Of a stretch of DNA of 64,000 nucleotides, positions 1-64,000 are shown piece by piece. Made by a program: the position numbers and the translations under genes. Position 1 is the stretch's first letter. Each line of letters begins with the position of its first letter. This DNA comes from Candidatus Sulfurimonas marisnigri (GTDB lineage Bacteria > Campylobacterota > Campylobacteria > Campylobacterales > Sulfurimonadaceae). The stretch is taken from the NCBI RefSeq assembly GCF_015265475.1, contig NZ_CP054493.1:1426001-1490000 (forward strand), written 5' to 3'. The notes beneath the pieces were generated by a model that ran no database searches, was not told the DNA's origin, and saw nothing but the letters and a program-made list of their open reading frames with translations.

Positions 1-347
1 ATTACCGGTAATTCCTCCACCGCAACCGCTTACTAGTGTTTTTTCTTTATATAGGTTTTGTAGTGAGTCTGTATCAACTGCTGCTTTGATATCAACTCTT
101 AAACCATCTTCACTTACCTCTATGAATTCTACATCACTGATTTGAGTGATTACATTTTCACTCATTAAAAAGCCAATTGCATGAGCCTTTTGATCTTTGG
201 GTATACACATCATAGATATGATCTTTTCACCATTTAGGTAAACATTTAGTCTTGCTTCTTCAATAGTTACATCTTCTACTTCTGTTATCTCATCACCATT
301 TACTCTGTCAATGATGATTGTTTTTAAATATTTACTATTTGACATTT
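1..347 (-). CDS. fdhD: FdhD, formate dehydrogenase sulfurtransferase accessory protein (3' end cut by window)
   Basis: FdhD passes sulfur from a cysteine desulfurase to the molybdopterin cofactor of formate dehydrogenase in the cytoplasm. The frame opens at ATG with MSNSKYLKT, has no stop before the window edge, and gives 115 residues. The visible part ends in a glycine-rich SGCGGGITGN stretch that matches the region around the conserved sulfur-carrying cysteine loop of the family. The C-terminal half lies outside the window. It follows the formate dehydrogenase structural genes on the same strand but is separated from them by a terminator-like hairpin, so it may be expressed at a lower level or from its own promoter. 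A 15-base inverted repeat, ATGCAAA-T-TTTGCAT (365-379), lies just upstream. Confidence 0.85.
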
Positions 348-390
348 TGTCCCCTCTCTTAACTATGCAAATTTTGCATATTTAAAGTCT

Positions 391-418
391 TTAAAAAGAA
401 CACTCCACCAAAATGGAG
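391..418 (-). terminator. Hairpin terminator between fdhC and fdhD
   Basis: Read on the minus strand, CTCCA (418-414) pairs with TGGAG (407-403) around a six-base loop, and the transcript continues into TTCTTTTT. This is a short rho-independent terminator or attenuator after the formate dehydrogenase structural genes. Five base pairs is short, so leaky read-through into fdhD is plausible. Confidence 0.5.
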
Positions 419-437
419 GAATGAACTAATTAATATC

Positions 438-1334
438 TTAAACTTCACCTTTTTCTTTTAGCTCTCTATAATAAGAACTATGAAGAACTTCAACTTCTTC
501 TTCTTCTTTATAACCGCTTATCATACTGTGGATAGCACCCTTAATCGCAAATACTGCCATGTAGATATGTACAAAGAAAAGAGCTAAAATAGCTAATCCT
601 AAAACATTATGAACAATAGCACTTGCTCTTAAAAAGTCAATTTGAGAGATATGGTATGTATTTAGTATTTCAAATCTAAAGTCTTGAAAATACATAGCCA
701 CACCCGTAACTATCATTAAAAAGCCACCAAGAGTAGCTAACCAATACCAAGTTTTCTGCCCAGCATTAAATCTACCTGCAGGAACCGGCTTTTTGTCTTT
801 ATTCAAATAACCGCCTACTATCATTAGCCACTTAATGTCATCCCAATGAAGGAACATCCATCTCAGCCACATAAAAAACATAGGTACAATACTTACTATA
901 AAAAGAAGTGTTGAGATTGCATGAATCTCTTTATTTACTCTTACAAATTCTCCACCACCAAAAGTACTACCAAACATCATAATTAGACCAGTAGGAATAA
1001 GTAAGATAAATGATATACCTGCGATAGTATGAATAACTCTATGAAACAGAGTAAATACATAAATTTTCTTTCTATCGTGAGAGAAAATCATTGGACCAAT
1101 TACCAGATAATGTACAACGAATACAGCTGGTACTCCAAATAAAACACCCAAAAAAAGTGGTTTAAAATATGTACTTTGTAAAATAGTAAAATATTGCCCT
1201 AAATGTAATGAACCTTTTTTATCGTAACCTAGGATATTATCAATTAGATTATCACTCCATACTACACTTTCACTAGCACCAAATGCTAGTGAAGAGAGTG
1301 CGATAAGAGCGATTATGATATATTTAATTTTCAT
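438..1334 (-). CDS. fdhC: Formate dehydrogenase cytochrome b subunit (gamma)
   Basis: This membrane subunit takes electrons from the iron-sulfur subunit and reduces quinone. The 298-residue protein has a hydrophobic leader ending near FGA (about residue 20) and then membrane segments at about 58-80, 98-120, 140-158, 198-216 and 238-265. Histidines H98, H102, H138, H242 and H256 sit in or next to these helices and are candidate haem b ligands. Length and order fit the FdoI/FdhC family, with the extra N-terminal secreted segment typical of Campylobacterota. The start has an AGGAC ribosome site. It is nine bases downstream of fdhB in the same operon. Confidence 0.92.
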   Translation of the reverse strand: MKIKYIIIALIALSSLAFGASESVVWSDNLIDNILGYDKKGSLHLGQYFTILQSTYFKPLFLGVLFGVPAVFVVHYLVIGPMIFSHDRKKIYVFTLFHRVIHTIAGISFILLIPTGLIMMFGSTFGGGEFVRVNKEIHAISTLLFIVSIVPMFFMWLRWMFLHWDDIKWLMIVGGYLNKDKKPVPAGRFNAGQKTWYWLATLGGFLMIVTGVAMYFQDFRFEILNTYHISQIDFLRASAIVHNVLGLAILALFFVHIYMAVFAIKGAIHSMISGYKEEEEVEVLHSSYYRELKEKGEV

Positions 1335-1343
1335 AATAATGTC

Positions 1344-1952
1344 CTATATCTTAGAACCATATGCTGTTGACCATCCATAAGGTTGTGTTTTTACGCCATG
1401 ACCAACTGACAATACTCTTTCTCTATAGATAGCAGAGATTGCTTCTGAATCACCAACAAGTAATGCTTTAGTAGCACACATAGAAGCACAAACAGGAACT
1501 TTACCCTCTGCAATTCTATTTTGTCCATAAAGCTCTCTTTCTTTATGTGAGTTAGTCTCTTGGGGACCACCAGCACACATAGTACATTTATCCATTACGC
1601 CTTTTACTCCAAAAGCACCATCCTCTGGGAATTGAGGAGCACCAAAAGGACAAGCATATAGACAGTAAGCACAGCCAATACATTTTTCTTTGTCGTGTAA
1701 AACGATACCGTCTTCTCTGATATAAAAACAATCAGTAGGACAAACTTGCTCACAAGGAGCATCTGTACAGTGCATACAAGCAATAGATAAAGAGTATTCT
1801 AATCCAGCAATACCTTCATTCATAGCAATTACTTTTCTTCTATTGATACCTGCTGGTAACTCGTGCGCTTCCGCACAAGCTACAGAACAACCATCACAAG
1901 AAATACATCTATGCTCATCACAAAAAAACTTTAATCTTGCATTTTCACTCAT
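1344..1952 (-). CDS. fdhB: Formate dehydrogenase iron-sulfur subunit (beta)
   Basis: This electron-transfer subunit links the molybdenum or tungsten site of FdhA to cytochrome b. The 202-residue protein carries four ferredoxin-type cysteine clusters: C11/C16/C19/C22/C26, the CMHCTDAPCEQVCP group near 59-71, CIGCAYCLYACP at 91-102 and CTMC at 123-126 with the later cysteines at 155 and 159. I chose the ATG of MSENARL because AAGGAG lies six bases upstream. A TTG two codons earlier is possible but lacks a ribosome site. It sits directly after fdhA. Confidence 0.93.
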   Translation of the reverse strand: MSENARLKFFCDEHRCISCDGCSVACAEAHELPAGINRRKVIAMNEGIAGLEYSLSIACMHCTDAPCEQVCPTDCFYIREDGIVLHDKEKCIGCAYCLYACPFGAPQFPEDGAFGVKGVMDKCTMCAGGPQETNSHKERELYGQNRIAEGKVPVCASMCATKALLVGDSEAISAIYRERVLSVGHGVKTQPYGWSTAYGSKI

Positions 1953-1962
1953 AACCAACTCC

Positions 1963-4794
1963 TTACGCGTATTCTATGCGGCATAACCCGCCTTTAGTTT
2001 CAGGGATTTGAGTAATAATGTCATAACCATAGTTAGTAACAGTATTAGCACTCTCGCCCACAGCATAAGGTTTTGTACCATTTGGATACTTATGAGATAA
2101 ATCTTCACCTTGAAAATGCCCAGCAAAATGGAATGGAATCCAAATCCTATCTTCACTAACTGCATGAGTGTACTTAGCTTTAACTTTTATTTTAGTACCT
2201 TCTGGCGAGTGAATCCACATCATTGAACCATCTTTAATTCCATATCTACCTGCTAAATCAGGATTGATTTGACAGAACATCTCAGGACTTAGGGCAGCTA
2301 AATATTTAGAAGCTCTATTTTCCATACCCGCACCATTCATATTTACAAGTCTTCCTGTTACTAGATTGATAGGGAAGTCTTTAGACCAATCTTGTTCAGT
2401 TTGCTTAGAAACATATTTAGTATCAACTCTGTAATGGTCTTTTTTATCCGCATACGATGGATACTTATCAGCCAAATCTTTTCTTGGAGAGTGTAAAGGC
2501 TCTCTATGCATTGGAATCTGGTCAGGGAATGTCCATACTTTAGCTCTCGCTTTAGCATTTCCATAAGGAGCCATACCTTGTTCCATACATTTTTGGGCAA
2601 TAATATTTGAAGTATCAACTTTCCAGTTTTTACCAATTCTCTTTTTCTCGTCAGCAGTTAACTTAATACCAAGAACCTGCTCAATATTAGCAGCAGTTAT
2701 CTCAGGATATCCATCTTTATTTGCAGAGTCTTTTGGAGCACTTCCTTTACCTGCAAGTAAATCTTGTCCATCATGCTCTAAGCCAAATCTATTTCTAAAT
2801 CCCATACCACCTTCAGCAACACTTCTGTTGATATTGTATAATAATGGGCTACCACCATGAGTCTCTGTCCATACTGGCCAAGGTAAACCATAATATTCAC
2901 CCTTCATCTTGCCATAACCTCGTCCAGAGATTTGATCAAACATATGCCAATTTTCAGTATGATTCTTGATTCTCGCAGCAGTCCAACCAGTTAAACCAAT
3001 TGTTTTAATAATTCTTGCAATTTCATCAGTAGCATCTTCAGGCCATGTAAAATCTTTTTTATTCTCTTTAACTTTCATACCGGCTGTATACTCATCATAA
3101 AAACCGAGTCTTTTTGCCAGTTCAAACATAATGTCGTGGTCAGTTTTTGACTCATACATTGGTTCAACTACTTTTGATCTCCACTGAACTGACCTATTAG
3201 TTGCAGTTACAGTTCCAGATGTTTCAAACTGAGTAGCGGCTGGTAAAATAAATACATCATCTTGCTTATCAGTTAAAATTGCTGCTTCATTAACAAAAGG
3301 ATCACAAAGTACAATCATGTCTAAATTATCTAGACCTTCTTTTACCTTAGCTTGCTGAGCAATTGATGTAATACCGTTACCCATTACAAAAAGATTTTTA
3401 AGATTAGTTCCAGCGTTATGAATTTTATCATTACCGTTTTTACCATCTAGTACACCAGCCCACCAACGAGAAAGTGTAAACCCTTTTTTACCCATCCATT
3501 CTTTAGACTTAAATCTTCCAGCTAACCATTCATAGTCAACATCCCAAGATTTTGCAAAGTATTTCCATGAACCATCACTTAATCCATAGTAACCAGGTAA
3601 TGTGTGTGATAAACAACACATGTCTGTAGCACCTTGAACATTATCATGACCTCTAAGAATATTAGTTCCACCACCTTCAACACCCATGTTTCCAAGAGAC
3701 AATTGTAAGATAGGAGCAAGTCTAGTATTAGAACTTCCCACTGTATGTTGAGTTAAACCCATAGCCCAGATTAATGTACCAGGATTAGCTCTAGCATATA
3801 ATGTTGTAACTTGAATAAGTTGATCAGCAGGTACACCTGTTACATCTTCAACTTTTTTCGGATTCCACTTTTTAGCTTCTTCCATTACATCTTCCATACC
3901 ATATACTCTGTCTTTGATGAACTTCTCATCATGCCAACCATTTTTAAAGATTAGGTGTAACATTCCATACATAAATGGTATATCTGTCCCTGGTCTTATA
4001 CGACAATAATGGTCTGCTTTTGCAGCAGTTTTAGTAAATACAGGATCTACAACAATTATTTTAGCATTGTTATTTTCCTTAGCTTTTAGGAAATGTTGAA
4101 ATCCAACTGGGTGATTAACCGCAGGATTAGCTCCAAAGATAATAATAGCTTTAGAATTTTGAATATCTCCAAGTGAATTGGTCATAGCGCCATAACCCCA
4201 TGTATTCGCCACACCGGCGACTGTTGCACTATGTCAAATTCTAGCTTGGTGATCTATATTATTCGTTCCATACATTGCGGCAAATTTTCTAAAATAATAT
4301 GCCTGTTCAGTACTCATTTTTGCAGATCCTAAAAACATTGCTGAATCTGGTCCTGCTGTTTCATGAGAAGCTTTTAATTTTGTTGCGATTCTGTCTAAAG
4401 CATCGTCCCAACTTAATCTTTTCCACTTTCCAGCTTCTTTTACCATTGGATGCTTAAGTCTAACCTCAGACCTAACCATATCAATCATATCAGCACCTTT
4501 ACAACAATGTCCACCTAAAGATATAGGATGGTCTTGTGCAACCTCTTGTCTTACCCAAACGCCGTTTTGTACTTCTGCGATAATACCACATCCAACTGAA
4601 CATGCAGTACAGATAGTTTTAACATTTTTAGAGCCAGGAAAAGGATTTTTAACTTCCTCTTGTGTAGCAGCTCTTGTTACACCATCATTAGCAAATGCAC
4701 TAGTAACACCAGTAGCCGTAGCGACAGCTGCCATTTTCATAAATGACCTTCTACCGATTTGGGCGTTGAGTGTTTCATATGTGTCAACTAACAT
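1963..4794 (-). CDS. fdhA: Formate dehydrogenase catalytic subunit, selenocysteine-containing (TGA read through)
   Basis: The periplasmic subunit oxidises formate to CO2 at a bis-MGD molybdenum or tungsten centre. Two open frames of 186 and 749 residues are in the same frame, separated by a TGA at 4236-4234. The sequence around it reads HQARI-U-HSATVAGVANTWG, the canonical FdhA active-site context, so the TGA is Sec187 and the full protein is 943 residues. The N-terminus has a Tat motif GRRSFMKM (residues 14-21) and a signal peptide ending near SAFA. C62, C65, C69 and C97/C98 bind the 4Fe-4S cluster. The start has GGGAG upstream. Selenocysteine machinery encoded in this window supports the reading. 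Treating the two pieces as separate genes would be an error. Confidence 0.96.
4206..4236 (-). promoter_or_regulatory. bSECIS element of fdhA with its selenocysteine TGA
   Basis: On the minus strand the TGA is followed by 13 bases and then a stem TCGCC/GGCGA closing the loop GGTGT. Five perfect GC-rich pairs stand out in this AT-rich coding sequence. A short hairpin with a GGU loop at this distance after UGA is the layout recognised by SelB in bacterial formate dehydrogenases. Confidence 0.8.
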
Positions 4795-4813
4795 ACTCTT
4801 TCTCCCTTATTTA

Positions 4814-5017
4814 CTATAAAGCTTGTTTGTAAAAATCGTCCCAAGCTTGACTTTTTTTGTAAAGAATCTCTTTTTTAGTAGATGTCCCTACAACAACTCC
4901 GTTTGAATCAGCTTCTATGGCTTCTTCCTTATTAGCAGCTAACGCCGTGGCACTGACAGCAGCAGTTCCAACAACTAATGCACTTTTTTTGAGGAAGTTT
5001 CTTCTACTTTCTTGCAT
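4814..5017 (-). CDS. Small Tat-exported protein of the formate dehydrogenase locus
   Basis: This 67-residue protein has a twin-arginine signal SRRNFLKKSA followed by a hydrophobic stretch ending in ATALAA. The mature part is only about 40 residues, with no cysteine or metal motif, and ends in AWDDFYKQAL. The ATG of MQESRRNF was chosen because AAGGAGA lies upstream. A longer frame begins 19 codons earlier but has no ribosome site and would bury the Tat signal. It sits immediately upstream of fdhA, as similar small Tat proteins do in Campylobacter formate dehydrogenase operons. Its job is unknown; it may be an export or assembly partner of FdhA (inference). Confidence 0.8.
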   Translation of the reverse strand: MQESRRNFLKKSALVVGTAAVSATALAANKEEAIEADSNGVVVGTSTKKEILYKKSQAWDDFYKQAL

Positions 5018-5054
5018 CGTTGTCTCCTTTTGTTTGTGATTAGCCCCATAACTC

Positions 5055-5100
5055 ATGAGGCTTAAATAAACCAAATTTTTTAGCTTATTTAAACCCCATG
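5055..5100 (-). other. Large intergenic hairpin upstream of the small Tat gene and fdhA
   Basis: In the minus-strand transcript GGTTTAAATAA (5095-5085) pairs over 11 positions, one a G-U wobble, with TTATTTAAGCC (5069-5059), and flanking ATG/CAT bases extend it. No T-run follows, so it does not look like a plain terminator. It may be an mRNA processing or stability element that separates expression of the accessory genes from the catalytic genes (inference). Confidence 0.4.
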
Positions 5101-5110
5101 ATGAAGATGA

Positions 5111-5899
5111 CTAAATATCATCCTCCACATCATAAGCTATATCAAGAGGACAAGCACTTTGCTCTTCTTTTGGTCCTTTTTGTCTTAAAAGTCTGTTTCT
5201 TTCTCTTCTTGCAATTTCTTCATCTGAAAGAGAATCAGACTTAACTTTAGACTCTGGTTTACTTTTTTCAGTTAAAGGTGTTTGTACTTCTAAATAAACT
5301 CTCTCAAACTCTATAAAAGATTTAAGTAGAACAACTACATTTTTAAAAATATCTGCATTTTCATGTTCATATAATTCTTTAGAAAACTTATCTACAAATT
5401 CATTTAATATTTGTTCAAATATACAATGTGCTGTACTTTTATACTGTTCTTCTCCCTCTGAAATCAATTCACATAATTCGTTCATTACAGAAAAAATAAA
5501 ACCTATGTGGTCCTCATAATCAGAGTAAGCTTTTTCATCTCTTCTGATTTTTGTTTTTGCTAGAAAGTTTTGCATCTCAATTCTTTTTTTTCCACTTTCT
5601 ATATCTTCATCATAATATGAAGCAGTAGTTCTTACAGTTTGAGTCTCAGGCGAGTGAAAGATGTCATCAAACTCTTTCATAAATGCAATATTAGATTCAG
5701 ATTTAACAACGGCTCTTATATTTTCAAAGGCTAAAGCCGAGCTTTTATCTAATGGGCTTTCTCTCAAAATATCTATAAAATCAATCAGCTCAAAATATCT
5801 TTTATTGTCAATTGTAAAAACAAAAAATCTTGAAAACATCGCATAGTATAAAGCTCTCGCTTTGTTCATTTTTTCTTCATTCATATTTTTGTCATTCAT
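5111..5899 (-). CDS. TorD-like chaperone for formate dehydrogenase maturation
   Basis: TorD/DmsD family proteins bind Tat signal peptides and hold molybdoenzymes until the cofactor is inserted. The 262-residue protein is mostly helical and has the family-type stretch DYEDHIGFIFSVMNELC in its central part, close to the E-P/D-H signature region of TorD proteins. The C-terminal 50 residues are charged and end in a short CPLDIAYDVEDDI tail. Its ATG overlaps the stop of the upstream polyferredoxin gene (ATGA-type overlap, AGGAGA ribosome site), so the two are translationally coupled. The position beside a Tat-exported molybdoenzyme supports the role; the exact client is inferred. Confidence 0.78.
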   Translation of the reverse strand: MNDKNMNEEKMNKARALYYAMFSRFFVFTIDNKRYFELIDFIDILRESPLDKSSALAFENIRAVVKSESNIAFMKEFDDIFHSPETQTVRTTASYYDEDIESGKKRIEMQNFLAKTKIRRDEKAYSDYEDHIGFIFSVMNELCELISEGEEQYKSTAHCIFEQILNEFVDKFSKELYEHENADIFKNVVVLLKSFIEFERVYLEVQTPLTEKSKPESKVKSDSLSDEEIARRERNRLLRQKGPKEEQSACPLDIAYDVEDDI

Positions 5900-7596
5900 A
5901 GTGTGTCTCCTGGTGTTTTGTACTGATTTTTGTTTTGCATATAGCTAGTCATCATAACCTTTGGCTTACAACTCTCACAACAATATAGAGTTCTTTCTTT
6001 GATTGAATCCCCAGCAAAGATAGGAGACATAATCGAAGCGATTTTTTCTATTGCTTTTGTTGTAGCGAATTCTTTACCACATTCTATACATGGAAACAGA
6101 GTGTCTTTAGCCAGTATTTGTTCTTTAAACCAAATGGGATTTAGTTTTATTACATCTTGTTCAATAGTTAAACAATCTTTTTCTGGACACGAAACTTCAC
6201 AAAAGCCACATGCTGTACAGATACTAGGGTTTATTCTTAAAGAATTATCATCTATGTTTGCAACTAGTGCATCTACATTACAAGCACCTACACATGATAA
6301 ACATAAAGTACAGTTCTCTTCATTTACGTTCACTTTCGCATAATGAATGTGCTCACCAGTTTGCACTTCACCTAAGTCATATTCACCTACAATATTTTTT
6401 AGTCTTGTTGCGAAAATTTCTCTTTTTTTTGTATTCAACTCATTTATAGTATGTCTTGAATTTTTCACTAAACTAACTTTATTTAGAGCATCTACAAGTT
6501 CATCTTTATCCATTGCAACAATAATTGCATCAAGGTTGTGTTTCTTTTGATATATGTCATTTAAGATTCTAATTGCATCTTTTGTCCCCTTTGAAAGGAA
6601 ATCAGAGTAAAAGATTACTTGTGAACCTGACTCTTGTGCAATAGTTAGTAGTGTTCCTTCATGTAAAAACTTTTCACCTTCAATAGCAAAAGGCAAAACA
6701 TTTTCTTTTAGTTCTACATCCAAGTTTTTAATATTCATTTTTTGAGGTATAACTAAAGGAATATGCCCACTAAACAATCTTGATATATCATAAATACTTT
6801 CTCTATTTAAAGAGGCATAATCAAGTGCTCCAGATGGGCATACAGATATACATCCGCCACAACCATGACAATCTATTTGAGAAAATTGAAGATGTTTTAC
6901 ACTATCATCTCTTTGTATTGCGACTGTTGGACATACCTCTGCACACTTGCCACATGTAACATCTCTTCTTCCGTGATACTGACAAATGTTTTGGTTGTAA
7001 ACAATAGCTTTTTTATATTCATAATTACTTATATTTGTACGCAAAGTTGCAAGAACATCATCAAGTGAGCTCTCAGTAGGATCAAAAGTTCCACTTTGTT
7101 TAGTTGCAATTTCTTCTTGGTCATACCATACTATTTGAGAAACATGAAGCGTTGCATCTTTGAAGTTATCATTTGCAATTACCGTTAAATTTCCAATATG
7201 TCCAGATATAGATTTTACAACATCAGGTGTTACATGTAAGAGATTAAACTCATTAGGAATCATAGATTTTAAAAACTCTTCTTTTTGTTCTTTAGTAGAT
7301 ACAAGTAAAACATCTGTTGATATTTTTTGGGTATATTTTATGTCCTGAGCCATATCAAATCTGATAGAGTTTATCTCATATAATTTCTCTACATTCTTAA
7401 TCTTGTTTGCAATTGTGTCTTTTGAATTGCTAATATAAAAATCAATTTCATCTGCAATTATCTCACCATAAACATTTTTTGAATTTGATACAATAAAGTT
7501 ATTATTTGAAGCAGTTGAGAGTGTAGAGGTAACAAGTATATTTTCAGAAAGCGGGAAGTCAAGCCCTCTATCGCTAAAATAGACAAATTCTTTCAT
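5896..7596 (-). CDS. Multi-cluster ferredoxin-like protein of the formate dehydrogenase locus
   Basis: A 566-residue cytoplasmic protein without a signal peptide. It has two pairs of 4Fe-4S motifs. The first pair uses C205, C215, C218, C222 and C243, C246, C249, C253. The second pair, around residues 430-475, is CTLCLSCVGAC and CTACGFCEVSCP. A C-terminal zinc-ribbon-like module follows, with CIECG and CCESC. The first 200 residues have no motif I recognise. It is the first gene of the minus-strand run, starting next to the divergent sensory genes. Related proteins accompany formate dehydrogenase genes in Campylobacterota. It probably moves electrons or helps cofactor assembly, but no specific reaction can be assigned. 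Confidence 0.8.
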   Translation of the reverse strand: MKEFVYFSDRGLDFPLSENILVTSTLSTASNNNFIVSNSKNVYGEIIADEIDFYISNSKDTIANKIKNVEKLYEINSIRFDMAQDIKYTQKISTDVLLVSTKEQKEEFLKSMIPNEFNLLHVTPDVVKSISGHIGNLTVIANDNFKDATLHVSQIVWYDQEEIATKQSGTFDPTESSLDDVLATLRTNISNYEYKKAIVYNQNICQYHGRRDVTCGKCAEVCPTVAIQRDDSVKHLQFSQIDCHGCGGCISVCPSGALDYASLNRESIYDISRLFSGHIPLVIPQKMNIKNLDVELKENVLPFAIEGEKFLHEGTLLTIAQESGSQVIFYSDFLSKGTKDAIRILNDIYQKKHNLDAIIVAMDKDELVDALNKVSLVKNSRHTINELNTKKREIFATRLKNIVGEYDLGEVQTGEHIHYAKVNVNEENCTLCLSCVGACNVDALVANIDDNSLRINPSICTACGFCEVSCPEKDCLTIEQDVIKLNPIWFKEQILAKDTLFPCIECGKEFATTKAIEKIASIMSPIFAGDSIKERTLYCCESCKPKVMMTSYMQNKNQYKTPGDTL

Positions 7597-7608
7597 CTAA
7601 ACCCCTTT

Positions 7609-7628
7609 TGGTAAAATATATATTACCA
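7609..7628. promoter_or_regulatory. Palindrome TGGTAA-N8-TTACCA, candidate operator
   Basis: A perfect 6+6 inverted repeat with an 8-base spacer lies 13-32 bases upstream of the polyferredoxin ATG, so it overlaps the likely 5' leader or promoter of the formate dehydrogenase locus. A third half-site TTACCAA occurs at 7677-7683, just upstream of the sensory operon promoter. The same design recurs at 12701-12720. The neighbouring response regulator is the obvious candidate binder, but this is inference. Confidence 0.45.
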
Positions 7629-7714
7629 ATTTTAGCTATATAAAACTTATTGTATCCTTAAAATGTAAATAATTTTTTACCAATATTTAAACTGTTTTTT
7701 TATACAATGATTTA

Positions 7715-7723
7715 TGTTATAAT
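7715..7723 (+). promoter_or_regulatory. Extended -10 promoter of the sensory operon
   Basis: TGTTATAAT (TG-N-TATAAT) lies about 20 bases before the GTG start of the substrate-binding protein gene. The region 17-18 bases upstream is a T-run rather than a clear -35, which suits an extended -10 promoter. Confidence 0.5.
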
Positions 7724-7741
7724 CAATAAAAAAGGATTTTA

Positions 7742-8851
7742 GTGCTTAAATATATAGTAGCTACCTTGATTACTTTTGTACTAATATTCTTCAATTTTAA
7801 AAGTGATGAGTTTGATGGCAAATCAATAAAACTAGGTTTATCCATACCAAGAACTGGAATCATGCACGCTGTCGGTGATGCTGTATATAGCGGAGCAAAC
7901 GCATATTTTCTACATGCCAATCAAAACAAAGAACTAAAAAATGTAAAAGTTGAACTTATTGTTTATGATGACAAATATGAGCCAGACCTGACTTTAGAAA
8001 ATATTAAAAAACTTATTGACAAAGATGTTTTTGCTTTTTTTGGTTTAGTTGGAACACCAACGGTAAAAAATATATTACAAACTATCAGAAGTACAGATAT
8101 ACCTTTAATAGCTCCATTTACTGGAGCTTCTTTTTTAAGAAATAATGAAGGTATTGATGTTGTTAATTTTAGAAGTTCTTATAAAGAAGAGATTGATTAT
8201 ATAGTTGAGTATTTACGAAATAAAAGAGACATCTCAAGATTCGCTGTTTTTTACCAAAATGATGATTATGGAGAAGAAGGCTTTGTCTCACTTCTTTACT
8301 CACTAAATGAGAGAGGCTTGACTTTAGCAGGAGAAGGGACATATAAAAGAAATACTCTTTCTATAAGACATGCTTTTTATGAAATAAAAAGTTCAAAACC
8401 AGAAGCAGTTTTTATGATTGGAGCATATAAAGCAAATGCTTTGTTTATTAAAACAGCCAAGAAAGATCCTATCTTCAAAGATACTCTTTTTTGTAATATC
8501 TCTTTTGGAGATGCAGATGAGATGATAAGAGAGTTAGATTACAATACAAAAAATTTACTTTTTTCTCAAGTTGTTCCAAGCTATAAAGATAGTGTTAAAC
8601 CTGTAATTTTAGAGTACAAAGATGCAATGAAAAGGTATTTTCCAAATCAGCCATTGGGTTTTATATCTTTAGAAGCATTCTTAGCAGCTAAATCAGTTGT
8701 TGAAGCACTAAAGAACATAGATGGCTCTATTACAAGAGAAAAGTTCCTAAAAGAGATTAAAAATATACAAAAAAACACTCAACTGCACAATAGAGTTTAT
8801 CTTTTCAAGTATGAAAATTCTAAATTCATAGAAGTTTACAATGAAAATTAA
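7742..8851 (+). CDS. Periplasmic substrate-binding protein of the amino-acid/amide family, sensor component
   Basis: This protein resembles the LivJ/AmiC type (periplasmic binding protein family 6). The 369-residue frame starts at GTG with AAAAGGA upstream and has one N-terminal hydrophobic segment (residues 2-19) without an obvious cleavage site. It then reads KLGLSIPRTGIMHAVGDAVYSGA, the usual entry into the first lobe. No ABC permease or ATPase is nearby. Instead the gene overlaps a histidine kinase by 11 bases, so it most likely presents a bound ligand to that kinase. The ligand cannot be read from sequence. Formate, selenium compounds or an amide are only guesses from context. Confidence 0.85.
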   Translation: MLKYIVATLITFVLIFFNFKSDEFDGKSIKLGLSIPRTGIMHAVGDAVYSGANAYFLHANQNKELKNVKVELIVYDDKYEPDLTLENIKKLIDKDVFAFFGLVGTPTVKNILQTIRSTDIPLIAPFTGASFLRNNEGIDVVNFRSSYKEEIDYIVEYLRNKRDISRFAVFYQNDDYGEEGFVSLLYSLNERGLTLAGEGTYKRNTLSIRHAFYEIKSSKPEAVFMIGAYKANALFIKTAKKDPIFKDTLFCNISFGDADEMIRELDYNTKNLLFSQVVPSYKDSVKPVILEYKDAMKRYFPNQPLGFISLEAFLAAKSVVEALKNIDGSITREKFLKEIKNIQKNTQLHNRVYLFKYENSKFIEVYNEN

Positions 8852-10436
8852 AAATATATTCTCATTCATTGATAAAATATCTTTTACATACAAGACATCT
8901 ATATTACTTTTTATAATTATAGGAGGGATGATATTGATAATAATATTATCTCAAATATCTATATATACTGTAAAACACGATTTTGATATTTTGTTTGAAA
9001 AAAGGACAAAACCAATTATAAAGCTTGAGGCTATAAAAGATGCATATGTGGTTAATATACATGACACACTATATGATGTTTATCATAAAAACATAACTTT
9101 AGAGCAATCCTATGATGTTTTAAATTTAGGTAAGCAGCTTATTGAAAAAAACTGGAATAAATATTTGGAAATCACTTTTTCCAAAAAGTATGAAACGTCC
9201 TTGGTGACAAAAATAATCAAAAAGTTTTTTATTATAGGCAACCCAGATAAAAATAAAATATTACAAAATAGTATTATTTCAAATATCAATGACAAAAACA
9301 AGAACATAGAAGTGATTGTTAATGAGATAATTTTAGAGTTATCAAATAAAAATTATGATGCTGCATCATCTCTAATAGAACATGTTAATATTGAAATAAA
9401 TACAATCTCCATATATATTACAAATTTGACTAATTATGATTTAAAGATGGCTATAAGCGAGAGAAAAGATACTCAAACGGTTTTTAATACTCTGGCTATG
9501 ATTTTAAATATTTCTATCGTATGGGTATTTTTATTTTCAATAATACTTTCAATAGTAATAATCATACATTTTAAAAAACTTCATTTTGGTTTAGAAGAAG
9601 CTGTAAATGAAAAAACAAAAGAGTTGCAAGCTTTAAATGATTCACTAGAAAAAAGAATCCAAAATGAAGTAGCAGACTCACGAAAAAAAGATTTTATAAT
9701 GTTTCAACAGTCAAGACTTGCTAGTTTAGGTGAGATGATTGCAAACATAGCTCATCAGTGGAGACAACCATTAGGTTCGCTTATGATGATTGTTCAAGGG
9801 ATTCAAACTAAGATGGAGCTAGGAAAGTTGACTCCAGAAATTGTTGAAGAAAAAGTAAACGATGCTATTTTGTTAGCGGATAATATGTCCAATACTCTTG
9901 AGGATTTTAAAAGTTTTTTCAAGCCCAATAGAGATGAGGAAGAGTTCTCTTTAAAAGATTGTATTAAAAACTCATTTGAGCTCTCAAAATATGTTTTAGA
10001 TAAAGAGAAGATAGAACTTCACTTAAAGATACTCCATGATGTAAAAATACATGGCTTTTACAATGAGCTCTCACATGTATTTTTAAATATTATCTCAAAC
10101 TCTAAAGATGCTCTTATCTCAAAAGAACATAAAAGACTTATAGAGATAACAGTTAAAAAATCAAGAAATAATATAAGAATAAATATAGTAGATAATGGCG
10201 GTGGAATAAACGCAAAGGTGCTTCCACATATTTTTGAGCCATACTACACTACTAAATACAAAAGTGCTGGGACAGGAATAGGTCTTTACATGTCAAAGCA
10301 AATTATAGAAAAACATATGTTAGGAACAATTGATTGTAAGAATGTTTATTATAAAATAGCAAATCAAAATTTTGAGAACTGTACTCTCTTTACAATTACA
10401 ATTCCTGCTAATAAAGGCGATAAAAATAATGACTAG
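8841..10436 (+). CDS. Membrane sensor histidine kinase
   Basis: The 531-residue kinase has two membrane segments (about 20-40 and 220-243) flanking a periplasmic region of about 180 residues, then a coiled coil (250-285). The H-box IAHQWRQPLGS carries the phospho-acceptor H305. The C-terminal ATPase domain has an N-box (HVFLNIISNSKDAL), DNGGGI, and a G-box region GTGIGLYMSK. No HAMP or PAS domain is obvious. It overlaps both neighbours, so it is co-translated with a binding protein that probably docks on its periplasmic region. Kinases with this HQWRQPL box are common in Campylobacterota. Confidence 0.9.
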   Translation: MKIKNIFSFIDKISFTYKTSILLFIIIGGMILIIILSQISIYTVKHDFDILFEKRTKPIIKLEAIKDAYVVNIHDTLYDVYHKNITLEQSYDVLNLGKQLIEKNWNKYLEITFSKKYETSLVTKIIKKFFIIGNPDKNKILQNSIISNINDKNKNIEVIVNEIILELSNKNYDAASSLIEHVNIEINTISIYITNLTNYDLKMAISERKDTQTVFNTLAMILNISIVWVFLFSIILSIVIIIHFKKLHFGLEEAVNEKTKELQALNDSLEKRIQNEVADSRKKDFIMFQQSRLASLGEMIANIAHQWRQPLGSLMMIVQGIQTKMELGKLTPEIVEEKVNDAILLADNMSNTLEDFKSFFKPNRDEEEFSLKDCIKNSFELSKYVLDKEKIELHLKILHDVKIHGFYNELSHVFLNIISNSKDALISKEHKRLIEITVKKSRNNIRINIVDNGGGINAKVLPHIFEPYYTTKYKSAGTGIGLYMSKQIIEKHMLGTIDCKNVYYKIANQNFENCTLFTITIPANKGDKNND

Positions 10437-11088
10437 AAATTTAAAAATACTAAATGAATTTAATGTACTATATCTAGAAGATGATGACTCTTTACTAAAA
10501 CAAACAAGAGACATGTTAAGTGACTTTTTAAAAAATGTATATGCTGTAAAAACTTCAGCGGAAGCAAAGCAGGTGATTAAGCAGAAAAAAGTCGATGTTA
10601 TAATCTCAGATATCCTACTTGAAAATGAAAATGGAATAGATTTCTTAAGAGAGTTAAAAGAAGAAGATATAAATATACCGGCAATTTTAACAACTGCCCA
10701 TACAGATACAAAATATTTGCTCGATGCAATAAAACTAAAAGTAGAAAATTACATCGTTAAACCAATAAACTTAAAAGAGTTACTAAATACTCTTCACGAC
10801 ATACTTTTGCCTCTTATACAAGAAAGAGAAATTCATAAAAATTCAAATATAATAAGAACAATATCTGCCATAACTGATTCTAAACAAGTTGAGGTTGTTA
10901 AATTTTTATTTGATAACTTAAATGAAAAGAATGAACTTATCGCTTCATACAGTGACATAATGCAACAGATCTCCATATCTAAACCAACTCTTATAAAACT
11001 TTTTAAAGAACTCTCAGAGAAAAAGATTTTAGTAAAAGTTGCACATAAAACTTATAGATTTAATGATAAATCATTAGAATTAATTTAG
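10429..11088 (+). CDS. Response regulator with C-terminal helix-turn-helix
   Basis: A 219-residue regulator. Receiver domain: acidic pocket D18-D20, phospho-acceptor D61 in DVIISDILL, threonine in ILTTAH and the conserved lysine in YIVKPINL. The C-terminal 70 residues contain SISKPTLIKLFKELSEKKIL, a helix-turn-helix followed by a short wing, so it probably binds DNA. The start is the ATG of MTRNLKIL, which overlaps the kinase stop by eight bases; a longer frame upstream lies inside the kinase. It is the likely regulator of the adjacent formate dehydrogenase locus, based only on position. Confidence 0.88.
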   Translation: MTRNLKILNEFNVLYLEDDDSLLKQTRDMLSDFLKNVYAVKTSAEAKQVIKQKKVDVIISDILLENENGIDFLRELKEEDINIPAILTTAHTDTKYLLDAIKLKVENYIVKPINLKELLNTLHDILLPLIQEREIHKNSNIIRTISAITDSKQVEVVKFLFDNLNEKNELIASYSDIMQQISISKPTLIKLFKELSEKKILVKVAHKTYRFNDKSLELI

Positions 11089-11107
11089 GTAAAAATATAA
11101 TTAATTG

Positions 11108-11353
11108 TCATCTTTTTACGAAATATCTTACCGATGGAGTACTTGTATCTACATGTAAGACTTGAAATCCGTGGTTTCTCACATCTATTGGTATATTGTT
11201 GATGCTTTGCGGGCAATCGCTGATAATTTCAAGTATATCATCATCCTCAAGACTTCTTAGTGCTTCTAGTGTTTTTATGGCAGGATAAGGACATGGCTCA
11301 CCATGCATATCCAAACGATAAGTTGGTCTAGGAGCTTTAGTATTATTTTTCAT
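11108..11353 (-). CDS. fdhU: TusA/YedF-like sulfurtransferase-fold protein (FdhU type)
   Basis: An 81-residue TusA-fold protein with the family signature DMHGEPCPYPAIKTLEAL, whose CPYP cysteine is the predicted chalcogen carrier. The start is the second ATG, eight bases after AAGGA. The coding sequence overlaps the end of the YedE-like gene upstream, so they are co-translated. In Campylobacter jejuni the pair Cj1500/Cj1501 (fdhT/fdhU) was shown to be needed for selenium-dependent formate dehydrogenase. The same pairing here, between formate dehydrogenase and sel genes, supports a role in selenium delivery. Confidence 0.85.
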   Translation of the reverse strand: MKNNTKAPRPTYRLDMHGEPCPYPAIKTLEALRSLEDDDILEIISDCPQSINNIPIDVRNHGFQVLHVDTSTPSVRYFVKR

Positions 11354-11930
11354 TGTTTGCATTTCCTTTTAGTTTTTTAAGATAATTCTTTTCTAGTTTT
11401 AACACTAGTAAAAATAATAAAGCAAGTAGAGCATAGTTCATAAGAAGCCCACCGTAATTACCAAATGACTCTAGTAAATTTATCTTTGGCCAAGATGTTG
11501 CAAGTGGCCCAGAGATATCATCCCATACAAAAGCAAGCAGAGTCGCCCCTATAACATTCCCAACTCCAACTATCCAAAAATGAATTTGACCTTCTACTGC
11601 TCTATACATCCAACCACACTCACAAGCACCAGCTACAACGATACCAAAACCAAATAAAGCTCCACCAATAATAGCATTTGGTCCAGCCCACATAATTTTT
11701 GGCGGAACTCCTATCATGATGTAACTAAAAATACCGATGCTAGAAACTAACATTCCAAGAACAATAGCTCTTGTCATTTGGCTTCTACCAGTTGTGAAAA
11801 TATCTCTAAATGCTGATGTAAAACAAACTTGTGCTTTTGCGATAATAAGTCCAAAAGCACCTCCAAAAAGCATAGCAAGACCAAGTTTTTCATGTCCTGA
11901 AAAGATAAGATATATTGCCCAAACCATCAT
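11343..11930 (-). CDS. fdhT: C-terminal half of YedE/FdhT-like selenium transporter (separated by a frame change)
   Basis: 195 residues with about five hydrophobic segments and the YeeE/YedE motif GIVVAGACECGWMYRAVEGQ. The family is normally one protein of about 400 residues. This half continues the upstream half directly: reading one extra T in the run before TAG would join VF-L-GMMVWAIYL without loss. The ATG used here therefore lies inside the original gene. Either the gene is broken, or one base is missing from a T4 run in the assembly. Context (fdhU, selD, formate dehydrogenase) points to selenium uptake. Confidence 0.75.
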   Translation of the reverse strand: MMVWAIYLIFSGHEKLGLAMLFGGAFGLIIAKAQVCFTSAFRDIFTTGRSQMTRAIVLGMLVSSIGIFSYIMIGVPPKIMWAGPNAIIGGALFGFGIVVAGACECGWMYRAVEGQIHFWIVGVGNVIGATLLAFVWDDISGPLATSWPKINLLESFGNYGGLLMNYALLALLFLLVLKLEKNYLKKLKGNANNEK

Positions 11931-11932
11931 GC

Positions 11933-12559
11933 CTAAAATACAAAAGTTCCAATAGTAAAAAATTGTTTTACTTTGTCTGCATCGCTACCCTCATTTGATT
12001 GAATAGGAATACTGCAAGATAATTTTTGTAATTTAACTTTTGATTGGAAAAATGGAAGTTGTGTTACCTTTACTCCCAAGTATACGCCAGCAATCATAGC
12101 AAAAGTGAAAAACCAAGCGTGAGCCGTAAACTGAGGTATACCTGTAAATAAACTAGCCAAGTTACAGCCCATACCAAGTCTTGCTCCAAATCCTGCGATA
12201 ATTCCGCCTATAAGTGCTTGATAAATTCTTATCCGACTTGCTGGCATTCTCCATTTTACATTGTTTCCCCAAAAGGCCGCTGCGATAACTCCTGCAAACA
12301 TACCAATAATCATAACACCATCCACGCGAGTAAAAATATTACCCTCCATATGCATGATTTTAAAATAGCCCCAATTACTAATATCAACACCGACAAATTC
12401 TAAGGCGTGACCACCCCATCTTGTAAATTCGCCTGTTACAGCCCAATATGTTCCTGTAATACCAAAATAGTAAACAGATAAAACCCCAAGTGCAATAACT
12501 GCTGGGACCGGTTGCCAAAAAGAAACTAGATATTTCTTCAACTCTTCCATAAAGTTCAT
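11933..12559 (-). CDS. fdhT: N-terminal half of YedE/FdhT-like selenium transporter (stops at a frame change)
   Basis: 208 residues with an N-terminal cytoplasmic helix and about five membrane segments, including the conserved GFGARLGMGCNLASLF motif of the YeeE/YedE family, whose cysteine is thought to handle the sulfur or selenium anion. The start MNFMEELKK has GGAGAG upstream. The frame ends in QFFTIGTFVF followed by TAG, exactly where homologues run into the second half. The stop comes from a one-base shift in a short T run. If the shift is real the transporter is two polypeptides or inactive. Confidence 0.75.
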   Translation of the reverse strand: MNFMEELKKYLVSFWQPVPAVIALGVLSVYYFGITGTYWAVTGEFTRWGGHALEFVGVDISNWGYFKIMHMEGNIFTRVDGVMIIGMFAGVIAAAFWGNNVKWRMPASRIRIYQALIGGIIAGFGARLGMGCNLASLFTGIPQFTAHAWFFTFAMIAGVYLGVKVTQLPFFQSKVKLQKLSCSIPIQSNEGSDADKVKQFFTIGTFVF

Positions 12560-12700
12560 TTTCTCTCCAATAAGTAAATTTTTTGTAAAAAACTCTAAGG
12601 TGACAAGAATGAAATTAAAAAAGAAAGAAAAATCAAATGTCTATTTGTACCACAAATCTAAAAATAATTGTATTGAAAGAATTCTTAATTTTTTATAAAA

Positions 12701-12720
12701 TGGTAAAAAATATTTTACTA
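12701..12720. promoter_or_regulatory. Palindrome TGGTAA-N8-TTACTA, second copy of the candidate operator
   Basis: Lies in the 295-base gap between the divergent fdhT and selD genes. Arms match the copy at 7609-7628 in sequence and 8-base spacing with one change in the right arm. The rest of this gap is AT-rich and I see no gene or terminator in it. It must hold both divergent promoters. Confidence 0.45.
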
Positions 12721-12854
12721 TTTTAATATTGCTTTAACGTTAGAACCAGTAAAATACAATAAGCATTAACCTATGGATTAGGTGTACATAAATGTAATAA
12801 ACTTCTTTACTACACTTCTTACACTTACTTCATAAAATACTTTTAAGGCTAATA

Positions 12855-13889
12855 ATGAATAACGAATCTAAATTAACTAAATTCGTTCAAGCAGCTGGTT
12901 GAGCAGCGAAGATGGGTCCGGGAGATCTAAAACATACAATTCGCTCACTTATTCCAGATAATGAAAATGTGCTTGTAGGATTTGAAAATAGTGAGGACGC
13001 TTCTGTTTTTAAGATAAATAAAAATGAAGCATTAGTCCAAACTGTTGATTTTATTACACCAGTTGTTGATGACCCGTTCGTGTATGGAAAAATCGCAGCA
13101 GCAAACTCTTTATCAGATATATTTGCAATGGGAGCAGAGGTAAAAACTGCTCTAAACATTGTAGGCTTTGATAAAACTAACCATGGCTATGAAGTTCTTA
13201 GCGAAATACTTAGAGGCGGAAATGAAAAGATAAAAGAGTGCGGTGGTGTTTTAATCGGCGGTCATACTATAGAGTCACCTGAAATGTACTATGGACTTAG
13301 TGTTACGGGGATGATACACCCTAGTAAAATTCTAAGAAACAATACTCCTAAAATAGGACATGTTTTAGTGTTGACTAAACCTATTGGTATGGGTATCTTA
13401 ACAACTGCTATAAAGAGAGACTTGCTTAAAATTGAGACTACTCTTGAGGCAGTGAAGGTTATGGAAACTCTCAGCTACTTGCCATCAAAACTTCTTAGTG
13501 TGTATGATGTGAGTGCTTGTACAGATATCACTGGCTTTGGTCTGCTCGGTCATGCTTTTGAGTCTACAAATGATGCTGTGAGCCTTAGTATAGATGCTAA
13601 AAGTGTCCCTGTTATGGCAGATGCATTTGATTTAGCAGACAGAGATGTAGTTCCTGGTGGAACAAAGAGAAATATGAAGTATTTAGAAGATAAGGTTACA
13701 TTTGTGGGAGATGCTATAAAGTATAAACTAATGTTTTGTGATGCACAAACATCAGGAGGACTTTTAATATCTATGAATGAAAAAGATGCTTTAGAGTATG
13801 TAAAAAGAGTTGAAGATTTGACTTATGGTTATGCGTGCATAATTGGTTCTATAATCCCAAGGGGAGATAGACCGATAATCGTGTACTAA
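12855..13889 (+). CDS. selD: Selenide water dikinase with TGA-encoded selenocysteine
   Basis: SelD makes selenophosphate from selenide and ATP. The frame open from 12912 lacks the N-terminus. Extending upstream through the TGA at 12900-12902 gives an ATG with AAGG before it and the sequence FVQAAG-U-AAKMGPGDL. That is the catalytic loop of the family with Sec16 in place of cysteine and K19 as the conserved lysine, so the protein is 344 residues. The metal-site aspartates (VQTVDFITPVVDDP) and the GFGLLGH and DAQTSGG motifs are intact. It heads the run selD, tRNA-Sec, selA, selB. A second, cysteine-type SelD is encoded further downstream. Making this enzyme itself needs selenocysteine insertion, which could act as feedback. 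Confidence 0.93.
12900..12928 (+). promoter_or_regulatory. Candidate SECIS of selD with its TGA
   Basis: After the TGA, AGAT (12910-12913) can pair with ATCT (12925-12928), enclosing GGGTCCGGGAG with a GGTC element as in known bacterial SECIS loops. The stem is weaker than that of fdhA, so the exact fold is uncertain. Confidence 0.5.
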
Positions 13890-13892
13890 GTT

Positions 13893-13992
13893 TGGTGAGA
13901 AGGCGAAGGAATCGAACCCCCCGAGGCGTTTACACAAAAACCTCCAATCAGGTTTGAAACCTGTGGTGCCCACCAGGGTCACATGCCCCCCA
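13893..13992 (-). tRNA. selC: tRNA-Sec (anticodon TCA)
   Basis: On the minus strand about 100 bases fold as a selenocysteine tRNA. The anticodon stem CAGG/CCTG closes loop TTTCAAA with anticodon TCA. There is a long variable arm (GGAGG...CCTC region), a T-arm with TTCGATT, a 3' strand GCCTTCTC, discriminator A and an encoded CCA. The length is close to bacterial tRNA-Sec and well above a normal tRNA. The 5' acceptor strand is GGGGGGC, which pairs with only seven of the eight expected positions (three G-U), leaving T992 opposite C. The D-stem has one A-G mismatch. It is antisense to its neighbours selD and selA. Confidence 0.88.
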
Positions 13993-14050
13993 AATGTTGT
14001 ACGATTATATTCTACTGTATTAAAAATAAAATACATATAAAAGGGTAAAA

Positions 14051-15400
14051 ATGTTTTTACTAAAATCTATTCCTAAGGTAGACAAGTTTATTGAGAATGA
14101 GCAGTTTAATGGTTTGGCCACCTCTCTTGTGGTTAGTATTACTCAAGAAGTTCTTCAAAGTTTAAGAGAAAACATTTTAAAAAACAAGGTAGAATCTTTC
14201 AGTGAAGATGAACTAGTTCAAACAGTTGTACAAAAGTATAACGAACTTACAAAACCATCTCTGCAAAAGCTTATAAATGCAACGGGCGTAATTGTGCATA
14301 CAAACTTAGGACGAAGCCTAATAGATACAAAAACATTTGATAAAGTAAAAGAGATAGTTACTAGTTACAATAACTTAGAATACGATTTAGAAAAAGGAAA
14401 AAGAGGAGAGCGATATTCTCATATCTCTAAACTAATATGTAGGCTTCTTGGATGCGAAGATGTTTTAATAGTAAACAATAATGCAAGCGCTGTCTTTTTG
14501 ATACTAAATACCTTTGCAAAGAAAAAAGAGGTAATAGTTAGTCGCGGTGAGCTTGTTGAGATTGGCGGCAGCTTTAGAGTTCCTGATGTAATGAAACATA
14601 GCGGTGCAAAACTTGTAGAGGTAGGAGCTACAAATAAAACACATTTTAGTGATTACGAAGATGCTATAAATGAAAAAACATCTATGCTTATGAAAGTACA
14701 TAAATCTAACTACTCTATCGAGGGCTTCAGCAGTGAAGTGGAGTTTAAAGAGTTGATAAAGCTGTCAAAGGAGAACAGCTTGATTGACTACTACGATATG
14801 GGAAGCGGTCATTTGGTTGATTTGCCTTATGGACTTGACATCTACGAACCATCGGTTTTAAAGTATATGAAAGAAGAGCCATCTCTATTAAGTTTTTCTG
14901 GTGATAAACTTCTTGGAAGCGTGCAAGCTGGAATAATAGTTGGTAAGAAAGAGTATATTGCAAAGTTAAAAAAGAATCAGCTCCTTAGAATGCTAAGAGT
15001 AGATAAGCTTACCCTAGCGATACTAGAGGAAAATATAAAATCAACTCTGCTTGGAAATATAGATGATATCCCTACTCTTAAGATGCTTTTTACAGAAGTA
15101 GATAAGCTAAAAGAGAATGCAAATATATTAAAGCGCAGTATCTATAATATTTGTACATGTAATATCCTAGAAACAAAAACAGTAATCGGTGGTGGGACTA
15201 CTCCAAATAGAACAATTCCTACGGTTGCCCTTGTCATAAAGATAAAAGAGTATAAGCCAGCAAAGATGGAGAAACTCTTTAGAGAGAAAAAAGTTATTGG
15301 TCGAATAGAAGATGACAAATTTTTACTTGATTTTAGAACAATAAACATAGATGAAATACCGCGCATAGAACAAATAGTTAAAGATATAGCTGATGTCTAA
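14051..15400 (+). CDS. selA: L-seryl-tRNA(Sec) selenium transferase
   Basis: SelA converts seryl-tRNA(Sec) to selenocysteyl-tRNA(Sec) with selenophosphate and PLP. The 449-residue length is normal. Family blocks are intact: INATGVIVHTNLGRSLI (76-91), RGERYSH (118-124), NNNASAV, and the PLP lysine K287 in FSGDKLLGS. An AGGG ribosome site precedes the ATG. Its stop overlaps the start of selB by eight bases, so they form a coupled pair. Confidence 0.97.
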   Translation: MFLLKSIPKVDKFIENEQFNGLATSLVVSITQEVLQSLRENILKNKVESFSEDELVQTVVQKYNELTKPSLQKLINATGVIVHTNLGRSLIDTKTFDKVKEIVTSYNNLEYDLEKGKRGERYSHISKLICRLLGCEDVLIVNNNASAVFLILNTFAKKKEVIVSRGELVEIGGSFRVPDVMKHSGAKLVEVGATNKTHFSDYEDAINEKTSMLMKVHKSNYSIEGFSSEVEFKELIKLSKENSLIDYYDMGSGHLVDLPYGLDIYEPSVLKYMKEEPSLLSFSGDKLLGSVQAGIIVGKKEYIAKLKKNQLLRMLRVDKLTLAILEENIKSTLLGNIDDIPTLKMLFTEVDKLKENANILKRSIYNICTCNILETKTVIGGGTTPNRTIPTVALVIKIKEYKPAKMEKLFREKKVIGRIEDDKFLLDFRTINIDEIPRIEQIVKDIADV

Positions 15401-17234
15401 TTTTATTATAGGTACTTGCGGTCACATTGATCATGGTAAAACTGCTCTAGTCAAAGCACTCAATGGCTTTGAAGGCGACACTACAAAAGAGGAACAACAG
15501 CGTGGTATTACAATAGATTTAAGTTTTTCAAATCTAAAAAAAGCACAACAAAACATAGCTATCATAGATGTGCCTGGGCATGAGAAGTTAGTTAAAAATA
15601 TGATAGCTGGTGCTTTCTCATTTGACTGTGTTATGATAGTTGTAAGTGCTGCTGAGGGTATAAAACCACAAACTGTTGAACATCTGGAGATATTAAATTC
15701 TCTTGGCGTTAAAAATGCTGTATTAGTAATCACTAAAAAAGATTTGCTAAATGAGAAAGAGCTTGACATAAATACATCTCTGATTCAGGAATTTATCTCA
15801 AAGTATGATTTTGACTTAAAGTTTGTCCATGCTGTTTCTATTTTTGATGACAGCTCAATCGAGATTTTAAAAGAGAAACTTTTTGAGTTGGATGCAGATA
15901 CAAAGATAGAAGAAAATTTCTTTAGATACTACATAGACAGAGTTTTTAGTGCAAAGGGAGCTGGGACAATTGTAACTGGAACTGTCTTAGGCAAACCTAT
16001 AAAACTTAATGAAAAAATATTCATTTGCGATTTAAAAAAAGAGATAAAAATTAAAAACATTCAAGTTCATGGTGATAATGCTATTGAAGCAAACATTTCA
16101 AATAGAACTGCTATTAATTTAAGCGGCATTGATTCAAAAACTATTAAAAGAGGTTTTCTAATCTCTAAAAAAGGGTATTTAAGAGGCTTTAACACTGTTG
16201 ATATATCCTTTAAAACTTTAAAAGACAAATATCTTTATCATGATAGACAATATTCAATTTATATAGGTTCACGAAAGATTGATGCAAAAATACTACTTTT
16301 TAATTCTGAAGAATCATTAGATAAAGGTTTTGCAACAATAAAAAGCAATGAAGAGATTTTTAGCATCTACAATGAAAAATTAATTATTAGAGATGGAAAT
16401 TTCACGGTTGCAGGGGGAATTATATTAAACCCTGTTTCTGACCCTATGAAAAAGAGTCAAAAGTTCAAGCTTTTGAGGGCTTTAGAGAAAAAAGAGATTT
16501 TTGAGGCTTATGGTATATTAATAAATGCACATAAAAAAGGTCTTGGACTAATCTCATCAGCGCAAAGATTTGCGCTTTCACATATAGAAGCACTTTGCTA
16601 TGCCAAAAAACTGGAGAACTGTTTCGTTGATGAGAAAGAATTGATTATCTACCCAATATCTACAAAAGAGATTATAAGAGATAATATAAAAAATATATAC
16701 ACTAAAAATAAGTATGCCCTACTCTCAAATACATCTATAAAACTAAGATTAACATGGGCAAGTGAAGGTTTTATTTACCTTGTATTAAATGAGCTTATAG
16801 AAGAAGAATTTTTAGTTAAAGACGGGAATTTATTTAAAAGTGCAGATATCACAGAAGATTTTAAAAGTTCTCTTGAGCAAATCGTGTTAAAAAGGTTGGA
16901 AGAAGAAGGTACATCTCCGACAGCTCCTTATAATATCTATGATGATTTAGACTTAGATAGAAAAGTAGGAGATGAAATACTAAAGTTATTATGTGTAAAA
17001 AAACAGGTAGTAAGACTGCAACATAACCTTTTCATTCACTCTACAAGTTTAAGCAATATTGTCTTGGAGATGAAGAATATAATAAAAGAAGATGGCTATA
17101 TTGATATATCAAACTTTAAAGAAAAATATCAACTTAGCAGAAAATATCTTGTAACCTATTTAGATTATCTAGATAATTTTTCTCAAATAAAAAAAGTAAA
17201 CAATAGAAGAGTTTTCTTAAATAAAACACTTTAG
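15393..17234 (+). CDS. selB: Selenocysteine-specific elongation factor SelB
   Basis: SelB is the EF-Tu-like GTPase that carries selenocysteyl-tRNA to UGA codons followed by a SECIS. The 613-residue protein has the P-loop GHIDHGKT (10-17), the switch RGITIDLSF, DVPGHEKLV and TKKDLL guanine motif. EF-Tu-like barrels follow (RVFSAKGAGTIVTGTVLG). The C-terminal half contains the winged-helix repeats that bind the SECIS. It overlaps selA. Together with selD, tRNA-Sec and selA it completes the insertion machinery needed by fdhA and the Sec-type selD. Confidence 0.97.
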   Translation: MSNFIIGTCGHIDHGKTALVKALNGFEGDTTKEEQQRGITIDLSFSNLKKAQQNIAIIDVPGHEKLVKNMIAGAFSFDCVMIVVSAAEGIKPQTVEHLEILNSLGVKNAVLVITKKDLLNEKELDINTSLIQEFISKYDFDLKFVHAVSIFDDSSIEILKEKLFELDADTKIEENFFRYYIDRVFSAKGAGTIVTGTVLGKPIKLNEKIFICDLKKEIKIKNIQVHGDNAIEANISNRTAINLSGIDSKTIKRGFLISKKGYLRGFNTVDISFKTLKDKYLYHDRQYSIYIGSRKIDAKILLFNSEESLDKGFATIKSNEEIFSIYNEKLIIRDGNFTVAGGIILNPVSDPMKKSQKFKLLRALEKKEIFEAYGILINAHKKGLGLISSAQRFALSHIEALCYAKKLENCFVDEKELIIYPISTKEIIRDNIKNIYTKNKYALLSNTSIKLRLTWASEGFIYLVLNELIEEEFLVKDGNLFKSADITEDFKSSLEQIVLKRLEEEGTSPTAPYNIYDDLDLDRKVGDEILKLLCVKKQVVRLQHNLFIHSTSLSNIVLEMKNIIKEDGYIDISNFKEKYQLSRKYLVTYLDYLDNFSQIKKVNNRRVFLNKTL

Positions 17235-17289
17235 AAGTAGGAACATTTTTATTTGCTCCAATCAAAATAGTAATATTTTACACTAATTA

Positions 17290-18381
17290 CTAAAAGAGTG
17301 CCAAGTATGCAAGTACCTCTTCACTGGAACCTCTAAACTTCACATTTTCTGAGCGATTTAGTATCTGATAGTCATACATGGGGTCATAGTATTCAACTAA
17401 AAGATATTCAACCCACTCTTTATAAGCATCAAGTGCCCCGCTTCTAATCTGTTCATTATATGCATTTTCAAAAATAGTTGTTACATGTATATATCTCTCA
17501 CCACCAATTCTTCTCTTTATTCTACTCATTGCACTGAGGATATCATCTCTCCACTCTGCTAGTGCATCAATAAATCCTCCATCTTTATACATTTTTTGCG
17601 CCTCTGTTACATATTCATTAAATGTAGTGTCTATTCTCTCATTAATTGGCGTCTCGAGAATAACAAGAGCAGCTGTTAAAAGATAGTTTGCCAAGCTCTT
17701 TGGCATATATGTACTTCCTATGTTTTTCCCTTCATCCTCAAATACCAGATACTTAAATCCAGTGTCTAGTTTTTTTATAATATCATAGGCTAGATTATTT
17801 TCAAAATTAATTTGACTTGGCTGAGGCGTTAGTTTTCTGCCAAATGATGACCCTCTATGATTTGCCAAGCACTCAAGGTCAATGGAATTTTCTATTTTTT
17901 TGAGCAGTATAGTTTTTCCAGAGCCGGTACGCCCTCCGAGGACAATTGGATTAAAGTGTTTAGGTGACTCTTCAAGTTGTGTCAATAAGTAGTTTCTAAA
18001 TGCTTTATAACCACCTTTAAATCGTGTAATATTATATCCTGCTTCATAAATCCATTCTTGAGATATTTTAGAACGCTGCCCCCCTCTAAAGCAATAAAGA
18101 ATAGCGTTTGGGTTTGCATCTATAAAATCCAACCATGACTTAATTCTAGTCTCTTTTTTTGTCCCTGAAACCAATTCATGACCAAGTTTTATTGCCTTAG
18201 TATTTCCCTTTTCTTTGTAGTGAATGCCGACAAGATGTCTCTCTTCATCATTCATAAGTAGAAGGTTTGTAGCATTATTAAATGCACCTTTTTCAAACTC
18301 TACTGGAGCACGAACATCAATCAATGGTGTATTGTTTAATACTATTGACTTAAAATCACTACATAGATACATATCTGACAT
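17290..18381 (-). CDS. mnmH: tRNA 2-selenouridine synthase
   Basis: MnmH (SelU/YbbB) replaces sulfur by selenium in the wobble uridine of certain tRNAs using selenophosphate. The 363-residue protein has an N-terminal rhodanese domain with the catalytic C97 in [10 protein letters not shown], matching Cys97 of the E. coli enzyme, and a P-loop GGRTGSGKT at 149-157. It starts at a TAATG junction, overlapping the stop of the cysteine-type selD by one base, so enzyme and selenophosphate source are co-translated. Confidence 0.95.
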
Positions 18382-19412
18382 TAAATAACCTCAATCAGGT
18401 GTTTACCTTTTTTAGTGGTTTCACCAATAGCTTCAAGCTCAAGACCAGACTTTTTTGTTATTTCTAAGAATCTCTCTTTTAGATTTTTTTTAACTATGAC
18501 CAGTAGACCTCCGGAGGTTTGAGCATCACACAATATTTCTCGTTGAAGCTGTGTCATCTCGCTTATTTTACTTCCATAACTCATAAAGTTTTTTCTAGAT
18601 CCGCCAGGTATGCAGCCAAGTTCTCTGTATTTTTCTACATTTGGTAACAATGGAACTTTATCAAACCATATAGTTGCCCCAATTTTGCTCCCTGTACATA
18701 TTTCACCCAAATGCCCTAGTAGCCCAAAACCTGTGACATCTGTCATTGTAACAACACCCTCAAGAAGTGATAGTTCTGCACCAATTTTGTTGAGTGTAGT
18801 CATTGCTTCTATCGCAGGTTCCAAGTGGCCAGGTTCTATTTTCTTTTGCTTTTGTGCAGTCGTTAAAATACCTATGCCCAAAGCTTTTGTAAGAAAAATA
18901 AGACAATCTTCCTCCGCAGTTGTGTTGCGCATAAGATTTTTATTTTCTACTATCCCTGTCACAGCAAGTCCAAAAATTGGCTCAGGAGAGTCTATTGAAT
19001 GACCACCAGCAAGGGGGATACCTGCATCTTCACATACAGAGCGTCCACCATCAATAACTTCTCTGGCTACATTTGCAGAGAGTTTGTCTACAGGCCATCC
19101 AAAGATAGATATTGCCATCAGAGGACGTCCACCCATTGCATAAATATCACTCAGTGCATTTGTGGCTGCAATACGACCAAACGTAAAAGCATCATCCACA
19201 ATTGGCATGAAAAAATCTGTTGTAGAGAGAACTGACGTACCGTTTCCTAGGTCAAATGCTGCTGCATCATCTTTATCCTCATTTCCTACAAGAAGTTGAG
19301 GATATTGGATATTTGCTCGTTTACTTTGTAACATCTCATCTAAAAGCATTGGTGAAATCTTACATCCACACCCTGCTCCATGACTATACTCTGTAAGTCT
19401 TACTTGTTCCAT
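18381..19412 (-). CDS. selD: Selenide water dikinase, cysteine form (second SelD)
   Basis: A 343-residue SelD with the catalytic loop [13 protein letters not shown], where C15 and K18 match Cys17 and Lys20 of the E. coli enzyme. Other motifs ([35 protein letters not shown]) are intact. The ATG has AAGG upstream. It is clearly diverged from the selenocysteine-type SelD in this window and is closer to the enterobacterial type. It is the first gene of a two-gene operon with mnmH, so it probably supplies selenophosphate for tRNA modification and does not depend on UGA read-through. Confidence 0.95.
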
Positions 19413-19524
19413 TATTTGCCTTAATTATATATATTAAAAGTAATACTAAGAACATATTTTTAAATGGATTATACAACTTTAATAGTGAAGGTGCAGTGTA
19501 AATATGAAAATTATATTTACACTA

Positions 19525-20316
19525 TTACCTACCTGCTCTGCCTTTGTAAAAATAGAGTACTCCTGATGTAATAGCAAGAAGAGAAAGCATAAGTAAAACG
19601 GCACTCAAAGTTCCACCCTTACCATCTGCAAAAGGAAGACCGCTTGTATTCATACCAAAAAAACCAACCAGAAGATTCAGGGGAAGAAATACAGCTGATA
19701 TAAGAGTAAGTATATAAATCATCTTATTCATCTTTTCATTTATTCGAGCAGTGTAAAAATTATATATATAATCCAATTTTGATAACTGAAGCTCTGCAGA
19801 ACGCATTGTTCTGTCCATATGCTCATGTAAATCAATATAGCTATTTATAGGAAAGTTTTCATCTTTATTGTTAAATTTAATTACCTCATTCATAGTTAGT
19901 GAGGCACGGAGTAAAACCCTCTCTATTCTAAGTATGTCACGCTTAAGGTCGAGCCAATTTTTCATAAAATCATCTGTTATTTTATCCTCATATAAAAGTT
20001 CTTCCATATCTACTACTTTATCTTGATAGCCAGTAAAAGATTTTAAAAAATCATCCAATGTTTTGTCTATAATTTTATATGGACCTTCAAATTTATCGCC
20101 AATATCTTCAAAAATCTTTTTACCTTTGTTGTATATATAACTTTTATCTTGTGTAGTTATAAACCCTATTGATTTTACTTCCAAATCTTCTTTTATAATT
20201 GGAAGTCTAACAATAAGCATATCATAACCATCATTTTCATCAAAAAAAGATGGATGCAATTCGTTTCGTAAATCTTCCAGGTGAAGGGTGTCAATTAATT
20301 CTTCTATTTTTTTCAT
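19525..20316 (-). CDS. CorA-family magnesium/metal transporter
   Basis: A 263-residue inner-membrane protein of the CorA/ZntB superfamily: a long charged cytoplasmic part rich in helices, then two C-terminal membrane segments separated by the signature GMNTSGLPF (GMN motif). It is shorter than typical CorA (about 316 residues). The ATG of MKKIEELID is chosen because GGAGAG lies upstream; a TTG four codons earlier overlaps that ribosome site. Whether it moves Mg, Co or Zn cannot be told from sequence. Confidence 0.88.
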   Translation of the reverse strand: MKKIEELIDTLHLEDLRNELHPSFFDENDGYDMLIVRLPIIKEDLEVKSIGFITTQDKSYIYNKGKKIFEDIGDKFEGPYKIIDKTLDDFLKSFTGYQDKVVDMEELLYEDKITDDFMKNWLDLKRDILRIERVLLRASLTMNEVIKFNNKDENFPINSYIDLHEHMDRTMRSAELQLSKLDYIYNFYTARINEKMNKMIYILTLISAVFLPLNLLVGFFGMNTSGLPFADGKGGTLSAVLLMLSLLAITSGVLYFYKGRAGR

Positions 20317-20365
20317 GTCTCTCTCCAAATTTATTTATTTTTTATTTATTTACAAATATAAGATT

Positions 20366-22189
20366 TTACATATCAGATGGCATATGTTTTACATGTAGGT
20401 CTAACTGAGGAAATGGAATCTGTATACCGTGTTTGTTAAGCGTATTGTAGATTAAAATAAGAAAATCTGATTTTAATGAATTTGGACGGAACTTATTATC
20501 CCAATCAACCCAAACTAAAAGTTCAAAATCAACACTACTACTATTCATTGCCATCATCCATACTTCAGGCTTTTTGTTCATATCATTTTTAATATACTTT
20601 AAAGCACTTTGATCTAGTTCATCCAATATAACTTTTTTAACACTGTCCACATCTGTACCATATGCCACCCCAAAAGGAACATGCACTCTTCGTGAAATAT
20701 CATCTAAAGTCCAGTTTATAACGTTGTTTTGAATAAATGATGAGTTTGGAATAACTATATCTATATTGTCAAATGTTTTTATAGTAGTGGAGCGTATACG
20801 CATATCCGTCACTCTTCCACGCAGTGCATCACTTATCTCAATTGTATCCCCTATGCGAATAGTACGTTCAAACATCAGTATTATTCCAGCAATCAGATTT
20901 GAGACAACAGTTTGAAGACCAAAACCGATACCTATTGATAAAGCCCCAGCAATTAAGGAGATAGATGTCATGTCTATACCCAGACTCCCTATCGCAATAA
21001 TAAACGAAATAGTAATAATCAGATAATATCCTATATTTGAAGCTAACCTTATTGACATTTGACTCATATCTGGCCATTTACGTGAAATACGAGCTATCCA
21101 TCTTTTATAAAACATCCCTATTAAAAAACCAAAAGTAATAAGCGCAATAGCTTTTATCAGACTTAGTAAACTTATAGGCTGCTCATTAAATACAAATATT
21201 GGAGATGTAAAGTAACCTTTTATCTGCGACAACATCTCCCTGCTCTCATAAAGTGTTGAACTAAAAAAAAGTTTTGTAGAACCTAGAACTTCTTTGGCAA
21301 TCTCTCTAAGTACTTTAAGTTCTTCTATATAAACTGGAAGAAATTCTGTTGAAACCTCTTTTATATTAATTTCAATTCCGTCAATTAACTTAAAAAAAAC
21401 TTTGCTTTTTTTATTCTTTAGCATGCAAAGAGATTGTTCAATCTGTAACATAATCTTTTTATTTAGCTGTTCTTGGTATTGTGTATCAATAGATTGAATT
21501 TTGTTTTTAATACGTTCAATTTTGGCACTGTCCTCAATCAGTGCTTTTTCCAAATCAATTTCTAAAGCAATTTTTTGTAAAGATATTTTTTCAATCTCTT
21601 TGTCGGTTAGCTTCATTTTCACATCAATATCTGCATCTAAATCACATTCTAGTAAGGAAAAAGTATTAAAAAGGGTTGATCTTATTTCTTCCACATGAGC
21701 ATCAAGTAGCTTCAGTTTTACTTCAATATTTTTTTCCTGAAGTTTATAATATGCATATTGCAACTGGTACGAGAGAAGCTTCGGTTTTTCATCTTCAATA
21801 ATGTTCTCTATTGCTTGTTTTGAATAGATTGATTTTGCATTAACTTCACGGAGCATATTACGGTTTAAATTTTGTTTAACATGCATTGAAGCAACAGCAT
21901 TGATAGCATAATAATAACTCTTAAAACTTATTGGTTTTTTTGATAAAGGGTTTAAATCGTATAAATCAATTTGAATTTTTTGTGATGATGCACTTCGCAC
22001 CCTTGATAAATGCAGTTTTTCCTCTCCAGATATCTCTATTGGTTTTAATTTACTCTTTTCATCAGCTTCAATCTGCTTTTGTATCTCTTTATAATATATC
22101 TCACTCTCTACGTTTTCATAGAGTTTTGTATCTATTGTTGCAGCACACAAAACATAAATACTAAGCAACATAAATAAAAATAATTTCAT
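20366..22189 (-). CDS. Large mechanosensitive channel of the MscS family
   Basis: A 607-residue protein with a signal peptide (1-18), a helical and coiled periplasmic domain of about 300 residues rich in Lys, Glu and Ile, and then several membrane segments. The MscS pore and beta domains follow: LIAGALSIGIGFGLQTVVSNLIAGIILMFERT, then GDTIEIS...GRVTDMRIRSTTIKTFDN. The pore helix signature is clear. It resembles the MscK/YnaI-type channels with large N-terminal regions and likely relieves osmotic stress at the inner membrane. It is 49 bases from the CorA-like gene. Confidence 0.9.
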   Translation of the reverse strand: MKLFLFMLLSIYVLCAATIDTKLYENVESEIYYKEIQKQIEADEKSKLKPIEISGEEKLHLSRVRSASSQKIQIDLYDLNPLSKKPISFKSYYYAINAVASMHVKQNLNRNMLREVNAKSIYSKQAIENIIEDEKPKLLSYQLQYAYYKLQEKNIEVKLKLLDAHVEEIRSTLFNTFSLLECDLDADIDVKMKLTDKEIEKISLQKIALEIDLEKALIEDSAKIERIKNKIQSIDTQYQEQLNKKIMLQIEQSLCMLKNKKSKVFFKLIDGIEINIKEVSTEFLPVYIEELKVLREIAKEVLGSTKLFFSSTLYESREMLSQIKGYFTSPIFVFNEQPISLLSLIKAIALITFGFLIGMFYKRWIARISRKWPDMSQMSIRLASNIGYYLIITISFIIAIGSLGIDMTSISLIAGALSIGIGFGLQTVVSNLIAGIILMFERTIRIGDTIEISDALRGRVTDMRIRSTTIKTFDNIDIVIPNSSFIQNNVINWTLDDISRRVHVPFGVAYGTDVDSVKKVILDELDQSALKYIKNDMNKKPEVWMMAMNSSSVDFELLVWVDWDNKFRPNSLKSDFLILIYNTLNKHGIQIPFPQLDLHVKHMPSDM

Positions 22190-22407
22190 TTCTCACCCCT
22201 AAATAAATATGAATACTACTATAACATAAAACAAGATAAATAGTTTAATTAAATGTTTCTATCTTAATTAAAAACTGTTTTCACATCTAAATAAGAGATA
22301 GGATAATAAATAAGGATACTATTTTATAACTAAAAGACAATAAATTAAGGAAATTATAAGTACTCTCTCTTTATAATTTCACCCGTTATATCATATATAA
22401 CAAATAA

Positions 22408-22482
22408 TGGGGATTCGCCAAGTGGTAAGGCACTAGCTTTTGGTGCTAGCATTCACAGGTTCGAATCCTGTATCCCCATCCA
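22408..22482 (+). tRNA. tRNA-Gln (anticodon TTG)
   Basis: A standard cloverleaf: acceptor TGGGGAT/ATCCCCA, anticodon stem CTAGC/GCTAG around loop TTTTGGT with anticodon TTG, T-arm with TTCGAAT, discriminator T and encoded CCA. The sequence is close to E. coli tRNA-Gln in acceptor and D-arm. The 218 bases upstream of it hold nothing I can name beyond AT-rich sequence. Confidence 0.96.
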
Positions 22483-22513
22483 CTCTACCAAATCATATAT
22501 TAAAAGACATACT

Positions 22514-22612
22514 ATGGCTGAAACAGATGGACTTACACTAGTAATCAGAACTCTTGTATTTGTTGCAGTTGCGGCACTATTTTTCTTCATACTTAAATCT
22601 AAAAAAAACTAA
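22514..22612 (+). CDS. Small single-span membrane protein (32 residues)
   Basis: The frame MAETDGLTLVIRTLVFVAVAALFFFILKSKKN has a short polar start, one hydrophobic helix and a positively charged end, which is the usual layout of a small inner-membrane protein. It begins 32 bases after tRNA-Gln and overlaps the stop of the convergent HIT gene by four bases. The ribosome site is weak (AAAAGA). No function can be assigned. Confidence 0.5.
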   Translation: MAETDGLTLVIRTLVFVAVAALFFFILKSKKN

Positions 22613-23100
22613 ATATATTTTGGTAATAATTTTTTAATTCTTCTATATATTTTTTCAAAATCACTTGAATAGACTCTGGTATCTGCTATTGAAGTTATAA
22701 AGTTAGTATCACGTGACCATCTAGGAACAAGATGCATATGAATATGTTCAGCAATCCCTGCCCCACCAGCAATACCTAGATTCATACCAATATTTACACC
22801 TTGTGCACCATACCCATCTTTTAAAAGTCTAACTCCTTTTTGAGCCAAAGCACTCATATGCAACCACACTTCGCTATCTAACTCTTCAAGTTTATCTGTA
22901 TGTGCATGTGGGATAATCATAAAATGCCCTGGTGTATACGGATATTTATTCATAACAAGGAAACAGTGTTCATCTCTATATAGTACATGTAGCTCTTCGT
23001 CATCTTGTGAGTGTGAACTAATATGACAAAATATACAACCCTCTATTTTTTTATTACTAATATACTCTTCTCGCCAAGGCGCATATAGAATATCTTCCAC
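22609..23100 (-). CDS. HIT-family nucleotide hydrolase/transferase
   Basis: A 163-residue protein with the histidine triad EHIHMHLVPRW near the C-terminus and an N-terminal zinc-type CIFCHISSH segment, as in HIT proteins that act on nucleoside mono- or polyphosphates. The frame is open for 43 more codons, but that extension is translated from an intergenic hairpin repeat. I chose GTG (VEDILYAPWRE) because AAAGGA lies just upstream and the family starts there. It lies downstream of the TRAP permease genes. Confidence 0.88.
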   Translation of the reverse strand: MEDILYAPWREEYISNKKIEGCIFCHISSHSQDDEELHVLYRDEHCFLVMNKYPYTPGHFMIIPHAHTDKLEELDSEVWLHMSALAQKGVRLLKDGYGAQGVNIGMNLGIAGGAGIAEHIHMHLVPRWSRDTNFITSIADTRVYSSDFEKIYRRIKKLLPKYI

Positions 23101-23123
23101 GTTTAATCCTTTAAAAAATATAT

Positions 23124-23150
23124 TAGATTCCAAATCAAGTTTGGAATGAC
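23124..23150. repeat. 27-bp hairpin repeat, copy 1
   Basis: A stem of seven pairs (TTCCAAA/TTTGGAA) around TCAAG, flanked by TAGA and TGAC. It matches 56204-56230 in the loop and flanks while the stem differs by paired changes. It lies between the HIT gene and dctM and creates a spurious N-terminal extension of the HIT frame. Confidence 0.6.
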
Positions 23151-23225
23151 GATATCTGCCTTGAAATAGGCAAGCTTTAGTGGCCTCAGCGAAGCAAAAG
23201 GGACTTTGTTTCTTTTGCGTTAAAA

Positions 23226-24509
23226 TCAAATGAAGGCAAATACTAAATCTGGAAATAGTATAACTAATCCTAACCCCAAAAGTTGTAAAAGTATAAATGG
23301 TACTATCCCTTTATATATATCTATTGTTTTAATTGTATCTCCCGCAGCTCCCTTTAAGAAGAATAAAGAGAGTCCAAAAGGAGGTGTTAAAAATGAGGCT
23401 TGTAGGTTTAGAGCAATTAAAACTGCAAACCAAATAGGGTCTATACCAAAAGCCTCCATTACTGGAACTAAGATAGGTACAATTATAAAAGAAATTTCTA
23501 TAAAATCTATAAAGAAGCCGAGTATAAATATACTAATCATTGCAACGGCTATAAAAACCCATACATCACCTATATCTTGGCTAAAAAACTCAAGTATAAG
23601 GTCTGAACCTCCAAGTTCATTGAATACAAGAGAAAATGCAGTAGCTCCTATGAGAATCATAAAAATCATACCTGTTAGTTTAACACTCTCTAATGAAGCA
23701 TACTTTAACATCTCAAAGTTTAATGACCTGTTCAACCCACTAAGCACAAGCGCACCGATAACACCAAATGCTGCCGACTCTGTAGGTGAAGCAACTCCTG
23801 CGAATATACTTCCTAAAACAGAGACCATTAAAAGAAGTGGTGGAACGATAGAGACTATAGCCTCTTTGACACTAACACTTTTAATATTTTTAGGTATTGG
23901 TGCAATCTCTGGGGAAAAGTAAGAGCGAATTAAAATATAAGATATATATAAACCAACAAGTAGCAGCCCAGGAAGTACGGCTGCTACAAAAAGGTCACCA
24001 ACACTAACACTCATAACATCACCCAAAATGATTAAGATGATAGATGGCGGTATAATCTGCCCTAGAGTTCCTGAAGCCGCAACAGTTCCAGAAGCCAAAC
24101 CTTTGTCATAACCTGCTTTTATCATAAGAGGAAGAGCAATTACACTCATCATAACAACAGAAGCTGAGACTATACCAGTTGATGCAGCTAGCATTGCACC
24201 AACTAAAACAACACTAACAGCCAATCCTCCCCTTACATCACGAAAAAGAGAGCTCATAGAGACCAAAAGCTTCTCTGCCATTTTAGACTTTTCTAACACT
24301 AACCCCATTGTAATAAACATAGGTACTGCCATAAGAGTTGTGTTTGACATAATTCCATATATTCTAAAAGGTAAAACTGAAAAAACATCAAAACCAAGTT
24401 CAGGGATAAGAAATGCGAAAGCTATTGCTACAGTTCCAAAAACAAAGGCAACTGGAATTCCAACCATAAGAAGTGCTAAAACCACTACAAACATAAATAG
24501 TGCTATCAT
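23226..24509 (-). CDS. dctM: TRAP transporter large permease DctM
   Basis: The large membrane subunit of a tripartite ATP-independent periplasmic transporter, driven by an ion gradient. The 427-residue protein has about 12 hydrophobic segments and the DctM-type motifs GIPVAFVFGTVA and SGTLGQIIPPSIILIILGD. The ATG overlaps the dctQ stop (ATGA); a GTG four codons earlier lacks a ribosome site. No dctP binding-protein gene is nearby, so the substrate cannot be inferred. Confidence 0.92.
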   Translation of the reverse strand: MIALFMFVVVLALLMVGIPVAFVFGTVAIAFAFLIPELGFDVFSVLPFRIYGIMSNTTLMAVPMFITMGLVLEKSKMAEKLLVSMSSLFRDVRGGLAVSVVLVGAMLAASTGIVSASVVMMSVIALPLMIKAGYDKGLASGTVAASGTLGQIIPPSIILIILGDVMSVSVGDLFVAAVLPGLLLVGLYISYILIRSYFSPEIAPIPKNIKSVSVKEAIVSIVPPLLLMVSVLGSIFAGVASPTESAAFGVIGALVLSGLNRSLNFEMLKYASLESVKLTGMIFMILIGATAFSLVFNELGGSDLILEFFSQDIGDVWVFIAVAMISIFILGFFIDFIEISFIIVPILVPVMEAFGIDPIWFAVLIALNLQASFLTPPFGLSLFFLKGAAGDTIKTIDIYKGIVPFILLQLLGLGLVILFPDLVFAFI

Positions 24510-24985
24510 AATGATTTCCACATGTAGAAGTTAGTTTTTGCATCAACCATAGCTTGAAGAGCCAAAAATATAAATGATAACGGCATAAGTGATTTGACTA
24601 AAAAACGGTAATCTAAACCGCCTGGATTTGATGAACACTCATCTTGAATGAAACTTTGGGAAACAAAATCTAGACCGATATAGATAATCAAAATTGAGAA
24701 AGGCAAGATAAAAAAGAGTGAAGAGATAGTGTTTATAAGTGCTTTTGTTTTGTCACTAAAAGAGGCGTAAAATATATCTACTCTTACATGTGCATCTTCT
24801 CTTAAAGTATAAGCAATACCAAAAAGAATAACGAGATCAAAAAAGTGCCACTCTAGCTCTTGAAGGGCAATGGAGCCTCCTGAAAACAAGTATCTAACAG
24901 TTGCATCATAAACAACAAGCAAAACCAGTAAGCCCAAGATAAAAGCTGTTAAATATCCTAAATACTTTATACCTTTATCTATCAT
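24506..24985 (-). CDS. dctQ: TRAP transporter small permease DctQ
   Basis: A 159-residue protein with four membrane segments and the DctQ-type LEWHFFDLVILFGIAYTLREDAHVRVD stretch (only partly quoted here as its key is the WHFF...AHVRVD pattern). It pairs with DctM, which overlaps its stop codon. It lies 14 bases after murF. Confidence 0.9.
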   Translation of the reverse strand: MIDKGIKYLGYLTAFILGLLVLLVVYDATVRYLFSGGSIALQELEWHFFDLVILFGIAYTLREDAHVRVDIFYASFSDKTKALINTISSLFFILPFSILIIYIGLDFVSQSFIQDECSSNPGGLDYRFLVKSLMPLSFIFLALQAMVDAKTNFYMWKSL

Positions 24986-24999
24986 CTTACAAAGCCATC

Positions 25000-26445
25000 T
25001 TATATAAAATTTGGTGCATCATTTGCAAAAAGGATTATATCTCCAGCTTTTGTCTGATGGGCTAAAACATCTTGAATTTTGGACTTATCATGTAGCACTG
25101 TTTTATTTTTAACTGTTAAATTTTTATCAAATAGCTCTGCATTGAGTGCACCTGTCACAATAACAATATCAAAAACATCATTGATGGCTTCTATTAGTTT
25201 AAGATTCAGCTCATTACTACTCTCAACAAGTCCTGGAGTTACTATCACCTTCCTGCCATTATGCAGTGAGCAAAGTCTTATACCCTCAAGCATTCCATCT
25301 ATGTTACCATTATAGCCATCATCTAAAATTATTTTGCCACCTGCAAGGATCTTTTGAAGTCTATGCTCTACCGGTTTTAGTTTTGAAACAGCTTTTTTTA
25401 TCTCATCACTGCTCATACCAAATGATTTTGCGATTTTTACTGCAACCGCAATGTTCATAGACTGAAATGAGCCTAGTATGTCTGTATGAAGAGATAAGAT
25501 TTCACCTTCGCACTCTAAGTCAAAATCAGTTCCCTCTAGAGTGGCTTGCATATTTTTAATCTCATCACCAAAAAAAGTGACTCTATCATGTGGTTCATCA
25601 GTAACTGAAGTGTGAATAAAAGCAGTTTCAAGTCTAGGGGATTTCATAATCTCCAATTTAGTTGCAATTATATTTTTAAGAGTTTTGAAGTACTCTATAT
25701 GTGCCAGTCCAACTTTTCCTACTACAACCGTTTGAGGCTCTAAAAATGTTGTAATATTATATATATCGCCACTCTCTCTTGCTCCAGCTTCACAAACATA
25801 AATCTCTGTATCATCGGGCAAAGATTCATTTACATCTTTAATAATCCCGCCAAGTGTATTTACACTTCTTGGAGTTGCATATACTCTGTATTTCCTAGCC
25901 AAAATTTCACTAACAAAATTTTTTATGCTTGTTTTTCCGTAACTTCCTGTTATACAAACTATTTTTAAGTTTTTCATACTTTTGAGTTTTTTCTTCGCCT
26001 CTTTTTCAAATGCGGCAAAAAGAAACTTCTCTATAATGATACTCCCTACATAAGCAACAGCCAAGGGCATAAATACACCATACGTTTGACATGCAGACTT
26101 CAGAGTACAAAGAACATCCTGGAAAAGGACTAATGAGATTATAAGAATTAAAAACCGTTTTACTCTCCATGTCAAAACAAGTTTTTTATCTAAACTTTTA
26201 TGCCAAACAAACATAGCTGGTAAAACTGCGAATAAAAAGAAAATTATAAAAAACTTTCCTGTTGTATAATAGGCAATAAAGGGTATAAAGAAGTAAATAA
26301 TATGCCACTGTGGCTTATGATGTTTTAAAATTACACGAGAGAGTTTGTAATCATACCACTGCAGATTTGTAATTAGGTACCATCCTAAAACAGTTACCAA
26401 AAGTACATTTGTTACAAAAGCCGATAATATTTCTAAATTTTCCAT
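25000..26445 (-). CDS. murF: UDP-MurNAc-tripeptide D-alanyl-D-alanine ligase
   Basis: MurF adds D-Ala-D-Ala to the peptidoglycan precursor in the cytoplasm. The 481-residue protein has the Mur ligase P-loop GSYGKTSIKN and ends with the C-terminal domain GGKIILDDGYNGN. The first 150 residues contain several hydrophobic segments, which is unusual for classical MurF but seen in some Campylobacterota. It is one of three overlapping genes (ddl, hydrolase, murF), placing D-Ala-D-Ala synthesis and its use in one operon. Confidence 0.9.
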   Translation of the reverse strand: MENLEILSAFVTNVLLVTVLGWYLITNLQWYDYKLSRVILKHHKPQWHIIYFFIPFIAYYTTGKFFIIFFLFAVLPAMFVWHKSLDKKLVLTWRVKRFLILIISLVLFQDVLCTLKSACQTYGVFMPLAVAYVGSIIIEKFLFAAFEKEAKKKLKSMKNLKIVCITGSYGKTSIKNFVSEILARKYRVYATPRSVNTLGGIIKDVNESLPDDTEIYVCEAGARESGDIYNITTFLEPQTVVVGKVGLAHIEYFKTLKNIIATKLEIMKSPRLETAFIHTSVTDEPHDRVTFFGDEIKNMQATLEGTDFDLECEGEILSLHTDILGSFQSMNIAVAVKIAKSFGMSSDEIKKAVSKLKPVEHRLQKILAGGKIILDDGYNGNIDGMLEGIRLCSLHNGRKVIVTPGLVESSNELNLKLIEAINDVFDIVIVTGALNAELFDKNLTVKNKTVLHDKSKIQDVLAHQTKAGDIILFANDAPNFI

Positions 26446-27182
26446 TATTTATTCCCTAGAGTTTTTAAAAATGTATTTTTTATATGTTCAGAAATATCTT
26501 TCGCATGATCCATAAAAAAGAAATGTCCACCTTCGTAGACTACTAGGTGTGAGTCAGGTATAAGTTTATCTATCTTTTGAGCACTGCTTAGCGGTGTGGC
26601 TGTATCTTCTTTACCCCAACAAAGAAGTGCTTTACCCCCAAACTTAGAAAACTCATATGAAAAATCTTCATTTACTACATTTTTAAAAGTTTGGTACATT
26701 GGCTCACTTAAAGATTTTGCATCATCTGCCACAAATAGATTTCTAAGCTTAGCTAAACCAAATATTTTAAGCACTTTAAACAGAGCAATTTTAGCACTTA
26801 CTTTAAATGATTTTTTCACATAGATACCGGCACTAGAGAGTAAAACAAGTACTTTTGGCTCAAGCAAGAGTGCAACCTTACCACCAAAAGAGTGTCCTGC
26901 AATTATATCTTTAGAAGCATTTAAGTGAATCATTAAAAGTTCAACTACTCTTGCATAATCTTTTGTTCTAAGAGTTAAGTTACATGTAGAATTACCAAAA
27001 CCAGGTAAATCTATATAAATATGACGAAATCCATCCATATAAGGTGCAAATGAGTTTTTCATTAAACCCTTATTACTGCCCCAACCATGCAAAATTATTA
27101 AATCTATTTTTGCTTTAGGGTTTAATATTTCATAACTTACATCCAAAGTATGTTGATTAAACTGGATAGACTTAATAGCCAT
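26445..27182 (-). CDS. Alpha/beta-fold hydrolase
   Basis: A 245-residue alpha/beta hydrolase with oxyanion-hole sequence LHGWGSN, nucleophile elbow GHSFGGKVAL (Ser in GxSxG) and a late histidine in YEGGHFFFMDH. No signal peptide, so it is cytoplasmic. It is sandwiched by one-base overlaps between ddl and murF. The substrate is unknown; the position suggests a link to cell-wall metabolism but this is inference. Confidence 0.88.
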   Translation of the reverse strand: MAIKSIQFNQHTLDVSYEILNPKAKIDLIILHGWGSNKGLMKNSFAPYMDGFRHIYIDLPGFGNSTCNLTLRTKDYARVVELLMIHLNASKDIIAGHSFGGKVALLLEPKVLVLLSSAGIYVKKSFKVSAKIALFKVLKIFGLAKLRNLFVADDAKSLSEPMYQTFKNVVNEDFSYEFSKFGGKALLCWGKEDTATPLSSAQKIDKLIPDSHLVVYEGGHFFFMDHAKDISEHIKNTFLKTLGNK

Positions 27183-28219
27183 TATTTACCTTTTGCTTTT
27201 GAAATTGAGTGAATGTAGTCGTAATTTACCTTTGCCCTTTTTGTATGTGGCAGAGAGTTTGCTAAAAGCTCAATTGAGACTTTAAAATCTTCAAAAAGAT
27301 AATTTGCCATAGAACCAGGAATTGGATTTATCTCATTTAAGTAAACTTCACCATCTACAACAAAAAAGTCACATCTAATAAGTGCGCCCTCAAAAAGATT
27401 TTTATAAACTTTTACAAAATTTTTCTTTAATTTTGATTCTAACTCATCACTTATATCTGCTTTTAAAGCTCTCTCACTTCTAGAAAAGTCCATATATTTT
27501 TTTTCAAAGTCTAAAAACTCCTCTTTATGAGGCTCTTCAACTATAGAAAAATGAATTTCTCCATTTGCCATAAATCCAGCTAGGTTATACTCTTTTACAC
27601 CTTCTAAGAAAGGCTCAACTATTACACTACTGTCAAATTCAAATGCGCTATCTAAGCCGTAGTCAAGTTCACCCTCTTCTTTTACAATACTTACCCCAAT
27701 AGAACTTCCAAGGCGGGCGGGCTTTATAATAACAGGATATGGGATTTTAATATTATCGTGTTCTATTGAGCTTAACTCTTCATGTTTTAGACTTTTTATT
27801 CCTCTTGCATTACACAACCATTTTGTATATCTTTTATCATACGAAAAGACACTTGCATCTATTCTTGGTCCGATATATTTAATTGCATAAAAATCAAACA
27901 GAGCAGCAATTGAACCATCTTCGCCGTCTGCTCCATGAATTAGATTTAAAAATACACCAGTATGCTCTTTAGAACTAAACATACTTTTTTCAGTGAAGCC
28001 ACCTTTTGAGATAGACAGCTTGTGCATTTTTTTATATTCACCTTTACTAAAAGTGGTTGCTTTCATTTTTGCTAGTTCTATTAAATAAAATGTATGATCT
28101 TGATCACAAAAAATAAAACTTAAATCAAATCCAGAAAGTTTCCCCTTAAGTGTTATTGCACTTACTATACTAATTTCATGTTCGAAACTGGCTCCACCGA
28201 ATAAAATAGTTAATTTCAA
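27182..28219 (-). CDS. ddl: D-alanine-D-alanine ligase
   Basis: An ATP-grasp enzyme that makes D-Ala-D-Ala. The 345-residue protein shows FGGASFEHEISIVSA at the N-terminus, HGADGEDGS, the grasp segment PVIIKPARLGSSIGVSIV and the metal-site NEINPIPGSM near the end. It is the first gene of the ddl, hydrolase, murF unit. Confidence 0.96.
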   Translation of the reverse strand: MKLTILFGGASFEHEISIVSAITLKGKLSGFDLSFIFCDQDHTFYLIELAKMKATTFSKGEYKKMHKLSISKGGFTEKSMFSSKEHTGVFLNLIHGADGEDGSIAALFDFYAIKYIGPRIDASVFSYDKRYTKWLCNARGIKSLKHEELSSIEHDNIKIPYPVIIKPARLGSSIGVSIVKEEGELDYGLDSAFEFDSSVIVEPFLEGVKEYNLAGFMANGEIHFSIVEEPHKEEFLDFEKKYMDFSRSERALKADISDELESKLKKNFVKVYKNLFEGALIRCDFFVVDGEVYLNEINPIPGSMANYLFEDFKVSIELLANSLPHTKRAKVNYDYIHSISKAKGK

Positions 28220-28234
28220 TATATATTTCCTTAA

Positions 28235-28801
28235 TTAAATTGTTTGAAGAAGCCTTAGAGCCTCTTTTACTAATGAAGCAGTGTCACTTCCGCTACATGT
28301 ACTTAAAGCTTTAGATACTTTATCTTTTTTAAATCCTAATGACTCCAAAGCTTCACTAGCTTCACTAAAAGCCTTATTTTTTGGCTCATCACTTGATGAA
28401 AGCAAATCAACATCAAAGCCATTTAGCTCAACTAAAATACGGCCTGCACTCTTTGGACCTATTCCAGGGACCTTTTGAACTGCCTTTATATCTTTATTAT
28501 TTATAATAGTTGCAAACGTATTTGCAGAGTAAGTAGAACAGATTGCAATAGCCACCTTTGGACCCACTCCGCTAATTTTAATTAACCTCTCAAAAAGTTT
28601 CTTCTCGCTCATATCTAAAAAACCAAACAGCAGTTGAGCATCCTCACGAATTATATGTGATGTAAATAGCTTCACTTTACTGCTGCTTATTGCTGAGAAA
28701 CTCTGAAGTGATATAAAAACCTCATAAATGACTCCACTAACTTCTATATGTACGAATGTTGGTTCTTTGTACTCAACAGTTCCGTTTAATCCTACTATCA
28801 T
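28235..28801 (-). CDS. ruvA: Holliday junction DNA helicase subunit RuvA
   Basis: RuvA binds Holliday junctions and loads the RuvB motor. The 188-residue protein has the OB-fold start [14 protein letters not shown], two helix-hairpin-helix motifs ([13 protein letters not shown] and [13 protein letters not shown]) and the short C-terminal helical domain that contacts RuvB. It sits 15 bases upstream of ddl. Confidence 0.97.
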
Positions 28802-28831
28802 ATTATTTCAACTTGCATATAAATTTAATTT

Positions 28832-30748
28832 TCACTCTATAATTGCCCTTATTTCATACTGTCCATCTGAGTTTTCCACTAAAGCAAACACTTCACTATC
28901 AGAGCCCTCTAGTGGGTTAAATCTAAGCTCTATAGGTGGATCAACAAGTTTAAAAACCAACTCATTATGTCCAACCCATCTATCACGGTTTATAATCCTT
29001 GCATCAAGAATATTATCCTGAAAAGTTGCAGTTTGTGTTGATAAAAGAGATAATTTACTGTCTTTAACATTTTTCTCTTCTTTTATTGATTCCAAATGTT
29101 CTTGCATTTTTTGAAACTGTTTGTATTTATTTATAAATGCTGCCGGCATTTTTATACCATTCTTTTTATAGTGTATTAACTTTTTTTTAACATCATTATA
29201 CGCAACCGTATTATCCTTAATAAGTTTTTTATATTTATCTACCTCTTTAGTTATATCTCTAATACTTATTTGAAGTTCGGAAATTTCAACCTGATTTTCA
29301 TTTAGTCCAGATCTCTTTTCTTTTTGCAAAAGAGGATCAATAGTAAAAATATTCTCACTACCTTGAAGTTTACTAATTTCTATAAGTCGCGAAGCTGTAG
29401 CTTCTACATGAGAGGTGCAGAGACCTATTTTTATATCTTTAGCCCTGATATCTCCTCCCATAGCCTGTTCTACTTCAATTTCTTTTCCTATTGCTGTCCC
29501 ATGTTCGAGTCGTGTTATTTTAATTTTATCACCAATAGCCAAACCCTTGTGCACATTTATAGTTAAATCATCTGCTCTTATCTCTGAACTACCGTGCGTT
29601 TGCCCTTGCACAGTGGCTCTTCTGGCATGAACTTTAGCATTTGGCCCAACATTACCATTTATATCTATCTCACTAACTTCAACACTCATACCATTTCCAA
29701 TAGCATCTTTTTGAGCATCATTCTCTTTTACACTCAAAGTAACATCAGAATCCAAGCCAGATGTAATTGAACCAGTTGTTTTAAAATCAATAGACTCTAC
29801 ATCCATCTCTGATTTTATTGTATACACTGTCCCATCTAAGGAGATATATCCATTCTCTTTAGCTATATATTGAATATTATCAGGTTTGTCTACCATTTTT
29901 ATTGTTTCATCAACAGTAAATGTCGGTTCTTGAGTGATTTCTGGCTCTCTTGGCTCCATAAACTCACCACGGCAATTCCGACCGGCCTTTCCTTTTTTTG
30001 CTTTAATATACTCAATTAAAATGTCATCTTTTAGAACACTTTTAATAAAACCTCTGCTAGAGTGATCAACACGGTCGTTCTCTCCAGCTTCTTTCTTATG
30101 CTCAAAATGGAGTATTAAATCATCATCTATTGTCTGCATTGGCTCATATGCTTCAGAAATAAGAATATTTTCATTTTTTTCATAATTTAAACTTTCGTCT
30201 ACTTTTGCCAAAGCAGATATTTTTGATACTACTTCATCAAGCATCTCATCAAAAATATTTATAAGTATTCCGGCACGAACTTTACTTTTATTTATATAGT
30301 TTAAAAAATCCTCTTCGAATTCAGGGCTTGAATTAACTTTTGAACCCTCTTTTATACTTAAAAACACTTTACATTTTGTAGCATTTGCACCCACTGCTGC
30401 GTGAAAATCTCTAAACATGTCGTTATCGCTATCTTTTGAAAATATCTCTATTTCATACACTTGTTTTATTTGAAATTCAGGATTTAATATTGAAGTAACA
30501 TCGTCTAATTTATATATTTCATCTTTATAAATCTCTTCCCACTCAACTTCTTCTTTAGCCTGTTCAGCTTTACAAGTTCTTTTATATGTTTGAACTTCCA
30601 ATATAGTAAAATCTAAACTAGAAGTATTTATATTATTTTTAGTTGCTAACTCAACCAACTCTTTAGCAACATTTTCTGTTCTTATAACTGTTGGACGAAT
30701 TTTTTTTGATATTGTAGATTCTTCTTTGCTTGATCCAAATAATCCCAT
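28832..30748 (-). CDS. DUF342/FapA-family protein
   Basis: A 638-residue cytoplasmic protein. The central region (about 230-430) is the DUF342 beta-helix with repeated polar strands such as GNVGPNAKVHARRATVQGQTHG. A coiled coil follows (about 470-570). FapA family proteins have been linked to polar flagella and cell-surface assembly, but the exact role is not known. The ATG of MGLFGSSKEE is preferred; a TTG five codons earlier lacks a ribosome site. It lies 30 bases upstream of ruvA and diverges from murJ. Confidence 0.8.
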   Translation of the reverse strand: MGLFGSSKEESTISKKIRPTVIRTENVAKELVELATKNNINTSSLDFTILEVQTYKRTCKAEQAKEEVEWEEIYKDEIYKLDDVTSILNPEFQIKQVYEIEIFSKDSDNDMFRDFHAAVGANATKCKVFLSIKEGSKVNSSPEFEEDFLNYINKSKVRAGILINIFDEMLDEVVSKISALAKVDESLNYEKNENILISEAYEPMQTIDDDLILHFEHKKEAGENDRVDHSSRGFIKSVLKDDILIEYIKAKKGKAGRNCRGEFMEPREPEITQEPTFTVDETIKMVDKPDNIQYIAKENGYISLDGTVYTIKSEMDVESIDFKTTGSITSGLDSDVTLSVKENDAQKDAIGNGMSVEVSEIDINGNVGPNAKVHARRATVQGQTHGSSEIRADDLTINVHKGLAIGDKIKITRLEHGTAIGKEIEVEQAMGGDIRAKDIKIGLCTSHVEATASRLIEISKLQGSENIFTIDPLLQKEKRSGLNENQVEISELQISIRDITKEVDKYKKLIKDNTVAYNDVKKKLIHYKKNGIKMPAAFINKYKQFQKMQEHLESIKEEKNVKDSKLSLLSTQTATFQDNILDARIINRDRWVGHNELVFKLVDPPIELRFNPLEGSDSEVFALVENSDGQYEIRAIIE

Positions 30749-30851
30749 ATTTTCATTATCCAAAATTAAATTTTTAAAAATTAAACTCTACATTTTAATC
30801 AAATATTTGTTAAACTTTCGTAAAAGTTATAATTAATCTCTAAAGAAGCCC

Positions 30852-32258
30852 ATGTTTAAAGCAATTTTCACCAATAGTTTTGGAATATTAATCTCAAGAA
30901 TTTTAGGATTTTTTAGAGATTTACTTACGGCATCAACTCTTGGTGCAAATGTTTACAGCGATATATTTTTTATAGCCTTTAAACTACCCAATCTTTTTCG
31001 ACGAATTTTTGCAGAGGGTGCATTTACACAAGTCTTTATTCCAGCCTATGCCCGTTCTAAACACAAGTCTGTTTTCGTAGCAAATATATTTGTAATTTTC
31101 TTATCAATTATATTAGTTATTACTCTACTTGTAAATCTTCTTCCAAGTCTTGCAACACAAGCAATAGCCATTGGTTTTGATGATAAAACAGTAGAGATAG
31201 CATCTCCGTATGTTGCTATAAATTTTTGGTATCTACCGCTTATATTTTCAGTTACTTTTTTAAGTACTCTGCTTCAATATAAGCACCACTTTGCAACCAC
31301 GGCTTTCTCTACAGCACTACTTAATATTTCACTCATTTTAGCTCTATATTTTTCACAAGATAAAAGTCAAGCAGAGATAGTTTACTACCTTAGTTTTGGT
31401 GTTGTTATTGGCGGAATTTTACAGCTGCTTGTACATATGATTGCAATACAAAGGTTGGGACTTTACAAACTTACATTTGGCGGCTTTAAATATTTAAAAA
31501 CTAAGTCAATAAAAATCAAAAATGAGACTAGAAAATTTAAAAAACAGTTTTTTCCTGCGATTTGGGGAAATTCAACTCCTCAAGTCAGTGCATTTTTAGA
31601 TACCTTTTTAGCCTCATTTTTAATGACTGGTTCAATTAGTTATCTCTACTATGCAAACCGCATCTTTCAACTCCCACTAGCTCTCTTTGCTATTGCAACT
31701 TCTATAGCTCTTTTTCCAAGAGTTGCTAGATATATTAAAAATAAAGATGAGACCAAAGCTTTAGAGTTTTTGCAAAAAGCTTTTTGGTTTTTAACATTTC
31801 TTCTAACCGCCAGTACTATTGGAGGGATTGTACTCTCTCACGAAATAACTTGGCTTCTTTTTGAGAGAGGTTCATTCAGCGCACTGGACACAGCAAGTAC
31901 TACAACCGTACTTAAGATGTATATGATAGGTCTTGTACCTTATGGTCTTCAAAAACTATTCTTATTATGGTTATACGCAAAACAGCAACAGATGCGTGCT
32001 GCTAAAATAGCAACATTCTCCCTTGCTTCATATATACTATTTGCTCTGACACTTATATCTCCAATGGGAGCAAGTGGTTTAGCTCTTGCAGGAACTATTA
32101 GCGGGTTTGTAGGTTTTATACTTACTATAAAAGCATTTGGTATAAAAAACTTTTTTGACATACTTCGCAGTAAAAATGCCATCTATCTTGTGGTTGGTTC
32201 TGTGATTTTCACTTCATTACTTTTACTTTTTAAAGACTTTATTCAAATCTACATGTAG
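30852..32258 (+). CDS. murJ: Lipid II flippase MurJ
   Basis: MurJ moves lipid-linked peptidoglycan precursor across the inner membrane. The 468-residue protein has about 14 hydrophobic segments and begins with ISRILGFFRDLLTASTLG and the FRRIFAEGAFTQVFIP block typical of the family. It is divergent from the DUF342 gene and its stop faces the integron integrase. Confidence 0.95.
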   Translation: MFKAIFTNSFGILISRILGFFRDLLTASTLGANVYSDIFFIAFKLPNLFRRIFAEGAFTQVFIPAYARSKHKSVFVANIFVIFLSIILVITLLVNLLPSLATQAIAIGFDDKTVEIASPYVAINFWYLPLIFSVTFLSTLLQYKHHFATTAFSTALLNISLILALYFSQDKSQAEIVYYLSFGVVIGGILQLLVHMIAIQRLGLYKLTFGGFKYLKTKSIKIKNETRKFKKQFFPAIWGNSTPQVSAFLDTFLASFLMTGSISYLYYANRIFQLPLALFAIATSIALFPRVARYIKNKDETKALEFLQKAFWFLTFLLTASTIGGIVLSHEITWLLFERGSFSALDTASTTTVLKMYMIGLVPYGLQKLFLLWLYAKQQQMRAAKIATFSLASYILFALTLISPMGASGLALAGTISGFVGFILTIKAFGIKNFFDILRSKNAIYLVVGSVIFTSLLLLFKDFIQIYM

Positions 32259-32264
32259 GAATAT

Positions 32265-33233
32265 TTAAAAATCTAAAGGGCTAATTACCTTAGCTTTATT
32301 CATTTCAGAAACTACATGTGTGTATATCATGGTAGTTTCAACACTCTTGTGTCCTAAAAGTTCCTGTATACTTCTTAAGTCTATCCCTGCTTGCAAAAGA
32401 TGCGTTGCGTAAGAGTGTCTAAATATATGAGAAGTTACTCTTTTATTTATGTTTGCCTTATTTGAAGCTTGTTTTATATTTCTACCTAAGGTAGCAGGAT
32501 GAATATGATGCCTTCTAATAGTTTCACTTCTTGGATCTTTTGAAAGTTTGTTCATGGGAAATAGAAACTGCCATTTTGTTTCATACTTAGCACTTGGAGC
32601 TTTCTTTTCTAAAGCAAATGGCATGTACACACTTCCATATCCATCTGCTAAATCTTTTTTATGTATATCTGTAGCTAGTTCAACTTGCATAATCAGCTTT
32701 TGTTTTAATTTATTTGGTAATGGAACAGACCTATCTTTCAGGCTTTTAGAATCCCAAACATAAATTTTATCAAATCCAAAATCTATATCTTTTAGTCTTA
32801 AATTTAAAACTTCACTCATTCGTAGACCGCATCCATACATCAAGGAGACTAAAAGGTTATATATGCCATTTATATTTCCAATAACCTTATCAACCTCTTC
32901 ACGGGTCAAAACTACTGGTATATGTTTTCTCTCTTGTGCTCTTAATGCTTGTATGTTCCACTCACTCATATCTACACCTAATACTTCTTTATATAAAAAT
33001 AGTAATGCAGAAAAAGCTTGATTTTGAGTTGTAGGCGAAACTTTATTTTTAACTGCTAGACTTGTAAGGTATTGCTCAATCTCAAACTTACCCATCTCTA
33101 TAGGATGCTTTTTGTTATGAAAAAATATATAACACTTTATCCAATATACATAGGTTCTTTCCGTTGAAATACTGTAATGTTTAAACCTAATTTTGTCACG
33201 AACAATATCAAGAAGTTTCTTTTTCAAACTCAT
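32265..33233 (-). CDS. intI: Integron integrase (IntI-type tyrosine recombinase)
   Basis: IntI recombines attI with attC sites to insert and excise gene cassettes. The 322-residue protein has the full tyrosine-recombinase set: Arg in [35 protein letters not shown] with the catalytic Tyr. Between boxes I and II it carries the patch that separates IntI from XerC/D, seen as [13 protein letters not shown] and [12 protein letters not shown]. The ATG of MSLKKKLL is chosen with AAAGGA upstream. It faces away from the cassettes on its other side, as in known integrons. The gene looks intact. Confidence 0.95.
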
Positions 33234-33502
33234 TATCAATCCTTTCACTTAAGTAACATTATGTTCTTTTAATGGGTTATTTTCTAAATAACATACAAAA
33301 TGTTCTGTTATTTGCTTTTAAAGCATTAATAGATCATCTATTGTTTAAGGATTATATGTGTTTTTTATCTTTTAGAGCAACATTATGACAAATTGTCATA
33401 TTTTTAACTATATTTAATTTATTAACACACATATATAGTGTTAGTTATTTATCTGATTGGATGTTTTTATGATAATATGTTCATTGAATAAATAGTTATA
33501 TG
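33234..33502. other. Probable attI and promoter region of the integron
   Basis: The 289-base gap between intI and the first cassette gene is very AT-rich. GTTATAT at 33496-33502 resembles the 3' boundary triplets of the attC sites (GTTAAAC, GTTATAC, GTTATGT) and lies 21 bases before the first cassette gene, so it is the likely attI/cassette 1 junction. An inverted repeat TATGACA-AAT-TGTCATA at 33384-33400 could be an operator or integrase site. The cassette promoter must be here or inside intI, but no consensus is clear. Confidence 0.5.
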
Positions 33503-33522
33503 AAAATAGAATTGGAGTTTAA

Positions 33523-33861
33523 ATGAAAAAATTACTGTTATTACTACTTATTAGTATTGAGATATTTGCTGGCACACAAATGTGTGGTTCAGGAACAGTG
33601 ATTAGATTACTCAGTGATGATAATAAAGGTAGTCGCCATCAAAGATTTATAATAAAAGAGCCATCTGGAAGAACATTGTTAATTGCACATAATATTGACT
33701 TAGCACCAAAAATATATTCACTTCAAAAAGGTGGGCTCATAAAGTTTTGTGGTGAATATGAAAATAATTCAAAAGGTGGTGTTGTACATTGGACACATCA
33801 TGATCCACAAAAACGTCACACTGCCGGTTGGCTAGAATATAATGGTAAGAAGTACCAGTAA
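33523..33861 (+). CDS. Cassette 1: exported DUF3465-like protein
   Basis: A 112-residue protein with a signal peptide (MKKLLLLLLISIEIFAG), two cysteines (in MCGSG and KFCGEY) and the ending GGVVHWTHHDPQKRHTAGWLEYNG, which I recognise as the DUF3465 type often seen in integron cassettes. Function unknown. TTGGAG lies upstream of the ATG. The stop is two bases before attC1. Calling it a periplasmic nucleic-acid or ligand-binding OB-fold protein would be speculation. Confidence 0.8.
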   Translation: MKKLLLLLLISIEIFAGTQMCGSGTVIRLLSDDNKGSRHQRFIIKEPSGRTLLIAHNIDLAPKIYSLQKGGLIKFCGEYENNSKGGVVHWTHHDPQKRHTAGWLEYNGKKYQ

Positions 33862-33862
33862 C

Positions 33863-33931
33863 ATATAACAAGTACGAGGAGCGCAATAGTTTCCCCTACG
33901 GCGAAACTATTGCTCACGACAAACGTTAAAC
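33863..33931 (+). repeat. attC1 cassette recombination site
   Basis: An imperfect inverted repeat of about 69 bases. It starts ATATAACAAG, has an inner stem GCAATAGTTTC/GAAACTATTGC around CCCTACGGC, and ends ACAAACGTTAAAC with the core GTTAAAC (GTTRRRY). A lone unpaired C on one arm fits the extrahelical base of attC sites. It is nearly the same as attC3. Confidence 0.88.
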
Positions 33932-33949
33932 ATACAAAGGAGAAGTAAA

Positions 33950-34120
33950 GTGCCATTATCAGATTTAGGAAGTTGGGCTAGTATAGTTGGATTAATATTT
34001 AGTTTTATTGCTGGTTTTGGAATTTGTAAAATTACTACAAAAAATAATAATCAAAAAAATAAATTTTGGTCATTTTTTACATTTGGTGATACAAAGCAAG
34101 ACAATAACAGTAGCCAATGA
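33950..34120 (+). CDS. Cassette 2: small single-span membrane protein (56 residues)
   Basis: Starts at GTG with AAAGGAG eight bases upstream. The sequence begins MPLSDLGSWASIVGLIFSFI, a short polar start followed by one membrane segment (about 10-27), then a basic Asn/Lys-rich cytoplasmic tail. Its TGA overlaps the ATG of the 1052-residue gene (ATGA), so the two are translationally coupled. The tight pairing suggests a two-part system in which this protein anchors or controls the large partner (inference). Confidence 0.75.
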   Translation: MPLSDLGSWASIVGLIFSFIAGFGICKITTKNNNQKNKFWSFFTFGDTKQDNNSSQ

Positions 34121-37100
34121 TTCAAATGTTTAATAGTATAAAAAATCTTATTCAATTTGGCAATAACACTCAAACTAATAATATTTCAATTAATCCAAAA
34201 ATTGATGTATCAATTAGAAGGATAGAAAAAGATTTTTTTGATGGTAACTTTAAACAAGCAATAGATGATTTAGACTCATTAATTACTGATAATAGCAATG
34301 AGTCTTTAAAATCAGTGAAATATCAACTGCTAGTTTTAAAAGCAAGTTATTTAATGCAATTTAGAAAGATTGATGAGTTTAGAGAAGTTATTGAACTCAT
34401 TGAAACAAAATATAAAGATTTTATTGAAATTAAGTTCAAAGAATTTAAATTAACTTTAATGGCATTTAATAAAAATAAAGAGTTTTTTGAATTTTCAAAA
34501 CAATTAAGACTCGAAACTCCAAACAGCAAACCGCAAGGACATTTTGATATTGTATTTTATTTGAATAGCGGAGATGTTCCAAGAGCGAAAGAAGTATTTG
34601 AGAAAGAGATAATAAATACACAATATCGAGATAAATTATTGTTAATTGGTGGACACATATATTCTAATTTGTATGAATATAATAACAATGACATAAATAT
34701 TTTTAACAATGCAGATAAATACTACAGAGAAGCATTAGAAACAAAAGAATTGAGTTTTCTTGACAAATTACAAATCAAAGGATTTTATGCCACTTATTTA
34801 TTAAATAGTAATATACAAAATAAAATACCAAATAGGGAGCTACTGTTTAGTGTTGAAGACTACAAAAAATCTTTAGATATTGTTTTGGAAAATGAAAAAT
34901 ATTTTAATGTTGATTATATGAAAATAGTAATAGAAAATTATATTCATATACTTGTATATCTTGGTTTCAAAGATGAATATAATGAATTTTATAAAAAATA
35001 TGAAAACTTTTTATCTATAAAACACTATATCCAATATTCTGGTGTTAATGAAGTTGAATATGAACATAATAAAATTCAAGAATATATTTTAAAGAAGCAA
35101 GAACTTAATGATTTATTAGTTTATTCTTCTTTGATTTTAAATAGTTCAGATAATAATATTGAAGAAATTACAAAATTTCTTCAAACCAAGACGGAGTATT
35201 TATTTAAACATACTTTTATCCCCTATGCTTATGTAAAGGGGCAAATCTTATTACATAATGAAATTGCAACTGATCTCATAAAATATTTAGAAGAGCATAA
35301 ATACAACGATATAGATACTCTATTAGCTTTTATCGAAACAGCTCACTATACTCATGCTGAAATATCAAATAAAGATATTGATAAGCTTATAGAATTTAGC
35401 TTAAATGATAATACTTTTCAAGCTAGAATTTTAGATGTAATAAAATTATTAAAAAAACTTGATAGAAGAAGAGAATATCTAGATTTAGCATTAAATAAAC
35501 AAGACATATTTAGTAGTATCATTTTTGAAACTTTAAAAATATGTGAAAAAGATGAAAACTTATACTTCAAAGATTTTGAATATTTCATAAGTAATATTCA
35601 AAATCAAGATTATTACAGTGCAATAATTGGAAATATTTATTTAAAACATGACAAACCTGATAAAGCATTTAATTATTACTATTTAGAAAGCAAAAAAAAT
35701 GATAATCAAGAAGCCATGTTTGCTTTATTAAAAGTTATATGGGATCATTTTAATATGTCTCACAAAATCATTGAAAACTCTAAACAAATAGAAATATTTA
35801 ATTTGCTGATTGCAAAAAGAGAACATTTGAAACTTGAAGATTTAATCTTTTTATTGATGTATGCTATTCATATTTTAAAAGATACAAGGCAAATTTTACC
35901 CATACTAAATCAGGAATTATTAAATCTAGATATAAAAAATCTAGATAATTCCATACAGGTAATGCTATCAAATATATTCACACAAACATCATTTGGAGTA
36001 TTATCTAACTACAATGATATGTTTTTATACGATGCAAATTTGTGCCTAGTACAAGACAGTAAAACATATTTTCAAAATAATTTCACAATTTTAGAAGAAA
36101 ATAAAAATAATTTTGGACTACATCTAGTTGATGATAATGACTATTTTTTAAAAATACAAGATAATACATGTAAAAAAGAATCACTTTTTCATAGGCTGGT
36201 TGGACCTTTTGCCTTTAGATGTGAGAATCCAAATATGATTGAAATGAAACTTGATAAAGATAGTGAAGACCCGTTACATGAACTTTTTGATTTTATGAAT
36301 CAACGAACTAATTATACAAAAGATTTATTTCAAAGATATAGTGATGAAATACATATTGGTTTATATGCTTTAGCACATGATTATAAAAATTATTTTACTT
36401 TAATACCATATATTTTAAATAACAAAACTATAAATCTTAATAGCTTACATATAAATTATTTACCAAAAGAGAGAAAGAAAATATTAACACTATCATCAAT
36501 TATTTTTTTAAATGAAATAAATCAATTAGAAGTTGTATTAAAAAGAGAAGACATCGTGATACAGCAAACTTTAGTTAATTGGTTAAAGGATTATTCACAA
36601 AAAGTTGACTATACAAATATGCCACAAGATTTTACATATTTGGATGAAGAAAGTCATAAATTTATTCCTGTTACTGATGATAGCATTAAACAAGCTGAAA
36701 CATTTAAAGCTTCAATATTTAAAATAATAAATGCAATTTTAGTATGTGAAATTATTGATGATACTTCTGAAAATTTACCAATCAAAAAAACTTATTCTAT
36801 GTTAGCACCACATATCGGTGGTCAAGAATACAAAGCTTTAGCATATTGTATTAATCATAATTATCAAATAATATCCGAAAATAATGTTTTTGATATGTTG
36901 TTCGATACTATGAAATACAACAAAGTTTTTATTAGTAACTCTATAGCACTATTAGCAGGAACATTAAAACGTGACACCTATAGAGGTCTAATTATTGATT
37001 TACATATGAAAAAATATAAATATGTTTTAAATGAAAACTATGTAGATGGATTACTAGATTTTATGAAAAAGCATGATGTTTCAAACTTAATAGATGAAGA

Positions 37101-37275
37101 AAAAGAACTTATTAAAATAGCAAATAACTATGGATTTTTAGACAAGATAAAACAGTATTATAGAAATAAATTTAAAGTTTTATATCCAAAAACAGTCCCA
37201 CCAATCAAAACTGATTTTGATAAAAACATAGAAAAGATTTTTAGTTTAATTGAAATTAAGATACAAAATGTCTAA
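34117..37275 (+). CDS. Cassette 2: 1052-residue repeat protein with PIN-like C-terminal region
   Basis: I do not recognise this as a named protein. Residues from about 20 to 620 are helical repeats of TPR or TPR-like type (for example FDGNFKQAIDDLDSLITDN and YIYLKHDKPDKAFNYYY-like pairs). The C-terminal 250 residues have blocks resembling a PIN nuclease: ILTLSSIIFLNEINQLEVVL, then GGQEYKALAYCINHNYQIISEN. The glutamate of GGQE is present, but the first acidic residue is not evident and the third is Glu rather than Asp. No signal peptide. Very AT-rich, even for this window, which suggests transfer. Its stop TAA lies inside attC2, so it is part of a 3.4-kb cassette, far larger than usual. Confidence 0.7.
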   Translation: MIQMFNSIKNLIQFGNNTQTNNISINPKIDVSIRRIEKDFFDGNFKQAIDDLDSLITDNSNESLKSVKYQLLVLKASYLMQFRKIDEFREVIELIETKYKDFIEIKFKEFKLTLMAFNKNKEFFEFSKQLRLETPNSKPQGHFDIVFYLNSGDVPRAKEVFEKEIINTQYRDKLLLIGGHIYSNLYEYNNNDINIFNNADKYYREALETKELSFLDKLQIKGFYATYLLNSNIQNKIPNRELLFSVEDYKKSLDIVLENEKYFNVDYMKIVIENYIHILVYLGFKDEYNEFYKKYENFLSIKHYIQYSGVNEVEYEHNKIQEYILKKQELNDLLVYSSLILNSSDNNIEEITKFLQTKTEYLFKHTFIPYAYVKGQILLHNEIATDLIKYLEEHKYNDIDTLLAFIETAHYTHAEISNKDIDKLIEFSLNDNTFQARILDVIKLLKKLDRRREYLDLALNKQDIFSSIIFETLKICEKDENLYFKDFEYFISNIQNQDYYSAIIGNIYLKHDKPDKAFNYYYLESKKNDNQEAMFALLKVIWDHFNMSHKIIENSKQIEIFNLLIAKREHLKLEDLIFLLMYAIHILKDTRQILPILNQELLNLDIKNLDNSIQVMLSNIFTQTSFGVLSNYNDMFLYDANLCLVQDSKTYFQNNFTILEENKNNFGLHLVDDNDYFLKIQDNTCKKESLFHRLVGPFAFRCENPNMIEMKLDKDSEDPLHELFDFMNQRTNYTKDLFQRYSDEIHIGLYALAHDYKNYFTLIPYILNNKTINLNSLHINYLPKERKKILTLSSIIFLNEINQLEVVLKREDIVIQQTLVNWLKDYSQKVDYTNMPQDFTYLDEESHKFIPVTDDSIKQAETFKASIFKIINAILVCEIIDDTSENLPIKKTYSMLAPHIGGQEYKALAYCINHNYQIISENNVFDMLFDTMKYNKVFISNSIALLAGTLKRDTYRGLIIDLHMKKYKYVLNENYVDGLLDFMKKHDVSNLIDEEKELIKIANNYGFLDKIKQYYRNKFKVLYPKTVPPIKTDFDKNIEKIFSLIEIKIQNV

Positions 37276-37323
37276 CAAAGCCTAGCAGTGAACGCAGTGC
37301 GTCACTGAAGTCAAACGTTATAC
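37270..37323 (+). repeat. attC2 cassette recombination site
   Basis: 54 bases from GTCTAAC (perfect RYYYAAC) to GTTATAC (core). The inner arms CAGTG and ACGC pair with GCGT and CACTG around AGT, with one unpaired A as expected for an extrahelical base. It is shorter than attC1 and attC3 and has a different inner stem, so this cassette has a different origin. Confidence 0.88.
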
Positions 37324-37338
37324 AAAGGAATTAATATA

Positions 37339-37659
37339 ATGAGTTTAGTTTTATTTTTATCAGCATTATTTTTTGGAATGTTAGCAGCTCGTGCGGGAAC
37401 AGTATTCGCAAGAAGTGGTATTCAACCTACAAATCCATTTGTAGTTATAATAAATTTTGGTTCAATGATTTCAACTTTTGCAATTGTTGTTTTTGGGTTT
37501 CTAAATCTTTCATGGTGGATACCAATCGTAGGTTTTATAGGTATTTCATTAATTGCCGGTATATTAATAAATCATTCAACAATGACATTTTTCTATAAAG
37601 CCTTGCCTGTAACAGGCTTAATAGCAATCGTGATTAATACATATGCATGGATAGTTTAG
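37339..37659 (+). CDS. Cassette 3: small multi-span membrane protein
   Basis: A 106-residue protein with about four hydrophobic segments and few charges. AAAGGA lies upstream. No family recognised. It is three bases before the next gene in the same cassette, so the two probably act together. Confidence 0.7.
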   Translation: MSLVLFLSALFFGMLAARAGTVFARSGIQPTNPFVVIINFGSMISTFAIVVFGFLNLSWWIPIVGFIGISLIAGILINHSTMTFFYKALPVTGLIAIVINTYAWIV

Positions 37660-37662
37660 TAA

Positions 37663-38148
37663 ATGTATAACAAAATTGACAAATGGGCTGATAGAGTCTA
37701 TTCTGAAACTGATTTTGGTAGAAGTATTGCTACTTCAGTATCTGGAATAATAGGTTTAGTAATTTATTTAATAATTAACGATTGGGTTATTGCTGCTTTT
37801 TCATCAATTATAACTTTTCCAATTGTTAGAATAATTTCTACAAGTCTTAATGAAAAAATCAATTTTTCTTCAATGCAAAAAAAGCATATGAAATCAGTTG
37901 AAGATGCTTATCATAGATTAAGTAATGGTGAAAAAGAAGTAATTCAAGCTTTTGTAACTGCTGGTGGAACCTCACTTACTTATTCACATATAAATAGTTT
38001 AGGCATATCAGCACCAGCAGTTGAAACTTTAATTCAGAGAGAAATAATATGGAGTTCCATGACAGCTGATGGAATGCGTGAAACTTTTGCTTTAGATACT
38101 GAAGTTTTTGATATTGCACAAAAATTAGTTGAGCTAGAAAACTCCTAA
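37663..38148 (+). CDS. Cassette 3: two-span membrane protein with cytoplasmic domain, SieB-like layout
   Basis: 161 residues: a short N-terminal helix, two membrane segments (about 25-60), and a soluble C-terminal domain with LSNGEKEVIQAFVTAGGTSL and AVETLIQREIIW, which looks like a winged helix. This arrangement resembles superinfection-exclusion protein SieB of phages (two spans plus a small cytosolic domain beginning with a similar EKE..I..F pattern). The likeness is by eye only. The stop lies within attC3. Confidence 0.65.
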   Translation: MYNKIDKWADRVYSETDFGRSIATSVSGIIGLVIYLIINDWVIAAFSSIITFPIVRIISTSLNEKINFSSMQKKHMKSVEDAYHRLSNGEKEVIQAFVTAGGTSLTYSHINSLGISAPAVETLIQREIIWSSMTADGMRETFALDTEVFDIAQKLVELENS

Positions 38149-38211
38149 CAAGCACGAGGAGCGAATAGTTTACCCTGAGGGACAACTATTCGCTCACGAC
38201 AAACGTTATGT
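38143..38211 (+). repeat. attC3 cassette recombination site
   Basis: About 69 bases from TCCTAAC to the core GTTATGT. The inner stem GCGAATAGTT pairs with AACTATTCGC around TACCCTGAGGGAC. The outer sequences AACAAGCACGAGGAGCG and GCTCACGACAAACGTTA nearly repeat those of attC1, showing a homogeneous attC family in this array. Confidence 0.88.
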
Positions 38212-38233
38212 ATAAAATAAAACAGGGAAAAAT

Positions 38234-38392
38234 ATGAAAAATACATTATTTTTTTTAATATTATTATCAATATCTATAATGTTTTTTGAGTTTTATTTTT
38301 ATTGTTTAAACTACACCCCTGAGAATGAATCTCCACTTTTACTGTTTAAAGAAAAAAATATTCACCCTAGCTTAATAGTAATTGCTATCTAG
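38234..38392 (+). CDS. Last cassette: small hydrophobic ORF (52 residues)
   Basis: Starts MKNTLFFLILLSISIMFFEF, a signal-anchor-like helix, followed by about 30 polar residues. AGGGA lies upstream. It directly follows attC3, so it begins a further cassette, but no attC is visible after it. The cassette may have lost its site, or the chromosome resumes here. Confidence 0.5.
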   Translation: MKNTLFFLILLSISIMFFEFYFYCLNYTPENESPLLLFKEKNIHPSLIVIAI

Positions 38393-38394
38393 TG

Positions 38395-38403
38395 TGCTAT
38401 AAT
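38395..38403 (+). promoter_or_regulatory. Extended -10 promoter upstream of cysS
   Basis: TGCTATAAT is a perfect extended -10 element located directly after the last cassette ORF and before the small ORF and cysS. It probably restores chromosomal transcription beyond the integron. Confidence 0.5.
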
Positions 38404-38436
38404 AATGCACATATTTTATACACACAAAAGATACAA

Positions 38437-38547
38437 ATGACAGCACTACACAATCCTTATACAAAGCAAAAAGCGACAAATCTCGGTATACATTCCGATT
38501 TGCTTACCAAAGAAAAAATAGATAAAAAACTTGAAATCTTAAAATAA
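38437..38547 (+). CDS. Short ORF before cysS (36 residues), doubtful
   Basis: MTALHNPYTKQKATNLGIHS and then a Lys-rich end. It lies 34 bases after a good -10 element and 88 bases before cysS. The ribosome site is weak. It may be a remnant or a leader peptide; no function seen. The rest of this gap holds nothing else I can name. Confidence 0.3.
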   Translation: MTALHNPYTKQKATNLGIHSDLLTKEKIDKKLEILK

Positions 38548-38635
38548 AACTTTTATAAAAGTTGCAAAGAATAAGTTGCCAAACATAGTGCTTTAAGAAA
38601 CAAAATAAGAAGTTTTTAAAAAGGAAAATACCTAC

Positions 38636-40036
38636 ATGTATATTTACGATTCAGTTCAAAAAACAAAACGAGAGTTTACTCCGCTAGAGGATGCAAAGGT
38701 CTCACTTTATGTTTGTGGACCGACTGTTTACGACGATGCTCACCTAGGACATGCAAAATCTGCTTTGGTTTTTGACCTGTTAACACGTGTGCTGAGTGCC
38801 AATGGTTACGATGTGACTTACGCGAGAAATATCACTGATATAGATGACAAGATAATTAAAAAAGCAGCAGAGCAAAACAAAGATATAAAAGAGATTACAG
38901 ACTTTTATACAGATGCTTTTCATAAAGAGATGGAAGCTATCGGTGTATCACGTCCAACGATTGAACCAAAAGCTACAGAGTCATTAGAGGTTATGATAGA
39001 GCTTATACAAAAGCTCATAGAGAAAAACCACGCATACACAACTGCCGAAGGTGATGTTTACTTTGATACTGCTAGTGACAGCGAGTATCTCAAACTCTCT
39101 TCAAGAGTTCAAGAAGAAGATGAAAAGCAACAAAGGGTTGAGAGTTCATCTGCCAAAAAAAATCCTGCTGATTTTGCTTTATGGAAAAGCGTAAAAGACA
39201 ACACTATTACCTTTCCTTCCCCTTTTGGTGCAGGTCGCCCAGGTTGGCACTTGGAGTGTTCAGCTATGATAGAAAAATATCTTGCACGTCCAAACAGTGA
39301 GTTTGCCGTAGATATTCACGGTGGAGGGGCTGACCTCCTTTTTCCACATCATGAGAATGAAGCGGCACAAACTAGATGCGGGACTAACCATGCACTTGCA
39401 AACTACTGGATGCATAACGGTTTTGTAAATATAGATGGTGAAAAAATGTCTAAGTCTTTGGGAAACAGCTTCTTTTTAAAAGATGCTCTAAAAATTTATG
39501 ACGGAGAAGTTTTAAGATTTTATCTTTTAAGCACTCACTATAGAAGCAACTTCAACTTTAACACCGAAGATTTAGCATCTTCTAAAAAGAGACTAGATAA
39601 GATTTACAGACTTAAAAAACGCCTTTTCGGCTTGGCAGAAAATAGTGATAAGACACCTTTTCAAAATGAACTCTTACATGTACTGAGCGATGATATGAAT
39701 GTATCGAGTGCCTTGGCTCTTATTGATGAGATGATTTCAAATGCAAACGAGACTTTAGACACTGCCGGTAAACATAAAGAGCTTAAGCGTGAGACAATCT
39801 CTAATCTAGCCTACATTGAAACTATTTTAGGCTTTGGTGTTAAAAATCCTTTTGAGTACTTTCAGTTTGGAGTCGATGAAGAGACAAAAGCAAAAATCGA
39901 TGTGTTGATTGCATCAAGAGATGAGGCTAAAAAAATTAAAGATTTCGCAACTTCCGACAAACTTCGTGATGAGATTTTAGCCTTTGGTGTAACTATAATG
40001 GATACACCACAAGGGACTTTTTGGGAAAAGGTGTAA
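38636..40036 (+). CDS. cysS: Cysteinyl-tRNA synthetase
   Basis: Charges tRNA-Cys. The 466-residue class I synthetase has the zinc and HIGH region YVCGPTVYDDAHLGHAKS, the central GRPGWHLECSAM and HGGGADLLFPHHENE blocks and the KMSKS motif GEKMSKSLGN. AAAAAGGAAAA precedes the ATG. A diverged copy of its 3' end survives at 40737-40853. Confidence 0.97.
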   Translation: MYIYDSVQKTKREFTPLEDAKVSLYVCGPTVYDDAHLGHAKSALVFDLLTRVLSANGYDVTYARNITDIDDKIIKKAAEQNKDIKEITDFYTDAFHKEMEAIGVSRPTIEPKATESLEVMIELIQKLIEKNHAYTTAEGDVYFDTASDSEYLKLSSRVQEEDEKQQRVESSSAKKNPADFALWKSVKDNTITFPSPFGAGRPGWHLECSAMIEKYLARPNSEFAVDIHGGGADLLFPHHENEAAQTRCGTNHALANYWMHNGFVNIDGEKMSKSLGNSFFLKDALKIYDGEVLRFYLLSTHYRSNFNFNTEDLASSKKRLDKIYRLKKRLFGLAENSDKTPFQNELLHVLSDDMNVSSALALIDEMISNANETLDTAGKHKELKRETISNLAYIETILGFGVKNPFEYFQFGVDEETKAKIDVLIASRDEAKKIKDFATSDKLRDEILAFGVTIMDTPQGTFWEKV

Positions 40037-40040
40037 CCCC

Positions 40041-40550
40041 ATAAGCACTCATACTAAAAGTAAAATTTTTCTTTTTACAGATGCAAGCGTAAACCCACAA
40101 ACAAATGTTGGATTTGGGGCATATTTACTTCTGCAAGAGGATGAATTATTATCAGATTTGCATAACAGAGGTGTCAAAACTAAAAAATTTGAAAATACCT
40201 CTTCAACTAAACTAGAGCTAGAAACTTTACTCTGGGCACTAAGCGAAATAACTCCGGAGCTTCATGAGATTACAATATATACAGATTGTCAGAATATTAT
40301 AGGTCTAAAAAATAGACGAGAGCGTTTTGAAAAGAACAACTACATATCAAAGAATAACAAGCAGATAAAAAACCGTGAGCTCTATATTGAGTTTTATAAG
40401 TTTACTGATTTATTGAGATGTGAATTTGTTAAAGTAAAAGGGCATAAAAAAAGTAGTGTAAAAAACAGTATAGACAATATCTTTACCCTTGTTGACAAAG
40501 CTTCTCGAGTTGCTCTTAGAAATTATTCTAATATAACTGCACATATATAA
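40041..40550 (+). CDS. RNase H-like protein with a non-canonical (ATA) start
   Basis: About 170 residues with the four RNase H acidic positions: D in FLFTDASVN, E in KLELETLLWAL, D in IYTDCQNI and D in LVDKASRVAL. The frame is open from 39999, but no ATG, GTG or TTG occurs before the first catalytic Asp; the first ATG (40158) would remove it. ATA at 40041 has AAAAGGTG eight bases upstream, so it is probably a mutated or misread ATG, or a rare start. It follows cysS by four bases and may be co-transcribed. Confidence 0.7.
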   Translation: MSTHTKSKIFLFTDASVNPQTNVGFGAYLLLQEDELLSDLHNRGVKTKKFENTSSTKLELETLLWALSEITPELHEITIYTDCQNIIGLKNRRERFEKNNYISKNNKQIKNRELYIEFYKFTDLLRCEFVKVKGHKKSSVKNSIDNIFTLVDKASRVALRNYSNITAHI

Positions 40551-40568
40551 AACACATATTAGCATTGG

Positions 40569-40736
40569 ATTTAAAAAGGCTTTTTCATGGTCGTGGCGAA
40601 CTTTATGAGGGTTGGAAGATTTCATATCTACATGTAGACACAAAACTTTGGTTATTCAGCGAAGATATATTAAAGGGAGTCCAAGCGAAGTTGTAGTTGG
40701 AGAGCTTCAAGATAATCTACATGTAGTAGAAAACGG
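40569..40736 (+). pseudogene. Fragment of the downstream methyltransferase gene
   Basis: Nearly identical to two stretches of the intact gene at 41368-42288. The first runs through the GRGELYEGWK region and the second starts at the segment with two TACATGTA palindromes. 97 bases between them (intact 41476-41572) are missing, with AAG repeated at both ends of the gap. The deletion shifts the frame and there is no start or end, so it is dead. Confidence 0.85.
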
Positions 40737-40853
40737 GATGAAGCTAAAAAAGAAAAAGACTTTGAGAGTTCTAACAAACTTCGTGATTAGATTTTAGCCT
40801 TAGGTGTAAGCATTATGGATACACCAAATGGTACTTTTTGCGAAAAAGTATAA
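40737..40853 (+). pseudogene. Diverged 3' end of a second cysS
   Basis: Aligns with the last 38 codons of cysS up to the stop, including the region for GTFWEKV, but with many substitutions and an in-frame TAG at the DE position (NKLRD-stop). It is joined to the methyltransferase fragment at a shared GATGAAG. The divergence shows it does not derive from a recent copy of the adjacent cysS. Confidence 0.85.
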
Positions 40854-40859
40854 TTATAT

Positions 40860-40885
40860 AAAGTAGACTTGCTTTAGTCTACTTT
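40860..40885. terminator. Bidirectional hairpin terminator
   Basis: A perfect ten-base-pair stem AAAGTAGACT/AGTCTACTTT around TGCTTT. It follows the cysS remnant on the plus strand and covers the stop of the minus-strand gene 40884-41237, serving both directions. Confidence 0.7.
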
Positions 40886-41237
40886 ATGCCAAAAAAGCAA
40901 CATCAGTTACTGATTTGTTTTGCTCCAATAAACCTGCTGAGTATTCTATATTATTTTTTTGAATATCTAAATAGGCACTTGAAAAATTTCTTTTAAAATT
41001 TTCAGCACATTGAAGTGTTGCTAGAGATGCTTCCCCACCATTATCACCATATAATATATCATCAACTTGATTCAATATATCTTGAAATGTTATAGGTTTA
41101 CCAGTGTAAGACTTATATGTACCCATAATATGAGAAATAACTAAATTATCACTCAAACCATTTATAGTTTCCATCAACGCTTTTTTTGTTTGCATTTCAA
41201 TATTTTCAAATATTGTATATTCAGAGAAGTTTTTCAT
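40884..41237 (-). CDS. Hypothetical protein (117 residues)
   Basis: Not recognised. The protein is helical and acidic with no membrane segment or cysteine motif (one Cys). It starts with MKNFSEYTIFENIEMQ and has an AAAGGA ribosome site seven bases before the ATG, and a terminator at its end, so it is likely a real gene. It lies alone on the minus strand between the fossil duplication and the intact methyltransferase, possibly an insertion into that interval. Confidence 0.65.
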   Translation of the reverse strand: MKNFSEYTIFENIEMQTKKALMETINGLSDNLVISHIMGTYKSYTGKPITFQDILNQVDDILYGDNGGEASLATLQCAENFKRNFSSAYLDIQKNNIEYSAGLLEQNKSVTDVAFLA

Positions 41238-41367
41238 TTTGTTATCCTTTGTTTAATTTAAGCAATTAATATTCCAACGCAAATTTATCTTAATTATCTT
41301 ATAAAAAGTTTAACTTGATGTAATATTTGATATTATTTTAAATAAATATATAAGATAGAGAATAATT

Positions 41368-42288
41368 TTGAATATAAACGATATACAAGCACTTCTGAAA
41401 GAAAACTCAAAAGATTTATCAACTGAATTTAAAAGGCTTTTTCATGGTCGTGGCGAACTTTATGAGGGTTGGAAGCACTTAACTGTTGACTCAATAGATG
41501 AGATTTTGAGTGTTGCTCTTTACTTTGAAATGGAGCCTGAATTAGAGGCTGAATTGGTTGAGATGTTCAAAGATTTTATATCTACATGTAGACACAAAAC
41601 TTTGGTTATTCAGCGAAGATACATAAAAGGAAGTCCTAGTGAAGTTGTGGTGGGAGAGCTTCAAGATAATCTACATGTAGTAGAAAACGGGATGAAGATA
41701 AAACTAAATCTTCTCTCAAACCAAAACAGCGGATATTTTGCTGATATGAAAAACGGTAGAGAGTTTGTAAGAGTAAATGCAAAAGATAAAAGTGTCTTAA
41801 ACCTCTTCTCATACACATGTGCTTTTAGTGTTGCGGCAAAACTCGGCGGTGCTAGAAGTGTTTCAAACATTGACATGAGCAAAAGTGCATTAACCACAGG
41901 GCGAGAAAATCATCACCTAAATGAGCTAGATACCAAAGGTGTTGCTTTTTTGCCATATAACATCTTAAAATCTTTCTCACGAATCAAGAAAAAAGGTCCT
42001 TATGATTTGATTATTATAGACCCGCCAACCTTTCAAAAAGGGAGCTTTGAGGCTACAAAAGATTATGAGAAGATTATCAAAAAACTACCACAGATAGCAT
42101 CAGACAACTGTACCCTTTTAGCTTGTCTTAACTCCCCTGACTTAGACGAAAATTTTATTATAGAGCTTATAAAAGAGCTTTCTCCATGTTTTAAATTTGT
42201 AGAGCGGCTTGAAAATGTAAAAGAGTTTGCAAGTGATAATGAGGATAGGTCTTTAAAAAATTTAGTTTTCATAAGAGAAGTTTTATAA
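41368..42288 (+). CDS. Class I SAM-dependent methyltransferase, RlmI/RlmK-like
   Basis: 306 residues. The central part carries the Rossmann fold with LFSYTCAFSVAAKLGGA (motif I), an acidic end of strand 2 (SNIDMSK), and the catalytic-type DPPTFQKG. This matches the rRNA cytosine methyltransferase group (RlmI-like), but without the N-terminal PUA domain. It starts at TTG with a weak ribosome site. The target is unproven; 23S rRNA is the family expectation. A broken partial copy lies 600 bases upstream. Confidence 0.85.
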   Translation: MNINDIQALLKENSKDLSTEFKRLFHGRGELYEGWKHLTVDSIDEILSVALYFEMEPELEAELVEMFKDFISTCRHKTLVIQRRYIKGSPSEVVVGELQDNLHVVENGMKIKLNLLSNQNSGYFADMKNGREFVRVNAKDKSVLNLFSYTCAFSVAAKLGGARSVSNIDMSKSALTTGRENHHLNELDTKGVAFLPYNILKSFSRIKKKGPYDLIIIDPPTFQKGSFEATKDYEKIIKKLPQIASDNCTLLACLNSPDLDENFIIELIKELSPCFKFVERLENVKEFASDNEDRSLKNLVFIREVL

Positions 42289-42343
42289 AAAACAAGCTAT
42301 AGTTTTATAAACAAATAACAACTTAAAATGTTAAGGAATGTTT

Positions 42344-42961
42344 ATGAAAAGTTTTTCTTTACTCTTAATTGCATCAACATCACTTTTATCTTTAATCAGT
42401 TATCCTAATTTGCTTTATGCTGACAGTGATGAGATAAAGACTCCCTGGTGCGAACATCCGATAGATACTCATTTTTCAATATATGGTGCTGCATACGATA
42501 CACTAACTAAAACATTCATTAAAACAGATACTATCTCAAAGTCAACTCCACCAAATAAAGTGTCACTAAAGTGTCTAAGCTGCCACGATGGGGTTAATGC
42601 CGCAAGTAGGCCAATCAACTTACCTGGATCAGGTGGGTATTATCCAACAAGTAGCTATACTAAAAACATAAATGATGAAGAAATTGATATAACAGAACTA
42701 AATCTAGACAATCTCTCCCAAAACAGAAGTTTAGTTAATGGTCATCCTGTTGCAGTAAAATATATTGAAGGTGTTGCAGTATTAAAAAATATAAATACAA
42801 AAATTTACGGCTGGGATAATGCCGACACCATTGAAGACCTTTTAGTAGATGGAACAATCCAGTGTATAAGTTGTCACAATACTCACAAGCAAAACCCAGA
42901 TAAATACCTTAGACACAAGAACAAAGGCAGTGCACTTTGCCTTAGCTGTCACAATAGATAA
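42344..42961 (+). CDS. Periplasmic multihaem cytochrome c (three CXXCH)
   Basis: A 205-residue exported protein with a signal peptide ending near LLYA and three haem c motifs: CLSCHDG, CISCHNT and CLSCHNR at the very end. The doubled-CXXCH spacing at the C-terminus fits the tetrahaem/NrfB-like structural class, but with three sites. The second ATG is chosen because AAGGA lies seven bases before it. It converges on another multihaem cytochrome and probably both serve periplasmic electron transfer. The partner is unknown. Confidence 0.85.
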   Translation: MKSFSLLLIASTSLLSLISYPNLLYADSDEIKTPWCEHPIDTHFSIYGAAYDTLTKTFIKTDTISKSTPPNKVSLKCLSCHDGVNAASRPINLPGSGGYYPTSSYTKNINDEEIDITELNLDNLSQNRSLVNGHPVAVKYIEGVAVLKNINTKIYGWDNADTIEDLLVDGTIQCISCHNTHKQNPDKYLRHKNKGSALCLSCHNR

Positions 42962-43009
42962 TGAAGTTTATTGTTTTTAAAGTAATTTATATGAAGTTTT
43001 GAAGAAGCT

Positions 43010-43040
43010 AAAGAAAAGTAGATAATATCTACTTTTCTTT
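43010..43040. terminator. Bidirectional terminator between the two cytochromes
   Basis: A perfect 14-base-pair stem AAAGAAAAGTAGAT/ATCTACTTTTCTTT with loop AAT, with A-rich and T-rich flanks in both directions, between convergent genes. Confidence 0.75.
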
Positions 43041-43050
43041 ACATGTAGTA

Positions 43051-43782
43051 CTATTTTTTCTTTGGTTTTGCTGTATCTTTAAAATCATCTAAAGGATTAA
43101 CTGTTGGAGCATAAACCCAATCAGGTTGATTTTGGTAATTTGGCATAATATCATTTTCTTGTAGTTTACCTAAAGGCTTGATATAGCTTTTTGTTGGATT
43201 TTGAATAACAACATCATCTCTTAAGAAGAATCCAGAACCCTTTTCTTGATCCATAGCACTAAATATTCTTATATCGCTAAGTTTTTTAATACCAGCAGAA
43301 TCATAATCTACTTTAGCATCATGACAAACAGCACAAAGCTTTTGAATATTGCCTCCATCAGCATTAGTGTTTACTCTTAAGTACATAAAGTTTTTGTTTG
43401 ATGGATGTGCTTCATGACAACTGATACAGTCAAGCATTCCATTTTTAAGCAAGTTTTTTGGCACACTTGCGATTTTTGGATTTGGAACCATACCGATAGG
43501 GTGAGTAGTATGCATGTGAACTGGTCTAATTCCCGCTCCACCAAATTGAGTTAGCTCATGACAACCTAGACAGTTTTTCGCAGTTAACTTATCAAAACTC
43601 TCTCTATTTAGAGGGTTTTTCATTTTTGTATTTTTTACAGCAAATAACTTATCATCTACAGCAAAGTGAGTACTATGACAACCTAAACAAGTTATCCCAT
43701 CATGTGGACCTGCCGCACTTAACATATTTGGTGCTAAAGCAATTAGTAAACCTAATGCAATACCGCTAATACCTTTTTTCAT
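43051..43782 (-). CDS. Periplasmic tetrahaem cytochrome c
   Basis: A 243-residue protein with a signal peptide ending near MLSAA and four haem motifs: CLGCHST, CLGCHEL, CISCHEA and CAVCHDA, plus extra histidines (HMHTTHP) as possible distal ligands. It belongs to the cytochrome c3/doubled-CXXCH group. The C-terminal 80 residues have no motif. The second ATG is used with AAGGA upstream. Confidence 0.87.
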   Translation of the reverse strand: MKKGISGIALGLLIALAPNMLSAAGPHDGITCLGCHSTHFAVDDKLFAVKNTKMKNPLNRESFDKLTAKNCLGCHELTQFGGAGIRPVHMHTTHPIGMVPNPKIASVPKNLLKNGMLDCISCHEAHPSNKNFMYLRVNTNADGGNIQKLCAVCHDAKVDYDSAGIKKLSDIRIFSAMDQEKGSGFFLRDDVVIQNPTKSYIKPLGKLQENDIMPNYQNQPDWVYAPTVNPLDDFKDTAKPKKK

Positions 43783-43875
43783 ATAGTTCATCCTTATTAT
43801 TTAAACTTAATTTTTCTTGTGACGATTTTATCACTTTATTTATTTATATTTTCTTAATCTTACTAATATTTTTTA

Positions 43876-44436
43876 TTATTTACAAAAGTCGGCTAAAAGT
43901 CCACTCTTTATCAGAGAATATGTCTTTTCGCCTTTTAACTTTTTAACTATTTCAAGTGCAAAACATATGGCAGTAGCGGGTCCACGAGAAGTAATAACAT
44001 TTTCACACTCTACAACCATCATTTTATCTCCTAAATATTCACCCTGCTTTATATGATTCTCAAAAGATGGGTAACATGTGTATTTGTCTTTCAATACTCC
44101 AGCTTCACTAAGAGCAAAAGGCGCTGCACAAATTGCTCCAATATTTTTACCTTTAGAATCCATCTCTTTTAATATTCTTTGTACATTTTCATCCTCTGCT
44201 AGAGCAAAAGTTCCCTCAACTCCACCTGGTAAAACTATCATTTCAAGTTCATCTACAACTACATCATTTATATTTATATCACTTATAATTGAGATGCCAT
44301 TTGCACCTTTTACTGCATTATCATCATTTAAAGAAGCCACTAATACCTCTATTTCTGCTCGTCTCAAAACATCAATAATACTGACTGCTTCTATCTCTTC
44401 AAATCCTCTAGCTAATGGCACCAAAACTTTTATCAT
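43876..44436 (-). CDS. DJ-1/PfpI family protein
   Basis: A 186-residue protein of the DJ-1/ThiJ/YajL group: GFEEIEA near the N-terminus supplies the conserved Glu and the nucleophile elbow GAICAAPFAL carries the reactive Cys103. Members act as glyoxalases/deglycases or redox-responsive chaperones. The ATG of MIKVLVPL is preceded by GGAGA; a frame starting seven codons earlier has no ribosome site. Confidence 0.88.
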   Translation of the reverse strand: MIKVLVPLARGFEEIEAVSIIDVLRRAEIEVLVASLNDDNAVKGANGISIISDININDVVVDELEMIVLPGGVEGTFALAEDENVQRILKEMDSKGKNIGAICAAPFALSEAGVLKDKYTCYPSFENHIKQGEYLGDKMMVVECENVITSRGPATAICFALEIVKKLKGEKTYSLIKSGLLADFCK

Positions 44437-44519
44437 AATATCTCCATATATGTTCATTTATACAAATTCTATACTTTTAATGTTATAATCTACTTTAAAT
44501 TAGTTCAAGGATTTCGTTT

Positions 44520-45386
44520 TTGAGTGATATATTTACACTATTTAGAGTCCATCAATATATAAAAAATTTATTTATCTTTATGCCTTTACTTTTCTCTTTT
44601 TCATATTTAAATGCTGATAATAATTTAAACACTTTTGTGGCATTTATTCTGTTTTCTATACTTGCGAGCAGTATCTACATCTTTAACGACCTTATGGACG
44701 TAGAAGAAGACAGGGGTCATCCGATTAAAAAAAATCGTCCTTTGGCATCTGGCAAAGTCTCTGTAAGAACAGGTAAATTACTTATTTTACTATTGTCTAT
44801 ATTTTCACTCACAATATCATTTGTTTTTTATACCCAACTATTCATCGTACTGCTCGTCTATTTTATTCTAAATATTCTCTATTCTATAAAACTAAAACAT
44901 ATTGCAATTTTAGATATATTCATTATCGCAACAGGTTTTGTTTTAAGGCTTTTTGCAGGTTCAGCAGTTACAGGTATTGAGCTCTCTATGTGGATAATAA
45001 TTATGACATTCCTGCTGGCAATATTTTTAGCCTTGGCAAAAAGAAGAGATGATGTACTTCTCTCACTTCTAGGGCAAGAGACAAGAAAAAACATAGATGG
45101 ATACAATTTAGAGTTTGTAAACGCTGCAATGGTACTAATGGCAGGAGTTGTCGTAGTTAGTTATATACAGTACACAATATCGCCAGAGGTTATACTAAGA
45201 CTCGACACAAACTATCTTTATATAACTTCATTTTTTGTAATACTGGGAGTTTTGAGATATATGCAGATAACCTTTGTTGAACAAGATAGCGGAAGTCCAA
45301 CAAAAGTAGTCATAAGAGATAGATTTTTAAAACTTACAATTATATTTTGGCTACTGAGCTTTATAGGTATTACTAAACTTATATGA
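44520..45386 (+). CDS. UbiA-family decaprenyl-phosphate phosphoribosyltransferase-like protein
   Basis: A 288-residue membrane enzyme with about eight spans and the two Asp-rich motifs of UbiA prenyltransferases, NDLMDVEEDRGHP and later AKRRDD. The N-terminal RVHQYIKNLFIFMPLLF stretch is characteristic of the DPPR synthase group (mycobacterial Rv3806c/UbiA), which puts phosphoribose from PRPP onto polyprenyl phosphate. It starts at TTG and leads a run of six genes with 4-base overlaps or tiny gaps. The DprE1/DprE2 neighbours support this assignment over menaquinone or ubiquinone synthesis. Confidence 0.85.
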   Translation: MSDIFTLFRVHQYIKNLFIFMPLLFSFSYLNADNNLNTFVAFILFSILASSIYIFNDLMDVEEDRGHPIKKNRPLASGKVSVRTGKLLILLLSIFSLTISFVFYTQLFIVLLVYFILNILYSIKLKHIAILDIFIIATGFVLRLFAGSAVTGIELSMWIIIMTFLLAIFLALAKRRDDVLLSLLGQETRKNIDGYNLEFVNAAMVLMAGVVVVSYIQYTISPEVILRLDTNYLYITSFFVILGVLRYMQITFVEQDSGSPTKVVIRDRFLKLTIIFWLLSFIGITKLI

Positions 45387-45772
45387 TTATTATTAGATAT
45401 GTTCTGTTTGCTCTAGTATCAACCGTAGTGAATATACTGTTTCAGTATTTTAGTTTTATTATCTACGATGGTTTTTTATCACTCTATGTAGCTATGTTTT
45501 TTGGTACTTTAGCAGGTCTTATTTTAAAATATATATTGGACAAAAAATACATATTTTTTCATACGCCCAAGAGTAAAAAGGATGATGGTAGAAAATTTCT
45601 TTTATACTCTCTTATGGGAGTTTTTACAACCTTTATCTTCTGGGGTTTTGAGATTGGGTTTGACTACATGTATGAAAGCCAAAACGCCAAATATATTGGT
45701 GCAGTAATTGGTCTTAGTATAGGGTATGTTGTGAAATATTTTTTAGATAAAAAATTTGTGTTTAAGGGGTAA
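45383..45772 (+). CDS. GtrA-like membrane protein
   Basis: 129 residues with four hydrophobic segments and the GtrA pattern YIIDKKYIF-type (KYILDKKYIFF and KYFLDKKFVF repeats). GtrA proteins are thought to flip polyprenyl-linked sugars. Its position between the phosphoribosyltransferase and DprE1 genes suggests it flips the pentosyl lipid (inference; mycobacterial Rv3789 is the parallel). Confidence 0.85.
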   Translation: MIIIRYVLFALVSTVVNILFQYFSFIIYDGFLSLYVAMFFGTLAGLILKYILDKKYIFFHTPKSKKDDGRKFLLYSLMGVFTTFIFWGFEIGFDYMYESQNAKYIGAVIGLSIGYVVKYFLDKKFVFKG

Positions 45773-45775
45773 GTT

Positions 45776-47068
45776 GTGAGTTTAATAAGTTGGGGAATGT
45801 ACCCAAAAATCAAAAATCAAAAATTTTCTCTAAGAGACAGAGCATCTCTATCTGAGTACATGTCAAATACAAATGAGTGTATACCATTTGGAAATGGCAG
45901 AAGCTATGGCGACAGTGCTATAAATGAACATATAGTTTATGTAAAGCCGTATAACAATTTTTTAAACTTTGATGAAAATACCGGTATTCTTACATGTCAA
46001 GCTGGAGTACTTCTTAGTGAAATACTTGACTCTTTCGTCCCTCGTGGCTGGTTTTTAAAAGTAACACCAGGGACTAAACTTATAACAGTTGGCGGAGCTA
46101 TTGCCAGTGATGTTCACGGAAAAAACCATCATATAGAGGGCTGTTTTAGTGAGTGTGTTGAAGAGTTTAGCATCATGCTTGAAGACGGGACTATCAAAGC
46201 GGTAAAAAAAGGTGATGGGCTTTTTCTAGCTACATGTGGCGGTATGGGACTAACTGGTGTAATACTAGAAGCAAAAGTATCTCTAAAAAAAATCAACTCC
46301 AAGTTCATAAACCAGACAACCATAAAAACTAAAAATTTAAAAGAGACATTTGAAGCTTTTGAGAACAATAAACAACTTCCTTATTCTGTAGCCTGGATAG
46401 ACTGCTTAGCTAAAGATGAAAACATTGGTAAATGTCTACTGATGGTTGGAGACTTTGCAGATGATGGCAACTTAGAATATAAAAGCAAAAAGAAGTTAAG
46501 CATACCTTTTAACTTCCCATCATTTGCTCTAAATACTCTAAGCGTAAAAGCTTTTAACTGGCTCTACTACGCAAAAGCACCAGATGGAATCTCAAAACAA
46601 AAAGTTGATATAGATACATTTTTTTATCCTTTAGATGCTATAGGAAACTGGAATAGAATTTACGGAAAGAATGGTTTTACCCAGTATCAGTTTATCCTGC
46701 CAAAAGAGAACAGTTTTGAAGGACTTCAAGAGATTCTTGGCGAGATTTCTGCCTCTGGCAAAGGCTCTTTTTTAGCAGTTTTAAAACTGTATGGAAAAGA
46801 GAACAAAAACTACCTCTCTTTCCCAATAGAAGGCTATTCATTGGCACTTGATTTTAAGATTGAAGATGGTCTTTTTGAGTTATTGGACAAACTTGATGAG
46901 ATTGTAGTTAAGTACAGCGGTAGAATCTACCTGACAAAAGACGTAAGAGTAAGCAAAGAGACTTTTGAACAGGGTTACCCTCAAATAGACAAGTTTAGAG
47001 AGTTTAGAAAAGAGAACAATATGGATAGTAAATTCAATTCATTACAATCAAAAAGGGTAGAAATATGA
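45776..47068 (+). CDS. dprE1: DprE1-like decaprenylphosphoryl-ribose oxidase
   Basis: A 430-residue FAD oxidoreductase of the VAO/PCMH fold. It begins ISWGMYPKIKNQ, with the FAD-binding GNGRSYGDSAIN and TVGGAIASDVHGKNHH blocks found in DprE1. The enzyme oxidises polyprenylphosphoryl-ribose at C2 to a keto intermediate. It starts at GTG. The reductase partner follows with a 4-base overlap. Confidence 0.9.
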   Translation: MSLISWGMYPKIKNQKFSLRDRASLSEYMSNTNECIPFGNGRSYGDSAINEHIVYVKPYNNFLNFDENTGILTCQAGVLLSEILDSFVPRGWFLKVTPGTKLITVGGAIASDVHGKNHHIEGCFSECVEEFSIMLEDGTIKAVKKGDGLFLATCGGMGLTGVILEAKVSLKKINSKFINQTTIKTKNLKETFEAFENNKQLPYSVAWIDCLAKDENIGKCLLMVGDFADDGNLEYKSKKKLSIPFNFPSFALNTLSVKAFNWLYYAKAPDGISKQKVDIDTFFYPLDAIGNWNRIYGKNGFTQYQFILPKENSFEGLQEILGEISASGKGSFLAVLKLYGKENKNYLSFPIEGYSLALDFKIEDGLFELLDKLDEIVVKYSGRIYLTKDVRVSKETFEQGYPQIDKFREFRKENNMDSKFNSLQSKRVEI

Positions 47069-47796
47069 GTTATGTTTTAATAATTGGCGCAAAAAGTGAC
47101 ATTGCAAAAGAGGTTGCTAGGACTTATGCAAAAAATGGCTACAACCTTTACTTAGCAGCAAGAGAGAGCTCTTCACTTGAAGACTTAAAACAAGATATCG
47201 AGGTTCGTTCAGGCGTACATGTAGAACTAAAAGAGTTTGACATAACAGCTTATGAAACTCATGAAAACTTCTACTCAGAACTTGGAGAAAAACCTCTTGG
47301 AGCTATAGTAGTCTCTGGTTATATGGTTGAACAAAAACTTGCTCAAAAAGATTGGAATGAATCTCTGCAAACTATAAATGTTAATTATACAGGAGCAGTC
47401 AGTATTTTAAATATCATCGCTAATGATTTTGAACGTGAACGCAGAGGTTTTATAGTTGGTGTTAGTTCTGTTGCAGGTGACAGAGGTAGAAAAGCCAACT
47501 ACATTTACGGAAGTTCTAAAGCTGCTTTTACAACTTATTTAGGCGGTTTAAGAAACAGACTTTACGAGAGCGGTGTGAATGTACTTACGGTTAAACCAGG
47601 TTTTGTAAACACTAAAATGACTGAGAACCTAGACCTTCCAGAAAAACTAACTGCTGAACCACAAGATGTAGCAAATGATATCTACAATGCTCAGCAAAAA
47701 GGTAGAAATGTACTATATACCAAATCTATATGGGTACTTGTAATGCTGATTATTAAACATATTCCAGAGTTCATGTTTAAGAAAATGAGCATATGA
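47065..47796 (+). CDS. dprE2: DprE2-like short-chain dehydrogenase
   Basis: A 243-residue SDR with a cofactor loop GAKSDIAKEVA and catalytic Ser in VGVSSVAGD and YGSSKAAF (YxxxK). DprE2 reduces the 2-keto intermediate to polyprenylphosphoryl-arabinose. The overlap with DprE1 makes this assignment strong, since the two form one epimerase. Confidence 0.88.
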   Translation: MSYVLIIGAKSDIAKEVARTYAKNGYNLYLAARESSSLEDLKQDIEVRSGVHVELKEFDITAYETHENFYSELGEKPLGAIVVSGYMVEQKLAQKDWNESLQTINVNYTGAVSILNIIANDFERERRGFIVGVSSVAGDRGRKANYIYGSSKAAFTTYLGGLRNRLYESGVNVLTVKPGFVNTKMTENLDLPEKLTAEPQDVANDIYNAQQKGRNVLYTKSIWVLVMLIIKHIPEFMFKKMSI

Positions 47797-49283
47797 GAGA
47801 GTACTATAACAAAGAGCTTAAGACCCTCTATGCAATCTTTTTCTTTAAGATTTTAATCCTATCATTTTTGCCACTTACTGGTGATGAAGCATACTTTATC
47901 AAATGGGGACAAAACCTAAGCATGGGTTATTATGACCATCCTCCTATGGTTGGCTGGATTATATACCTAATGAGTTTTGTTAATGATAGCTATGTATTTT
48001 TTAGACTTTTTGCAGTTGTCACCACCTTTATAGCAGCTTTCGTTATCTATAAAATAGCCCTACTCTATAGAGTTAACAATGCGAAGGCCCTTTTGGTTGC
48101 TCTTATCTTTTTGGCATCACCAATAGACTTGCTACTAGCACTAATGACAAACGATATTACCCTGCTCTTTTTCAGCTCACTTGGAACTCTCTTTTTGCTA
48201 TATTCTTTAGAGAGAAAAGAGTGGTTTAGGTATGCTCTTCTTGCTGGTATATTTTTGGGTTCTTCATTTTTGAGTAAATATTTTGCTGTATTTTTAATGC
48301 TCTCTTTACTTGTTTTTTCACTCTACGTGTACAAATCAAAAGCCATTAAAAATGTGTTGGTAGTTACTTTTGTTATTTTGCTATTTATTGCTGAGAATCT
48401 GTACTTTAACTACAATAGTTGCTGGAACAATATAATATTTAACTTCTTTGCCAGAACACAAGAGAATAGTTATAATATAGGTACAGTAATTGGCTATTTT
48501 GCACTAATTTTGTACGTTCTCTCCCCATGGGGATTATACTTTTTATTTAAAGCAAAATTTGAAAATACAAAACTGTTAAAACTACTAGTTATCATATTAA
48601 CCCTTGGCTTTTTTGTATTCTTCGTAGTCTCATTAAAAAATGAAATAGGACTACACTGGTTCTTGATTTTTGTACCATATATATTTTTGCTGTTTACTTT
48701 TTTAGATGACAAACACCTTAATAAACTATTCAAATATAATGCTGTTTTTACATTTATACATGTAGCAGTATTTACAACTGTTTTACTAATTCCAACTTCA
48801 ATGCTAGAAAATCATAAAAAATACTCAGATATACTTATGTATACACAGCCTGAAGAGATTTGTATAGAGATTGACAAACTAAGTGATGGGCAAATTTTCA
48901 CATACAGCTACTCAACTGCATCAGTTCTCTCCTACTCCTGTGAAAAAGATGTTACGGTACTATTTAGCGGATCAAAATATGGACGTTTTGATGATAAACT
49001 ACTGGATGTAAGAACTTTGTCAAACAAAGATATAACTCTTTTTAAGAAAAAACCAATTGATGAAAATCAGCTAAAACAAGTTTGTAAATCTTACACTATC
49101 GAGAAAAAAGAGATTAAAAATGCAAACTTTTATATGGCTACATGCAGAGAGTTTAACTATGAAGAGTACAAGGCAAACTACTTAGATTTTCAAAATGAAA
49201 GATTTTATAATATTCCGGATTGGCTCCCTATTGGAGAGTGCTACTTTAAAGATAGATATTTTAAAAATGATGAGAGTATGTAA
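47793..49283 (+). CDS. GT39-like membrane glycosyltransferase
   Basis: A 496-residue protein with about ten hydrophobic segments. The early loop LPLTGDEAYFIKWGQNL carries the acidic pair expected in GT-C enzymes (ArnT/PMT type), and YYDHPPMVGW matches the PMT_2 family. The C-terminal 120 residues are soluble and periplasmic. It probably uses the polyprenyl-linked pentose made by the neighbouring genes. The acceptor is unknown. Confidence 0.82.
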   Translation: MREYYNKELKTLYAIFFFKILILSFLPLTGDEAYFIKWGQNLSMGYYDHPPMVGWIIYLMSFVNDSYVFFRLFAVVTTFIAAFVIYKIALLYRVNNAKALLVALIFLASPIDLLLALMTNDITLLFFSSLGTLFLLYSLERKEWFRYALLAGIFLGSSFLSKYFAVFLMLSLLVFSLYVYKSKAIKNVLVVTFVILLFIAENLYFNYNSCWNNIIFNFFARTQENSYNIGTVIGYFALILYVLSPWGLYFLFKAKFENTKLLKLLVIILTLGFFVFFVVSLKNEIGLHWFLIFVPYIFLLFTFLDDKHLNKLFKYNAVFTFIHVAVFTTVLLIPTSMLENHKKYSDILMYTQPEEICIEIDKLSDGQIFTYSYSTASVLSYSCEKDVTVLFSGSKYGRFDDKLLDVRTLSNKDITLFKKKPIDENQLKQVCKSYTIEKKEIKNANFYMATCREFNYEEYKANYLDFQNERFYNIPDWLPIGECYFKDRYFKNDESM

Positions 49284-49862
49284 ATGACACTGGCACTATT
49301 TGATTTTGACGGAACGCTAACTTCAAAAGACTCACTTGGAGAGTTTTTAAAATATAGTGTATCACGAGAGAAGTACATCATTAACATGCTCAAATTTACA
49401 CCATACTTTATTCTTTGGCAACTAAAACTTATGAGAAATGACATAGCAAAACAGAAGCTTTTTAAACTGTTTTACGATGAAATAGATGAAGAAGTTTTCA
49501 AAGAGCTAGCCACAAAATTCTCACTTAAAAAAATAGATACTATTATTAGAAAAGAGAGACTAGAAATACTTAAAAACCATCAGGCTAATGGAGACAGAGT
49601 TGTAATTGTATCAGCTTCAGTCCAGTGCTGGATACAACCTTGGTGCGATAAAAACAACATCGAACTTCTCTCAACACAGCTTGAGTTTAAAAACAAAAAA
49701 TTCACAGGCAGGTTTTTAACTAAAAACTGCCATGGAATAGAGAAAGAAAACCGTATTAGAGAACTTCTACATGTAGAAGATTATGAGACTGTCTATGCTT
49801 ATGGTGACAGTTCTGGAGACACGCAGATGCTCGCTCTTGCTGACAAGGCTATTTTGTACTAA
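49284..49862 (+). CDS. HAD-IB phosphatase
   Basis: A 192-residue phosphatase with motif I FDFDGTLTSKDS, motif II Ser in VIVSAS and motif III GDSSGDTQML. It is of the SerB-like HAD-IB type. Directly after the GT39 gene, it is a good candidate for the phosphatase that removes the 5-phosphate from polyprenylphosphoryl-phosphoribose, the one missing step of the pathway (inference). A role as a phosphoserine phosphatase cannot be excluded. Confidence 0.85.
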   Translation: MTLALFDFDGTLTSKDSLGEFLKYSVSREKYIINMLKFTPYFILWQLKLMRNDIAKQKLFKLFYDEIDEEVFKELATKFSLKKIDTIIRKERLEILKNHQANGDRVVIVSASVQCWIQPWCDKNNIELLSTQLEFKNKKFTGRFLTKNCHGIEKENRIRELLHVEDYETVYAYGDSSGDTQMLALADKAILY

Positions 49863-49958
49863 TATCTTTTAGGTTATCATTAAATATGGAAGCTAATCAA
49901 ATTCTTAACCTTTTTTTAGTATAATCAATCAACTTAAAAAAGGTAGAGAAAAACTTAA

Positions 49959-51017
49959 ATGATAAACTATCAAAGCATAAAACCTTGGCTATTTAAACTT
50001 CAACCTGAGAATGCCCACCACATAGCAGAGACAGTGCTTAGGCTCCCTAATCTTTGCCAAATTCCTTTTAACTCCTTTTTGGAATCACATTTCATTACCA
50101 ATGATGTTTTGTCTCAAGAACTTTTTGGACGTACTTTTTTAAACCCTGTCGGACTCGGTGCGGGATTTGATAAAAATGCAACTATGATTCGTGGTATGCA
50201 GATATTAGGTTTTGGTTTCACAGAAATTGGAACTCTTACTCCAAAGCCGCAAGAGGGAAATCCTAAGCCCAGAATGTGGAGACACATAGAAGAAGAAACT
50301 ATCCAAAATGCTATGGGTTTCAACAACGAAGGTCTGCTAAAAGCTCAAAAAAGACTAAAAGAGCGTTTTCCTTTTACAACTCCAATAGGTGTTAACATTG
50401 GTAAAAATAAACTCACATCTGAGAGCGAAGCTATAAATGACTATACAACTCTTATTAAAGCACTTCATGAGCTAGGAGATTATTTAGTAATCAATATCTC
50501 TTCACCCAACACCCCAGGTCTTCGTGACTTGCAAAATGAAGAGTTTATTACAAAACTTTTCTCTGAGGCAAAAGCTATTACAGATAAGCCAATTTTGCTA
50601 AAAATTGCACCCGATATGTCAGTTGAAGATGCAGTTGCACTTACAAAAATGGCAGTAGAAAAAGGTGCTGATGGCATAATTGCTACCAACACTACAATCG
50701 ACTACTCGCTTGTAAAATCTCCTTATGATAAAGGTGGGCTTAGTGGAGCAGTTTTAAAGAAAAAAAGTTTTGAAATATTTGAAGCTATTGCAAAAGAGCT
50801 TTATGGAAAAACGGTACTTATCTCCGTCGGTGGGATTGACTCCGCAAAAGAAGCATATAAACGTATAAAAGCCGGAGCTTCTCTTGTTCAAATACTAAGC
50901 GGTCTTGTGTTTCACGGTCCGGACATGATAAAAAATATAAACATTGAGCTTACTGAGCTAATAAAAGCTGATGGATATTCTAATATCACTGAAGCAATAG
51001 GTGCAGATAGAAAATGA
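49959..51017 (+). CDS. pyrD: Dihydroorotate dehydrogenase, quinone type
   Basis: A class 2 DHODH of pyrimidine synthesis. The 352-residue protein starts with the membrane-associating N-terminal helix (YQSIKPWLFKLQPENAHH) and has NPVGLGAGFDKN, NISSPNTPGLR and the FMN-binding GGIDSAKEAYKRIKAGA. It overlaps the next gene by four bases. Confidence 0.96.
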   Translation: MINYQSIKPWLFKLQPENAHHIAETVLRLPNLCQIPFNSFLESHFITNDVLSQELFGRTFLNPVGLGAGFDKNATMIRGMQILGFGFTEIGTLTPKPQEGNPKPRMWRHIEEETIQNAMGFNNEGLLKAQKRLKERFPFTTPIGVNIGKNKLTSESEAINDYTTLIKALHELGDYLVINISSPNTPGLRDLQNEEFITKLFSEAKAITDKPILLKIAPDMSVEDAVALTKMAVEKGADGIIATNTTIDYSLVKSPYDKGGLSGAVLKKKSFEIFEAIAKELYGKTVLISVGGIDSAKEAYKRIKAGASLVQILSGLVFHGPDMIKNINIELTELIKADGYSNITEAIGADRK

Positions 51018-52312
51018 AACTTTTCTTAGCACTCACACTAATTTTAGGAACTATTATGGCATCATCACTACCTAAGTACGAAACGAAAACTCTAAAAAAC
51101 GGGTTGCAAATTGTTGTTATTCCATTAGAAAATTCAACTAATGTTATAAGCACTGATATCTTCTACAAAGTTGGAAGCAGAAATGAAGTTATGGGTAAGA
51201 CTGGTATTGCTCATATGCTAGAGCATATGAACTTTAAATCTACAAAAAACCTTCCAGCTGGTCAATTTGACAAAGAGGTAAAAGGTGTAGGTGGTGTAAA
51301 TAATGCATCAACTAGTTTTGACTACACTCACTACTATATAAAATCAAGTACAGACAATTTAGGCAAATCTTTAGAGCTTTATGCAGAACTAATGCAAAAC
51401 CTTAACCTAAAAGATAGTGAGTTCCAACCTGAGCGTGATGTTGTAGCAGAAGAGAGACGATGGAGAACAGAGAATTCTCCTCTTGGGTATTTATATTTTG
51501 CAATGTTTAATAACGCCTACACTTACCACCCATACCACTGGACACCAATTGGTTTTATGAATGACATACAAACTTGGACGATTAATGATATAAAAGATTT
51601 TCATAAAACTTACTACCAACCAAACAATGCAATTTTAATGGTAACTGGTGATGTAGATGCAAAAGAAGTATTCAAACGTGCAAAGAAAGAGTTTGGAGAC
51701 ATCAAGAATAAAGCAAAAATTCCTGAATTCAAATTTGTAGAGCCCGAACAAGACGGTCCAAAAAGAATCACTATACATAGAGACAGCGAAGTGGAGATGT
51801 TAGCTATAACTTTTCATATCCCTGACTTTAAAAGTGAAGACCAAGTTACTCTGAGTGTTATTTCAGAGATTCTATTTTCAGGTAAAAGCTCAAGACTATA
51901 TAAAGAGTTAATAGATAAAAAACGCCTTGTAAACAGTATATATGCCTACAATATGGAAAATATTGATCCAGGTCTTTTTATATTTTTAACATCTTGCAAC
52001 CCTGGAGTAAAAGCTGAAGATGTAGAAAAAGAGCTTATAGAGCAGATTGAGCTTATTAAAAATGAAAAAGTACAAAAAAAAGAGATAGAGAAAGTTAAAA
52101 TTAATTCAAAAGCTGATTTTATCTACTCACTTGAAAGTTCAACTTCTGTGGCAAACCTTTTTGGAAGCTACTTAGTTCGTGGAGACTTAACACCACTGCT
52201 AACATATGAAGAAAATATAGAAAAAATAACTGTTAAAAATGTTCAAAATATTGCAAAAAAATATTTTAATTTTGACAAATCCACAACACTGATTTTGAAA
52301 AAAGGTAAGTAA
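51014..52312 (+). CDS. Periplasmic M16-family zinc peptidase
   Basis: A 432-residue exported peptidase with a signal peptide (MKLFLALTLILGTIMAS) and the inverted zinc motif HMLEH (H67, E70, H71), with a further glutamate in AEERRW. The C-terminal half is the second M16 domain without a motif, as usual. ATGA overlap with pyrD. The substrate is unknown. Confidence 0.92.
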   Translation: MKLFLALTLILGTIMASSLPKYETKTLKNGLQIVVIPLENSTNVISTDIFYKVGSRNEVMGKTGIAHMLEHMNFKSTKNLPAGQFDKEVKGVGGVNNASTSFDYTHYYIKSSTDNLGKSLELYAELMQNLNLKDSEFQPERDVVAEERRWRTENSPLGYLYFAMFNNAYTYHPYHWTPIGFMNDIQTWTINDIKDFHKTYYQPNNAILMVTGDVDAKEVFKRAKKEFGDIKNKAKIPEFKFVEPEQDGPKRITIHRDSEVEMLAITFHIPDFKSEDQVTLSVISEILFSGKSSRLYKELIDKKRLVNSIYAYNMENIDPGLFIFLTSCNPGVKAEDVEKELIEQIELIKNEKVQKKEIEKVKINSKADFIYSLESSTSVANLFGSYLVRGDLTPLLTYEENIEKITVKNVQNIAKKYFNFDKSTTLILKKGK

Positions 52313-52603
52313 TTGTTCTGTGTAACTTTTTCAGAATTTAATCAAGCCGTAGAAATATTAGGACTTATTGGTGTTGAAACAAAAGATGATATAAAAAAAA
52401 GATATTTAAAACTATCTCGTGAATATCATCCAGACATGAATAATGGTTCTACTGAAAAGTTTCAAGAAATAAATGAAGCATATAAGATTTTGAGCAAGTA
52501 TGTGGATAGTTTTAAATTTAGATTTACAAAAGAAGAATTTGGAAACCAGCACCCTTTTTCTGTAGGTGATACAGAGTGGCTTCACAAACCAAAAAATACT
52601 TAA
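52313..52603 (+). CDS. Small J-domain protein
   Basis: A 96-residue protein whose residues 11-62 form a DnaJ domain with KKRYLKLSREYHPDMNNG (HPD present) and FQEINEAYKILS. It has no zinc or substrate domain, so it is a minimal co-chaperone of a DnaK. It begins at TTG right after the M16 stop, with AAAGG upstream. The start is uncertain because no ATG is available. Confidence 0.82.
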   Translation: MFCVTFSEFNQAVEILGLIGVETKDDIKKRYLKLSREYHPDMNNGSTEKFQEINEAYKILSKYVDSFKFRFTKEEFGNQHPFSVGDTEWLHKPKNT

Positions 52604-52783
52604 CCATACTATTTACTTACCTAACTTAGAAACAATAGCATCTTCAAAATCATAATAAAACTATTTTAGTTATTTAAGGTTATAAATTATATAATACCTT
52701 CTAACGATTTGTTAGACGTACTCATGGACTAGGCTGGAATGGGATGCGTCAAATTTAACAGCCCTATTTATAAGGAGTTTATT

Positions 52784-53149
52784 ATGTTTAAGAAACCACT
52801 AATACTATCTATATTGGCAGCTGCGCTATGTTTATCTCCAGGCTTCTCTCTGTCTGCTGAAGATCAGCTTCAAACCCGCGATCAACTTCAGACGCGTGAT
52901 CAAACACAAATGTATGGTAGTCAGTTGATGACCGAGCAAGAGAGAGCTGAAATGCGCAACAAAATGCGTAATGCAAAAAATGCCCAGGAGAGAGAACAGA
53001 TTCGTAATGAAAACCATGAACGAATGAAAGTTCGGGCAAAGAAACGTGGTGTAACAATTCCAGATGAGCCAGCTTCAATGGGAAATGGAATGGGGCCTGG
53101 TAATGGAATGGGACAAGGCGGCGGAATGGGCGGCGGTCGAAACCGCTAA
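52784..53149 (+). CDS. Small exported Gln/Arg/Met-rich protein
   Basis: A 121-residue protein with a signal peptide ending near FSLSA. A short tandem QLQTRDQ repeat, a charged helical middle (EQERAEMRNKMRNAKNAQE) and a Gly-Met-Asn-rich tail follow. AAGGAG precedes the ATG. No family recognised. Composition suggests a periplasmic stress or metal-binding protein (speculative). Confidence 0.7.
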   Translation: MFKKPLILSILAAALCLSPGFSLSAEDQLQTRDQLQTRDQTQMYGSQLMTEQERAEMRNKMRNAKNAQEREQIRNENHERMKVRAKKRGVTIPDEPASMGNGMGPGNGMGQGGGMGGGRNR

Positions 53150-53213
53150 TAACCTAAATAATAAAATTATTTAATTTAAGCGAGGCGCACGGAAACTTGT
53201 GTGTCCGCGAAAT

Positions 53214-53951
53214 CTAATTTAAAATCTTTCTTTGTAGGACGTATAGATTATTACTCTTGCTACAAGACTCCCTGAACCTCTCTTTTAATTCTATATCATA
53301 AGTAATAATATAAATATCTGCATTAACTGCTTTTAAATCTTCAAAATTTTTAAGCAAGATTCCATCTGCTACATTTTTACCATGGTCACACTTTGTAAAA
53401 TTAAAAGAGTTTAGAGTTTTACCAAAATCGTATAAATCCGCCTCCCACTCAGCCTTAAACAGATACAAAGAGTCTGGATTACATGATATGTATATATTTT
53501 TATCTTCTATTTCAAAAGGCTCAACAATATGAGAAAACATAGGGGAAATATTTGAAAAATTTTCTATGTCCCAAAAAAGATAAGCTTTCCTTGTTTTTAC
53601 AGGAACTTTTTTATTAAAAAGTATCAAGCTATTGGAAATATTTAAATTTACATAAGCATTGTCATTTATAAATTCTATTTGATTTTTAAGTTTTACTGCG
53701 GTTTCGGCACTAAATCTTAAAAGGGATGATAGCTCTATAAACATATCAAGTTCTAAAAGTTCGTCAGAGCACCCTCCTCTTTGATAGCTGTTAAAACTCT
53801 TTAGTTTATTGGGTGAATACATAGTTTTCAGAGTTATCTCTTCATTAGAAGAAAAAGCACGTACTATTGATACAAAATGCTTATATGCACTTCTTGTTTT
53901 AGGAAGTTCAATATTTCCATAAAATTTTTTATTTATAATAATTTTTTTCAT
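53214..53951 (-). CDS. NYN/PIN-like protein (hypothetical)
   Basis: 245 residues. The second half has a pattern like NYN-domain nucleases: AYLFWDIENF (first Asp and Asn), FTKCDHGKNVADGILLKN (Lys and Asp) and IYIITYDIELKERF (last Asp). The first 120 residues are not recognised. The start is uncertain: the ATG of MKKIIINKKF is chosen because it avoids the divergent dapA promoter, but no clear ribosome site is seen. A role in RNA cleavage is inference. Confidence 0.65.
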   Translation of the reverse strand: MKKIIINKKFYGNIELPKTRSAYKHFVSIVRAFSSNEEITLKTMYSPNKLKSFNSYQRGGCSDELLELDMFIELSSLLRFSAETAVKLKNQIEFINDNAYVNLNISNSLILFNKKVPVKTRKAYLFWDIENFSNISPMFSHIVEPFEIEDKNIYISCNPDSLYLFKAEWEADLYDFGKTLNSFNFTKCDHGKNVADGILLKNFEDLKAVNADIYIITYDIELKERFRESCSKSNNLYVLQRKILN

Positions 53952-54041
53952 ATTAATAATTATATCAAATAAGATGTTGAACTTACTGATATTAAATCTA
54001 TTTCGATATAATTGCACATTAATTTAAGTAAGGCTAAATAG

Positions 54042-54935
54042 ATGAATATCGTAACTGGTTCAACCACTGCACTGATTACTCCATTTAAAAATGGAAAATT
54101 AGATGAGCAGGCTTATGCAGACCTGATAAAAAGACAAATAAACAATGGTATAAATGCTGTTTGTCCAGTTGGAACAACTGGTGAAAGTGCAACTTTATCA
54201 TCTGATGAAGACAGAAGATGTATGGAAATAGCTGTAGAGGTTTGTAAAGGAACTAATACTAAGGTTCTTGCTGGTGCCGGTAGTAACTCAACATCAGAAG
54301 CAATACTAGCTGCAAAAAATGCACAAGAGTGTGGTGTTGATGCTATATTTTCAGTAGCTCCATACTATGTAAAACCTTCTCAAGAGGGACTTTACCAACA
54401 CTATAAAGCAATAGCTGATTCTGTACCTGAGCTTCCTTTTATGCTTTATAATGTCCCAGGTCGTACTGTTGTTGATATATCTGCTGATACCGTTATTAGA
54501 CTATTTGATGAAGTAACAAATATCTATGGTATCAAAGAGGCTACAGGAAGTTTAGAACGCACAGTAGAACTTCTTTCTCGTCGTCCTGAGCTTAAAGTAT
54601 TTTCTGGTGATGATGCTATTGATTATCCTATTTTAGCAAATGGTGGAGCTGGAATCACATCTGTTACTTCAAACTTAATGCCTGATTTAAAAAGTGAATT
54701 AGTAAAACTTGCACTTGCTGGTGACTTTGCTGGAGCAAAAGCTATAAATGACAAACTATATCCTCTAAATTCAGTTATGTTTTGCGAAGCTAATCCGATG
54801 CCGATAAAAGCGGCTATGTATATTGCTGGTCTTATTGAAACTTTAGAATACCGTCTTCCTCTTACAGCTCCAAGCCTAGAAAGTATGAAGAAAATCGAAG
54901 AAGTTATGAAAAACTATGAAATCAAAGGACTATAA
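54042..54935 (+). CDS. dapA: 4-hydroxy-tetrahydrodipicolinate synthase
   Basis: First step of the diaminopimelate and lysine branch. The 297-residue barrel has PVGTTGESATLS, YNVPGRTVVD (catalytic Tyr) and YGIKEATGS (Schiff-base Lys). It is followed with no gap by a FabL-like reductase gene, the same pairing as Cj0806/Cj0807 in Campylobacter jejuni. Confidence 0.97.
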   Translation: MNIVTGSTTALITPFKNGKLDEQAYADLIKRQINNGINAVCPVGTTGESATLSSDEDRRCMEIAVEVCKGTNTKVLAGAGSNSTSEAILAAKNAQECGVDAIFSVAPYYVKPSQEGLYQHYKAIADSVPELPFMLYNVPGRTVVDISADTVIRLFDEVTNIYGIKEATGSLERTVELLSRRPELKVFSGDDAIDYPILANGGAGITSVTSNLMPDLKSELVKLALAGDFAGAKAINDKLYPLNSVMFCEANPMPIKAAMYIAGLIETLEYRLPLTAPSLESMKKIEEVMKNYEIKGL

Positions 54936-54936
54936 A

Positions 54937-55719
54937 TTGACCCAAAACAGCATAGAAGGAAAAACACTATTTATAAGTGGTGGAACTCGTGGAATTGGTA
55001 AAGCTATAGTTTACGCTTTTGCTTCAAAAGGCTGCAATGTAGCATTTACATATGCTTCAAGTGCAGATACAGCGAACGAAATCATAGCAGATATAGAAAC
55101 AAACTATAGTGTTAAGTGCAGAGCTTACAAATTAGACATTTTAGAACCTTTAACATATCAAGATGTATATAAACTTTTTGATGAAGATTTTGATAGACTT
55201 GACTTCTTTATATCAAATGCAATTATCTCTGGTCGTGCTGTAGTTGGTGGATTTGCTCCATTTATGAGACTTAAACCAAAAGGTTTAACAAATATATATA
55301 CTGCAACAGTATCTGCATTCGTTGTTGGAGCACAAGAAGCCGCAAAAAGAATGGATAAGATTGGTGGTGGTTCTATTATCTCTATGAGCTCAACTGGTAA
55401 CCTTGTATACACTCCAAACTATTCAGGTCATGGAACAAATAAGGCAGCTATTGAGACTATGGTTAAATATGCTGCTGCTGAGCTTGGTGAGAAAAATATC
55501 CGTGTAAATGCTGTAAGTGGCGGTCCTATTGACACAGATGCATTAAAAGCATTCCCTAACTACGAAGAGGTGAAAGGTGAAGTTGTTAAACGCTCTCCGC
55601 TTAGCCGTATGGGTGAAGCTACAGACTTAACTGGAGCATGTCTATTCTTATGCGGTAGTGAATCTTCATGGTTAACTGGTCAGACTATAGTAATTGACGG
55701 TGGAACTTCTTTTCAATAA
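54937..55719 (+). CDS. FabL-like enoyl-ACP reductase (SDR)
   Basis: A 260-residue SDR with cofactor loop GGTRGIGKA. The catalytic pair is spaced YSGHGTNK (Tyr-x6-Lys), the spacing of enoyl-ACP reductases rather than the YxxxK of ordinary SDRs. The C-terminal part, RVNAVSGGPIDTDALKAFPN, is close to Bacillus FabL. The TTG start after the dapA stop has AAAGGA eight bases upstream; an ATG seven codons earlier lies inside dapA and lacks a ribosome site. It may be a second enoyl reductase or a related oxidoreductase. Confidence 0.82.
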   Translation: MTQNSIEGKTLFISGGTRGIGKAIVYAFASKGCNVAFTYASSADTANEIIADIETNYSVKCRAYKLDILEPLTYQDVYKLFDEDFDRLDFFISNAIISGRAVVGGFAPFMRLKPKGLTNIYTATVSAFVVGAQEAAKRMDKIGGGSIISMSSTGNLVYTPNYSGHGTNKAAIETMVKYAAAELGEKNIRVNAVSGGPIDTDALKAFPNYEEVKGEVVKRSPLSRMGEATDLTGACLFLCGSESSWLTGQTIVIDGGTSFQ

Positions 55720-55746
55720 ATAGCTAAACTTTAAAAAGGGTTACAA

Positions 55747-56181
55747 ATGCAGAATATCAATACACTATCACAAGATATACAAGACAAAGTAAAAAATTAC
55801 AATGAAAAATTTGAAGATATTTTTGAGCTACTTGAGAAGGCGGTTTATAAAGATGACTTAGCGCTTTTCAGCGCAATTGTTAATGAGCTCGAAGATATAA
55901 ACATCCAAAATAAATATGGATGGACACTTCTACATGTAACAATCAGACGTGAAAGAACTGAGATGGTTGAGCTACTTTTGGAAAAGGGAGCAGATATCAA
56001 CAAAATAGATGGTGTGGGCTGGACTCCATTAATGGAGTCTATTATGGACAATGTTCCATCTATATGCAAACTTCTAGTTGAAAAAGGTGCAGACAAGTCA
56101 ATTGCCAACGCTAGAGGTGCGACTGCTCCTATGCTTGCTCAAAAATTTGAACGAACTAATATGTATGAGTATTTAACTTAA
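55747..56181 (+). CDS. Ankyrin-repeat protein
   Basis: 144 residues: a helical N-terminus, then three ankyrin repeats, for example GWTLLHVTIRRERTEMVELL, followed by GVGWTPLMESIMDN. Cytoplasmic, probably a protein-binding scaffold. AAAAAGGG lies upstream of the ATG. The partner is unknown; it follows the FabL-like gene closely. Confidence 0.88.
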   Translation: MQNINTLSQDIQDKVKNYNEKFEDIFELLEKAVYKDDLALFSAIVNELEDINIQNKYGWTLLHVTIRRERTEMVELLLEKGADINKIDGVGWTPLMESIMDNVPSICKLLVEKGADKSIANARGATAPMLAQKFERTNMYEYLT

Positions 56182-56203
56182 AATCTCTGAATAATTACTC
56201 AAC

Positions 56204-56230
56204 TAGACTCTGGATCAAGTTCAGGGTGAC
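56204..56230. repeat. 27-bp hairpin repeat, copy 2
   Basis: Same flanks (TAGA, TGAC) and loop (ATCAAGTT) as the copy at 23124-23150. Its stem CTCTGGA/TTCAGGG still pairs over seven positions, with two G-U wobbles. It lies in the gap between the ankyrin gene and the MerT-like gene. Confidence 0.6.
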
Positions 56231-56356
56231 AAAGATGTCACTACTCCAATCAATCTCGACTCACAAAACTATTTAGCAATTTAGACAATTAACTATATTT
56301 AAGTGATATCACTGTATCATTCTCTTTAAATGTACATTACAAGACAGGAATACAAA

Positions 56357-57235
56357 ATGGCAGATAAGAAAATAATGGCTACTATAGTGGCAGCAGTGGC
56401 AGCATCTCTTTGCTGTATCACACCTGTATTGGCAGTACTGGTAGGATCAAGCAGTTTAGCTTCGTCTTTTTCTTGGATGCAACCATACCATAACTACCTA
56501 GTTGGAGTAACTATTTTAGTGTTACTTTATGCCTGGTGGGATAAGCTAAAAACAAAAAAAGATGATATTAATTGTGCTTGTGATGTTGAAAGCAAGATTG
56601 GATTTTTCTCTAGTAAGAAGTTTTTAGCAATAGTTACTCTATTTTCAATTATTATGCTTTCATTTCCTCTATGGGGGTATAAATATTTCAACACTGAGGC
56701 AGAGTGTAATAGCTGTACAGTTGGGAATGAAGTTAAAAAACCGGTAAATAACTTACCCGTTTTAAAATACATGAGTAATGAAAAAGCAAATCCTACAGCC
56801 TGCAACCAACAGGCTTGCACTGGAACTGGTAATAAAGAGCTTGATGCAATGCTTGCTGACGCAAGAACTGAAGTAGAGGAGATGAGTCCTGCTGTTTTAA
56901 AGAAAATGCTTGATAACGGAGAGGATGTTACTCTTCTTGATGTTAGAGGCTCATCAAAAAGAACAAAAGCAGAGATATATACAGATGATGAAAGTTATGC
57001 AATATCTAGATGTGATTTAGAATTTAAAGTTTTAGGAACTATTGATAACAAAAACACTGTAGTTGTAGTCTACAGCCGTTTAGGAGCTAGAAGCCTATTA
57101 GCAGCACAAGCAATGAAACATTTGGGTTATAAGAATGTTTATAATCTAACTGCAGGTGTAAAGGGCTGGGCGAGAGCTGGATATCCTTTTTCTGAGGATG
57201 AAAAACCTGTGATTAAATCAGAGGGTGAGATATAA
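56357..57235 (+). CDS. MerT-like membrane protein fused to a rhodanese-like domain
   Basis: 292 residues. The N-terminal part has three membrane segments and the vicinal cysteines SLCCITPVLAVL, as in mercuric ion transporter MerT, with later CACD, CNSC and CNQQAC thiols. Residues from about 185 form a rhodanese domain (VTLLDVRGSSKR to NVYNLTAGVKGWARAGYPF). The catalytic-loop cysteine is replaced by serine in VVYSRLGARS, so it probably lacks sulfurtransferase activity. It converges on a two-domain methyltransferase and may handle a soft metal or metalloid. Confidence 0.8.
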   Translation: MADKKIMATIVAAVAASLCCITPVLAVLVGSSSLASSFSWMQPYHNYLVGVTILVLLYAWWDKLKTKKDDINCACDVESKIGFFSSKKFLAIVTLFSIIMLSFPLWGYKYFNTEAECNSCTVGNEVKKPVNNLPVLKYMSNEKANPTACNQQACTGTGNKELDAMLADARTEVEEMSPAVLKKMLDNGEDVTLLDVRGSSKRTKAEIYTDDESYAISRCDLEFKVLGTIDNKNTVVVVYSRLGARSLLAAQAMKHLGYKNVYNLTAGVKGWARAGYPFSEDEKPVIKSEGEI

Positions 57236-57247
57236 ATTACGGTAGAT

Positions 57248-57275
57248 AAAGCTACTAAATAGATTTAGTAGCTTT
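57248..57275. terminator. Bidirectional terminator
   Basis: A perfect 12-base-pair stem AAAGCTACTAAA/TTTAGTAGCTTT with loop TAGA between the convergent MerT-like and methyltransferase genes; it includes the methyltransferase stop. Confidence 0.75.
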
Positions 57276-58649
57276 GATAATAAAACAGCTATATGATTGA
57301 TAGCTATTAGTTGGTGTCAAATGCTGCATCTCAATACTCTCTATAAGCTCTAATCCATCTATCAGCTCTTCTTTCATCTTTTGAGCATCATACTGGATAA
57401 TATCCAGTCCACAACATTGTTTAGGTCCATCAATTGCAAAAGTATTTATAATTGCTATTCCTCCAGACTTTAATGCCTGATACATACTCTTAAAATAGTT
57501 TTTTCTATCATTAGAATCTAATAAAAAATGAAAAACAGCTCTATCATGCCAAAGAGAAAAACTGTTTGTTGCTTCAAACTGTGTTACATCACAACATATA
57601 TATCTAACAGCTGAGCCCAACTCTCCAAGTCTCTCTTTTACAACATCCAAAGAAGATTCAGCAATATCAAGAAGGGTAATATTTTTATAACCCTTCTCAA
57701 TAAGTTTATCAACCAATAAAGAAGCTCCGCAGCCTACATCTATAATTGCATCATAATGTGAAATACCATACTTATGTATAAGCTCTAAAGAGAACTCAGG
57801 CGAGTTTTCGTGCCACAAAACCTGAGTATAATCTTTTTCAATAAAAACATCATTCCAATGCTTTTGTCTACTCTGCTTTAATATATTTTTTACAGCCCTA
57901 AAAGTAGCTCCTCTTGTAGTCTCTGATGTAGTGTAATCAGTCAAACCTGTGCACTCAATATCTGTAAAGCCAGCTTTATACATAATATCTATAAGCTTCT
58001 CTTGTTTTAACGTTCCAGCTACACAATTTGCCCAAGAATTCTCTTCTTCACTACTTGCACAGCAACTCTCTTCTTTTGCTACTTCTACTGAACAACATGT
58101 AGATAATTCATCATTTTTTGATATATCAATAATGTCTGCAAAAAATAGTTTTCCATCTGGTTTTAATATACGAAATATCTCAGCAAACACACTCTCTTTA
58201 CAGCTTGTTAAATTAATTGCACCGTTAGAAATCACTACATCAACACTCTCATCTTCTAGTGGTATATTCTCAAAACTACTCTCTATAGCATCTACATGTA
58301 AGAAGCCTGACATATTGGCATGTTCTTTTGCTTTTTTAACCATCTTTGGTGTTATATCAACGCCAATAGCTCGTCCATCTTTTCCTACAAGTAATCCGCT
58401 AATAAGTAGATCAACACCAGCACCGCAGCCTAAGTCAACAACAACATCTCCGCTATTTATTTCTGCATTTAAAAATGGATTTCCAACAGCTGCACAATAT
58501 TTCCATATATCTTTAGGCAAAACTTCAAACCACTCATCCCTATATCTTTGAGCTTTAGCATTACTAAGCCCTTTTTCCCATCCGAAATCTTTTGATGGAT
58601 TGTCTGCAAGATCTGAGTATAGTTCAATAATTGAGTCCAGGTTTGCCAT
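57255..58649 (-). CDS. ArsM-like methyltransferase fused to a second methyltransferase domain
   Basis: 464 residues with two SAM-binding Rossmann domains. The first (about 60-270) resembles arsenite methyltransferase: VVDLGCGAGVDLLISG, a SNGAINL block, and cysteines STCCSVEV, SCCASS and NCVAG. The second (about 275-460) starts AIIDVGCGASLLVDKL, has WHDRAVFHFLLD and ends with KQCCGLDIIQYD. Two different methyltransferases in one chain are unusual. The substrate may be arsenic or another metalloid, but that is inference from cysteine content and the neighbouring MerT-like gene. Confidence 0.8.
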   Translation of the reverse strand: MANLDSIIELYSDLADNPSKDFGWEKGLSNAKAQRYRDEWFEVLPKDIWKYCAAVGNPFLNAEINSGDVVVDLGCGAGVDLLISGLLVGKDGRAIGVDITPKMVKKAKEHANMSGFLHVDAIESSFENIPLEDESVDVVISNGAINLTSCKESVFAEIFRILKPDGKLFFADIIDISKNDELSTCCSVEVAKEESCCASSEEENSWANCVAGTLKQEKLIDIMYKAGFTDIECTGLTDYTTSETTRGATFRAVKNILKQSRQKHWNDVFIEKDYTQVLWHENSPEFSLELIHKYGISHYDAIIDVGCGASLLVDKLIEKGYKNITLLDIAESSLDVVKERLGELGSAVRYICCDVTQFEATNSFSLWHDRAVFHFLLDSNDRKNYFKSMYQALKSGGIAIINTFAIDGPKQCCGLDIIQYDAQKMKEELIDGLELIESIEMQHLTPTNSYQSYSCFIIKATKSI

Positions 58650-58812
58650 AATATTCCTTTGTTTTTATACGTAAAATAATATCATAATTTAGTCTATTTA
58701 GTAATTTAGACAATTAACTAGTTTTCAATAGATATATAGTAATTAAATAAAGAAAAGTGTATTTATTTTGATTATACAAAAAATTTGTATATAATTAATT
58801 AAAGGCATAAAA

Positions 58813-60234
58813 ATGAAAATCATTATTATAATTGAATTACTTATTGTATTTATTATTGGAAACTATATCACTGGCTGTGCATCTACCCCTACTACTATTA
58901 GTAGCAGCAGTAAAAACAATCTAAACCTTGCTTCATTGCAAAGCCAAATAACAGCCGTCAATAAATACCCAGCATGTATTGAAAGCATAGACAACCCTTG
59001 TACTGAAGTTCAACTAATCGCTGTAAAACAAAATAGTGAACTTATTAAGTACATTATTAACCCAGCGAAAGAGGTTCAATTAATTGCAATGAAAGAGGAC
59101 CCTTCCACGATAATGTACATCAAAAGTCCGGATAAAGAGGTTCAGCTAATTGCAATAAAACACAACACTGACTATATTAGATACATACAAAACCCTGATA
59201 AAGAGATACAACTTATATCTGTAAATAAAGACCCTTCAGTAATTATATACATCAATAATCCTGATAAAGAAGTCCAGCTTACTGCTATTAAACAAAATTT
59301 CGACCTCATTAAGTATATTAAAAACCCAGACAAAGAAGTTCAACTTGTTGCAATAAAGCAAAATCCTGAGCTAATTGAGTATATAAAGAACCCAGACAAA
59401 GAAATTCAACTTATTGCTGTCAAACATAACGTAAACCTTATTAAAGACATTCAAAATCAACATAGAACAGTTCAGCTTATTGCAATAAATGAAAATCCTG
59501 AGCTTATTGAGTATATAAAGAACCCAGACAAAGAAATTCAACTTATTGCCATTAAGAAAAATCCTAGTCTTGTTAAATATATTAAAAATAAAGATAAAGA
59601 GGTTCAGATTTATGCAATTAGGCACAATGCAAATCTAATTGAATACATAGAAAATCCAGATAAAGAAGTCCAACTTACTGCAATTAAACAAAACCCAGAA
59701 CTTATTAAATATATAAAATATCCAGATAAAGAAGTTCAACTTATTGCTGTTAAGCACAGACCTGAACTTATTGAGTATATAGAAAATCCATATAAAGAAG
59801 TTCAATTTATTGCTGTTAAAGAAGATTCAGGACTAATTACATATATAAATAATCCAGATACTGAAGTTCAACTATTAGTTTATAAAAAAATCTATTCTAG
59901 AAATAAACCAAAAAATTATTTAATCTCAGATAAAAGTATAAAGATTCAAATTACTGACTCAAATCTAAATATAAGTAATAAAACAACTAAGTCAATAAAA
60001 ATCATCTCTATAATAGAGCATTATGGAGATGAGGAATATCCTCTTAGTTCGTTATTTATTTATCCAAATAAAGACAAAAGTATTTATCTTCCATTTAGAA
60101 GATCTTTTATAATTAATTCATTAGAGCAAAAATTCAAATATGGATTTTCAATTGAGTATGTAATTGATAATTCTAATAAAGTTTTTAGTATAAATGGGGT
60201 AAAAGCTTATGAAGCAATAGAGTTTATTAAATAA
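58813..60234 (+). CDS. Repeat lipoprotein with about 14 copies of a 22-residue unit
   Basis: 473 residues. A signal peptide ends in the lipobox ITGC, so the protein is probably lipid-anchored at Cys22. Residues 50-355 are tandem 22-residue units of the form DKEVQLIAIKQNPELIKYIKNP (13 full copies and a partial one, plus a degenerate first copy), similar to the DUF4116-type repeats. The last 115 residues are a separate domain of beta type. The DNA repeats are 66 bases each and well diverged. Function unknown; a surface or periplasmic binding role is a guess. Confidence 0.8.
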   Translation: MKIIIIIELLIVFIIGNYITGCASTPTTISSSSKNNLNLASLQSQITAVNKYPACIESIDNPCTEVQLIAVKQNSELIKYIINPAKEVQLIAMKEDPSTIMYIKSPDKEVQLIAIKHNTDYIRYIQNPDKEIQLISVNKDPSVIIYINNPDKEVQLTAIKQNFDLIKYIKNPDKEVQLVAIKQNPELIEYIKNPDKEIQLIAVKHNVNLIKDIQNQHRTVQLIAINENPELIEYIKNPDKEIQLIAIKKNPSLVKYIKNKDKEVQIYAIRHNANLIEYIENPDKEVQLTAIKQNPELIKYIKYPDKEVQLIAVKHRPELIEYIENPYKEVQFIAVKEDSGLITYINNPDTEVQLLVYKKIYSRNKPKNYLISDKSIKIQITDSNLNISNKTTKSIKIISIIEHYGDEEYPLSSLFIYPNKDKSIYLPFRRSFIINSLEQKFKYGFSIEYVIDNSNKVFSINGVKAYEAIEFIK

Positions 60235-60247
60235 GAAAGGTTATTAC

Positions 60248-60571
60248 ATGAGTGTATTATTAGAGTTTAGCATGTTCCCAACATCGAGTAATTGCAGAGA
60301 TGGAGATTCGGTTTCAGCACAGGTCAGCAAGATAGTAGATGTTATAGACAAATCTGGAGTTGCATATCAACTTACCCCAATGGGGACAGTGATTGAGACA
60401 GATACAATGAAAGAAGCATTAGCTATTATAGAGCTTGCTTATGAGCAAATCAATGGGTGTGACAGAGTCTATTCATCTCTGAAATTCGATATTAGAAAGA
60501 ACACGAAGAACAGGCTTAAGACAAAGATTGCTTCGGTTGAAAAAGTTTTAAATAGAAAAGTAAACCATTAG
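60248..60571 (+). CDS. Thiamine-binding family protein (MTH1187/YkoF type)
   Basis: A 107-residue protein with SVLLEFSMFPT at the start and YQLTPMGTVIETD in the middle, as in the MTH1187/Thiamine_BP family of small ferredoxin-like folds. No signal peptide. AAAGG lies upstream of the ATG. It follows the repeat lipoprotein by 13 bases. Confidence 0.87.
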   Translation: MSVLLEFSMFPTSSNCRDGDSVSAQVSKIVDVIDKSGVAYQLTPMGTVIETDTMKEALAIIELAYEQINGCDRVYSSLKFDIRKNTKNRLKTKIASVEKVLNRKVNH

Positions 60572-60581
60572 TGGTTTACTT
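60558..60581 (+). terminator. Hairpin terminator
   Basis: A ten-base-pair stem AAGTAAACCA/TGGTTTACTT with loop TTAG, overlapping the stop codon of the thiamine-binding gene. It lies before the convergent rubrerythrin gene. Confidence 0.65.
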
Positions 60582-60593
60582 CAAAACCTACTG

Positions 60594-61253
60594 TTACTTT
60601 TTAGAATTTAATCTTGATTGATACTCCTGCGGATGATCACAAACAGGACAGTTTTTTAACGCTTTTTTACCATAATGGACATGTCCACAAACTTCACAGA
60701 TCCAAGCTTCTTCTTTATCTTCACTAATAAATTCAGCATCTATTTCAAGTCTCTGCAAAAGCATTTTAAACATATTCTCATGTTCAACTTCAATCTTACC
60801 TATTCCAGAAAATAGTTTAGCAGCTTCACTGAATCCCTCTTCTTTTGCTATTTTGGCAAAATCAGGATACATTTTTAAGTTTTCATAAGATTCACCATCA
60901 ATTGCGGATTGAAGATTATCTTTTGTATTTCCAAAACTATTATCACTACTATTAGTCATTCTATTGTTTAGTGCAAGTTCCATCTTCGCATGATGTTTTT
61001 CATTATTAGCTGCTCTTTGAAAGTGCTCTGCTATATCTCTATAACCCTCTTTTTGTGCTACCTTAGCAAAATATTCATATTTGTTTCTAGCTTGTGATTC
61101 ACCGGCAAAAGCTTTCATTAAATTTACAGAAGTTAAGCTTTGAGTAACCATCTCCATAGCTTGTCCACAACAATGCAACTCACCTCCACCCACATTTTGT
61201 AACTCTACCACATTTCCACATTTATTACATCTGTACGACTCATTCTTTCTCAC
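60594..61253 (-). CDS. Desulforubrerythrin (desulforedoxin-rubrerythrin-rubredoxin)
   Basis: 219 residues with three metal modules. The N-terminal desulforedoxin-like site is CNKCGNV plus HCCGQ. The central four-helix diiron domain has GESQARNKYEYF and NNEKHHAKMEL and GKIEVEHENMF. The C-terminal rubredoxin site is CEVCGHVHYG with CPVCDHP. This order matches desulforubrerythrin described from Campylobacter jejuni (Cj0012c), a peroxide-reducing protein. It starts at GTG with GGAG upstream. Confidence 0.93.
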   Translation of the reverse strand: MRKNESYRCNKCGNVVELQNVGGGELHCCGQAMEMVTQSLTSVNLMKAFAGESQARNKYEYFAKVAQKEGYRDIAEHFQRAANNEKHHAKMELALNNRMTNSSDNSFGNTKDNLQSAIDGESYENLKMYPDFAKIAKEEGFSEAAKLFSGIGKIEVEHENMFKMLLQRLEIDAEFISEDKEEAWICEVCGHVHYGKKALKNCPVCDHPQEYQSRLNSKK

Positions 61254-61312
61254 AACAACTCCTTTAAATATTATTAAACATATTATATTATACTAAAACT
61301 AAAACAACCACT

Positions 61313-64000
61313 CTAATTAGAAAACTCAATTGTTACATTAATCTCTTTTGAATCCCTTAGAAGTAGAATATCTCCACTTCCTTTTAAAAATGCAAGTTCT
61401 CTTTGAAGATCAAACTTATCTTTAAGTAAAACACCATTAAAAGAGATGATTGTATCCCCTGCTTTTATATCAGCTTTAGCGGCAAAAGAGTTTTCAACAA
61501 TCTTAATTACATTTAATGTTTCATTTGACTCAAGATATACGCCGAGTTTTTTTGCTTTTTGTGTACCAACAGGTGATGCTGAGAGTATATAATCAGCAAT
61601 TCCAGGCTCATGGCTTCTCATATTTAGAGTAATTGCATAATCTACAATACCTCGTCGCTTCATCCTACTTGGAATACCATATCCATACATAACATGACCA
61701 TTTCCAGCTAAGACAGCCATATTATAATCTTTGTTTTTTTTCATATATTTAACAATATTCATAGCCATTGACTCATCCCATAGAAGTTGTGCATGATAAA
61801 ATTCCTCAAAACTTTTAAAATTTTGGGATTGATGCATAGAGTATATTGATTTTAACTGTTGCTTGTATTTCTCATTGGAAAAATCTATTGAAGTAGGCAC
61901 TTCAGAACGCTGCTCATCACTTAGTGCATCCAACCCCTCACTTACTACTATTTTTGTTATAGCCCTGTCTATATTAAGTGCAATAATTGGTATATGCTTA
62001 TCTTTAGCAAAAAGCACAATTGGTCTATACAGCTCATAGTCATATTTCCATCTCTTAAAGTACTCGGTCTTTTTAAGCATCTCTTTTTCACTTATTGTTC
62101 CTGCAATAAATGCATCTAGAAATTTTTGAAATGGTTTTTGAAACATTTCCATGCCGATAGAGAGTTTTGGATTGTTTTTATACATAGCCTTAATTATCTT
62201 TAGTTGATTGAGATGACTTGAGAATTCAGTATGCATTTCCCCTATAAACACAACCTTTTTATCAACTATATCTTTAAAAGTATCGCCAAGCTTTTGTTTA
62301 TTTGGTTTTTGTGCAAATGAGCCGCTATTAATTGTGTATATGATTCCATTTAATGATTCCTTAGTCGTTTTTTCAACAATTACTCCACCTTTAATAACTA
62401 CTGTTGAGTATTTTCCTAGATGTTTCAGTTTATATAAAAAAGTATTAGAAATTTGCTCTACATCAAACACTGCGATAACATTTGAAGTGTTTAAAGGATT
62501 TTTAAACACTTCAATTTTCCCTTCACCTTCCATTTTAAAATTAATAGCAAACTTCTCTAGGAGTGAGTTTTTAGCACCAAATATTAAAATATTATTGTTT
62601 TTTATCTCTTCAAATGTTATTTCATCAGCATACTTAAAACTTTTATAGGCAAATATGATTTTAGAGAATTTTTTCTCATCATCTTTATCAATCACAACAA
62701 GAGTATTATCCTGAATAATTTTTGAAATAACAGGAGGAACTTCTCTTTCATCCAACTTTCTAAAAACTTCATAAGTCTCATCAATAACAATCTTTGTAGG
62801 CTCAATATCTAATTCTAAACGTTGTCTTTTTTTAGTAATATCTATTGTCGTATATAAGCACTCTTCATTTGAACAGACTGATATTGGCACAGAAGTAAGC
62901 TGCATGTTAGCCACTGTATCAAATTCAAGAATATATTTATCTTTTAAAAATATCAAATTAATATTATCAATTTTAATATCCAATGCCCCTTTGTTATAAA
63001 CCCAAGTTATAAAAAAATCCAAAAGTTTTAAACCTGAAACCTCTTCAAATATTTCTCTAAGGTTCTTGTATGATGCTGTCTTATAAGGGTACATTTGAAA
63101 TAGTTTTTTAACCCCTCTGTTAAATGCATCTTCACCTATTTTTTTCTCCAACATGTAAAAAAAGAAAGTAGCTTTTCCATATCCAATAGCATTGTTACTC
63201 TCTTTATTTTTATGAGTAAACTCAATAAGTGCGGTTTCATTGTTTTGATTTACGAATGAGTTATACTTCATTAATATATCTTTTCTATAGTCAGACGCTT
63301 TTGATTTTTGTTTTGCATAAAGGTAATCAGAGTAAAAAGTAGTTATCCCCTCTACCCAGTTTCCCTGATCTGGTGAATATACATAGCCACCAAACCATTG
63401 ATGTGCTATCTCATGTCCTAACGAACTATCTAAAACAAAATCTTTACTAATAATTTGTTTTCCTATAAGAGTATATGTTGGCATAGAATACCCTGCAGGA
63501 AAAGGTGTTTCTACTACTGAGAAATTTTTAAAAGGTAGAAAACCAAATATATTATTATAAAGATTAAAATATTTTTCACTTCTTTGAAGATATATATTTG
63601 ATAAATGTACGTCATAAGGATAAAGGGATGTAGAAAGAGTCAGTCCATCTTTAGTTGTTTTAGAGCTAACTACATAATTTTTTGATGCAATTAAATGAAG
63701 AGATTCCAGTGGATTTTCAAATATATAGTGTTTTGAAGTGCCATCATGAGTTACTTTAGTTGCTTCTATAACAGTTGTGATTTCAGAATTAGAAACTATG
63801 GTTTCATATTTACACATAATATCAATTTTAGGATACCAAGACTCAAGAAGTATTGCATCTGAACTGATTGGTTGAAAATTATGCGTAAACGTCATCTCTA
63901 AAGCTCTATTAACATCTTCTTTTATAAGGTAAGGGACATTTTCATTTACAGTTAGTTTTGCATTTTTAACACTCATAATATTTGCTTTTGTATCGAGCAA
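61313..64000 (-). CDS. M1-family peptidase fused to ChaN-like and PDZ domains (5' end cut by window)
   Basis: At least 895 residues, with the start beyond the window. The N-terminal part (to about residue 420) is an M1 metallopeptidase: HEIAHQWFGGYVYS with a downstream zinc Glu in NWVEGITTFYS. Residues about 580-800 form a ChaN/DUF399 domain: KVVFIGEMHTEFSSH, GMEMFQKPFQKFLD and VLAGNGHVMYGYG, a haem-binding fold of the Tiki/ChaN group. A PDZ domain ends the protein (GVYLESNETLNVIKIVEN, IKAGDTIISFNG). It is presumably periplasmic or lipid-anchored. Confidence 0.85.
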   Translation of the reverse strand: MLDTKANIMSVKNAKLTVNENVPYLIKEDVNRALEMTFTHNFQPISSDAILLESWYPKIDIMCKYETIVSNSEITTVIEATKVTHDGTSKHYIFENPLESLHLIASKNYVVSSKTTKDGLTLSTSLYPYDVHLSNIYLQRSEKYFNLYNNIFGFLPFKNFSVVETPFPAGYSMPTYTLIGKQIISKDFVLDSSLGHEIAHQWFGGYVYSPDQGNWVEGITTFYSDYLYAKQKSKASDYRKDILMKYNSFVNQNNETALIEFTHKNKESNNAIGYGKATFFFYMLEKKIGEDAFNRGVKKLFQMYPYKTASYKNLREIFEEVSGLKLLDFFITWVYNKGALDIKIDNINLIFLKDKYILEFDTVANMQLTSVPISVCSNEECLYTTIDITKKRQRLELDIEPTKIVIDETYEVFRKLDEREVPPVISKIIQDNTLVVIDKDDEKKFSKIIFAYKSFKYADEITFEEIKNNNILIFGAKNSLLEKFAINFKMEGEGKIEVFKNPLNTSNVIAVFDVEQISNTFLYKLKHLGKYSTVVIKGGVIVEKTTKESLNGIIYTINSGSFAQKPNKQKLGDTFKDIVDKKVVFIGEMHTEFSSHLNQLKIIKAMYKNNPKLSIGMEMFQKPFQKFLDAFIAGTISEKEMLKKTEYFKRWKYDYELYRPIVLFAKDKHIPIIALNIDRAITKIVVSEGLDALSDEQRSEVPTSIDFSNEKYKQQLKSIYSMHQSQNFKSFEEFYHAQLLWDESMAMNIVKYMKKNKDYNMAVLAGNGHVMYGYGIPSRMKRRGIVDYAITLNMRSHEPGIADYILSASPVGTQKAKKLGVYLESNETLNVIKIVENSFAAKADIKAGDTIISFNGVLLKDKFDLQRELAFLKGSGDILLLRDSKEINVTIEFSN

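What the first reader, a model, noticed from the sequence alone, without database searches (positions are those of the whole stretch)
34117..37275. Integron cassette with a giant repeat/PIN-like protein coupled to a 56-aa membrane protein
Most integron cassettes are under 1 kb and carry one small gene. This one spans about 3.4 kb and encodes a short membrane protein whose stop overlaps the start of a 1052-residue protein with TPR-like repeats and a PIN-nuclease-like end. Large scaffold-plus-effector proteins with a small membrane partner are typical of abortive-infection defence modules, and recent work shows integrons store phage-defence genes. I do not recognise this pair as a named system. 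Sequence shows the coupling, attC boundaries and repeats; the PIN assignment and defence role are inference.
Basis: partly seen in the sequence, partly recalled or inferred. Interest (0 to 1): 0.78.

Follow-up and report, generated by a model that had tools for sequence, protein, structure and literature searches.

The report
Membrane effector–sensor pair sharing amyloid-like motif
A mobile gene cassette in a Sulfurimonas-like bacterium carries a tiny membrane protein and a very large repeat protein that share a short, matching, amyloid-like tag, suggesting a two-part antiviral cell-death switch of a kind described in fungi and in filamentous bacteria, here with a different type of sensor.

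Summary
Cassette 2 of a three-cassette integron (33926-37317, 3392 bp) encodes a 56-aa membrane protein overlapping (ATGA) a 1052-aa protein. The large protein is a TPR solenoid with a C-terminal PIN fold, distantly related to the 'TPR-GreAB-C-PIN' family (PF20698). The PIN active site looks degenerate, so nuclease killing is doubtful. Relatives, all Campylobacterota, lie partly inside restriction-modification/Abi islands. In the six other loci with an intact 5' side, a small membrane ORF lies directly upstream.

Over 13 pairs, cognate scores beat every one of 100,000 re-pairings. One pair closely resembles the published RHIM-like BASS3 amyloid peptide. The same module, with other matched motifs, occurs in Lamassu/ABC-3C systems of Campylobacterota and Alphaproteobacteria.

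Best reading: an amyloid-signalling abortive-infection module, in which the sensor nucleates its motif, templates the membrane protein and damages the membrane. Amyloid formation, toxicity and phage defence are inferred, not shown. The window's own pair is only moderately similar (shuffle p about 0.02).

The parts
32265..33248 (-). integron integrase IntI, divergent from the cassettes
   Evidence: TIGR02249 4.6e-126; Phage_integrase
33523..33861 (+). cassette 1: DUF3465 protein
   Evidence: PF11948 4.6e-44
33866..33937 (+). attC site 1 (right end AACGTTA at 33922)
   Evidence: bottom-strand fold z -4.8; alignment
33926..37317 (+). cassette 2 (cut point to cut point, 3392 bp)
   Evidence: AACGTTA positions
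33950..34120 (+). 56-aa single-TM protein, proposed membrane effector
   Evidence: conserved upstream ORF in six homologous loci; topology
33977..34027 (+). predicted TM helix (residues 10-26); no K/R before it, 4 K/R in the 15 residues after it, so tail predicted cytosolic
34064..34117 (+). C-terminal tail motif FWSFFTFGDTKQDNNSSQ
   Evidence: shared with the large protein's N-terminus
34117..37275 (+). 1052-aa TPR / PIN-fold protein, proposed sensor
34132..34194 (+). N-terminal motif NSIKNLIQFGNNTQTNNISIN (residues 6-26), in a segment of very low model confidence
   Evidence: residues 1-22 pLDDT < 50; motif sharing
34195..35991 (+). all-helical TPR solenoid (residues about 27-625)
   Evidence: AlphaFold model; TPR superhelix matches over residues about 23-420
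36460..37008 (+). PIN fold (residues 782-964), active site apparently degenerate
   Evidence: PF20698 in homologues; alignment
37268..37323 (+). attC site 2
37339..37659 (+). cassette 3, ORF a: 106-aa hydrophobic protein
   Evidence: no significant family
37663..38148 (+). cassette 3, ORF b: weak, sub-threshold SieB-like
   Evidence: PF14163 4.3e-05, below cut-off
38142..38213 (+). attC site 3
   Evidence: z -6.0

Best explanation
The cassette encodes a two-gene abortive-infection module. The large protein is a sensor/hub: a disordered N-terminal amyloid-type signalling motif, a long TPR solenoid that would bind the trigger, and a C-terminal PIN-fold domain probably without normal nuclease activity. 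The small protein is the effector: one TM helix with N out and C in, and a cytosolic tail carrying the cognate motif. On infection the sensor clusters, its motif nucleates a cross-beta assembly, this templates the tails of the membrane proteins, and the TM helices oligomerise and breach the inner membrane, so the cell dies or stops growing before phage release. Shown here: gene structure, motif sharing and co-variation, predicted topology, folds, homologues in defence islands, and the same module in Lamassu/ABC-3C systems in the place where related systems have a fused effector domain. Inferred: amyloid state, trigger, membrane damage, phage defence.
For: Upstream small TM ORF in all six other loci with an intact 5' side. 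Cognate tail/N-terminus scores: for the seven TPR-PIN pairs, sum 319 against 149 +/- 11 shuffled, maximum 202 of 5000; for 13 pairs, 658 against 326 +/- 45 over re-pairings, 0 of 100,000 reach it; for the TPR-PIN pairs alone 0.2% of re-pairings do. In a scan of 85 adjacent small-TM/downstream-ORF pairs in the loci then held, the five best (z 8.5-12.8) all belong to this module; no pair outside it exceeds z 2.9. The L044 pair aligns with the published amyloid-forming BASS3 RHIM-like peptide (scores 42 and 34; p < 0.0005 and about 0.001; peptide from PMC8086366), and its large protein has the RHIM tetrad VQVG (definition PMC9444067). Described amyloid NLR systems have the same layout: adjacent or overlapping genes, motif at the C-terminus of a membrane-targeting effector with a TM helix and at the N-terminus of the receptor (PMC7889193). 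The same module precedes CTD9/CTD10 components of ABC-3C/Lamassu, where LmuA normally carries an N-terminal effector domain (PMC10586767); L086 has a hydrolase-like region there instead and no small protein. All 13 small proteins have the same charge pattern around the first TM segment. Defence neighbours.
Against: No experiment. The window's own pair is modest: shuffle p 0.02, z 2.8, cognate partner ranked third among 13, and a control pair (cassette 3) reached z 2.9. The window's motif is not significantly similar to the BASS3 peptide (p 0.25 and 0.14). Motif copies could arise and be kept alike by duplication or gene conversion: 43 of 45 bases identical in L032, but only 23 of 45 in the window. 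The large protein is conserved in its PIN-fold end too, so that end may have a role. The sensor has no NACHT/NB-ARC-type NTPase by family search. Relatives of the large protein were found only in Campylobacterota. The Lamassu loci were reached partly by following the same arrangement, so the 13-pair test mixes discovery and test sets.
Confidence: 0.55

Rival explanations
1. The small protein is a membrane anchor: the motif pair tethers a TPR-PIN ribonuclease to the inner membrane, and the PIN domain is the killing part, acting on tRNA or mRNA.
For: PIN fold with top matches mostly VapC-type proteins; E921 invariant and E904 widely conserved; family named for its PIN domain.
Against: First canonical Asp replaced by T791/S793 and second acid by N/D (my mapping). 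The small-TM module also occurs with ABC-3C components that have no PIN.
Confidence: 0.2
2. Toxin-antitoxin style pair: the small membrane protein is the toxin (or the antitoxin) and the large protein binds and neutralises it through the shared motif; release by phage interference starts killing.
For: Tight ATGA coupling and small toxic-peptide-like TM ORF; AbiE and HipA genes nearby in homologous loci.
Against: A 1000-residue TPR solenoid is an unusual antitoxin; the motif sits where amyloid receptors carry theirs; the motif partner in Lamassu is the effector-docking component.
Confidence: 0.12
3. A defence pair in which the motifs are ordinary (non-amyloid) dimerisation or beta-addition peptides that assemble a signalling complex.
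For: Motif matching and co-variation require only homotypic binding. RHIM/BASS3 resemblance is significant for one pair only.
Against: Motif length, N/Q/G-rich composition, disorder and gene layout fit amyloid signalling motifs.
Confidence: 0.1
4. Unrelated to defence: a housekeeping or stress scaffold carried by chance in the integron.
For: No functional test; some homologues (L040, L041, L046) lie among ordinary-looking genes.
Against: Sporadic distribution (6 of 399 genomes of the order) and repeated placement in RM/Abi islands.
Confidence: 0.03

Closest known systems
BASS (bacterial amyloid signalling sequence) systems: Bell-domain effector plus NLR (Dyrka et al. 2020, read only through PMC7889193 and PMC8086366)
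   Same: Adjacent/overlapping two-gene layout; short matching motifs at the effector's C-terminus and the receptor's N-terminus; effector with a TM helix; one locus (L044) closely resembles BASS3.
   Different: Receptor is TPR-PIN rather than an NLR with an NTPase; effector is about 52-61 aa (117 in L042), mostly one TM helix and a tail, rather than a Bell helical bundle; host is a Campylobacterota member, not a filamentous bacterium; window motif not significantly like the one BASS3 peptide compared.
TPR-GreAB-C-PIN proteins (Pfam PF20698, PIN-TPR-GreABC)
   Same: Long TPR region and C-terminal PIN domain; two homologues match the PIN profile nearly end to end (L045 E 0.0017, L040 E 0.038).
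   Different: All matches below Pfam's cut-off; the window protein itself has none; GreAB-C domain not demonstrated; an N-terminal motif and small TM partner are part of the system here.
Lamassu / ABC-3C systems (LmuA-LmuC-LmuB; CTD, MC, ATPase)
   Same: Some carry the same kind of small TM protein with a tail motif matched to the N-terminus of the CTD component (L077, L078, L081, L082, L084).
   Different: Sensor is an SMC-like ATPase complex. The review read (PMC10586767) lists only fused enzymatic LmuA effectors.
Fungal HET-S/NWD2 and HELLP/PNT1 gene pairs
   Same: Functional analogy: receptor motif templates the prion-like motif of a membrane-killing protein; PNT1 also has TPR repeats (PMC7889193).
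   Different: No sequence homology tested; the receptors there are NLRs with a nucleotide-binding domain; the effectors have HeLo/HELL-type domains.

Membership tests
Integron gene cassette | integron integrase next to the array | tested here: met
   TIGR02249 4.6e-126 at 32265-33248
Integron gene cassette | flanking attC sites with conserved right end and foldable bottom strand | tested here: met
TPR-GreAB-C-PIN (PF20698) | TPR repeats | tested here: met
   fold; weak Pfam TPR in homologues
TPR-GreAB-C-PIN (PF20698) | PIN domain over the family's curated score | tested here: inconclusive
   sub-threshold in L045 and L040, none in P0001; PIN fold by structure
TPR-GreAB-C-PIN (PF20698) | GreA/GreB C-terminal-like domain between TPR and PIN | tested here: inconclusive
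   small beta-containing region about residues 642-690, no family match, low model confidence after about 700
PIN ribonuclease | four conserved acidic active-site residues | tested here: inconclusive
   first Asp position T/S and second N/D in the alignment; E904 and E921 kept; mapping by secondary structure, not by superposition
BASS amyloid-signalling system | matching short motifs at effector C-terminus and receptor N-terminus in adjacent genes | tested here: met
   (for the set; moderate for the window pair alone)
BASS amyloid-signalling system | motif belongs to a BASS1-10 family | tested here: inconclusive
   L044 resembles a BASS3 peptide (p < 0.0005 and about 0.001), window p 0.25 and 0.14; BASS profiles not available
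BASS amyloid-signalling system | receptor is an NLR with NACHT/NB-ARC NTPase | tested here: not met
   no NTPase family in P0001; TPR and PIN folds instead
BASS amyloid-signalling system | peptides form amyloid and cross-seed | not testable with these tools
   needs peptide biochemistry
Anti-phage defence system | protects against phage | not testable with these tools
   only genomic association shown; no PADLOC model matches P0001

The most novel reading that the evidence does not exclude
A plug-in membrane effector of roughly 55-65 residues (one TM helix plus a recognition tag) is hired by unrelated bacterial immune sensors, TPR-PIN proteins and Lamassu/ABC-3C complexes among them, through a private, co-evolving amyloid-type motif. 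That would extend amyloid immune signalling beyond NLRs and beyond multicellular bacteria, and it can travel in integron cassettes.
Probability: 0.45. Interest if true: 0.87.

Novelty: new variant of a known kind. Interest (0 to 1): 0.73.

Why it matters
The 2021 review of the field asks whether signalling amyloids in bacteria exist outside NLR pathways (PMC7889193). This locus and its relatives give a concrete, small, testable candidate: two genes, a tag of about 20 residues on each, natural variants with different tags for specificity-swap tests, and a parallel set in Lamassu. It would also explain how Lamassu-type systems lacking a fused enzyme could kill, and it shows an integron carrying a two-gene candidate immune module far larger than a usual cassette.

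Tried and rejected
Direct family searches of the two proteins gave no significant hit in Pfam, NCBIfam, PADLOC, PHROGs or PDB sequences. tblastn against plasmids and phages, and scans of IMG/VR, gave no relatives of the large protein. A PF20698 search of 100 genomes of the order returned mostly short or sub-threshold PIN-like hits and did not flag this locus. The first genome-contig scan with the single protein failed; the alignment-based one worked. Foldseek on the C-terminal model gave only weak hits (best E 0.36, prob 0.87, 1v8p); the PIN call rests on the VIA-align second look and PF20698 in homologues. Literature searches for TPR-GreAB-C-PIN found no paper in the held library; the paper thought to describe it is not held, and the original BASS and ABC-3C papers were not read, so prior description of parts of this cannot be excluded. 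An attC-like pattern scan of viral contigs was not followed up. Some weak small-protein HMM hits were examined and look like chance, e.g. L079.

Full report
1. What is there. The window is G000:C1:1426001-1490000 of a 2.49-Mb single-contig genome. One relative placed in the same genus by the tool is a contig titled Sulfurimonas sp. RIFCSPLOWO2_12_36_12, so the host is most likely a Sulfurimonas or close relative (inference). A divergent integron integrase at 32265-33248 is followed by three cassettes ending at AACGTTA sites 33922, 37314 and 38202, with attC hairpins on the bottom strand. Cassette 1 is DUF3465. Cassette 3 holds two ORFs, the second weakly SieB-like and below the family cut-off. 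No other close copy of the attC 3' end was found in the genome with up to 3 mismatches.

2. The large protein. Single-sequence searches are nearly blank. Relatives were found in six of 399 genomes of the order, the own genome included, and more through an alignment-based scan. All named ones are Campylobacterota: Sulfurospirillum, Sulfurovum, Sulfurimonas, Arcobacter and unnamed Epsilonproteobacteria. An AlphaFold model with eight aligned sequences (mean pLDDT 79) shows residues 1-22 at very low confidence, an all-helical solenoid at about 27-625, a small beta-containing region at about 642-690, a low-confidence stretch, and an alpha/beta domain from about 788. The solenoid matches TPR superhelices. 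A separate model of residues 628-1052 matches PIN domains in most of the best 42 rows, best 1v8p with Z 8.8, rmsd 3.7, 130 aligned of 133. Foldseek alone was weak. Two relatives match PF20698, the PIN domain of the TPR-GreAB-C-PIN system, almost end to end but below cut-off. The canonical first aspartate of PIN enzymes falls on T791/S793 and the second acid on N/D, while E904 and E921 are kept (my mapping). Catalysis is therefore doubtful but not excluded.

3. The small protein and the shared motif. Each of the six other loci with an intact 5' side has a small membrane ORF directly upstream, overlapping or within about 15 bases of the large gene. They share the charge pattern N-out/C-in, so the tail should be cytosolic. 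The tail repeats a motif found at the start of the large protein: window FWSFFTFGDTKQDNN / IKNLIQFGNNTQTNN; L032 KLSSFFNFGSIKQEN in both; L042 FFQFGNNEQNN / FFQFGDNTQSN; L044 SIKIGDNNDISNSFN / SVQVGDENVISDSFN. The sum of cognate scores for seven pairs is 319 against 149 +/- 11 for shuffles (maximum 202 of 5000). The L044 motif differs from the others, and it differs in both partners: cognate 51, non-cognate at most 24. In an 85-pair scan of adjacent small-TM and downstream ORFs in the loci then held, the five best scores (z 8.5-12.8) all come from this module, and the highest score outside it is 2.9. The window pair itself is moderate (p 0.02, z 2.8); its case rests on the family.

4. Relation to amyloid signalling. 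A review of the field (PMC7889193) describes bacterial amyloid signalling sequences: matching motifs at the C-terminus of Bell-domain effectors, which have a TM helix, and at the N-terminus of NLRs, in adjacent or overlapping genes. The L044 pair aligns with the published BASS3 RHIM-like peptide shown to aggregate (PMC8086366): scores 42 and 34, p < 0.0005 and about 0.001. Its large protein has the RHIM tetrad VQVG (definition in PMC9444067). The window's IQFG is close to that tetrad, but the comparison with the peptide is not significant. The review asks whether such signalling exists in bacteria without NLRs; this would be a candidate answer.

5. The module elsewhere. An HMM of four small proteins found further small TM proteins without the TPR-PIN partner. 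L077 (57 aa, E 2.7e-7) has tail SSFKDITAGRDVVGRDKK and the next gene starts MSPSFENITAGRDFVGNDK. That gene is CTD9, followed by MC5 and an LmuB-type ATPase, that is, Lamassu/ABC-3C; a degraded integron integrase and a partial attC lie nearby. L078 (a hit at E 0.003, weak on its own) has another matched motif before CTD10 and MC6. Searching plasmids with the CTD9 protein found Ensifer, Agrobacterium and Allorhizobium systems with an upstream small TM protein of 56-64 aa and a matched GDIVGRDK-type motif (L081, L082, L084; z 12.0 and 13.8 for the last two). An Acinetobacter CTD10-type locus gave a weaker match (z 3.9). In Sulfitobacter (L086) the CTD9 protein instead carries a hydrolase-like N-terminal region (judged by eye from sequence) and no small protein; L087 looks similar. 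LmuA normally carries its effector domain in that position (PMC10586767), so the small TM protein appears to stand in for an effector domain. Over 13 pairs, cognate scores sum to 658 against 326 +/- 45 for re-pairings, none of 100,000 reaching it; for the seven TPR-PIN pairs alone 0.2% of re-pairings do. Caution: part of this set was found by looking for the arrangement.

6. Defence context. Homologous pairs lie in hsdM-hsdS-[pair]-AbiEi-AbiEii-hsdR (L031/L043), hsdR-AbiLi-AbiLii-hsdS'-[pair]-hsdS-hsdM (L032), and a type III RM island (L044), and beside Schlafen-AlbA_2 (L045) and HipA (L042) genes (the hsdS' fragment by eye). Together with the integron location this supports a defence role, but no test was possible.

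7. Mechanism and doubt. The best-supported mechanism is sensor clustering, motif nucleation, templating of the TM protein's tail, TM oligomerisation and membrane damage. The motif match, the predicted topology and the effector-replacement pattern are observations; amyloid state, trigger and killing are inferences. Membrane anchoring of an active PIN RNase is the main rival.

Noticed in passing
window 37339-38148: Cassette 3 carries two adjacent ORFs, the first hydrophobic, the second with a sub-threshold SieB (superinfection exclusion) match; possibly another defence cassette.
   Followed up: partly
window 12912-19412: Selenium gene cluster: tRNA-Sec at 13897-13991, selA/selB-like ORFs, and two selD-like ORFs (12912-13889 and 18381-19412) in one window (by eye).
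   Followed up: no
window 1963-4794: A formate-dehydrogenase-like protein is split into two adjacent ORFs (4234-4794 and 1963-4212, minus strand), possibly by an in-frame TGA read as selenocysteine.
   Followed up: no
window 58813-60234: 473-aa protein made of short repeats of the type NPDKEVQLIAIKHN.
   Followed up: no
L077 8867-11346: Lamassu/ABC-3C system with the small TM module next to a degraded integron integrase (three pieces) and a partial attC in another genus.
   Followed up: partly
L032 9355-9600: The two motif copies are almost identical in DNA (43 of 45 bases), suggesting recent duplication or gene conversion between the paired genes.
   Followed up: partly
L086 586-1857, L087 544-1857: CTD9 components with a hydrolase-like N-terminal region instead of an upstream small TM protein.
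   Followed up: partly
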